Below, in pieces: positions 1-64,000 of a DNA stretch of 64,000 bases. A program made the position numbers and the translations under genes. The stretch lies in assembly GCA_030062745.1 (NCBI GenBank), contig CP099839.1:37776816-37840815 (forward strand), in the 5' to 3' direction. Origin of the DNA: Capitulum mitella. Its lineage: Eukaryota; Arthropoda; Thecostraca; Pollicipedomorpha; Pollicipedidae. Under the pieces are notes generated by a model. It saw only the letters and a program-made list of their open reading frames with translations, searched no databases and was not told the DNA's origin. How positions within the stretch are numbered: position 1 is the first letter of the stretch; the number at the start of each line of letters is the position of its first letter.

Positions 1-161
1 AAATGCTGGCGCGGAAACAACAGTACGGAAGATTTAGCAGCACAGTACGACCGAGTTAGATTATGGTGAGACGCCTTTTACTATTATCAGAGCGTCTGCT
101 TTCCTCATGGTCTGTGACCTAGTGCCATATGTATAATACGATATAAAAGTCTGATAATTAA

Positions 162-1432
162 ACCGGCACCGCCTGGCCAGTTTCTGTACCCGCGACCGCC
201 TGGAGGGTGTCAAAAAGGGCACCCCCTGCTTTCTCATGATCTAACTATCGGATCTGAACCGTTCTACCATCAGTCGATAGTCCTGAGTCTTACAATTCCG
301 AAAACATTATGTTAACCCTGGTCACGTGGCTGATGACGTCACAAATCACGTAAAACGCATAACACGACGTCGGAAAAACTGACATCGGTCTGTACCTCAT
401 ATCATCGGTAATAATGGTCTTACAGCCTTCAGTTGGGTGTCAAAGGAAAGGTCGCGATCCTCTGCATCAAATGCGTGATAAAATGTTAAAAAAATGCCAG
501 GTCAAGATCAGCCTAGGTCAAGAGAAATATTGGATTTACTTTATTTGCCAAAGATCGATAATTACTCGCAGCCGTTCTGATCTACGTGACAAAAAGAATG
601 AAACTGAAACCTTATTATGATCAGTCTTGTATTATCTGCGTTTCATCCAGGCAGTCAGTCAAGGTCAGACCATATAAGGTCGCATTACTCTCTCTGACAA
701 AGACCAAACATTACTCGCTGCTGTTATTAACTGCGTCAAGTACTGAAATGAAATGATATTTCGTGATGGTTAGATATGCTCTGTCTGGTCTTAAGCGGGT
801 CAGGGTAGAGCCGGGTCAGGACAAATAGTCATTTTTCTTTTTCTGATTAGGAACAATTGCTGTCTGTTGCTACTGAACGATCTTCCACAGACAATGTTAT
901 ATTTCATTCCGTTGTAACATCTACCTGTGACGTGACCTGACCTGACATGACCTTCCATTGCATTTGGCGAACTTTGCTAAGAAGCGCATAAGGATTTTCT
1001 TATCTGACTTGAACGATGGGGTAAGTCAGAGGCAACAATTTCTATCAACCACAATGCAAATCAGTCCAATTACCATCATGCATGTGACCTAACATGACCT
1101 TTAATGTTGACATGTCGCGATTTGATATCCTTTTGGGGACCGTTCCCTATGGAAATCCAAATAATCTAAGCATTATACTTGCAAATATTATAAAAAAACA
1201 AGCATGTTTGCACCAGAGCCTGAACAGGCAGAAACAAGCATGCAAGGGTTCACTTATGACATCATATCTCCATGACCTCACCTAGCGTGAAGATGATTTT
1301 AATGTCAAATTATGTAGAACTGATTGTTGAACAGGTACTCAAAATTTGGTTGGACTAACTCTAACTGTTCAGAAGTTATTCAAGAACAACCGGAAAGGGG
1401 TACTTAACCCGGCACCCCCAGGTGGTGTCGGG
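162..1432. mobile_element. Family B element, copy 1 (TTAA-flanked, piggyBac-like MITE)
   Basis: The left end is TTAA then ACCGGCACCGCCTGG; the right end is GGTGGTGTCGGG then TTAA. Homology to the copies at 8337 and 9554 runs the whole length, including GACGTCACAAATCACG and TGACCT-rich stretches. TTAA at both ends with a terminal inverted repeat starting CC fits the piggyBac superfamily, but no transposase is present, so the assignment is inferred. Confidence 0.8.
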
Positions 1433-1585
1433 TTAAGTACCATGCGCACTAAAACACCAGTGCATCTACGATGTAACACGGCAGTTTTCGGAGGAGCTTT
1501 TGCGCCATTTGTCCATGGAAGTGCGCATTTCGTGGCTGTTCTTGTTCACAGTCCGAAAGTGATGATGCGTTATCAGTTGTTTTAA

Positions 1586-2793
1586 CCCTATTCCCGGAGG
1601 GCTAGACGGTATGGTCGATTCCAGGCAGGGGGGGGGGGCGGATTCGGCCCCCCTGGGATCTCGAGAACCACTAGTTCGATTTCATCGCAACAAACGGCAA
1701 TCGATTTGCTGTGACGTGAACTACATTTTTATGAAAAGAAATTTTCAAAATTTTGAAATTTGTGGATACAGGGGGGCAAAAATGTCAAAATGGGGAGTGC
1801 TTTTGGACTTCGTATAACTCCGTTGTTTATCGACCAATTTCGATGAAACTGGCATGAATCGAGAGATTAGAGATGGATAGGGCTTTTACCATGGGTCCAC
1901 AAATCTGAAATTCTGAGGAAATTCACGGGCATTCACAGGGTTTCAAAAATAGGAGGATTAGTTTTCTAACAACTGGATGAACAAAAGAGGCAAACACCTT
2001 TTTTTGGCTTCTGCTAATCATGTTAAAGAAGTACAAATGGCATTACAATGTTTGTATAATGTTAGCATAGGCGGTGCCAGGGACATGAAAAAGGGAGAAC
2101 TGTCATGGTCACACGTTTCTCAGACCAACTTGTGACCTTTGACCTTAAATGACCTCCAGTGACCTTGGGGTCGCTTGAAATGATCTCCTATGCATTTAAT
2201 ATTATCTTTAAACGTTTTCAATCGCTTGAATTCACCCTACTTCAAAAATTTCATTTTATTGCTATTGCGATATAGGGTACGCGCACTGACATTTTAGGTC
2301 ATAGCTCCGTGACCCGACCTGATATCAACCTGAAACTTGGCACATAAGTAGAAGTCATCATTCTACGTCATATATATTCCGGGTTTGGCATTTGAAAAAA
2401 CGGCGCCGAAATTATTACGAAAAAACAAATTTTGACTTTTGACCTTGACCTGACCTTGTAAAATGACCTCAGGAAAACAAAATTACATCTGCACATGGCC
2501 CAACTATTTAGCTATACATCCATATAAAGTTTTAAATTCTATCTTAAAAACTCTGTTTTTGGCAGACATTTTCCTTTTACCCTTAACATGGCCAAAAATG
2601 GCATGAGGTGCCTCCCAAAAACGTTGCCTGACTCCGCCACTGAGCAAAGTAGAATTTCGGAATTTTGTCACGGCACGTAGAAAGAATAGCTAGGAAAAGT
2701 GATCAAGTTTCGTGAAGCTGCGTTAAAAAGCCTGGAATTGGCAAGCAAAAATAATAATAAATTTATTTTTAATAAATTAATATAATTTAATGA

Positions 2794-2834
<41 letters not shown>

Positions 2835-2953
2835 TTATATATAAATTATGTATAAATTAATACATTTTAATAATAAATATAAATTATATAAATTTATAAA
2901 TAAATCCGCCCGCCGAGGGGGGGCGGATTCCGCCCCCCCTGCCGGGAATAGGG
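1586..2953. mobile_element. Family A element, copy 1 (TTAA-flanked, piggyBac-like MITE)
   Basis: The left junction is TTAA|CCCTATTCCCGG and the right junction is CCGGGAATAGGG|CTAA, a 12-bp inverted repeat. It is nearly identical in layout to the copy at 33773-34987. It differs mainly by about 155 bp of AT-rich DNA with a (TA)n run near 2793-2832. Shared interior landmarks are TCTCGAGAACCACTAGTTCG near the left end and TGACCTTTGACCTT. There are no coding features. Confidence 0.85.
2793..2832. repeat. (TA)n microsatellite inside family A copy 1
   Basis: Uninterrupted TA dinucleotides within the AT-rich segment that the other family A copy lacks. Confidence 0.9.
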
Positions 2954-2971
2954 CTAAACAGATGACGCATC

Positions 2972-3455
2972 GTTTGGTGATGGTTTAGTGGAAATCACTC
3001 CCACAGGCCCATATCATAGGATTGCCCTCTGCCAGAAATGTGAGTTTTCGTTGTGTGTAGAGGTTCAGAACTTGCTGTGAAGTTTACAACTTCTAAAAAA
3101 ATGCAATAAAACGTATATGGCATGTCGATTAATTATGGTCTCATGGCAATCGATCCCATAGGCTCGGAGCATGGAATTGCCTCCAACTAAAAACGAAGGT
3201 TTCCGTTGTGCTTAGAGATTAAGGACATGACCTCAGCTCACCAGGTTTTGGAAAGCAGGCTAAATCGCACATGGCACGTCCATTGGTAAGGGTTAAGTGG
3301 CAATCAGTGCTATAGTCTTGGAACATGGAATTGCTCGCAGCAAAAAACACCGGATGCTTATGGATTCCCAGAGGCTTTCGCCGGTCGGCCTGAGGTTTCG
3401 AAATGATTTTGGAGCTACAATTTGAGGGATAAGTCCAATAACATATGGCAGCAGT
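2972..3455. repeat. Degenerate tandem repeat, about 155-bp unit, three units
   Basis: Units begin near 2972, 3127 and 3281 (155 and 154 bp apart). Each holds a version of CATGGAATTGCC in its first half and ends near CATATGGCA or GGCATGTC. The units are well diverged, so the array is old. It lies directly beside family A copy 1. Confidence 0.7.
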
Positions 3456-3479
3456 GGTCGGCATACCGACTGCCCAGTG

Positions 3480-3690
3480 TCCGCTGACCCCTGACCCGCT
3501 GCTGAAGTCAGTTCGGGGCGCCCTGCTAGGCCAAAGGTCAGACCGTCAATGAAAGAGAGGGAAAAGCGCACAAGTGAAATAGTACACAGAATTAGTAACA
3601 AAACCCGACGCAACGATCGAGAATCGAACCTGGTCTGCTTGCAAAATTATCATTGCCATGCAAAAACGTCGTTGTCATCATTGCCATCAT
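3480..3690 (-). repeat. tRNA-like SINE fragment (possible)
   Basis: On the - strand CCAGGTTCGATTCTCG (near 3631-3616) matches an RNA polymerase III B box. GCATGGCAATGATAA, about 30 bases upstream, is a weak A box, with tRNA-like spacing. There is no clean tail or target duplication. Confidence 0.35.
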
Positions 3691-4351
3691 TGTCATGCGA
3701 AAACGTGCCGTCCGTTTGATGCGTGGGACGCATCCAAGGACTCACGCTTCACCCCCTACTTCATGAGCTGTAAATTCTTAAACTTCATAACCTTCTCAGA
3801 TATCAGCTGATATTCATTTTGCATAATTTCTTCTTATGACATCTTCCTCTTATCATTGCTAGCAAATTCTCCCTGGATGTTCCATCGCGTACCACCAGAT
3901 CTAACCAGAGTTTCTCAGAAGTTGTCCACTCAGACTCTGATGCTGTTTTGCCCAACTATCGCCTTCATAATCACCGTTTCTTCACGATATATTGCCAGGA
4001 CAAAGGGCCTGGACTGATGTCATTGTACGTCGTATTCCAAATAGCAGGAGTATATGTTTAAGTATATGTTTACTGAAAAATGTATAAAGATTACTTTTTG
4101 CGAAAGAGCACCGATTCGTGTACTTACGAACATCTGGCTATATCTTCATGTACGTGTGTATACTGTACTTCCAGTGAGGAGTGCCTTACTCCATTTCGTT
4201 GTTTCACAGACTGTCGTAAAAAGGTTTCTTACCTCTCCGTGGTAATCCAATGGTCGTCCAACTCATTTATGTAACTACCAAATATAACTGGCGCTGTGTG
4301 GTGAAACTTCAGGAAGCTGCTTGAATCCCCAATCTTCTACTTGCCTGAATC
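3691..4351. other. No gene or repeat recognised
   Basis: Moderately AT-rich non-coding sequence. Only short overlapping chance ORFs are present. Confidence 0.6.
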
Positions 4352-4562
4352 CAGGGGCGTAAGCAACGACAGGGGGAGGGACACGGGAGTCATGCTGTCC
4401 CCTGAAGCTGAAAGTTTTGCATTTCTTCGCGCACTAAAAATGAAAATAAGTAAAATTTCCGAGCTTGGAAATAACGCGGCCGAAACCCGAGCAGGTTTCA
4501 GTTTTGAGGGGGATTAGGTTTGTCCTGCTACCCCCCTTGGCCAAATACTAGTTACGCCCCTG
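4352..4562. mobile_element. Small MITE with perfect 11-bp terminal inverted repeats
   Basis: Starts CAGGGGCGTAA and ends TTACGCCCCTG, 211 bp apart, with G- and C-runs just inside each end. The flanks CCTGAATC and CCGAAATA resemble a decayed 8-bp target duplication. Probably related to the hAT-like elements near 16.2 kb and 59.7 kb. Confidence 0.7.
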
Positions 4563-5531
4563 CCGAAATATATACTGTAATAGCTGGCAATCGTAAAATG
4601 AATTATGTTTAAACTCTGGCCGTCAACACGTCTGCAAGGCACCTGCATTGTCATTGCCTCCATCGCGCTATTGCTGGGGATTACTTCGACGTCCTGCTCC
4701 GACTGAAACATGACATCCTCATTTTCTGAACTATAAACATGCCTAGTTCAACCCCATGCAAGTGACAGCGTCAAATATTGGTAAATGGGGCTCGCTGTTT
4801 ACCATGCTCAGCAAGTTTTATGAACTCTTCTGCACTCATCGTTGCCTGATGTTGCAAGGTCCGAGACCGCATGACTTTTTGGTTTGATCCTTGAATTGGA
4901 ATGTCGATTGTAAATGTCTGGAATAGTTACCAGGAAACACCGCCCAGGTGTGCAAGACGTCGGCATTTTCGCATTTTGTTTTGGACGAGTTTTGTACAAA
5001 TGGATTTAGTTTCTGTTGTTTCGTATAAATAGTTACTGTGAACGATATGCCATCGAACTCCCTTGGCGTAAAAGCTGCCTTGAAGGCAATTTGTCAGACA
5101 CTTACAAAAAATAAAAAAAACATTTTCTTGTATCATGTCTGCATGGCATTTCCAACAACAATCGCTATTTCTCTTCGTCACCATATCGCGCACACCTAAA
5201 TGCCACTGTATTCGGTATCTTGCAGATGCAGTATCATGTGGACCTTCCACATGCTTCAAGAACGTAGAAGTTTCAACACCATAGGCCCCCAGTCCTTACT
5301 TACTGTTCGCAGGCTGCAGATTTGTTACACGAAACCTGTTCAGACAGGGTACTAAAAAATGCCCATGACAATGCAAAAAGAAAAGAAAAAACAATTCATA
5401 ACTGGAAACGTTAAATTGACTCCTGTTTTACGACGTACCAAACATTTTACAAAATTCTTAGTAATGAATCAGTTACCGGAAAGCCGCTTTGCATTCATTA
5501 TCATTTTTTTTATTTGGTCCAAGCCCTACCA

Positions 5532-5532
<1 letters not shown>
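4563..5532. other. No gene recognised
   Basis: Nothing supported on either strand; short ORFs only. Confidence 0.55.
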
Positions 5533-5601
<69 letters not shown>

Positions 5602-5618
5602 GTTTGTGTGTGTGTGTA
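5533..5618. repeat. Compound (TA)n(TG)n microsatellite
   Basis: About 38 bases of TA repeats pass directly into TG repeats with a few interruptions. Open frames through it are repeat translation, not genes. Confidence 0.95.
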
Positions 5619-7891
5619 TCATATCGTATTTGTTAAATCACATACTCGTAGTTGTACTTACATACATCGAGGATCAGGGTTTGTTCACCGGTTTCTGATG
5701 CTTCTAATGATTTTTCGCAACGTGTGAAAAATTAGGGCAGGTCCACAGAATCCAATAATACAAGTGATACGTCCATCATACAACCGTAAGATATCTATGT
5801 GTTCATAAATTTCAGTTGTTTCTGGGAAAGCCGGGTTATCGAATGCTTCGCGTCATTCGGTGGATAAAATAAAGAAAAACGTATTAATTCACACACCGCC
5901 ATGGGCGTCGCCGCGCTCCAGAAATTCGGGGGAGGGAAAATTGGAACCCGGCCGGAAAGTCTGACCCAGATTGGTATTTTTCAACGGGAAATTACGAAAA
6001 ACCTTCACTTTCTGGTCCGAAATTAGGGGGGAGTCCATTTTATTAAAACTGAAGAGGACGTGTCCTCCAGCTCCCCACCGCGGGGGTTACATCCATGCAA
6101 ACCGCCATCGTTTGTCATGAATGCACACATACGTGCCTGCGCACTTTGCTATTTTTGACAGATGGCTGTTCCGGTGCTGCGCCTTGGTTTTTGCATACAG
6201 AAGATCATTATTGGAGTCTGCTGCTTCGCCTGCCGCCTGATCACCCTGGAAGCGATGAAGAGGCCACTTGTCAGGAATGCGTTTGATGAAAGAGGATGGT
6301 CACCGGACATCAGGGATCAAATGGATCGAGCCACCGTTGAAAAGGGTGTCAGCTGAAATTGCTCATCAGAATGAAGGAGGGCGCCGCGAAACGCTCGAGA
6401 CTCGCGGCGAGTTTTCTGCATATAGACGACCTAAGAAGATGGCATGGCTGTGGCTGATTGGTGAGAGCCACATGGAATATGCCGCTCCGACGCGAATAGT
6501 ATTTCGAACTCCACGTGTCAGGACGCCTCTGCTGCAGCAAGGCGAATGGTCTTCTTTATGTCTGATATCCGCCGATTTCGTAGTCCGCTTGCATTTCCAT
6601 GATCTACCGATGTGGGAAGAGCCATGATAAGTCAATGTCCGCGTCTCTCCGATTCCTGGGATGTCGCATCGTGAATAGGCGCAATCACTGCGAGTCTCTG
6701 ACGCGTCTGATTCAGTCAGGCGCTGTCAGCCGCTAGCTTCTGATTCATGTCCCGGACGGCGCCCAGCTGTTATGTCCAGGTGCTAGGCAGACCCAGCACT
6801 GCGAGCGGGGAACTCGGGCAAAACTCACCCGGCAGCAAGGTCTGCGAAGCTTGGACATGTCCAGAACTGTCATCCTGACTCGGCTCTGTTACCGCGGAGC
6901 TCAGGAAAAGCCAAGATCAGCGGTATTTCTGCAGACCGTTGAGACTCGTCTAACGCCCTCTGTCCACCACTCCATTTGACCCGGCCAGCCTAGAAAGGAA
7001 AATAAATGCCAGAAACATAAGCATGAAACAGGTTGACGGGGCTCAGGTAGGGGTCTTTTCAGAAGAACGAGACCGGCCTGTGCTAAACTTTCGCTTTATA
7101 ACTTTACTAATTGGCTGTCACAAATGGATAACTGTCCGGCTGGCAGCCATTTTAAAGTTGCAGGCATGAACTTTGCGAGTAATTGGAATTTGAGTCAGGG
7201 ATGTTCATGTCGGCCCTTGGGCATGGCTGTTAATCTAGCCGTGACACCTCACGTGAGAGATACCAGCACCCAGGGGTCGGACACGTGCTACGAGTCCCCA
7301 GCTCAAGAAGTGAAACCGACAAGAGGCGCCTCAGTTTGGGAACACCGTCCCTCTTCGGCCGGCTTCGGTTTCATCCAGATATCAACGAGAAGCGCCAGCA
7401 GAGCTTCGTGCGTGCTCTGAAAATGCGGATAAGAGAGCAATCATCTTGAACTGTGAGTGTCTGTTGCATGTACGTGTGACTGCGCGTGTGTCTTGACTAC
7501 ATTTCTTTCACCTACGTACTGACTTGACGTGATCACTGACTTGGGACGTAATAGCCATTGTAGTCATTGCATAACCCCCAACCGTCACTACAATGCATTG
7601 CAATACAATACGTAAATGTATCGCTCAATGAAGCGACTGTTGGCTTATTGACCTTTACCTCCGTCCCGTCTCATGGGCCCAGTACTCTGGCGAGTCAAGC
7701 CACAGTCAACGAGTTCTAAACCTGTCAGACGCCCCGTGGGCGCATGAAGAGCGACGCCCGAAGTTCTTTGTTCCTCTCTAAAACTGCGAGCACATGTTTT
7801 ATTCGAGAACTACTCGGACTTAACGGGCGGGCGGGATTAACTTTTCATACATGCAAGGGTCGCAAAAACTTCGCTGGCGCCAGCAGGGAAC
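5619..7891. other. No gene recognised; one possible MITE remnant
   Basis: CpG-normal non-coding sequence. Around 5905-6095 a G-rich then C-rich pair (GGGCGTCGCC ... GCGGGGGTTACATCC) looks like a decayed MITE, but the ends do not match well. ORFs near 6268-6627 and 7124-7420 resemble no family. Confidence 0.5.
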
Positions 7892-8176
7892 ATGGCGGAC
7901 AAGAGGTGGGAGAATTCTTCGGTCTCCGGCATACGGCGCTGCAAGCATTTTCTTGGAAGCACTATACTTCAACATTACCTTGTGCTGTGCTTTGGCTCTT
8001 GTGTAAACTTTTTGGTCTTGATAGTTAGCCTCGACTCTCAATATGCATACTTGGAAACAACTTTGGAGATGTGGCGTATGCGGGTACGGAATATAGGCGG
8101 ACAGCTATCTACAAGCTTTTGGATTCTGCATTCCATTGGATCATTCGCTTGGATTTTTCCATTGCTATCTATTTAA
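7892..8176 (+). CDS. Possible small ORF or first exon, 94 codons, function unknown
   Basis: The ORF starts at an ATG inside AACATGGCGGAC, a string like the YY1-type start-site motif found at many animal promoters, in a CpG-rich stretch. The predicted protein has a hydrophobic segment at about 29-48 (LQHYLVLCFGSCVNFLVLIV) and a second near the C-terminus. No family is recognised. It could be an isolated small membrane protein, the first exon of a gene (AAGAG|GTGGGA at about 7906 is a possible donor), or chance. Confidence 0.22.
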   Translation: MADKRWENSSVSGIRRCKHFLGSTILQHYLVLCFGSCVNFLVLIVSLDSQYAYLETTLEMWRMRVRNIGGQLSTSFWILHSIGSFAWIFPLLSI

Positions 8177-8336
8177 AGCAACAATGACGGGCCCAGGAAA
8201 CCAAAACAGGAGGTATCTGTAACGTGCTAAACTTGACGATGTCGTGTTCATTGTACCAGACCATAGTTCTCAGTTACCTGTTTTTGCTAAATCTGTCCCT
8301 GACAATGTAATAACGTTGTATGCGCAGTTTCTATAA

Positions 8337-9415
8337 CCCGGCACTGCCTGACGTGAATTTGTACCCGCGACCGCATGATAGATGTCAAAAAGAACATCAC
8401 ACTGCTATCTCAGAATCTAACCGTTGGATCTTAACCGGTCTACCACCAGTCGATAGCCCTGAGTCCTGCGATTCAGAAGATACTACGTTAGCCCTGGTCA
8501 CGTGACTGACGACGTCAGAGGTCACATAAAACGCATAAAACGATGTCGAAAAAACTGACATAGGTTTGTAGCTCATATCATCGGTAATAGTGATCTTACA
8601 GCCTTCAGTTGGGTGTCAAACGAAAGTTCACGATCTTCTGCATCAAATGCACCACAAAATGCTGAAAAATTTCCGGCCAAGGTCAGCCTAGGTCAGGCGA
8701 AACACTGGACATCATATACAACTGAATACACCATATACATCAATACATCATATACAACTGAATACATCAATCCTAACAGAACTGAAATGATATTTTGTGA
8801 TAATTAAATATGCTCTGTCTGGTATTCGGCGGATCAAGGTGGAGCCAGGCCAAGATAAATAGCCTTTTTTTTATTTTCTGACAAGGAACAATAATTGCTG
8901 TCTGCCGCTACTGCACGATCTCCCGCAGACAATGCTGCATTTTATTCCGTTGTAACATCTGCTAAGAAGCTCATTCAAATTTGCTTGTCTGGCTTGAACG
9001 ATGGGGAAGATCAGCGGGAACAGCTTCTATCAACCACGATGCGAATTAGTCCAATTGCCATCATGCATGCGACCTAGCATGACCTCTGGTGTTACCATAT
9101 CACGATTTTATGTCCTTGTGAGGACCGTTTCCTACGCAAATCCAGACAATCCATGCATTATGCTTGTAAATAATATGAAAAACGAAGCATGTTTGCGCCA
9201 CCGCCTGAACAGGCAAAAACAAGCATTGCAAGGTTTATGTATGACGTCATATCTCCATGATCTGACCTAGCATGAAAATGTTTTTGATGTCAAAATATGA
9301 AGAACTGACTGTTGAACAGGTACTGAAAATTTGGCTCGGCTGACTCTAGCTGTTCAGAAGTTGTTGAAGAAAACCGAGCGGGGTGTCATATTTGACACCC
9401 CCAGGTGGTGCCGGG
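8337..9415. mobile_element. Family B element, copy 2
   Basis: Left end ATAA|CCCGGCACTGCCTG, right end CAGGTGGTGCCGGG|TTAA. Just inside the right end is a hairpin, GGGGTGTCA (9380-9388) against TGACACCCC (9393-9401) with a 4-base loop. The copy is shorter than copies 1 and 3 and has lost interior sequence. Confidence 0.8.
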
Positions 9416-9553
9416 TTAAGTGCCACTGTTTAGTTGAAATTCATGGTGTAAATCGCTGGTTGGCGCTGATTGAAGTCTCAGTCTCCCGTTTCTGTACCTG
9501 GCTCAGCCTTTGCTCCTAATTTATGATCCCACTACACCCTGTGTTTTTATTAA

Positions 9554-10905
9554 CCCGGCACCGCCTGGCGAGTTTTTATACCCGCGACCGCCTGGGGTTG
9601 TCAGAAAGGGCACCTCCGTGGTATCTCAGAATCTAATCGTTAGATCTGAACCGGTCTACCACCAATCGATATCCCTGAGTCTCGGTATTCAGAAAATACA
9701 ATGTTAGCCCTGGTCGCGTGACTGATGACGTCACAGGTCACGGAAAACGCATAACACGACGTCGGAAAAGCTAACTCCGGTTCGCATATCATATCATCGG
9801 CAATACTGGTCTTAGAGCTTTCAGTTGGGTACCAAACGAACGGTCTCGATCTTCTGCATCAGAAGCATGCCAAAACATAAAAAATGTCGGGTGAAGGTCA
9901 GCGTAGGTCAGGTGAAATATTGGTAATATTTCACATGCCAAAGATCAGTACTTAATCGCAGCCGTTTTGATCCACGTGACAAAAAGGACGGAAGTGAAAC
10001 CTTGTGATGATCAGTTTTGCATTACCTGCTTTTCATTCAGTCAAGATCATTCTGGGTCGGGTCAGATAAAGTTGCATTGCTCTTCCTGACAAAAAGCAAT
10101 AGTTAGTCGCTGGGCTTCTTAACTGCGTAAGTACAGAAGTCAAATGGCATCTCGTGATGATTAAATCGGTCTTCTGCTCCTTATCGAGTCAAGGTCAAGC
10201 CAGGTCAGCACAGATAGTCATTTTTTTATTCTGTGACCAAGAACAATAATTTCTCTCTGCTGCTTCTGAACGACCTTCCACAGAGCATGTTGCATTTCAT
10301 TTCGTTTCGACATAAACCTATGAAGTTACCTGAAATGACCTCACGCTGCATTAGGTGAACCTTGCTAAGAGGCTCATATGGATTTGCTCGTCTGTCTTGA
10401 ACAATGGGGAAGGTCAGCGGCAACTACTTCTATCATCTATATCTATCTTTACAATCTACTACATCCATCTTTCTACTACAATGCATCTATCTATCTACTA
10501 CACCCATCTACATCTATCTACTACATCTATCAACTGCAATGCAAATCAGTCCAATCATGCATGTGACCTAGCATGAACTCTGATGTTGACGTGCGACGAC
10601 TGTATATCATTTTGGGAACCGTATGCTATGTAAATCCAAATAGTCAAAGCATTATATTGGCGAATATTATAAAATAAACGCATGGGTCACCGCCCAAAGA
10701 GACAAAAAGTTGAATGCATGGGTTCACTCATCACGTCATACCTCCATGACCTGACCTAGCATGAAAATGGTTTTGATGTAAAAATATGTAAAACTGATTG
10801 ATGAAGAGGTACTGAAAGTTTTGTTTACCCGGCTCTAACGGCTCAGAAGTTATTCACGAAAAACCGAGGAGGGTACCCTATCTGACGCCCCCAGGCGATG
10901 CCAGG
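9554..10905. mobile_element. Family B element, copy 3
   Basis: Left junction TTAA|CCCGGCACCGCCTGG, right end GCGATGCCAGG|CTAA. It lies only 138 bp after copy 2 in the same orientation. Around 10435-10540 it contains an insertion of imperfect ATCTATC/CATCTA repeats not present in the other copies. Confidence 0.82.
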
Positions 10906-13065
10906 CTAAAGTTGGCATGTGAAAACGTCATTTATAGAGCCACACATTGTTTTCAACATGTGTAATCCTCATACACATGACGTTGCGTTCACGTGTGTAG
11001 CGGCCCATAGGGTGTGGAGGGCAGTGGCCCTGCAAAGTTGGCGAGGCCCTATCCGAAATCTGAATAAATTTAACATTATCTCCATAGCGTTGCTGTAAAG
11101 AAACTGCTGAAAAACTGAGACCTTTAGGAGTCGGGAAATTTGTTCAAAAAAATTTGCGTTTTTTGGAAGGAAGGGGTAGCGTTCAAATGACAGCTCTCAT
11201 TGCCACCCACGCGTAGTACATGATAGTACCAAATTACTGGGGATCTGCATATCAGATTGATGCCAAACCACCCATCTAAGACAATATAATAGAGCTTTCG
11301 TTGATCTGACGTGGTCCGGGTAGGTTTTCTGTTGCTGGAAAACATTAATACGCGCTCGGATAGTTGGGCCAATGTGACCTGGGGTTTTCCGAAATAGGTC
11401 CCGAAAAGCACGAGACGCCGAAACAACTTCGGCACGCCTACACAACATTGAACAGCAGATATTTTGGTGTTAAAAAAGAAGGAATGTAAGGTCCTTCAAG
11501 GTCATCGAGCTAGTGCGGGTCAAAGTCAGGAACCGGTTTTCAGAAATAGTCATTTTGGGGTAAGGTTGAAACTCCTGTCACAAGCAGAGTTTTAAAGGCA
11601 GACTTTTAAGTTTACATGGGTTCACGGATAATTACCTGAGAACAATTGCAAAAATAGTTTGTTTGATATGACGTCAGGTCACGCCAAAGTCACGAAGGAT
11701 TGCAAAAAGTTGAAAGTTACTTCTGGATATAGAACCTCCTCTCTAATCATCTCATCAAAAAATGGTCATTTGTAAAAGGCAGCTTCATCGCCTACCGGTG
11801 TACCAAGTTTTAGGTCGATATAATGTCAGTTCAAGAACAGTTGACCAAAAACGTGTCCATACCCATTTCCTGCGGAGGCCAAACAATGAAACGCCGCCAG
11901 TTTCTTGTGAAATGCATGCTCCAACGCTAAAATGGTCTAAAACAATGTCAGGGGATGACCTGACACACATTTCTATGGTTTTAACCTCTGCTGGGTCATA
12001 GAAGCTAATGACCTGGGATGAATCTTACTGACCTTGGTACTTTGTTTTTGACAAAAACTTGCCTTCTAGGGCGTTTTTTTGCGCTGATTTAAAATTCAGC
12101 GAAAAAGCTTCATAGGTGTGGTACACGCTGGTGTAAATAGGTGTCAAGGAGAAATGGATCAGATGGCCCGTCTGATCCTTTTCAAAGCAAAACCGGGTTT
12201 TGCTTTTGTTCAAGCATTTCATGCCATGCCTGCATAATAGTTTGAGGAAGCGGGAGGACGCAACAAAGTTCTTATATTCACGAATGCTAAATACTTGATT
12301 TAGCGGAAAAATTGTATCGGATGATGGTAGTTGACTCGGTAAAGCTCATTCGTGGTTTTTATTTTTCGCGGACATTTTTTGGCCCGTGACCTATACTGAT
12401 CTCAGATAACCTTGGGTAGCCTTTGCGGCAGAACTTTGACCTGTGAGGTAATTTCGGGTGCCAAATTCGAATTAAGCACCAGAATATACTCGGACAGGCC
12501 GTAAAACAAAGTCCGTGGCACTGCGTGAAATTATAGCCATATGGCTTCACCTGAGCCGAAATAATAATTTACGGGTAAGCAATGAGACAGGCGTCTCAAA
12601 TTATATACCAATTTATTCATATTATATCATTTATTTATCATATTACAGTTCTGTGCGTTCTGCAAAAATGGACCATGCATCGTTGCGTTGTAAACAACGG
12701 TTCTGGCGGTGCAGGCGAACGTTCGGCGAGTCGCATCGAATCTGACCCTCTTTAACTTTGCTTAACCTTGAACATAATACTCTGGAAAAATCTGACTGCT
12801 ACACAAAAAAGTTACTGTATGGCTGCATTTGCCTTGCTCTTGGGTGCGCCTATGCCTTCGGCAACCAATCGGATAAGTCGCCCTGTGTCAGCTCAGTTGC
12901 CGGTGTGACGTATGGCATGATCGCATGGCTTGAAGCTCTTCCCTCGCATCCTCATTCGTGTGAATGTTCGAAGCATTGGCTCGTATGGGATGTGTCCTTA
13001 GTTTCCGTCCGATTTTGACCGAGCCCTTTCCAGAAATAGGCCTATGAAATGAATATGACACTTAT
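10906..13065. other. Non-coding, rich in TGACCT-type hexamers
   Basis: No gene seen. The stretch 11450-12030 carries several TGACCT/AGGTCA words and phrases such as TACCAAGTTTTAGGTCGAT that resemble the interior of the family A elements. It is probably another repeat with no second copy in this window. Confidence 0.45.
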
Positions 13066-13130
13066 TATTATTATTATTTATTATAATATATATATATATG
13101 TATATGTATTACTTATTATATTATTATATA
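13066..13130. repeat. TTA and TA low-complexity tract
   Basis: ATT trinucleotides followed by imperfect TA repeats. Confidence 0.85.
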
Positions 13131-15481
13131 GTTTCATCAACGAGAACCAGTGACGTAGCAAGAGGCCAGACGGTCAACTGGTCCTCCTTTATGGTCAGAG
13201 GTTTCCGAAAAGTGGCTTTTGTCATGAATTATTTGTTTAAAAGACAGAAAATTGAAAAGTAAGGCACTTCTACTTTCCACGGCACTAGGGCGTGCTATTC
13301 GATGGGTTCATTTTTTCCATGTTCCCCATGCTCGTAATAAAATGGAGAAATATTTTTAAATATTTTAGCCCCGAACCTCCTTACGCAGGTCCTGGCTACG
13401 CTGATCATGATAACCCATGATTCCTGAATACTGTATTTTACTGTGTGGTGCCATACATCGTGGGGACGTCTACAGCGATAAAACACGTCGTGACTTTTAA
13501 GTCACCGAGTCAAAAACTGGGGACTTTTTACAGTTACAACACGCACGCAGTCATTGTCGTAGCTGAATAAATGAAATTATTGAAATTTTTGAATAAATGA
13601 AATTTTCGTAACTGAAATTATCAAAGACAAGGAAACGTGGGGTTTGACGCTCACAGCAGAGTACAAAGCACTGTCACATATTCTTGGGCCATACCTGCTT
13701 AGATTCCGGGACATGAAAGTCAAAATCAGTCGATTCTGTTTTATCTAACTGGTCATCAAAGCATAGTGGGTATTCGTCTCTAAAACGTACTTCTGCTACA
13801 AAGCAGGCTTTTGTTAGTCATCGTGTCTTTGGCATTCCTGTGATCTGAAGGGCTTGATTTGGGATGTCTACCTAGGCACACCTAAGAAACAACCCATTCC
13901 CGGTTTTTATTTCTTTGCTCTTAGCAAAAATCCCCAAAAGCATGGGGGCAATAAGCATTGCAAGGCCCTCTACGTCCAAAAGTATGTCAGTCATGGACTC
14001 TCTGGCCTTCCCCATTCTCACGCCTATGCTTGGCCCTATCAACTTTGAAAACGCTTCTACACCGATAGTTGCTTTATCCCTATGATGTTCTCTGTAACCA
14101 TCCGTGGCAGTCCACAAATATTTTTTAGAGAATCCGGTTGTTCCATTATCATCATAGTAACTCACTGAAATCAAAGTACTGCTAATTTTTGGCTTAAAGC
14201 ACCAATATCTTAATGGGCTCGTACACGTCTGATCGGACGCAAAATGGCTGACATGCCTCCCAGAAACGCCTCCTGTGAATGGGTGAAAATGAGATGGGCC
14301 CACTGTGGCCTTCGCCGCATCATCTTCAAAAGCTGATGTGGCATTCCACATCAACTTTTAACATTGAGTGTTTCCAAAACTGGGTATGGCATAGAACCAT
14401 TCACATCCCAAATTTTACTGTTTTTGTAATAAATCACTCAGCAGAAGCAGACAAATTACAGAACAATGTCGTCATAAACCACTCCAGTCCGGTGGGTGTG
14501 CGGTGTGTACCGTCTAATTCGCTGCACTCGTCAGTGCTGGTTTAAACAGTGCTGCATTGTAAACCTGTAGCTCGCGGAAAAACATGCTTTGTTCCCAGTC
14601 ATTTTTAACAAAACTGAAAATGAGATGTTTGAAATCTGGTGGGAAAATAATTGGGGGAGGCTAAAACTGAGAATATGGGATTGACTGGGCTGAGCTTTGC
14701 CACACCAGCTTCCAGCACAATTATCCATCCATGCTCCTGTGGCCCCTCCTTTTCCATGTACTTTTTTTCATTTGTGACTTTGAATATTGGATACGCAACC
14801 GCGGTTTGAGGGGTATTGCTGTCATTAAATGTCACTTTGACTATATGGACCAATTCTTATTATCGCTTGGGGTCAGGGGCGACGAACGTCTACCGTCGAC
14901 GGCGCTGGGATGCTACGTCCCACCGCCAGTTCCTTTGAGCACTAAAATTTAACATCAGCTCTGTATGGCGTTGACTGTAAATGCCTGACCTAAAATGGCG
15001 CGTCCCCCTCCTCCCCAAAGCCGGGCGTCCCGCTGCTTATGACTGTGGTGCCGACGTCACTGGTTGCAGCCCCACACAGAGCGCTGTTTACGTTTAAAGT
15101 GTCATCCGTAGGGCAACAGCCGTCCACCGGAGGGCATCTCGGATTATGCTGTATCGAGTCGGATTCCGGCGGAGCGGAGACAGTATGCAGTCGTGAAACA
15201 AGTGTTAAACAGCCTTGTCGCGGAGAAGATGGAAGGAGAGAGGGAGGCTTCGTCTGCCACAGCAGTGGTCTGTATTTTTTTATAGGTACAGTGAGTATGA
15301 ACTGTTGGGAATTTTGGGAATCAAATTTCGGCCGTATTATCACGCGCTTACCTCGCCTCACTGCTGTGTTTGCTTTTATATAAACGCACGGCCCTACAGA
15401 CCGGGTTGGCGAATGCCAGGGGTGAGTAATAAGTTAACCAGCTCACAACGGAGGGCTTCAGTTCTTTGTTACGGCACGGGC
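13131..15481. other. No gene recognised
   Basis: Mixed-composition sequence. A 160-codon - strand frame at 13872-14354 is the longest but matches no family I know and has no promoter or splice context. Confidence 0.5.
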
Positions 15482-15559
15482 CAACCGCGGGGTTTACCCC
15501 GGATAAACCCCGCGGTTGACTCGTGACGTCAGGCTCGTTTGTCCCGGCAGGACAAACGA
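15482..15559. other. Two consecutive perfect hairpins with a CRE-like site between them
   Basis: First hairpin: 15-base arms 15482-15496 and 15504-15518 with a 7-base loop. Second: 10-base arms 15535-15544 and 15550-15559 with a 5-base loop. TGACGTCA, a CREB/ATF-type palindrome, lies between them at 15523-15530. Confidence 0.85.
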
Positions 15560-16009
15560 AATGCATTCAGCTGTCGACTTTTTGCACCTCTGTTCGACCG
15601 GTGACTCACAACCCACACGGTGTACCTCTGAGGCTTTAAGCCAGACAGATACTCAACAGCCATTTGAGGGCATTGAACACATCTACAGTCTCAAAGATAC
15701 CCGACAGAGCACTAGACACGTGCACGCGTAAACTCAACGCTTGTGTGCCACGAAGTGCCACGAACACATTCGCAGGTCAGAAAGTACGGAGCATTTTGCC
15801 AGATAGCGGTACACACCGAGTCATGATGACTAGTTGGCGGTCGGCCTCCGTAAAGACACAGGACATTTCACGTCGCACCGCCCTCCGGATATCTGAGATG
15901 ACGCCTTGGAAAGGTGAGCGATTAAACACTTGTAATGGCCCAGAGATCGCTCCGATCCCGAAGTACGGACCAGAGGACGAGAGCTTACTCCCGCCTCTGT
16001 CCTCTTTAA

Positions 16010-17518
16010 CCCGCGCCCGACGGCCGGTTGGCGCCGATCGCGCTCGACAGCGGGGGGAGGGGTGGTTGACCGCCCACTCTGACTCACGAACGGTTGGTTG
16101 CACGGTAAAAATAAGCACGCCGATGGGACAGGACAAGTAGAGCTCAAAACTAGTCCCATTTTTAGTTTTGAGTCATACGTAAGTCATTTACGCCCTATAG
16201 ATGTCTTCTTATAGCCGACTGCATGAGACCGAGAAACGGCCAAGATCCAGGAACGTAGCCAAGGGGGGCCATGGGGTCCATGCCCCCCCCCTGAGCCAAG
16301 CGATCTACACTAGATATATATCGATTTCGCAGAAATACGGAATAATGATCATATATATGTTGTAAAAACAAACATTATATGTATTGTTGTGGGTTAAAAA
16401 TGAGGTCAAATACGTAAAATTCCTGCTTTTTCTTATAAGCGTCGTCATATGCCAGTAGCATACGACAGAGTTTGACATTTGTCCCCCCGAGGAAAATTCT
16501 GGCTACGTGCCTACCTGGACCTCAAGCCTGACTAGTAACGTCTAGGTAAAGGCACCAACGCACAAGTAAAGGTCCGCAGATGCCGATAGACGTCTAATTT
16601 CTCTGATTTGTTCAAAATATACGCCCAAAAACGTTGAGTTAAGGACATGGTAATTTTCTCGCCGGTGACCGGCTGGCACCGTAGCCGTACACAGTATAAT
16701 ATTAACGGGAACTAATTTTAGCGCTCCTTTATTTTCGCGACATAAGCCTATCCATGCAGATTTTATTGATCCTAGGGGTTCTTGTGATGATTTCTTATGC
16801 TTAAATTTTGGACAGAGTCATTAGTTACCAATCTCGTTACCAAGTTACCAATTGGCGAAGCTTTATTCATGAGAGAATGCTTATTTCCAAAATACACATT
16901 TTTCTAAAAAAAATTGGGCTTCCCACTATTACTTGCAAATGTACGAGACAGTTCTGCCATTTTCTACTCGTCACTCGTTACTCGTTCAGAGTAATTCATT
17001 GCTGATTTTGACGGCGGTACATTTCGGCTCATAATAATTATTCGTGACCTGAACTCAGGTCAATGGCTGGAAACCATTGATACTTTGCCCATTGACGATA
17101 ACTAGATGTCTGCATCACCCACATTAACTATGTTAGGAAAAATTCCGTCAACTTCCGGAAAAAACGACATGTCTTAAAAATGGGATTGACGTTAGGTCAA
17201 TGACTCGGAAAATTCCGAAAATCAGAGATAGCAGATTTGTTGCATCTATCAAGGCCCCTAGTCTCTGAAAGTATTATTGTGATATCATGTTTTCCAAAAA
17301 AGTTACCTGGTGCTAAACTTTTTCGCACATCGGTCAGCCTGACCTAGCCGAAGTCAGACACCTGACTTGACCTGAGGTCAAAATCTTGACACAAAGTGTA
17401 AAAATGATCCTGCAAAAGGTACACGGAGTTTCGTAGCGCTGCCTTTGTTCGTCCGCTCGCAATCCTGGACAAACCTCAGGGGGGGGGGCGGTCAACCGTC
17501 CCCCCAGTCGGGGGCGGG
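16010..17518. mobile_element. Family C element, copy 1 (TTAA-flanked), with a MITE inside
   Basis: Left junction TTAA|CCCGCGCCCGAC, right end GTCGGGGGCGGG|CTAA, so the inverted repeat is CCCGC(G/C)CCCGAC. It is homologous to 50482-51728 over nearly all its length. The interior carries TGACCTGAACTCAGGTCAAT and similar words. A hAT-like MITE at 16248-16513 is absent from the other copy. Confidence 0.8.
16248..16513. mobile_element. Family D hAT-like MITE inserted in family C copy 1
   Basis: It starts CAGGAACGTAGCC and ends GGCTACGTGCCTA, 266 bp. Flanking 8-mers CCAAGATC and CCTGGACC correspond to the single CCTGGATC at the same place in the uninterrupted family C copy (near 50760), which serves as an empty site. 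An 8-bp duplication fits the hAT superfamily. Confidence 0.82.
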
Positions 17519-17909
17519 CTAACTCATACGGCGGTGTGGCTTGACGGCTGGCGCTGGCTCCGACACTGGCCTGGCACCTGTGCCGGTCTTGGCCCCGGAC
17601 ATGCCTCTGAACTAATTGATCCATCTGGCCCTAATACATCCCAAAAACTGAAACGCCCTTCGCAACACCGTTTGCGCGTCATCGTGCGTGGCGGCACCGG
17701 ATGACACGTGTGGCGGGATTCAGTTCAGTCGCACTCTTGCCGTGCTGGGATGCGTGTTTGTTGACGCCGCTGGCGGCATTCACGCCGGCCGCGTCTGGCA
17801 AGTGCCGGCGAGCGCTCCGTGATCGCCAGTCGGAGACTCATATCGCTCTCGATTTTCTGATGGACAGACCGACTGTCCGCCATGGGTGGAAATGATCCGT
17901 CATCGGGAT

Positions 17910-18122
17910 TGTGGTGACGCATGTATCGCCGCAAGGTGGCTGATCGGCACCGTGGCAGGTGGCTAGCGGAGCAATGAATTGTGCCGTTATTTGTAAATAC
18001 TTGTGCTGTCATGTGATCAAGAAAGAGCGTAACTATTAACATTGATAAATGCCTCAGCTTGTTGGCCTGGAACAAGACTGGACGCAATGAGAGCACGAGA
18101 GAACCGGGCCCGCGATTTTACA
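17910..18122 (+). repeat. 5' LTR of the Ty3/gypsy-type element
   Basis: It begins TGTGG and ends ACA, followed by the primer-binding-like TTGGCGACGAAGG. Similar to 22977-23303. Confidence 0.65.
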
Positions 18123-20985
18123 TTGGCGACGAAGGTCGAGACGTTCCGGGCACCGTCACCTAGTGAGTATGCTGGTCCAGCATTGGCCGGAGGCCAGCCC
18201 CGTCTTGGAGGCAGTGGTGAGCTGATTTCCTGGTGTATGGCGAGGCAAGTGTATGGGCCGACCGGTCTGCAGTCAGACGAAGAGCACCTCTTTGACATCC
18301 AGTGGGAACAGATCCTCGCCGACCGTTTCTGGCAGAAGTCGTGGACTGGCCCGGTAGAGGGGGTCAGTTCAGGTGATGATGCACCGTCCGAGTACGACCT
18401 GACTGTTGGTATCTTGGTGAAAGTTTTCATGACCCAGATGCTCGTTCCGAAAGGGTCACGTTCAGATTGTGTTCATCGACCAGGGGAGACAGCGCTCATT
18501 AGCAGGGCTCAAAAAAGTTATCAATGGTCGCCGACCGGATACAAGTTTTGTAAACTGGTCGCCAACTGGAGGGGAGAGAGGGACTCGTTATTTTTAAAGG
18601 ACATGACTGTGCCAAATGCAGTACCCAAGGAAACAAAAGCCTTCGGAGTTTGAGTAAGCTTATACACATATTTAGTTGTTGAGGATGTTTTTTTGGAAGG
18701 AACGCAAAAAACAAGAAGCTTAAACAGAGATGTAAGACTGTGTCTATGACTGTGACTGACAGAAATCCCCATATTAACCTTCTGCCAACTCCATTTCATG
18801 TTCCATGGATGAGACATCTGCATTAACGTTTTCTACAAGAAAGGAAGCACTGACATATGAAGTATCTGTGTTGAAAAATCAGATTTAGTCAATCAACACT
18901 CACTTTCCACGGCTCCAGAAAAAGCAGAGTTGGAAAAAGGGAGCTGTCATAATAGTTATGAGAATGCAATATTGCAGTTCCACAAAAACCAAGATAAATT
19001 GAAATGTATGCTCAAAAAACATTGCTATGTTTTGATAACTTAAGGCTCAAGCTTAGGTAGTACATACACAGACGCCAAAGCTTTATCAGGAAAGTGAGCA
19101 TCATGTGACAATATCATAATTTCTCTTGGATGCACAAGCAGGAGTTATTCAAAATGCGCCTAACGGCCATTATTTTCATTTAATGTCAGTAACTGAGAGA
19201 CAGTTTCCACAGCAAAAAAACAAACGAAAGTAAAAAACACCAGAAAAATCAAATTTTCATGAACTGAGTACGTACTGGGTACATACCTTCATGTGTTATC
19301 CAGTTTGACCACCGTCCTCCGCGAGCAAACTGGCTTTCCGGCAATATTTTCATTGGCTCAAGTCCCTCATGTTTGTTCATGTATGTTTATATATGCTTTG
19401 CTCGGCACCTGACCATGAACATCCTTCGTGGCCACATACACACTTTCTCTTCACCCTCTTCTTGCCATTTACCCTCGCATGGCTTACAATTTTCTCCTCT
19501 GTATTTCGTCTTTTCTTGATGTTCATCCTCACACCACCTCACTTACGATAAGCAGTGGAGTTCCGAGGTAGTTCGACTGCCCACACAAACATTGGAATTT
19601 AAAATCCACACCATGGACGATCCGCGTATTCCACCAAGGTGCCCAAGCCTTACAACCAGCTTTTTTGGCGTCGACCACGACGAACACCGGTTGGCCTCTC
19701 GTCACCGCTTTTGGCGACCCTGGAATGTCATTGGTTTAACACATGTGTTCGCCAGAAGAGCGGTGTCCGGTGTGGGACGAAGGGCCCAGTAGGAAAATTG
19801 GTAGGTACGAGTGGCAGCAGAGCTGGTAGTACTATCGAAATAGTCCTAGTACATTGTTTATATTTTTGAAGTAACTAAATCACCGTACCTAAATTCAAGC
19901 CTGCTCAGGAATGGGATTTTCTGTGCACATGTAAATTGGTCGGGAGCGGTGAATTTTAAAGGGCGCTTATTTCTGGTTGTGGTCGCCAATTTAGCAAACA
20001 CTTGGTCGCTGACGCCATTCCCAGGCCACCGTCTTTTTTTAACACTGATCATTAGCTTGGCGAATTTCGAGGAGGCTGTTCAGAAGTGCTCATTTGGTGA
20101 CTTATGTGATGAGATGGTGCGCAATCAGTTCACTGAAGGATGTCTGTCTGACCCACTGCGTGACAAGCTTCTGCTGAAGGACAGCCTGACTCTGAGTCGA
20201 TTTAAGATCGTCGCAGTCAGTGGACCCTGGTCATCAAAGACATGTGGCCCTTGAGGAGCTGACTGCATGTCTATACGACGCAGCTCCACAATCCGTAGCC
20301 GAGGTTCACCTACCTTCCCTCCCAGAATGGAAGGAAGGTAGGTGAGCTGGACCACGACAAGACGTGTGGCTTGTGTTTTACTCGTGATAAGCCGGGGCCT
20401 ACGGGTCTAGATCAGCAGTGTCCCATGAAAGACAGGATATCAGGTGTGTCATAAATTTCACGTGGTTGGCAACTTCATCAAGAGCTGCCGAGCCAGCAAG
20501 GTGACGCACGCCAAGATGGCGAGCAGAAGCCAAGTGAGTACGGTACAGGTACTGACAATTCAGCAGCCTTCATCAGCCGACTGCCCATGGTGCAAGGGTT
20601 ACTTCACGGCCAACAATGGCCGTGAAGTAGCCATGGTGGTTGGCGCGGGAGCCGCAGTCAGCGTGATACCTGAGGAGTTGTAACGGAGCATGATGTCCAA
20701 CTTTTCATTGGAACCGGCTGACGGTCTGTCTCGCCTACCGGGTCCGGCAGTTCAAGTAGAAGACTACACCCAGTAGGTAGCTGCCATGTCTTCCCAGCTG
20801 GAAGCGGTGAGCCAGGCCGAGCTCGTCGAGGCCGTCCATACAGATCCTGTGCTGACCATATTGGCTGATCGGATCCCTCAGTAGTGGCCGTATCGCATCG
20901 CTGATGTTCCTGCCAACCTGAAGCCATTCCTTCGGTGTCGTGACGAGCTGATGATCTTGGATAGTCTCATGTTGAGGGGTGGAAG

Positions 20986-21502
20986 CAGGGGTGTCGATTT
21001 GTATTTTTTCGAGGGGCCCTGGCCCACCCAATGTTGATTTGGGCTCCTCTAAGGTTGCTTTGGGCCCTGCCAACATTTTCTAACAGTTTTAAAGGGATTT
21101 TTTTAGTTTTTTTTTAATTTTAAGGGATTTTTTTTCTTTTTTTAAAAAAGAAAAAAACTTTTTTAACAGAAATTTTTTTCGATTTTTTTTTCCAAAAAAG
21201 GTAAAAGACAGGCGGAAAGTATAGAATAAGGCATAAAGTCTTAAAGGCATAAAGTCATTAAAGCCTTAAAGGCATAAAGTCATAAAGTCTTTCTGTCTTC
21301 CATATATATATACATGTATATATGTGCGCATATATGCACACACCTTTATACAGGGGATACACAATTTTTTATTTGAAAAATAGTTACAAAAACTCAAAAA
21401 TTTCCATCCATCAAAATGAAGTGGCCCAAATCCATTGAGAAACCCACATTTGGGGGGAGGCAGCGTGGCCCACGCAATCATTTACAGAAACTGACGCCCC
21501 TG
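20986..21502. mobile_element. Family E hAT-like MITE, copy 1, inside the LTR element
   Basis: Starts CAGGGGTGTCGATTT and ends AAACTGACGCCCCTG. The flanks GGTGGAAG and GATGAAAG match at 6 of 8 positions, a decayed 8-bp target duplication. It is homologous to 57538-57966 near both ends (CCTGGCCCACCCAATGTTGA, GAAACCCACATTTGG). Confidence 0.8.
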
Positions 21503-22105
21503 GATGAAAGGATCGTGGTGCCAGAGGGTCTCCGGTCGAGGTTAGTGGTACTGGCTCACGAGAGCCACCAGGGGGTCATTCGTACCATAAAGCGCCTGCG
21601 TGCCGTTCGCTGGTGGCCAGGTCTTGGTGCAGCTGTGGAGGCTTTTGCAACGTACAGTAACTTATACGCTGTGTCTAAAAAGATGACCAAGCCCCGCAGA
21701 GCACCGTTGACTTAAGTACCGTTGCCTGACACCGCATGGGACAAGCTGGGCATTGACTTCATTGGATCTATGGAGGGACCTGCGCGTCAAAGGTATGCGG
21801 TCGTTATGGTGGATTATTATTCGGAATGGGTGGAAATGGCCTTTGTCCGTGAGCCGCCCACGGATGCCGTCATCGATTTCATGACAGTGATACCTTCGAG
21901 ACAGGGTTATCCAAAGCAAGTCCTCACTGATAACGGCACACTCTTCACTTTGGACAGGTCTGCAGCGTACCTGAAGAGCCTGGGTGTTGATCACATTCGT
22001 GTGTCTCCTGATCATCCCGCTGGATGGGGCACAGCCGAACAGATGAATCGAGGCGTAATCTGTGTCCGCCGCCGACGTTGCGGATGCCGGACACAGATGG
22101 AATCG

Positions 22106-22255
22106 CAGGCGCAGCCAAGGGGGACGAGGGGGGCCCGGCCCCCTCTTAGGCCCGCATTTTTGTGAAAACCGCTGCACATCGTCTTCCCGGTAGGCGGTTT
22201 TCGTATTTCAGTTCACATTTAGCTCCCCCTTAAGAAAATCCTGGCTACGTCCCTG
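22106..22255. mobile_element. Short family D-like MITE inside the LTR element
   Basis: Starts CAGGCGCAGCCAAGG and ends CCTGGCTACGTCCCTG, imperfect inverted repeats of the family D type, about 150 bp. It was inserted after the LTR element had arrived. Confidence 0.7.
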
Positions 22256-22976
22256 GAAGGAATGGACCGACGGCAGTTGATGCAGACGCAGCCGCAAAAC
22301 TACTGGGCCGCGCTGCGCGTCACAACTGGCAAGAGTCTGTCGGAGCTCCTTCACGGACGTCACCTGCGGACCGCAATGGACGCTGCGGCAGCTGTGGGCC
22401 GTCCTGAGGCACACAACGGCGTCGTGAGGAGTCGCATTGCTGACCAGCAGCGGATGCAGACAACTGGGTGAGACAACTTAAATAATCGAGATTGGCTGAG
22501 ACAAATCAAACACGGCAAATATTCGGGTCAGGAGTCGAAGTTCGCCGTGAACGATTGGGCTCGATTCCGACTGGCGCCATGTCCCAAAAATGTCGACGTG
22601 TCCGGTTTTCAGATCCTCACCTGATCGTCCAGCTGACCGGCCCGGTACCGTACATCCTTGATGACGGGAAGGGGTACGTGCTGAGCGGCTGACACCGTGG
22701 ACTGCACAGGGGCCGGCGAGGGCCACAGCTGGAGCGGAGGGTGCTGTGGAGTTCGACGATGTCAGCAATACCTCGCCGGAGCCAGAGATTCTGGAGAGCC
22801 GGAGATTCCATCGACCACCAGCAAGCCTCAGTTCGAGCGAGCTGACTCCGATCGCAATCCTGACGGGTCGGCCGCGGATCCGGATAGTGTGGCGCGCCCC
22901 GGCGACACCCGCACGGGACGGAGTGTGTTTCGGCCGCCGGCGCGTTTCGTAAACGTCGTTAACTGGGCAGGGTAAA

Positions 22977-23303
22977 TGTTGTGACGAAGGCATCGTTGTA
23001 AGGCGGCCCAGACGGCGCCTCAAGTCGAAACTGATCCGCTCGCTCCTCGGCTGCAACGTGACCCTGGCCGGCAACGAGAGGCATCACAGGCGGCCCGGGG
23101 GGGGAGGGGCAGTGCTTGGCTGATCTGCACCCTGGTAGGTGGCTAGCATAGCATTGAACTCTGTCGTTCTTTGTGAATACTTGTACAGCCATGTGAACAA
23201 GAAAGAGTGTTAACATTAACTATGAAAAATGTTTCGGCGTGCTGGCCTGGAACCCCGAATGGAGCGAACAGCACGCGAGAACTGAACCCGCGATGTGGCG
23301 GCA
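22977..23303 (+). repeat. 3' LTR of the Ty3/gypsy-type element
   Basis: Direct-repeat partner of 17910-18122, with shared blocks such as GGTGGCTAGC and CTGGCCTGGAAC. The right boundary is approximate. Confidence 0.6.
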
Positions 23304-24115
23304 ATGTAATCTGGCTGTCGGTCGGTGAGCACCGTAGCCTGGCGGAGACTCGCAACATGACCATTCCATTAGAGTCGGCGAAATGGCTCTTAAGAGTACG
23401 TATTTTGGCGTTTTTCGAGATCTGGAGTAATCACAGGCTTTTTTTACGACTGGAATTTAAGTTAGTGCTAACGCGGAACGCAGTTTGTGCGGAATCCTGA
23501 ATTTCTATTACCAAATGCCTGTTGTGCGTTAGGACACATGGGCTCTTGGGCTCTAACCTGAGGCGTCCGTGTCTTGAGTCAAGTCTTCTGATTCATCGGG
23601 CGCCAGTCGGTCGTCTTAAAATATGAAATAACTACGTTTTGTAATGGGATGCAGTTTCGCTGCGCTAGATTCCTGAGTGGGGTTGCCTTCAGTGGCGCAC
23701 CTGACGCTATCAGTGCGCAAATGGCACTAAATGAGCTTGATATTTCCCCCTCACCAATGCTGCACGCGATGAGTCTGGCTAATATCCCAGGACAGCTAAA
23801 TACCTGAAAACCTTCAATATCGACGTTTGAGTCCACGTGGCTGTGTGCCCAGCCATCCAAGAACGAGAGCACGCAATTGCGCCATTGGTTTCTATGGAAA
23901 TGGGGTTGCGTCAGGCGTAGATCTACGTAAGACTGCGGGACTTCCCCGGAATGATTCATAAGCGTAGAACATCTCTCCGTCGCCTACCTCAAAAGCACTC
24001 AGTTGATCGCGGCGTCAACAGGAAACTTGACGTGTGGTAAAGGGGTTTCATCTTAGCTCATAGGCAGTTGCACAAGGTGAGGCAATAGCGCAGTCGAAAG
24101 GTCAGCGTTTTGTGT
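23304..24115 (+). promoter_or_regulatory. CpG-normal stretch, possible copine promoter and 5' exon
   Basis: Inferred only. CpG is ordinary up to about 24,113 and then nearly vanishes. Possible first-exon donors are GCACAAG|GTGAGG (GT at 24077) and GTGTG|GTAAAG (about 24037). No TATA box or initiator could be fixed with confidence. Confidence 0.3.
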
Positions 24116-27100
24116 TGTGCAAAGTGAGCCAGTTGAAGTGAAGTTATTCAGTCAGCATTTTATACAGCTTTTATAATTTGTTTCACGTAAGAGATGTGCT
24201 TATCTAAATAGTAAAGAATATTGCCCCTGGTTTCCAGGTAGTCAGAGATGCTTAACAAGCTAAGATACATCCAAGGGGTTTACTGGCACAGCTTCCTTGG
24301 ATAGTAAGAAATTAGACTGTGAGAAAAAGATGTTACAGAATGAGGAGTCCATCTGCACTACCTTCTGTGTATCTTTTCCCACATTGCGTCCTTTACAAAA
24401 ATCCTGAGTTCACCCATGTTACCAAATGACCATCCAAATTGCAGCTTACAGCTAGATGGCATTAATATTTGCATTAACCACAGAAGCAATGCATTGCAGG
24501 CTTGCCAAGTAATGAAAAAAAGATCTGGAAACTAAGTTATGGTTTTAAATAGAATGTATTATGTAGTTTGACAGAATATAGATGTGCCAAGTTTTTGAAG
24601 CATTGATTGCTGTTTTATGAAAGAAATATAGATTTGAGGTATTCATCATGAGTGACATTTTCTGTAGTTTGTATTGTATAATATGTTCACAAACATTGAA
24701 TGTGGAAAGCAGCACCAGTTAGTGCCAGTCATTTTTACCAAGGGCCTTCAGTAGATGCATAACTGATAAGTTACATGACATTGCACAACCCTATTAACAC
24801 TAATTTTGGTAGCATTTTTGCAGATATTGTGTCTGTGAATGGTACAAACATAACCAGTTTGAAACTAGTAGCATTAACAGTTGTGCTGTAACAGTTGAAC
24901 ATAGTTGTCATATAAAGAGCTCCTGTTATCACCAATTAATCCTCAACTAGTGTGAATGATTCTGCTTTGTGTGCTGTTTTCCTAGATATGCTTATGCTGC
25001 AAAAACACCAGCATACCTGCACATTGTGTTTTTAGACTTGTGGTGAATGCTCAGCTAATTATGAATTTTTCAATTTCTGATTTTTTGTGATGTTTAACCC
25101 GAAGCATTTGCAAATGGAAAACAAAATGGGGCATTTCTTGTACCTTTAAGAAGCGAGTGTAATTGAATTCATTGTGCCGTACATTTCAGTAACTGTAAAT
25201 GTTTGTAAGGATTATGTAATCTTTTTGTGGTGTTACTTTTTGGGGTTCTGAGCCCTTTTATGAGTTGGAAATAGTTTGGCATGTGTCATGAGATTGTTTG
25301 ACTCCTTGTGTTGTATTCTGATATATTTTTGGGGTTCTTCACTGTGGTTGTGGGTAGTAATCTTGCCACATGATTTAAAGGGAATAAGAAAAACATGGTC
25401 ACAAAGGGAAACAATACATGAAGATTCATGATTTACAGATTGTAAGACATAACATCTGGCATACATCACTACAAGTTACAAAGTTTTTGACAGCAATGCA
25501 GAAATGTTCTTAAATGAGATATGGATAGTTTTAAGGAGAAGCATGTTAAAACTCATGAGTGGGCATTGACCTCTTTGATGCATCAACAGCTGAGCCTGAA
25601 GTGATGCCCATTGTGCCACATAGACTATGTTTGGATAACTTTTTTATGAGGCACATCAATATTCTGCTTATGTCCTTAAGAACTTTGCCTTCAGGCAGAA
25701 CATGCTGTGAGTAGCCAGCAGCCCTCTGAACATCCATCCAGTCTTCTCCAAAGGCCATACATGTTGTCATATTCTGCATTAAGAGCAACTCTGACAGCAA
25801 ACTTCATTATTTTGGGGATTTTGTGATAATTAATTTTTAACCATTCCCATAAACAAACAGAGGGCAGAGGTCCTGTGAGACCTCTGCCAGCATGGCTAAG
25901 ATGACAAGGCAGTAGGCTGGCTGGCTTGCACTCCTATGTACCATTGTTGATCAGGGTGATATGGTTGCTGTGGGGCAACATTTTATCAAAACCTGTTCCA
26001 AGATTTTTCAGTTCATCATAGAGTGCATGTAGCATTTTGGAAGTCTGCTGAACTTAGGCAAAGAACTGTTAGCTTCCTAGAACAATGGGTTGGGTCCTAC
26101 TGACATTGCCTAAACATTGACTCAAAACCAGTTTCCACCAGTCTATGGCGCTAAAGAAGGATGCACCAGGTATCTGTTCTGAATGGATATTCTGTTGAAT
26201 ATTAGAGATTATCTGGTATCCAGATCTGGCTGGATATTTCTGTGAACCAGCCAGATATTTAGCCTTCCAGTATATGGTCAAGGCATTGTTGTCTCTATGT
26301 GCAAAACCATTTCAGGAGAAACACACCTTGTTATGTTAGGTTGTCAGTGCAACTGGCAGTTCCAAGGTCTGTCTGGAGCACCACTTTTCCATCCTAGCTG
26401 AATATGGTTTAGACACATTTTGAAAGAGTGAGACTTAAGGTCAAAGCAGTGAAACAATAGCCAGTATGTGCTCATCAGCCCATTATGCAATGTGTTATCT
26501 TTGTTTTTCCCAAAAATTTTGTCTTTGAAATTCTCTGATACAGATGCATAAAGTAACAGTATCCTTTAAGAGATATACCTTAGTAACCATGAATAATGCT
26601 CATCAAACCAGGTATTCTAGTTCTACAAAGGTGCTATGATCACATTCGGCATATTCTGAAGCCTTTGCCATGGGTTTAATCTCTGCTTGGGCTGCCCGCA
26701 GTTTTCCAGAAATGGTGACTTGTCCCCATAATTTTTGTGGTATTGTGGTATTATAAAGGTATTTCCCATGGGCAAAACGATTTCTTGAACTTTGAAATCC
26801 AATAAAAGGTGTGTGAACCACATGTTGTCATTTGAAATGCAACAAAAGCTCAAAAAGTGGGTTTTACCTCTTGCCATACCTGTTTTTGGTGGATTGCAGC
26901 CAGCTTGTCCCCTCCTTCCCAATTTCTGAATGGTGACTTTGCCCATGCCTTTGCCTGCAATGAGAGTTGGTGAGCTCCACTGTGACTGTTGTGTTCTTTA
27001 TTTATTTACTCATTTTTGCAAGTAAACATATTGAAACCTCACAGTTAGTTTGGACACTAGGGGTGATTCACAAACTATTAACATTTATTGTTTAATGTTT

Positions 27101-27189
27101 TCAGTTTTTCATATGTTCCTTGTTCCATTCAGTCTTTTTCCTTCCATTTTACCAGTAAAAATTGTAAATAAGAATAGGAAAGCATAATT

Positions 27190-27292
27190 CTGGTATCCAA
27201 CCGGACATCCAGCCAAATATCCGGCACCCTGATCTGGCATATCCGGTATCCGGCCGGATCGCTGAAACCCCGATCCGGTGCATCCCTAGCAC
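27190..27292. mobile_element. Terminal fragment of a hAT-like transposon
   Basis: A run of TATCCGG/CCGGAT words ends in GATCCGGTGCATCCCTA, the reverse complement of the TAGGGATGCACCGGATC end typical of many animal hAT elements. Its six or so CpGs stand out in a CpG-poor domain. The other end was not found. Confidence 0.6.
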
Positions 27293-28583
27293 TAGGCAAG
27301 TATTTCAGTCATAAATAAGAAGGGAGAGCCATATGTCATCAGTATACTGTTTGACTTTGGCAGCCATGGAGTACGAATCTCAATTGTGCCCAGAAACTGT
27401 GGATGTCAGAGGACCCAAAATTGAGCTGTGCCCCTTATAGGCTTCCTTGGTGGCTGGCTGAAGTTGTAAAACCAAGCTTTGCTCTAGGTTATCTATAGTT
27501 GCATGCTCTATAGTTGGTGCCATGCTTTGAGTGTGGTTGGTCATGCAAGTGAAATGAAAACCAGTTGTAATCATTACCAAGAAAGAAATCAAAGTGTGTG
27601 CTGAGGCCAGGCATAAAAGAGGAACATTTCCGTCATGTATGGAAGAAATGATGTCGGTTATTATCGTCAGGGAAGTTTTGATATAATGTCGAAACTGTGC
27701 TGCACAGAGGACAACAGATGATTTCATGGCAAGCAGATATGAAGCTGTCCTTGCATGATGCACTGAACTATTTTCCAAATCACAAGTATGGTAGAAATAG
27801 GGTCAGTGCTTGAAGCAGTAGAGGGGCTTCCAAATTTAAAGATAGGGTGAATTAGTGTGTGCTTCCAAGAGCATGGGAAGTCATAACGAACAAGACAGTG
27901 ATATAGGATATGAAGGAGAATGTGGATTGCTGATCAAAGAGATGATTCTCATAATCTGTACATGGAGCCCATCTGAGTCACACATGGGAGAGAGAACCAG
28001 ACATGGTGCAGTGAAGAGTGAAGATGTTGACTGATAACACGGTAAAAGTGCAGGCACCGACATGGAGCAGGCGACATCCCACAGAAGTCCTGGCACATCC
28101 ACTTCTTGCTAATCCGAAGCCTTATGGAAACAAAGGAATAATCGAGATTGTCTACAGACATCTGTGGCTGAGCTTTCATTCCTGCCTTCTTCTATCCTGT
28201 GATACATCCTTTTGAGTTTGGAGGATTTTGCCTCATTTTCTGATTTGATTTTTTTACTGGTCTTAGTGCAAACAATCCAGTGTGTGTCCATATATCTTGA
28301 TTAGCCCTCTTTCTGTTATTCTGTTAATGTGAGCAGTATTTTCTGTATTACTTGAAATGATTTTTGATGCACAGGAGATAACAATGGTGTTCTCAGTTCT
28401 TGCCTAACCAAGTTTATCATCACCAAACTTTGGTGACCAAAATGGTAAACTCATTCAGATGAGTAAGATATATAACAAATTGGTCAGACACCAGTTTTTT
28501 CTGTCAACAGGCTTAGCTACCCACACAAACTACATTCACTCTTGTGCTTGCTGGATATCACAAGACTCAGTTTGGGACTCGCC

Positions 28584-41855
<13,272 letters not shown>

Positions 41856-42005
41856 CGGCGGCCCTGACCTGACCTGGGACGAGCTGACCGAGCCCGGCGC
41901 GGCCCGTCCCACCGGACCTGACCTGACCTGAGCTGACCAAGCCGAGATCCGACCTGATCTGAGCCGATCTTGGTTTACCTGATGCGACCTGACCTGACCC
42001 GGCTT
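41856..42005 (+). other. Start of copine 3' UTR, GACCTGACCTGA-rich
   Basis: Directly after the stop codon come repeated GACCTGACCTGA and GAGCTGACC words, a short simple-repeat tract that again carries TGACCT. No AATAAA lies close by; the nearest on this strand is at 45412. Confidence 0.6.
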
Positions 42006-43127
42006 GGCCGAGGCCGGCGAATGTCTACTCAAGGCGTTGATCTGCAGCCATTGTGCCCGCCGATGTGGGTTGGACGTGGGATTGCGTCTACTGTGCGGGG
42101 ACGAGTCGCTGTGCCGTCTGCCGCAGCCTGTTGTTGATGGGTTTCTCGACACTCCAGGCCTCTGGTGGTCCGTCCCGCCGAGGAAGGGTTCGCGAGAACA
42201 CTACGAATATTTACTCATGACCTTTGTTTCCAGTGGCCCGCATTGTTTGTGCTTACCCCGGATTCCGTGTTCATATCGGTGACTGTGTACGGTCTCGGCG
42301 TCGCACTTAGCCAGCGCCAAACGGCGCTCGTAATCCATGGGTTTGCTTGGCTACCTGTTCTTGTTTTTTTTTGTGAACGTATTGTGTTGCATGATGTAGA
42401 GATGGTTATCGTGCTTCGTCGCTGTCTTCCGCTGGCCTGCTCAAGTACGCTGTTTCTGTACCTGCATGTGGGCCGGTGTTCCTTCTTTTTGGGTGGTTTC
42501 CTCGGCTAAGGCCCCCTTGACGCTCGCTGGCCTGTAATGTTGCGCTCTCTGCGGTCCGGAAAAGGCACGTCCCAAACAGCCGTCTGGGGTATCGGCAGTT
42601 TCGAATAGCCGTGTTTAGACCGGTGGCGGCGTGTCGGTCGGAACTGCGGCTCCGTTCCCGGGAGTGTCGTGGTGCGGTGGTGGAGGCGGTCCCTCCTGAC
42701 CCGCTGACGGCGCCAGCCCGCGGGCCCCCGCTCTCTCGCCCTCTGTTGTCGGGATGCTCCCGCCGCCTGGTGTATCGGAGCGTGGCGGGGCATTGCCAGG
42801 CGGTGTGCCGCTGTGGTGGCGACAGTACAACGGATCGGCTTCCCCGGTCCTAGTGGGCGCGTGCTTGTCGAGTGCTGTGGTGCGGGCGACGCGGTCCATT
42901 CACACCAATCGAATGGCATTGACGAGTGGACCGTGTTGGTCGCATGTTACGCCGTGCCAAAGGCGTCTCCGGGCCGTGTGGGTGACGGGTCTGGACGGCC
43001 GGGCCGGGTCTCGCAGGAGGGTGTCGGTCGGTCCGCTGGTTGGCGTTGGTTATCCGTGCGGTCCTCAGTCAGACCAAATCATGGGCATCGTGTCCCACTG
43101 CAGTATTGACTGAGAAACTTGCTGATT
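42006..43127. other. Intergenic or 3' UTR sequence, no gene recognised
   Basis: GC-rich around 42600-43050 with several chance ORFs. Nothing matches a known family. Confidence 0.5.
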
Positions 43128-43326
43128 CAGGGATGGGGCGGACCCAGGGCCGTGCCAAAGAAGTCATGACCCTTCCCGTGGAGGACGACGTTAGGCGAAA
43201 ATACCGCGAAGAATATGTATACAACAGCAATGTATACAATAACAACCTAAGTAATCTGACCCATCCCACCATTTCAGTTTCCATTGGCTCGTGCTTTATA
43301 AGGTTGGAGTCTGGGTCCGCCCCTGG
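43128..43326. mobile_element. Small MITE
   Basis: Starts CAGGGATGGGGCGGACCCAG and ends CTGGGTCCGCCCCTGG, imperfect inverted repeats about 199 bp apart. Target duplication unclear. Confidence 0.6.
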
Positions 43327-44689
43327 TCAAATTTTTTTAATGCTGAGTTAACTGGCGGGATGAGCTTATTTTTCCGAGCTGCAGGTTGTGTTTCAAAGCA
43401 GTGGCATCAGAACTCACCTCATGTGCATACGCATCCTTTGTTGATTTATTTACTTACTTGGTTTTCAGGGCAAGAGCCATGAATTCGAGTCAGGCTGGCG
43501 CATTGTTCTTAATCGATTCCCCGTCGACTCTAAATCGATTCAGAAATCAGAATTTACCGTGAATTATCAAACAGTTCAGTTGGGAACCATAGTGAATCGG
43601 AATCACGTGAATCCCTTGCTGTTCCAAAAAGCCGCTTAAGAACCGGTTTACCAAAAAAATATAATTACAACAAATCATGCGCCTGTAACAGTACTCACAG
43701 TCATGAAAGCCTCCATATTTTTTAGTCCGATTTCTACAAATACCGGATTGCATTATCCATATTCCACTATAATTCGACTGATAGCAAACCGTTTAAATAT
43801 GTTGTTATGAAACTAAATGCATGCTACGAAGTGAACCAATTCACGCATGAGCTAAAAAGAACAGATTCCTCATTCTGGGAATCAGGCAGTAAGTCAGTTT
43901 ACTTAAAGTGAATGAAATACAGGCCTGATTCGAACATTCTGGACGTTGTAACTGTGCGACGTTCATTTTTTGGGGGGGGGATAAAGAGAGCTAGTCTACA
44001 GTTTCACTTATCGTTCAGTTCAGGGTAGGAGGTATGGGGCCTGAGTTGGTGGTAGTTATCGTGGGTCGTTATTAGGGCGTACATCTGCCTGTCTGCTTGT
44101 CCCACTGTGCTCAGCTTAGGCGAGCCTTTCACTGCCTTTTCGATACACATGAATGCCTTCAGTCATCTTTTTGTGACAAATCCGGAACATTGCTCTGTGT
44201 ATGTGTTTGCTGACGTTTGAGTGTTTTGCATTCTCAGCACTCGACTGATTAGCGTAATTGTGTCTCATGGTATCTTAAACAGGGGTAGCTCCGGTGGGCA
44301 GTTATGAGGTGAGCTAGTCAGGGAACATGGTGGTCCCAAATCTGGTCCGTCGTCTGTGTCGTGTGTCGTGCGTCGGTGTGGTATCGGAACACCGGTTCGT
44401 TCGTCGCGGGGGCTCAAGAAGAGCTCCTTTGTGCTGGGGCCCCAAAAAGAGGTGCTTTGTGTGGGTGTTGCGTACCTGTTTGTGATTCGGCTGTGTTGTG
44501 ACCAACGTGCAATCGGTCAGTCGATTACGTGTTTTACGCGCGTGACGAATAGCTTATTTACTCCCAGCATGCGAACACCCCATCGTACCACCGCAAATCC
44601 CGATATCCAGGAACAGTTCTCTGGCCCAGAGCGTCCTTGGCCAGTCTGCTGCAGGCCGCTGGCCTCAGCCGGCCGCGGCTGGCGTCAGC
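43327..44689. other. Intergenic, nothing recognised
   Basis: AT-richer sequence without convincing genes or repeats. Confidence 0.55.
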
Positions 44690-44770
44690 ACGGGCGGGCA
44701 CGCCGGTCCCCTCCCTCGCCAGCCGGGCGCTGACGGTGGCCGGGTCGGCGCCGGTCGCGGCATCCCCGGA
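44690..44770 (-). pseudogene. Inverted fragment resembling the last copine exon
   Basis: Read on the - strand, CGACCCGGCCACCGTCAG, a short gap, then CCCGGCTGG and GAGGGAGG match the copine last exon near 41706-41742. The frame reads ADPATVSARLAREG against [14 protein letters not shown] in copine. Similarity fades on both sides. It is on the opposite strand about 2.9 kb downstream of the gene. Confidence 0.6.
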
Positions 44771-45411
44771 GTTCCTCCGCGACACTCCGCCAGGGTGGCG
44801 TCCACCCGCCGCGCGCCACTGCAGCGCAACGCGCCGGGCCCGACCTCAGGCACACAGACGAGCGGGCGGGGGGACTGGCCGCTGCGCGCCGTCGGTTTGT
44901 TACGTTGGCCATCTTGGTGTGTTCGCTCCGCTGACGTCTTAACACGCTTTGCTGGGGCCTGCGATTTTAAACACTGGCTATGCCGCAGTCCAGTTTTGTA
45001 CGAACGGCTTTTGGAGTGTTCTCAGATTTCCTATCGACACTGCGAATCGTGATGTTGATTATTTTAAGAATTTCTATGATGTGGATGCTTGTGATGCATG
45101 TCGCGGATCTTGTAAAGTGACCAGCTAGCTACTAACCCATCTGATGTCTTGCCTTTCCGAAAGCGCTGTCTTACTTGGGATCCGTGTAAATACAGGGCGA
45201 TCGTGGAATGTGTCATTCTGTATCATGTTATCGTTGGCGTGATCTTGAGTACGGTATGATGTCGTCAGATTGGATGTACATCATTCGCGGTGACGTTAAA
45301 CATTCAGCATGTTGATCTTGTCGCGTGTGCCATGTACCAGTCGCAGTGCGTGCGCGGCAAACGGCAAATACAGCTGTAAACCACATACGGTCTATTGGAA
45401 TCACAAATAAG

Positions 45412-45417
45412 AATAAA
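45412..45417 (+). promoter_or_regulatory. AATAAA on the + strand (possible polyadenylation signal)
   Basis: GAATAAAGAG, the nearest AATAAA on this strand that I noticed downstream of copine. It is 3.5 kb from the stop, so its use is doubtful. Confidence 0.15.
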
Positions 45418-45489
45418 GAGCGTCTGGGGAAGGGGAGATGTGTCACGGTGCGCGTACCATCGGTACTTCGGTACTGCGGTCCACGTGAC

Positions 45490-46045
45490 CAGCCGGGACC
45501 CGCACGGCCTCTCCTGCACCCCGGGAACCTGCACGGGAGCCTCTCCTGCAACCCGGGGACCTGCATGGGGCCTCTCCTCCGTGGTGAGGGCCTGCACAGG
45601 GGCCTCTCCTGCATCCCGGGGAATTGCACGGGGGCCTCTCCTGCACCCCGGGAACCTGCACGGTTGCTCTCCTGCAACCCGGGGACCTGCATGGGGCCTC
45701 TCCTCCGCGGTGAGGGCCTGCACAGGGGCCTCTCCTGCACCCCGGGAGCTTGCACGGGGGCCTCTCCTGCACCCCGGGAACCTGCACGGGGGCCTCTCCT
45801 GCACCCCGGGAGCCTGCACGGGGGCCTCTCCTGCACCCCGGGAACCTGCACGGGGGCCTCTCCTGCACCCCGGGAACCTGCATGGGGGCCTCTCCTCCGC
45901 CCCAGGGACCTGTATGGGGCTTCCCCTACACCCCGGCGGCCAGCACGGGGACCTCTCCTGCGCCCCGGGCTCTGCACGGGGCCTCTTGCACCCCGGGGAC
46001 CTCTCCAGCCCGAAGACCTGCACGAGTGCCTCTCCACCCCGGGGG
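45490..46045. repeat. Minisatellite, about 32-bp unit, about 18 units, just past the DCAF10 stop
   Basis: GGGGCCTCTCCTGCACCCCG plus GGAACCTGCACG-type units. A larger block (CCTGCATGGGGCCTCTCCTC and neighbours) occurs twice, near 45560 and 45685. On the - strand it begins about 100 bp past the DCAF10 stop, so it may be in the 3' UTR. Long open frames in it are repeat translation. Confidence 0.95.
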
Positions 46046-46150
46046 CCATGCCGGTCGCGAATAAGCTACCGCGCCGTCTACACGGCCGGCGGAGGGCCGC
46101 CCGCGTCCCACGCACGGCCGGCCGCTATCACAGACGGGACGGCGGCCGGC

Positions 46151-47226
46151 TCAGGCGGCCAGCCGCGGCTGGTGCCACACCACGCTGCCACCCAGGCAGC
46201 CCGTCACCAGCAGACACTCGACCGGCGAAAACTTGGCCGTGACAACGGCGCGCCGGTGCGACGTGGTCGAGGCCAGCTCGTGCAGCCGGCGCGGTTCGGC
46301 CGTGGCGCACGCGCTCAGCTCCTGGCCCGACTCGCTGAAGGCCAGCAGCCGCACGCCGTAGCCGAACGGCGAGCACAGCAGCCGGCCGTCGGCGCTGAAG
46401 CAGAGCTCCTTGATGAAGCCGTGCGTCAGGCGCAGGTTCGGCTCCTCGATGAAGCGCGCCAGTCGCGGCACATTCTGTGCGATCTGGTGGCCGAAGTCGA
46501 CGTGGCGGTAGCGCTCGCGCGCGCGCGCCTGCGAGCCGATCAGGAACACAGAGTCGGCGCCGCCGCCGAGCAGCGACGACGACGACGACGACGAGCGGAT
46601 GATGAACGGGCCGTGCGCATCGGCGCCGGCGTCCGGCGACTCGCCGCGCTCGACGGCGCGCTGCCGGCGCCGGTGCTCGCGGATGATCTGCAGCGCCTCG
46701 ACCACGTCGGCTGAGGGCGCGCGCAGCTCGATGCTGCGGCCGGCCAGCGCGTGAATGAGCCCGCTGTGCGCTGGCACCGGCTCGCCGCTGCCGGCGTGGC
46801 GCAGCGTGGCGTTGAAGCGGATCTGCATGATGGAGCGGCGGCGCGCCTGGCCTGGCGCCGCCTCCTCAAACGCCGCGTCGGCCGGGTTTTCGTTGACGCG
46901 GATCGTGAAGAGCGAGCCGGCGGTGGCGGCGATGCCCTGCAGCTCGCGCACCGGGTCCACCTCGGCGGCCGGATCTGGCTCCGGCTCCCGCCGCGGATCC
47001 CGATCCGGCTCCGGCTCCGGCTCCGGCTGGGACGGCGGCGGCTCCGGTTCGGGCAGGTCATGTGACGAGTCCGGGTCCAGGCAGATGCCGGGAGGCCGCG
47101 GGTGCGAGTCCTGGATGTCGTGCACGCACGTCCACTCGGACGCCTCCTCGCCGCTGGTGTTACGGCTGGCCACGCACCAGCCCAGCGGATGCATCGCCAG
47201 CGACGCGATCATTTCCGCCTCGTTGC
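46151..47226 (-). CDS. DCAF10: DCAF10 last exon with acidic linker and C-terminal WD repeats
   Basis: Acceptor GTGCCGCAG, stop TGA at 46153-46151. It encodes residues 270-627. It opens with NEAEMIASLAMHPLGWCVAS and SEWTCVHDIQD. A Pro/Glu/Asp linker follows at roughly 310-365 (LPEPEPPPSQPEPEPEPD), then an Arg/Ala-rich stretch and a six-Ser run written in repeated TCG codons. It ends with the WD block GFIKELCFSADGRLLCSPFG, GVRLLAFSESGQELS and SLGGSVVWHQP-type ending (CLGGSVVWHQPRLAA). The linker is low-complexity and likely disordered. Confidence 0.95.
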
Positions 47227-50200
47227 CTGCGGCACGCCGCGCCGGACGACGTCACGACAAGCACACAGCGCAAAATAACCCGCCTCAGTGTTTTTTGCGG
47301 GATACAGATGGATACAATGGGTCTGACGTTATAATGTCCGAACATTTCCGCACAATCTGATACACCTTCGTCAATGAGATTAGTGGTTGGCATCGACGCG
47401 GGCTTGTCAATCGCTAATCCCGCTGACGAAGACATATAAGTTGTGCAGAAACATTTGGGCTTTGTAACATCAAACCGATTACACGCAGTCTCTCAGAACA
47501 AAAACCTAACAACTCAGTAAAAATGTCACAACGGGCTCGTATGATTCGTCTCAGGTTACACAGCATTTGCAGACGGTTCTGACATCAACTGCTGCACATG
47601 TAATTTGAAAACGGAGCCGACTTCACAGCATTGAATGGAATGGCAAAATAATGTAAAAAGGACACGTGAACGGACAGCGAAGGATTTTTACACGGTGGAT
47701 ACCGAACTAAATTTCGAACCGGCATATGCCACCTGTTTCATCAACAAACACAAAATATTGTCATTTTCCGTCCAAGCGTTTTCCAAGCCACCGAAGCAAT
47801 TATTGCGAGGTTTAGATGATAATGCCAGTCACAAATATGTCGAAATCCGCTGGAAATTTTCCCCATCAAACATGTGAGTGCCACTTCATCGTGTCTCAGC
47901 ACTCATTGTTGCTCAGTGCTCAACATAAACCAGTGGTAAACGTTCGTTTCGCAATGATTCTTAACGACATCCATCCTGGTGGAATTTCAGTATTCTGAAG
48001 CAATCATTACACTGCTACTATTTTTCATCCAAATTTATTTTTGGCACAATCCGATTCTTCAGCTGGGCGATTTCATCTATCGCTGTTGTCGCGATTTAGC
48101 ATGAGGAACAAATAACTCTCGTTCTGTCAAAGGCTTATGATACATGGCACACCCTTGCGTCCGATGCGCTGCCTGATCGTGCCAGCAGATGGCAGTGTCG
48201 GCCGGCCGGCGGCGCCACTCACCCTCGGGGAAGTCGGTGATGAACTCGATTCGGTTGCGTCGCCGGGCCGGATCGAACAGGTGCGTGTAGCGCGCCGCGG
48301 CCGGGAACGGCGTCTTGCTGATCTGCATCAGCTTGTACAGGCTCGGCTGTGGCCCGGGCGGCGCAGTCAGCGCTGATTCCCCACCAGTCACGCGTCACGT
48401 TCTCCGTCAACAATAGGGGCCTTAAATAAACTACGTAACAAGCGCGGCAATCATGACCAGTATGAAGCTGATGGTCAACAGGCACTATGGCCTAAAAGCG
48501 CGGAAGAGGGGAAGGGGAACACCCCAGGAAAACACTTAACGAAATTTCGTAGATGACACCTTTGGAGTTAGGTATGGCCAGCCAGGTGAATAATGTCCAT
48601 TCCTCTGACTGCCCGCTGATGCGACTTGCATCGCTTACGTCTTAATGTGACGGTCGCACAGGCAAAATCTTTGAAGCGAGCAAGGCCTGTGCGTTTATCA
48701 TCTGGTTCGCACCATCTGGTGGTAACGTAAATGACCCTGAGCCCACACGGCCGCAGGCCCACCTTGAACCCCCTGAGATCCTCCTGCATGGTGTCGAAGT
48801 TGACGTCATGCACCACCATGAGGTAGCCGTTGTTGGTGCAGATCACCAGCTTGCTGAAGTCGGGCGTCAGACTGGTGCGCATCAGACCACTGGTGTGCAG
48901 CACTCGAGTGTTCTGCGTCCGGTGTTCTGAGCCACTGCGGCCGGAAACGCACGTGGTCAGCATGGCGGGAGAACAGGACGCCGCGGGGGAAGGCATGACA
49001 CGTCCCAAAGAGAACCCAGAACAGCTACAAAAACCGTGGGACAGCTGCAGTACCCATTACAATACCCAACTGGCAACAAACACAACATGAGACAGTCACC
49101 AGGCAGTTTCATCTTTTCAGCTGTATTGGCCAATCGAAAAGAATGCACAAGTTATGGAAAATTCACTGATAGGACACATCCCATTCGGCCGTTCTGGAGC
49201 CAGCGGCGTCTGCAGGCAGGCGCCACTGACCCGATGTTGTTCAGGTTCCAGGTGTAGACACTGCCGTCGAAGCCGGACGTCACCAGCAGGCTCTTGTGCG
49301 GCAAGTACTCTATGTTCTTCACCCAGTTGGAGTGCGCCTCCAAGCAGTGCACCTTGTGGCGCAGGTTGCGCACGTCCCAGATGGCCACCGTCTTGTCGTC
49401 GGAGCAGGAGGCGAACATGCGGCAGTCCAGGAACCTGCGGGCCGGAGCGGGGTGGTTCAGTCGTCCCGCCAGCCCCCCCCCCTGCGGCCTCTGCGGGCCG
49501 GGGCGGGGTGGTTCAGTCGTCCCGCCAGCCCCCCCCCCTGCGGCCTCTGCGGGCCGGGGCGGGGCGGTTCAGTCGTCCCGCCAGCCCCCCCCCCCTGCGG
49601 CCTCTGCGGGCCGGGGCGGGGCGGTTCAGTCGTCCCGCCAGCCCCCCCCCCTGCGGCCTCTGCGGCGCCGGAGAGCTGCCCCACGGACAACACGTGATGG
49701 TGGAGCCCGGCTCGCGTGCGCGCGACATAAACGGATCGTTACAAGCAGCACTGCTTAAAACCAGCTCCAACTCAAATCATGGCCATCAAAAATGTGTCAC
49801 TTAGCCACCAACATATTCCCTGTCCCGGAAAATGTACGCTACAAACTGGACGATGCGATGGTTCAATGGTATTTTACGTTCCAATGGTACCTTGTACATT
49901 GGCATATTCTCCTTTTACAGTTTTATTACCAAACTGTGTTGTTACTCTAGCACATACAAAATGTTATGCACAATGATATCCAGACCAGCAATAAGTTGCC
50001 TTTTCTGCTACAAACACAAACACCCCCGTGCCACTATGATCGCTGTTTGGCTAATGACACTCCAAAGCTCCGACATCGATGTTCGAGGTCCGCGCCCACT
50101 CCCGTACCTAGGCCCCGGAACCCATTTTCCCGGCACTCACCTGACGCAGTTGACGTAGCCCTGGTGGGCGTCCTCCACCGTGTGCACATTGCGTCGCGTC

Positions 50201-52652
50201 AGCGTGTCGAACAGCAGCACGCAGCGCCGCTCGCAGGCGGCCACCAGCACCTTGCTGCGGCGGGCGGCGTGTGAGACGCGACGGACAGGCGGACGGCGGA
50301 CAGGTGGCCGGCCGAACCGGCACCGCAAACGCCACGCCACATTCAGCTCCCAGCACGATGGTAATCTGACGCACTTGCCGGCCACATTGATGTAAACAAA
50401 ATGGCTATCGCGCAACGTGCGCAACGTTGTCAAAAAAACAATGTCTATTTGAAAATGTTTCGGGAGTATTCAAGAATTTAACCCGCATCCGACTGGCAGT
50501 CGGCACCGAACACGCTCAACTGGGGGGGGGGGGGCGAGTGGTTTACCGCCTCCCCCTCTAGCTCACGAATGACTGAGTTAGAGGGGCTGACAAAACGAAC
50601 GATAAAACTCAGCGCACACCGTTGGGAAGCTCGTGATAAATACAACTCGAAACTGGTCTCATTTTCAGTTTTGGATAATATGTAAGCCATTCACTTTTAG
50701 ATAATATGTAGGCCATAGATGTTTTCCCACAACCGACTTAATGAAACTGAGAAGCGGCCTGGATCTCAAGGGCTGTGATTAACAACGTCTAGGTAAAGGC
50801 ATTAACGAGTAGGTAAAAGTCCGCAGACAACGATACACGTCTAATTCCTCTGATTTGTTTAACATTTGCGCCAAAACCTTGAGTTAAATACACGGTGATT
50901 TTCGCGTCGAGTGCCGGCGGGCGCCGTAGCCGAACGCGGTACAAAACTGATGAGCACTTATTTTAGCGTTTCTTTATTTTCGCGACATGGACCTTACCAT
51001 ATGCTATTTTTTAATGCTTATGGTCCTGGTGATGATTTTTCATGCTTAGATTTTGGAAAAATTCAGGTGTAATCAATCTACACAGTTGGGGGACCCTTAT
51101 TTGCGAGTCTGTTTATTTCCAAAATATGCACTTTTGAAATTTTTGGAACTTCTTGGCATTACTCGCAATTGTGCGAACCAGTTTTGCCATTTTCAACCCG
51201 TTCTGAGTAACTCATCGCCGATTTGGGCAGCGGTGCATTTTGGTTCATAACAGTTGATCGTGACCTAGCTTCAGGTCAATCGCTGGAAGTCACTGATGCT
51301 TTGTCCATTGAAGGTAAATGGATGTCTGCATCATCCCACACTAAAAATGTTGCGAAAATTTCCGTCAAATTCCAAAAAAACGGTACGTCTTGAAATGGGG
51401 TTGACCTTAGGTCAATGACAAGGAAAATTCCGAAAACTATGAGATAGCAGACGTGTTGCATCCACCTGATCTCTAACCCATGAAAGCTGTATTGTTCATG
51501 TTTTCCAGAGAAGTTACAGGGCGTTAAAATCTTTTGGACATAGGTCCACTTGACCTGGCCTTCATCAGACACCTGACTAGACCTGAGGTCAAATCTTTGA
51601 CAAGGTGTAAAAATGATGAAGCAAGAGGTACATTAAGATTTGTGGCGCTGCGTTCATTCGTTCTCTCGCAATCTTTGAAAAACCCCACGAAGGCCGTCAA
51701 CCGTCCCTCCTCCCCCAAGCGGGGGCGAGTTACGGTAGTATGTATCAGCATGCATATGGCCCGAGCAGGTTAACTACCACTGTTGCAGTGGCACCGACTG
51801 TTGATCGAAATACTGCCACTACATATCAAATACCTTGAAGTGCTAACCAAAGACTATTAATCCAAGTATCTCCATTATATATAAAATGCCCTGAAGTGCT
51901 AACTAACGACCTACAAACCAGAAATCTTCCATTCTTAGGCACTTAGACGCATGCAAAAGAAAATGACAAAAACATGCGAACAAGAAAAATGTCTTACCCA
52001 TCTTTTGAAAATTCGAGATTAAACACAGCACCTCCAGATCCCTGAGAGTCCTCATATGTAGCTACAGGTGACACTCTGAAAGAAATATGATCTGATTAAG
52101 GTGCTGATTACTCCAGTGACAAACAAATATTTGCTAATGCCCCTCAATGTTTGGACTGAAACTGCTTCATCCGCCACCCAATCATTGAATTCTGGCATTG
52201 CCTTCTTGCTTATTGTTCCTCAGTGACTTCATGGCAGGTGCAACTATTACAGCAATGTTAAGACCCCAGTTCCCTAAGCTAAGTCAATGTTGTAAAACGT
52301 GTATTGGAATGTCAAGCTCTGCACTCTATCAGTCTCATATACTGCACTTATATATCTATGCGGTAAGAATCACGCTTTCACATGACACGACAAAACCAGT
52401 GGGGTGGAGACAACAAAGAAAAGCTCCCATAGTACTACATCTGAACAAAGCGCCGACCTGCTGTGCGGTCTACACAATCCTCGCGACACAGCACACGACA
52501 TCACGACAGCAGCAGCCCTGCGGAGGGCGTCGTTACCCGGAGTACAGCCGGGACGAGATGGCGTCCTGGTCCCCGATGGACGGTCTCCAGCCGTACTGGC
52601 GGTCGTACGGGTACAGCGTCACCCGGCCGCTCCTACGCCGGCTCTTTGACAT
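46151..52652 (-). CDS. DCAF10: DCAF10, WD-repeat CUL4-DDB1 substrate receptor, seven coding exons
   Basis: Coding join on the - strand: 52652-52537, 52075-51998, 50254-50141, 49434-49231, 48934-48763, 48346-48223, 47226-46151. Total 1884 nt, 627 residues plus TGA. DCAF proteins carry substrates to the CUL4-DDB1 E3 ubiquitin ligase. The WD blocks match DCAF10/WDR32 in order: GGAVFNLEFSKDGKVLVAAC, then DAHQGYVNCVRF, then FASCSDDKTVAIWDVRNL, then HSNWVKNIEYL, then SLLVTSGFDGSVYTWNLNN, then the C-terminal GFIKELCFSADGRLLCSPFG and VVTAKFSPVECLLVTGCLGG. WDVR (122-125) is a WDxR motif of the kind that contacts DDB1. All splice phases agree (2, 2, 2, 2, 0, 1). The last exon holds a long acidic Pro/Glu linker. 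Confidence 0.95.
47227..48222. other. DCAF10 intron 6
   Basis: AT-rich, CpG-normal intron; nothing recognised. Confidence 0.7.
48223..48346 (-). CDS. DCAF10: DCAF10 exon 6
   Basis: Acceptor GCCACAG, donor G|GTGAGT. It encodes residues 229-269: PSLYKLMQISKTPFPAAARY, THLFDPARRRNRIEFITDFP and E. I recall this segment as conserved in arthropod DCAF10-type proteins, which is one hint that the genome is an arthropod's. Confidence 0.93.
48763..48934 (-). CDS. DCAF10: DCAF10 exon 5
   Basis: Acceptor GGCCGCAG, donor AAG|GTGGGC, phase 0 at its end. It encodes residues 171-228, including RVLHTSGLMRTSLTPDFSKL, VICTNNGYLMVVHDVNF and LRGFK. The HTSGLMR and GYLMV-HD blocks are characteristic of DCAF10. 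Confidence 0.95.
49231..49434 (-). CDS. DCAF10: DCAF10 exon 4 (WDxR motif)
   Basis: The acceptor CCCGCAG abuts a 56-bp tandem repeat whose units contain the same CCCGCAG string. The exon encodes residues 103-170: FLDCRMFASCSDDKTVAIWD, VRNLRHKVHCLEAHSNWVKN, IEYLPHKSLLVTSGFDGSVY and TWNLNNI. WDVR at 122-125 is the candidate DDB1 contact. Donor GG|GTCAGT, phase 2. Confidence 0.96.
49434..49675. repeat. Minisatellite, 56-57-bp unit, four units, abutting the DCAF10 exon 4 acceptor
   Basis: GGTTCAGTCGTCCCGCCAG recurs at about 49453, 49510, 49566 and 49623, each followed by a C-run and CTGCGGCCTCTGCGGGCC. The acceptor of exon 4 is itself the edge of a unit. Confidence 0.96.
50141..50254 (-). CDS. 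DCAF10: DCAF10 exon 3
   Basis: Acceptor CGCCGCAG, donor CAG|GTGAGT. It encodes residues 65-102: KVLVAACERRCVLLFDTLTR, then RNVHTVEDAHQGYVNCVR, the strand-turn-strand of a WD repeat with its conserved His (DAH). Phase 2 on both sides. Confidence 0.95.
50482..51728. mobile_element. Family C element, copy 2, in DCAF10 intron 2
   Basis: Left junction TTAA|CCCGCATCCGAC; the right end AAGCGGGGGCGAG is decayed. It aligns with 16010-17518 except for the MITE that copy 1 carries. It holds at least six TGACCT/AGGTCA hexamers. Confidence 0.8.
51998..52075 (-). CDS. DCAF10: DCAF10 exon 2 (first WD strand)
   Basis: A 78-nt exon, phase 2 in and 2 out, with acceptor TTTCAG and donor GG|GTAAG. It encodes residues 39-64: VSPVATYEDSQGS followed by GGAVFNLEFSKDG. 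This lines up with the HPADS...THGAVFNLEYSPDG stretch of vertebrate DCAF10 and closes the gap between the first exon and VLVAACE. Its codons end mostly in A or T, unlike the GC-rich exons downstream. Confidence 0.9.
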
Positions 52653-52744
52653 GCTCGGCTGGCAGGCAATCAGGTGGTGCAGCAGCAGCCTTGACAGCAC
52701 AAGCAGGCTGCCAGCTGGCTCAGCCAAATGATGTTACAGCAAAA
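52537..52744 (-). CDS. DCAF10: DCAF10 exon with start codon (CDS 52652-52537)
   Basis: The ATG at 52652-52650 (AGCATGT, A at -3) starts MSKSRRRSGRVTLYPYDRQY and the exon ends with ISSRLYSG, equivalent to the LYGS segment of vertebrate DCAF10. An in-frame stop lies upstream, and this is the first in-frame ATG after it. The donor GG|GTAACG at 52536 is phase 2. A very good acceptor (CTTTCTTTCAG on the - strand) ends at 52745, so 52744-52653 is probably 5' UTR and a non-coding exon lies upstream. Confidence 0.82.
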
Positions 52745-55700
52745 CTGAAAGAAAGATGGAAGGGGGGAGGGATACCATGTCAAATGCAATGCAAATTGTG
52801 ATTGTGATTGTCCATATGCTATACATAAAAAAAAACATATTACAAACTGACAAAGCAAACACACTGACTTTTGGCTTCCTTGCATGCTACAGCAACTAAC
52901 CAGCTGACCAACTGTAACAATCTTTCAGACAAAATGAATGCACTCAACTTCGTCCAGCAGCCAGAGGCAAAATTGAGAATTTTGCAACAAAGTGGGGATG
53001 TTTCCAATGCCCTCCTATAACAGTGGTCATCCTCTCTGAGCTCAGTGACAGGTGGCATGCATTACAATGAGCCTAGATCAATGACAAGTTTACACACACA
53101 AAAAAAACATTTAACATGGCAAACTTAGCTATAATACTGTCCCCACATTGTCACATAAATTCTATGGCTGATGGTGGTGTATTTGTTACTCACACAAATC
53201 ATCATTTGCTGGCAAGTAATACCACGTAAGTGCCCAGTTCCCACCAATGGCTTTTGGCAATTACATAATATGGAGATGCATGGTAGGACTGTTTACAAAA
53301 GAAAATTGAAGAAGGAAAGTAGCATTATTTACAAAAGACAGTCCAAAATGTATGATTTTATGTCTCCCAAGAACCAGTCAATACATTTCAGTGATTCTGA
53401 CTGCAATTGATAGTGTTCATCAAGCAGCTCTATTTGTTGGCTATGATGATGTCAGGTCAGAACAAATTCTTGAAGTGTATGGCTCCATATCCACCAATTT
53501 ACCTAATCCACCAACCAACACATTTCAGTGTCACAAACAGATGTCAATGCCCCATCCCCCAGCAGCTCCATTTCTTAAAACTCATAAAAACTTAAACTCA
53601 TTAAAACTTAAAACTCATGATGCCACAGCTAATGGCAAATCTTTGGAATGTACATTTCATGCCTAACTGGAGAGTCAATCAACAGATTTGACACCAATGA
53701 CGTCACAGGCGAGTTCACACCCTGAGAATGTATGACTTCATGTACAACTTGACAAGCAATCAGCCAGGGGAGAGACTATATGTGAATGATTGGGGGGACA
53801 GGCCCAATACCCCACATCTGAAACTTGCCCCAAACGCAAGTTTCTCAATTTATATCCAGATTATTTTGGCTGCCAGTAGTTCTTTTTTGTCATCATTTAT
53901 CAAATACCAAACTTTACTTTGTTTGACAAAGCTGCCAGGAAATATTGGGGGGGGGGGCAAAATCACATGGGGGACTGGGATCTACAATGGGGGGGGGGGG
54001 CCAAGGCCCCTGCAAGAGCGCAAATTGAAACCCCCACAATCAATGGATTTTGGCGATTTAACCATCCTGCAATAGCTTTTCATCCAGCAACTCCATTTGC
54101 TGGCATCAATGATGTCAAAGATCAGATGAAATGACAAAAACATATGGCTCCATCTCTAACTCACATCAGTTGATGAAATTTGGTGATTCACACAACAATC
54201 TCTGACACATGGGGGGGGGGGTGAAAGCAGTGACACCCCTGAAATTCTGGAGCGGCCTGCAGGACATTGGGTTCCATACATCACAAAAACAAAAACAAGA
54301 GACCTATAAGCCAGGAGCCAACAGGCAAAGGCACATAGGCCAGTGGCCTGCATTGGTGAGAGGCCCACAAGCCAGTGACCTTTAGTGGCCCAAAGCCCTG
54401 TGCCCACAAGCCAGAAGGGCCTATGGGCAAGGGGCACACAAGCCAGGGGCCCATTGATCAAGTCCTCACCTATAAACCTATAACGAGTCTGTGGGTCACT
54501 CGCTACAAAGCTCACACACCCCTAGCCGTTCGCAGGCTAGGGGTGTGTGAGCCTGCTGCTGCTTGGAGCCAGTGGTTAGACCTGTAGGCCCATGGCCTGC
54601 ATGTATTAGGGGCCTGAAAGCCCCTAAGCACCTCTGCAAGCCAGAAGTCTGCAAGTGAGTGGCCCATAGCCCAGGAGCCCACTTGCCAGAGGGGCCCTTT
54701 CCAGGGGGCCATTGGCTATGATCTCATAATCCAGGGCCAGGACATTGGTCATGTACCCAGCTAGGGCCCAGTTAACCCGGGCACCAGTGTTGGAAACCTG
54801 GTTTTTCTTCCTGGTGTGTGAGTACAAATTCTCTTTTGAAGTATAAAATGTCATGTGCTCATATGAGAAACACAGACAAACCTGGTGCTTTGGAAGCATA
54901 TGTGGCCAGCAGGGGTGGATCCAGTGGCTCTGTTTGGGGGGAGACCAATCCAGTTCCCTGGGTCTATGTGGTACATCAGCAGAGTTGTTGACCAGGGGGG
55001 TGGAAGGCAACTGGTCATGGCTTCAGCAACCAAGTATGAATGGTAAACCATCAACATGGGGGAGGGGACTAGGCAACTTCAAACTCTGGTTGAGTAGGAA
55101 TATCCATGTCTTTTGGGGGAGGGGGCAAAGGACCATTTTGGAGTACAAAATTTTCCTTGGAGTATACGTTTTTTGGCACCCCTTGACACCAGAAAATGAC
55201 AGTTTTCCAACACTGCCAGGGACTGCATATTTTGAATTTATGATAAGCTAAGACTTTACCAAGAGGTCCAGTATGGAATAAACTGGGATTGTGTTGAATG
55301 ATCAATGTAAACAAATGGTAAAACAAATGGTCTCATGTTTTAGCCACAGAGCAACATCTTTCAGAATTTATGATGGTGTCATCAACACATCATCAAGAGG
55401 CCCAATCCCCATAAAACTGGGATTTGGCCAACTCTGCCACAACACGACAATAGCCTTTACGGAAGAAAACTGTGTTCTTGTGCACACATCTTTTGTTTAC
55501 TCAAGCCAGATGTCTGCACTTTCATATTTTGTAAATGGTGCTACTGTGAAGTATCTAAATACATGACTGACCAACTTTTCCCACAACACTTGCAAAGGAA
55601 TGCATTTTGGCACAAATAACTGATTATACTGTGAGTCATACTGAACTTCATATCACACAAAAACATACTACAGTTGCATGCAAAAATACTTGGCTTTTAC

Positions 55701-56817
55701 ATGTTTTGCACTAATGAATAGCATGGTAAGGATTATTATGTTACTCTGTGGCATTCACAGTTACAAAACAACAGATGCCACTAGGTTGCTTCTCAATATT
55801 CAGGACTAAATCCAATAATTTCTGGGTGCAATTATGCCAACATATGACACAACAAAAATCTGACAACATTTTTGTCTAAAACATTTTCATTTGCTCTTAC
55901 ATTTGACAAATAATGCCCATTTGACAATAATGCCTTTCACACCAAGGACTTACAAATCAAGCCATCATTTTATTTTGTGCATCTGTATCTTTAACAGTCA
56001 TAACAAAAATGTGTTCAGCTACAGCATGAAGCAGAAAACAGGAGTTAATTACAGAACTTGATGGAATTAAAATGAGTGCATGTACTTCCCACCATAAGCA
56101 ATGATAAATATGGCAAGCACTGATTTACTCAAGATGGACTTATGTTTTTGGGCCCATGGCTCACTTCATGGTGATTTTTGTACAAATGATTTGGTATGTA
56201 ATAAAATATGGCAGAAAGAGAAATGGCACACACAATCTGAAACACTGCAATAACCAGGATGTCTCCTGAGCACAAGGATGTAACATGATAAATGTCTGCT
56301 TTTTGCAGCCTCAGTCAATAACACATCACTTCATTATACAAGGTTCAACATCATGTTGAAAATTATTCCACAGTGGTCATAATAATGTGCAGATCTAAAT
56401 ACAAAAACTGACAATGAAGTGAACTGGACAGAATGAAATGATGAAACATGATCTAGGCAAGATGATCACTGAGAAATGACAATATAGAAAAGAGAAACTT
56501 CACAGCCAGGCATTGTGCAAGGATTTGTAGCTTGTCAAGGTTTATGGTTTTAATTTCCTGGTTACAAATAGCCAAGCCCATAACATTCACCTTTTCACTT
56601 TAAAACATAACTTAAGTCAACATGTTTCCTGACAGCTACATCTAGACCAAGTTAGGGAAATAGACCATTTCCTCCAATAAATCAACTCCTGAATGTAGGC
56701 AGTCCAATAAGAACATTATCATATTGCAAATTCATCACCTGCATCAAACAAATTGTGCAAGTGACCTCTACATGGGAGATATTTCATCTGTCCACAAAGA
56801 AACTATCAGTGTATCCA
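52745..56817. other. CpG-depleted domain upstream of DCAF10
   Basis: CpG is scarce throughout, and there is none at all from 55,462 to 56,817. None of the TTAA or hAT-like families was recognised inside it. Around 54290-54740 there are imperfect repeats of GGCCCACAAGCCAGTGG-like words. It probably is the first intron of DCAF10. Confidence 0.85.
54510..54552. other. Perfect 18-bp hairpin with a 7-base loop
   Basis: Arms GCTCACACACCCCTAGCC (54510-54527) and its exact reverse complement (54535-54552), loop GTTCGCA. One of the few CpGs of this domain is in the loop. Confidence 0.95.
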
Positions 56818-57132
56818 CGGGTTTAATCGGTTTACCAAAGTTCGATATAATACTCGTCGAGACGAGCCGTGACTTTGCCCACCATGGACAACCACAAAAA
56901 TGTCATGAAGCCAGACTTACAATCATCTACGCTTCATCTGCGCAGATCGCCAACAATCGTGTATGGGAACACAGTGCAACGTTTAGCATCAAACACAATC
57001 GCTCCTATTCCATCCAAGGCTTACGTTCATGAACGCTAATAGCAGTAAACACGGTGCGCACGTTCACTCCGAGTTTGTCTACAACGTATCGCTGAGTTAA
57101 GCTGTCCCGTCAGCTGATTGGATTTTGCTTTG
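56818..57132. promoter_or_regulatory. CpG-rich stretch, possible DCAF10 promoter or bidirectional promoter
   Basis: Inferred. CpG returns abruptly at 56,818, with for example CTCGTCGAGACGAGCCG near 56865. On the - strand TTTG|GTAAAC (GT at 56835-56834) is a candidate donor for a non-coding first exon of DCAF10. The + strand candidate exon at 57133 would share this promoter. Confidence 0.35.
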
Positions 57133-57291
57133 ATGCAGATGGAGATGTCGCCAGGGAATGTTTTCCGTTTCAAGGAGAGTTTTTCGAATGCAAGTGCTTC
57201 TGCAGAATTGCTGCTTGAAAGTGAATTAGTGCAACGAAAGCTATATAACATCGCAATCACAATCGCACAAATGGAACCAATTTCCAACAGG
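57133..57291 (+). CDS. Possible first coding exon of a divergent gene, unidentified
   Basis: From the ATG at 57133 the frame reads MQMEMSPGNVFRFKESFSNA, then SASAELLLESELVQRKLYNI, then AITIAQMEPISN, with ordinary balanced amino-acid use. It lies about 300 bp into CpG-rich DNA that begins abruptly at 56,818, as a first exon beside a promoter would. A weak donor is AGG|GTGGAC at 57292. No family is recognised and no second exon was found, so this may be chance. Confidence 0.3.
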
Positions 57292-57537
57292 GTGGACCAA
57301 GGGCACGGGGAACTTCTCTTCAGTTGGGGGTGGGGGAGGAGCATTTTGGGTCAGTGGTTTCCAGTCAATGCCTATAGGGTCAATGTTAAATTTTAGAAAA
57401 GTTGGGGGGCTGAAATCTCCCTTTCCCCATGGCTCCCTCGTCTGTGCGGTGGACCCAGCGTAAAAATGTACGGGTGGAATGTGATTTGGAATGGGTGACA
57501 ATGAAACTATCGAAAATCCACCTTAGAGGTGTGAAAG

Positions 57538-57745
57538 GAGGGGTGTCGATTTTTATTCTTTTGAGAGGGCCCTGGCCCACCCAGTGTTGATTTGGGCCCA
57601 CCCAATGTTGGTTTGGGCCCACCCAGTATTTTCTGCCGGCTCTGAAGGGAAATGGATAATGGCAGTGAAAAATCTGCTGCAGTAGATAAGAGACAGGCAG
57701 AAAGTAAAGAAAAAAGTCCAAAGCGATGTATCTATCTGTTTTTCG

Positions 57746-57795
<50 letters not shown>

Positions 57796-57966
57796 TAGTT
57801 GCAATTTTTTATTTGGTAAAAAGTAACAAAAAAAACTCCTAAATTTCCATTAGTCAAAATAAAGTGGACGAAATCCGTTCAGAAACCCACATTTGGGTGG
57901 AGGTTAGATTGTTGGGCCCTCGGCTCGCCCCCCCCCCCTAATCATTCACAGAAATCGACGCTCCTG
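57538..57966. mobile_element. Family E hAT-like MITE, copy 2
   Basis: Inverted repeats GAGGGGTGTCGATTT and AAATCGACGCTCCTG, flanked on both sides by TGTGAAAG, a perfect 8-bp target duplication (57530-57537 and 57967-57974). This supports the hAT assignment. It contains a (TA)n microsatellite at 57751-57796. Confidence 0.88.
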
Positions 57967-58254
57967 TGTGAAAGAGTATGGCCGACAACTTTGTGGTTAC
58001 CGGCGATGTTTTACTGATCTACATATATGATAATTTCCAATAAAAAAAAAACATCGCGGTCGCTGTCGGTGTGACGCTTTGCTACTAGTGCCATGCAACG
58101 ATCGCGAGTTGCAGGGCTTTGGTCGAGTGACTACGTTGGTGACGAGAGCACAAGTGGCGGAACGTGTTCTGGCAAGAGGGCGGAACACCGGCTACTTTCC
58201 TAGCCATTTATCTCCATGCAACTCCATAAGGTTAATGAAAAATTTCGCCAGCCA

Positions 58255-59558
58255 ACACGCGTACTGGAAGGGAGGCGCCTTTTTCCCCCCCCCCCGCCTG
58301 TTTTTTTGAATATCTCGAGAATGGATCGGAGCTGGTTGCTGCTATTGTGACATTTGACGTGTGACAAATGAATAATTCGTCGATTGACGCAGAAAAAAAT
58401 CGAAAACCGGCGGGAAATTTTTGAAGTTTAAAGCATTTGAAGTCAGACAAACATAAAGAAAACGATGACTGTTGCTCACAAATGGGAACTTTGCGAAAGG
58501 ACCAGCCTTCTACCTAAGATTACCGTTTGAACACAATCACACGACGTCACTCGGGCATGAGTGATGGACGTACCAAGACCAAGGCCAGAGGCAGTACGGG
58601 TCAAGGTCATCAAAAGTCAAGGTCAACCAGCTTGTGACCTGATCCAGATTTGCTTTGCAACATGTCGGTTTGTATGAAATATGTGTTCAAAGACCCTAAT
58701 AAAAACACGTGTGCGCACCCTGATTCGCTTACGTATACCAGGGTTAGTGAAGATCAAGGTCATCAAAGGTCAAGGTCAAATATATTGTGGCCTGGTCCAG
58801 ATTTGCTTTGCGACGTGTCGATCTGTATGAAATTTGAATTCAAAGACCCTAATAAAAACACGTGTACGCGCATCGATACGCTGATATATACCAGAGTTAT
58901 TTCAGGAGGTCATCAAAAGTCAAGGGCAACTTTTTTGTGACCTGGTCCATATTTGTTTCGCAATATGTCGATTTGTATGAAATAAGCACTCAAAGACCGT
59001 AATAAAAACATGTTTGGCACATTGATACTTACATGTATATACATATATACATATACATACATACATGCATGAATATAAACACTGGAAGTGACCAAATGTA
59101 CTGATGTTGGCTACCTTCACTAAAAATACGCCAAAAGATGCGTGTAGCGCTCTCATTTACACTCAAACTATCCCGCGTGGCTTGAAATCTGATCCGCAAA
59201 AGACGAAAAAAATGACGCTGTAGGTCAATGACATGCTGTGGCCTCGGCACGAAATCCTTAGTGAAGACGTCAAATGAATAGAAATTGTCGTATTCCACGT
59301 TTTAACGCCCAAACAAACACCATTTCCCGTTCCCTTCGAAAAGTTGTACGGAATGGCCTGTACGGGCAGAGAAAGTGCCCAAAGTTGACCTTTTCGACCC
59401 TATTTAGCCTTGAAGATATTGACCTACGGTCATGAAAATTGTGCACAATGTGAATCGTTATGGCCACACCCTGTCTATAAAATCCCATGTCTCTAGTTTT
59501 TTCCATTTCCGAGACCAAAGTGGGGCACTTTTATGTCCCCCCTTCCAGTGCGCGTTAG
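58255..59558. mobile_element. Family G element with imperfect inverted ends
   Basis: Left ACACGCGTACTGGAAGGGAGG, right CCCCCTTCCAGTGCGCGTTA. A C-run and TATCTCGAGAATGG near the left end recall the layout of family A. It carries the 150-bp tandem repeat listed next. No clear target duplication. Confidence 0.5.
58601..59030. repeat. Tandem repeat, about 150-bp unit, three units, with AGGTCA clusters
   Basis: AGGTCATCAAA recurs at 58604, 58757 and 58906. Each unit also has TTTGTATGAAAT and CAAAGACC(C/G)TAATAAAAACA. The units open with TCAAGGTCA-type words. Confidence 0.9.
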
Positions 59559-59684
59559 CGTGAAACCCCCTTCCACTGCACGGGTTAAGGGAGGGCACGG
59601 TGCCCCTGTGCACCCCCCGTTCCGCCAACCATGGACAAGAGCCGACCGTACGCACCTGCAACTGATTGGCAGTTCGCTAAACGT

Positions 59685-59943
59685 CAGTGGCACGTAGCCA
59701 GCATTTCCCTCAGGGAGGCGAAATGTCAAATTTTGTCATATGCCATTGGTATATGACGAAAATTAAAGAAAAAAGAAGAAATTTTACGTAATTGACCTCA
59801 TATTTAACACACAGGAAAACATATGTTTGCTTTGCAACATGTATGTCATCACTATTCCGTATCCCTGCAAAATCGCGACATATGTAGTGCACACCGCTTG
59901 GCTCAGGGACGCGGCCCCGTGGCTCCCCTTGGCTACGTCCCTG
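59685..59943. mobile_element. Family D hAT-like MITE, copy 2, reverse orientation
   Basis: Ends CAGTGGCACGTAGCC and GGCTACGTCCCTG. The flanks CTAAACGT and CTAGACGT match at 7 of 8 positions. It is homologous, in reverse, to 16248-16513. Confidence 0.82.
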
Positions 59944-59972
59944 CTAGACGTGAAACGCGACTTAGTAGGGAC

Positions 59973-62900
59973 CGGGGACGTAGTCAGGGGGCCATGGGGC
60001 CATGCCTCCCCCACCGAGCCAAGTGATCTTCACCAGATACACAGCAGTTTCGCAGGAATACATAATAATGATTATACATGTGTCGCAAAAGCAAACATTG
60101 TATGTTTTCCTGTGCGTTGAATATGCGCGTTACAGGACAAATCGACTGCAGGCACCTGCCAAACTTAACACGCCATTGTCTCAAATTTTGATAAAATTTG
60201 GGCCGGTGGGTTATTTATGGCTAAGATTTCATTTTTTCACTTCTTAGCTCGGTGTTATGTACGGTATTTATACCAGAGCAGTTCGAAATCATGATAATTT
60301 TTGGCCAAACCCTTGGTGATTTGATAATTTTTGGCCAAGCCCTTGGTGAAATAATGTGTGTCATTTCAGTAACCAATAAACACATTTTCAAACTCTGGTG
60401 TCGTTGTGATGAGAACGAATAGTTGCATCTTTTTGCTATTTTCATTTTCTAAAATATCCTTTGGTTTTTATTTAGCCGTGAAAACTAATTTCAAGGTCAT
60501 ATTTTGGAGGTGTGACCAGTGATTCCGATTGAAACCTTTCATAGTTAAATGTCCTCCAAAGATTGCTCATTTGCTTGAAATCGAAAAAAGCTCCCCAGTT
60601 CCATTTTTAATACTACAAATTGCACTTCAAATTCGCGATGCTTTCACCGAAAACTTCATTGTCGGGAAATTCCGACCTTGAGTGGCAAAAGGCGGTATGA
60701 ACGATGGGCGAGAGCGGTTCGGAACAGTTCTGATTACGCGACTCCTTGAAGGACTCGACCAAAAATGCACTCGGCGAACTGCGTTCAGCTGATCATACCC
60801 CACAGTTTCATCTGTTCACTTCTGCTTTGAGGTACGAGATTTCTAAAGACTGTCGATTGGGCCGGTTGGGGAGATTTTATGCTTCTTTTTACCCGCCCAG
60901 CACCAGTGGTCAGATCCACCTTTCCCGTACCGGGGAAAGTCTGAACATCCACCCCCTTCCAACTCGCGGACCGCAACAAAAAGAGAAAAAAGTGAAACTA
61001 GAGTTCACATCATGCGAAACAAATCAGTCGAACTAAAAAGTCTCATTGTCATTCGCCAATAAAAGTACGTGACCTTACAATGCGCTCTTCCGCCCGCGCC
61101 ATGCAGAAGCAGGCGAAGCCTGCCTGCTGTCTCACCATGTCAGCCTAGCCGTACTGGCAGAGGAGGAGACAAGCAGCATACTGCCTTCTTTGTTCCACAA
61201 AGCAGAATTATAAAGATAATTTGCAAGAACACACGACGGCGCTGTATTTGACAAGTATCTTTTGTAATGGGCGGGGCTTGGAGCGCACACCACCACCGCC
61301 TTATTTGTATATTTGTGGGACAAAATATGCCAAAATGTTAAGAAAGAAATATTTTATGTGCCTTTACATCTTCCTAATTAAACCTAGGCTCAAATAGGTC
61401 ATTGAATCGAAATGACCTTCAGTGACTTCAAGTGATCTTGAACCCCTAGAGTGCGATCAGTGGTACACAGGGCTATTTGGGGTGAAAAGGCAGTCATGTC
61501 ATAAAACTAAAAAAGTTCTCCCAAAATGCTTGCAGTCAACTCAGGAGCGAGATTAAAAACAGCGGGAAGTAATTTTGACCTCGGGATGACTTCCGATGCA
61601 TTCACTGAGGTCAACCATCTTATTTCACTTATGCTCATTTCACTTATGCTTTTCACTTTCACTTATGATACTATACTATAATCTTCTTCCCAAATGCAAT
61701 TTTTAAAGATGAAAAAATACAGAAAGTAGAATTTGGCGAAAATGGCTAAACATTTCCTTGACAACGAGTTATTGACGTAGCCTTTTCAAGAAATTCCAAG
61801 ATAAACATTGGCAATATAAGGTCATATACCAGAACGAAATTTGGTATCTTTGAATGTGTTAATGCTATGGCAGCCTAAACTATTTTTACATGGGTACCTT
61901 TAACCAGACCTAGGTCATTGATCTGACCCGACCCAAAATTAAAATTTTTCCAAAAGAAGCCCAATAGATGTGAAAAATGTACTGGAAATCTGGCAGCACC
62001 ACGCTCTGCCGTTTTCTCGCTATTCTGAAAAACCTAAGGAGTGTGTGCAACCACATCTGCAGCATCAAAGACGCCGTTCCGACCGCCGGGAAGAGGATGG
62101 AAAATTGGCCACCGCGGTGACAGGCCTAAGAACTGACCCAGAATGCCATTTCAGGTATGTTCGCATGCCGTGGAAAGTTAATATGTGTTGCCCATAGTAT
62201 TTTCGAAACAGATGGCCACCAGTCTGAAGATACGGTGCCAAACACAGTCATCATATTAGTCTGAAGAATACTTCAGTGATGATATGGTGACAAGCATATC
62301 AGCTATTATCATTCCCGCACTTCTTTGCCCGTTTTGGCACCCAAGACGATTGGGCCCGTCGCACCGCCTGCCCACTGCACAGTCTGCGACGGCATCGACT
62401 GAAAACTTGGGTTTTTTCAAGTTTGCGGTCGATCCCGTCGCGAGCGACACAGAGTGTTTCTTACGCCGTGTTCCTTCGAGTGCACATGTATTTCTATTCA
62501 TTTTTGGTTCATTACAGTATCACGTGATAAGCTGACACGCAAAGCATGAACCATTTATACCTGTAATACATTTGCCGTTTTCCGCCGATAGCGACAAAGA
62601 AATGCCCAACGAGGATATTTTCAGCCAATACCATATATTATTGGTGTATGTATAGTGTTTAACATAAAAGTGAGAACTTTCCTCGATTTAAAAAGAATCA
62701 AAACCCTTTGGAGAATATTTTACCTCTTCACAGTTTCTGTTGGAATCACTAGCCACACCCTCAAAATTTGACTTTGAAAATGGGTTTCAAGGTCAAATGA
62801 AAACCAAAAGGAATTTTGGAAAATGCAAATAGCAGAAGCATTCCTTCCTCATCACAACGATGTCCAGCTTTTGAAAATGCGATCATTGGTTACTGAAATA

Positions 62901-63220
62901 ATACACGTAATCTCACCCAGGGTTTGGCCAAAAATCATCAAATTTATGATTTTAAGACCGCTCTAGCGCAGAAACCATTCGTCAGACGGAGCTGAGAAGT
63001 GGGAATCCGACATCCCAGCGCCACAGATTATCCCGTGGACAAATTTCATTACAATTTGAGACGATGGTGTGTTACCCCCTGGTCGATGTCACGTGGAATG
63101 CTCCCATGAGATAAATTCCATAAAACTGCTGCTTTTCCTATACATTTCGACATATGCCAGTCGCATATGATGAAATCTGACATTGCCCCCCCCCCAGGAA
63201 AAATCCTGGATACGTGCCTG
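59973..63220. mobile_element. Family D element interrupted by a 3-kb insert
   Basis: The left end CGGGGACGTAGTC and right end TACGTGCCTG are family D ends. The first about 150 bp and last about 110 bp match the short MITEs. The flanks GTAGGGAC and GCAGGGGT differ only by transitions. The middle is a separate element (60125-63115). Confidence 0.7.
60125..63115. mobile_element. About 3-kb element with long imperfect inverted repeats, nested in family D
   Basis: The arms about 60150-60600 and 62680-63080 are reverse complements of each other with moderate divergence. Shared words include TTTTTGGCCAAACCCT, ATTTCAGTAACCAAT, CATCGTTGTGATGA-type and TTTCAAGGTCA. The 2-kb interior has no recognisable transposase. 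Superfamily unknown. Confidence 0.72.
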
Positions 63221-64000
63221 GCAGGGGTGCATCCAGGACTTCGTCAGGGGGGCCACGCGACCTTGTGACACCCCACAAAAAGCCCTCGGATTTCGGCCAT
63301 TGAAATTTTCAGACCCTTTTTAATGTGGGAAGCTATCTTCCTGGGCGCAATCCTGGACGTCTAAACACAGTATGTAGGTGCAGACATGGAGCTCGTTCAG
63401 TTTCTCCGGAGGCTAGTAAATCCTGTCATTTTTGAGGCTGCGTATTTCGGAAAATATATGGCAAAATTAATTAAAAGTTTGTTGCTAAATACCATGAAAA
63501 TCAGGCACGATAATTGGTCCGAATGACTACTTTTTACGGCGAAACCGCAAAAAGATCGCATTTTGTAGGTCGCTAACTTTCCAGTCGATGGTTCAAAGCG
63601 AAAACGGAAACTTACCCGAATTCTAAATCGTAGCGATTCAAGTGGCATCACAGTGACGAGAATATTGAAATGTTGCTGTTGGTAGCCAAAAGCGGCAAAT
63701 CCTTCGAAATTATGAGGCTTTTGATGCCGTATATTTTCTGGCAGTGAAACATAAAGACCCAGGCAGGAATACTTATTGTTAGAGGCTGCTAGTCAGCATT
63801 CTCAAAGGCCCTTCTCTACTAGCCTCAGTGGTCCCACTGTTGTCTTATGTGACTTTCTTGTGATGTCTGAGGAACAATTTTGCCGTCTCAGGGGATCTCT
63901 CACAGTTACAAAAAAATGACAGCCTGGTACAGAACCAAGGCAGAGACTAAGAAGTGGACAGTCCTAACGACTATGCACACGGTATATGTGGCAGCTATTA
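63221..64000. other. No gene recognised
   Basis: A fragment beginning CAGGGGTGCATCCAGGACTT at about 63223 looks like one end of another MITE. The rest is featureless to me. Confidence 0.5.

Follow-up and report, generated by a model that had tools for sequence, protein, structure and literature searches.

The window, by which we mean the whole 64,000-nucleotide stretch of Capitulum mitella DNA analyzed here (source genome: 477 Mb in 16 contigs), carries a plus-strand gene for a copine and a minus-strand gene for a WD40-repeat protein, and each has a long CpG-poor domain on its 5′ side (deserts A and B, respectively; Table 1). The copine gene is recognizable from its C2 exons. The WD40 gene, which shows WD40 only in Pfam and generic WD40 chains in the PDB and which we take to be DCAF10, has its start codon at 52,652–52,650 on the minus strand. 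The remainder of both genes is CpG-normal, with a CpG observed/expected ratio (hereinafter O/E) of 1.04 over 30.05–42.2 kb in the copine gene and 1.11 over 46.1–51.8 kb in the DCAF10-like gene.

Table 1. Features of the window (positions count from its first letter; a slash marks a candidate splice boundary)
Feature	Position	Strand	Description
Desert A	24,120–28,847	.	4,728 bp, 32 CpGs, O/E 0.17; upstream of the plus-strand copine C2 exon; segmentation
Highest-scoring donor-like site, outer edge of desert A	24,074–24,082	+	AAG/GTGAGG, donor at 24,077; candidate end of copine exon 1
Open frame with first recognized copine C2 exon	29,744–30,025	+	Pfam C2, E 2.7e-6; downstream of desert A
Open frame with second copine C2 exon	32,454–33,350	+	Pfam C2; PDB BONZAI 1 (a copine), E 5.9e-22
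Weaker CpG-poor stretch, DCAF10 intron 2	51,813–52,357	.	545 bp, O/E 0.30; segmentation
ATG exon of the DCAF10-like gene, assuming the strong acceptor	52,537–52,744	-	TTTCTTTCAG/TTTTGC, acceptor score 7.8
Weaker candidate acceptor	52,653–52,661	-	GCCAG/CC, first exon base 52,658; matches desert B's inner edge
Desert B	52,659–56,817	.	probably intron 1 of the minus-strand DCAF10-like gene; TG+CA O/E 1.56; segmentation and dinucleotide spectrum
Repeat R copy (interspersed) in desert B	54,781–55,216	+	
CpG-free core of desert B	55,462–56,817	.	1,356 bp
Candidate donor of the earlier note	56,832–56,840	-	TTG/GTAAAC; outer edge of desert B 17–77 bp inside; fifth best among the donor-like sites listed in 56,600–57,150

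Two-state segmentation of the window delineates desert B as a domain of 4,159 bp with 16 CpGs (O/E 0.09). An earlier note on this DNA had outlined a CpG desert at 52,745–56,817 with no CpG in 1,356 bp; the full span is CpG-poor rather than CpG-free, and the CpG-free reading of the core holds, the neighboring CpGs being at 55,460 and 56,818 and the interval between them constituting the longest CpG gap in the window. The return of CpG within a few bases of the edge is likewise borne out by seven CpGs at 56,818, 56,828, 56,843, 56,855, 56,858, 56,863, and 56,868. A chance origin of the gap is ruled out by first-order Markov simulations, where the maximum CpG gap in 300 simulated 64-kb sequences was 236 bp. 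The abundance of TG and CA that had been noticed by eye is confirmed by their computed O/E values of 1.54 and 1.58 (versus 1.19 and 1.11 in the remaining window), and CpG is the sole dinucleotide to have almost gone from the desert. Since TG and CA are raised about equally, both strands have decayed alike; such a loss of CpG matched by a gain of TpG/CpA is the mark expected of deaminated 5-methyl-CpG. Tandem repeats and satellites were rejected as the source of this composition, as the desert shows short weak repeats only, and no structured RNA or tRNA genes were found (the tRNA scan was run with the bacterial setting).

Desert B takes in all of the sequence upstream of the ATG exon up to 56.8 kb, plus the 86 bp that separate the two candidate acceptors. 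On its inner side CpGs are dense from 52,656 downward, with the ATG exon region (52,361–52,656) being CpG-dense, and a change-point fit places the step at 52,658 (95% interval 52,641–52,688). The acceptor proposed earlier for the ATG exon is a strong one (first exon base 52,744), but the edge lies 86 bp beyond it (65–104), at about 52,658, and has an offset of 0 bp (−30 to 17) from the weaker acceptor. On the outer side, the edge does fall close to the donor proposed at 56,835, being 17–77 bp inside it, but that donor is weak, ranking fifth of the sites listed, and the 5′ UTR exon of DCAF10 that it would end is a putative one.

Desert A had gone unmentioned in the earlier note. Its outer step is fitted some 50 bp inward of the highest-scoring donor-like site there (95% interval, 182 bp inward to 43 bp outward), and its inner end stops short of the copine exon at a CpG-rich minisatellite. 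The second-longest CpG gap in the window runs from 25,178 to 26,149.

We then placed these deserts in a genomic context with a sample of twenty 10-kb stretches taken at round-number positions (200 kb in all). CpG O/E ranges from 0.79 to 1.16 across the 20 stretches, and deserts of at least 500 bp, present in 3 of them, make up 4.3% of the sampled sequence, the one in the stretch on C6 (L012) being weaker (O/E 0.18–0.39). The longest CpG gaps in the sample, 1,001 bp (L014) and 731 bp (L012), both lie in deserts, and those in the other 18 stretches measure at most 333 bp. Among 398 sampled 500-bp windows, the median O/E is 0.97, eight lie below 0.25 and none between 0.2 and 0.3; low-CpG windows thus form a separate class in the sampled sequence.

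Altogether, 11 deserts were followed: the two in the window, three from the sample (on C4, C6, and C8, the C8 one being split by a CpG-normal stretch but taken as a single desert), four reached via the interspersed repeat R (L032–L035; five of the seven best non-self matches to R had a desert, and these are four of the five), and two at proteasome genes. This set is small and partly selected, 4 of the 11 having been chosen for a repeat copy lying in a desert. A gene was recognized at seven of them, namely DCAF10, PAK1IP1, copine, an AK3-like adenylate kinase, RBM17, PSMA3, and PSMA7; in each case the desert occupies the 5′ side of the gene, preceding or surrounding an early coding exon. The names AK3, PSMA3, PSMA7, and PSMA5 are those of the best PDB matches. 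PAK1IP1 is a presumed name (Pfam gives WD40 only, and the PDB generic WD40 chains), as is RBM17, which we take to be identified by its N-terminus, where no PDB match was found, with a G-patch farther along the gene. The PAK1IP1 desert ends short of the exon, at a sequence resembling an interspersed repeat. The exon after the desert encodes the protein from about residue 8 in PSMA3 and from about residue 31 in PSMA7, so both deserts are introns. Of the three proteasome genes read, PSMA3 and PSMA7 carry a desert immediately upstream of the exon, and PSMA5 lacks one over the 2.8 kb upstream of its exon. A further desert (L035) lies ahead of the apparent last exon of an unnamed gene adjoining SGF29 (Pfam Tudor domain), and inspection by eye of what was listed revealed no gene at L012, L032, or L033. 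The recognized genes are presumably constitutive.

The earlier note had regarded an edge as sharp as that of desert B as unusual; in fact, change-point fits recover similar steps at other genes of the same genome. Six of the deserts adjoin a downstream exon, and for each of these a change point was fitted and expressed as an offset from the first exon base. The edge lies at +14 bp (−3 to 20) in RBM17, −13 bp (−42 to 16) in L035, −11 bp (−111 to 60) in PSMA7, and −126 bp, that is upstream of the acceptor, in PSMA3, where the interval of −198 to 25 includes the acceptor; hence, the acceptor falls within the interval at four of the six fitted inner edges. The AK3-like edge is uninformative (−749 to 159), and that of DCAF10 matches an acceptor only if the weak one is used. 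The RBM17 start codon lies 24 bp past its acceptor, and a position near the start codon is an equally good landmark at RBM17 and DCAF10, unlike at PSMA3 and PSMA7. The 500 bp before the exon have O/E values of 0.04–0.13 at DCAF10, RBM17, and PSMA3, versus 1.13 (0.78 with the strong acceptor), 1.04 (exon end approximate), and 0.65 in the respective exons and 0.83, 1.22, and 1.02 in the next 300 bp. The AK3-like desert departs from this pattern in spanning the first coding exon (154 bp), with an O/E of 0.12 in the next 300 bp; of the CpGs in that exon, five are in Arg codons, three at codon junctions, and none in NCG codons. Accordingly, the eroded domain is a 5′, mostly intronic one, which often, though not always, ends at the first CpG-normal exon.

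A search for the methylation machinery recovered the RFD domain of DNMT1 (PF12047) at C2:33,077,018–33,080,561 and a DNMT1 methylase domain (PF00145) at C2:33,056,228–33,059,052, farther 3′ on the same strand and in the order typical of DNMT1; the genome accordingly encodes DNMT1. C4 carries a second PF00145 methylase locus, possibly DNMT2 or DNMT3. The DNMT3-specific PF21255 has no match in the genome, and the control genomes likewise lack a match.

Several accounts of the deserts other than germline methylation of a 5′ intron were weighed against these data. One is that they reflect ordinary 5′-biased gene-body methylation reaching a few kb from the transcription start site over exons and introns alike, with exon 2 retaining its CpGs owing to high GC and selection on the coding sequence, and with the match to acceptors being partly fortuitous. 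The AK3-like desert, which includes a coding exon with its CpGs mainly in Arg codons and continues into the sequence beyond it, fits this account, as do the second CpG-poor stretch in DCAF10 intron 2 and the 5′ methylation bias known in arthropods (PMC6097596, PMC3794928). It is countered by the start of the next intron being CpG-normal at RBM17, PSMA3, and DCAF10, and by the exons having kept CpG sites whose loss would leave the protein unchanged (10 of 15 in DCAF10 exon 2 and 22 of 29 in RBM17 exon 2, judged by codon position). We hold this account to be a serious one, if rather unlikely. At DCAF10 in particular, where the 5′ exon is a candidate only and the ATG exon region is CpG-dense, the desert might instead be sequence upstream of a promoter located in the ATG exon rather than an intron; the strong acceptor at 52,744 speaks against this, and at PSMA3 and PSMA7 the exon after the desert begins within the protein, making those deserts introns, which leaves this reading improbable.

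The interspersed repeat R suggested that a transposon family might attract methylation that then spreads across the host intron. In the initial sample, copies of R turned up in three deserts independent of one another, and five of the seven best non-self places lie within or next to a desert. Yet two of those seven places have CpG-normal flanks, on which ground nucleation by a transposable element was rejected as the main cause; moreover, the query copy is itself CpG-decayed, so that the ranking favors decayed copies, no match to R was reported in desert A, and the repeat leaves the edges near exons unexplained. We regard this account as very improbable. Finally, CpG might have been lost without methylation, because transcribed introns are under selection against CpG or through some other mutational bias, a thought left room for by the fact that methylation of the deserts is read from the sequence; but a transcription-coupled bias should be strand-lopsided, whereas the gains of TpG and CpA are about equal, and the genome encodes DNMT1. 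We give such a loss hardly any credence.

The explanation that we favor, and consider quite probable, is that the desert is the footprint left by germline CpG methylation in a gene with broad expression, over an intron at its 5′ end that is most likely intron 1. The observations in its support are the loss of CpG with gain of TpG/CpA, the 5′ genic position at the recognized genes, the steps whose interval takes in the acceptor (four of six fitted edges), and DNMT1. In the same direction, six of eight sites at which other copies of repeat R have CpG read TG or CA in the copy within the window. The suggestion in the earlier note of methylated-CpG decay over the first intron is well supported for a 5′, probably first, intron by the dinucleotide spectrum, DNMT1, and the other 5′ deserts. 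Mechanistically, methylated C, modified presumably in the germ line and over a very long period, would have deaminated to T, turning CpG into TpG or CpA until nearly none remained, while the promoter with the first exon (in DCAF10 a putative one), exon 2, and the start of intron 2 would have stayed unmethylated and so kept their CpGs; the same erosion would have acted at other genes of this genome whose broad expression we infer. The edges are proposed to be sharp because the ends of the methylated domain are stable, usually near the junction of intron 1 and exon 2. Chromatin that switches state at the first internal exon, for example from H3K36me2 to H3K36me3, might guide them, in which case methylation would follow the zone before the switch. 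Counted against this explanation are PSMA5 with no desert, the +86 bp offset at DCAF10, the AK3-like exon inside a desert, the −126 bp offset at PSMA3, and the stretch in intron 2; likewise the three of 11 deserts at which no gene was recognized and the position of L035 before an apparent last exon. A stricter version, in which the first intron alone is methylated in the germ line of this lineage and methylation is switched off at the first internal exon, with splice junctions bounding a domain that follows a 5′ H3K36me2 zone or similar first-intron mark and not H3K36me3, is put forward tentatively, as a possibility somewhat short of even; this first-intron rule draws on few genes, partly selected.

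The deserts bear on how transcribed genes of invertebrates get chosen for methylation and on why the mark is placed where it is within the gene; a genome in which mutation would have written the methylated domain base by base, with edges near splice junctions, offers a readable test. If the domain ends at exon 2 whatever the length of intron 1, then the boundary depends on splicing-linked chromatin rather than on how far away the promoter lies. The deserts also suggest that surveys of CpG O/E in coding sequences could miss such methylation, because the coding exons past the desert look normal. Within a limited search of the open literature, we found no paper on DNA methylation in barnacles and no arthropod for which a methylated domain confined to intron 1 is reported; the available text of PMC8821070 does not mention barnacle, Cirripedia, Amphibalanus, or Thecostraca.

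Among known systems, the deserts share with the mosaic gene-body methylation of arthropods, as described in the sources available, the restriction to a subset of genes, the 5′ bias, the CpG erosion, and DNMT1, and three traits of the invertebrate mosaic type are found here: a discrete class of sequence in which CpG is depleted and TpG/CpA gained, DNMT1, and a genic position. In Daphnia, methylation is reported to be near zero in introns and to peak at exons 2 and 3 (PMC6097596); in Nasonia, exon methylation peaks at exon 2, with intron signal near junctions and at intron 2 (PMC3794928). Hence, the 5′-biased arthropod methylation that the earlier note had invoked as precedent is real as to the bias, but these exon peaks do not predict an intron-limited desert followed by an exon 2 rich in CpG. 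The present genome departs from this exon-centered type in that, judged by erosion rather than 5mC, CpG loss affects the first intron and usually spares exon 2 together with the beginning of intron 2. A survey of arthropods gives higher methylation in exons than in introns for most species, with a small exon/intron difference in Parhyale and Armadillidium and exons below unannotated sequence in Parhyale (PMC7343188), and in the marbled crayfish introns are methylated as well as exons (PMC6172769). The intron signal is shared with these crustaceans, but their accounts, as far as available, describe neither a restriction to the first intron nor a step at exon 2. Vertebrates, in which methylation of the first intron is inversely related to expression (PMC6025724), share the first intron as a methylation unit; here, it stands out from a CpG-rich genome. 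The mammalian switch from H3K36me2 to H3K36me3 at the first internal exon (PMC6134763) offers a parallel for the boundary, but it concerns a histone mark, whose link to DNA methylation in this lineage we infer. Going by these sources, intron methylation in a crustacean is not new, and the unusual part is the shape of the domain, which takes in the first intron and leaves out exon 2 onward. If true, first-intron-only methylation would be the mirror image of the exon-centered methylomes of Daphnia and Nasonia.

Repeat R, an interspersed repeat with a copy inside the CpG desert on the 5' side of the DCAF10-like gene (desert B), returned 1,086 first-look candidates genome-wide, and in 39 of the 40 that were scored the identity to the window copy was 79-83%. 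CpG deserts hold or adjoin five of the seven best non-self matches but not the other two, in a ranking of matches that is biased by the CpG-decayed state of the query copy itself. A preference of the repeat for insertion or retention in 5' introns could account for this placement.

Coordinates of the features (window positions unless a locus or contig is named; L-numbers are loci fetched from the same genome, L024 being the window's own place)
Feature	Position	Strand	Remark
Integrase-like retroelement fragment	21,716-22,162	+	named by eye from translation
Repeat R (~440 bp)	54,781-55,216; L009:450-919; L014:6072-6332; L024-L031		
CpG-rich minisatellites (32-35 bp units)	28,984-29,811; 33,053-33,299; 45,506-46,002		the first falls in the interval from desert A to the copine C2 exon
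CpG-normal interruptions	27,209-27,285; 27,630-27,695; C8:5,007,627-5,008,974 (L014)		
Near-perfect hairpin	54,509-54,553		19-bp stem, 7-nt loop
Four-CpG cluster	54,484-54,531		adjoins the hairpin

The 1-kb windows containing the integrase-like fragment have CpG O/E values of 0.75-1.10, and by this measure there is no sign of CpG decay over it. CpG-rich minisatellites lie near exons of both copine and DCAF10. Two deserts, the one upstream of the copine C2 exon (desert A) and that of L014, are broken by CpG-normal stretches, which are perhaps younger insertions where decay is still to come. Within desert B we observed a hairpin with a minimum free energy of -47.1 kcal/mol over 76 nt (z -7.0); its 17-bp-arm pattern found no match in the fetched loci except L024, which is the same place.

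A second repeat is common to two desert-bearing loci, L014 and L012, and at 15 of the 32 CpGs of the L014 copy the L012 copy reads TG or CA. This repeat also contains arrays of a CCTAA pentamer, which resemble the arthropod telomere repeat.
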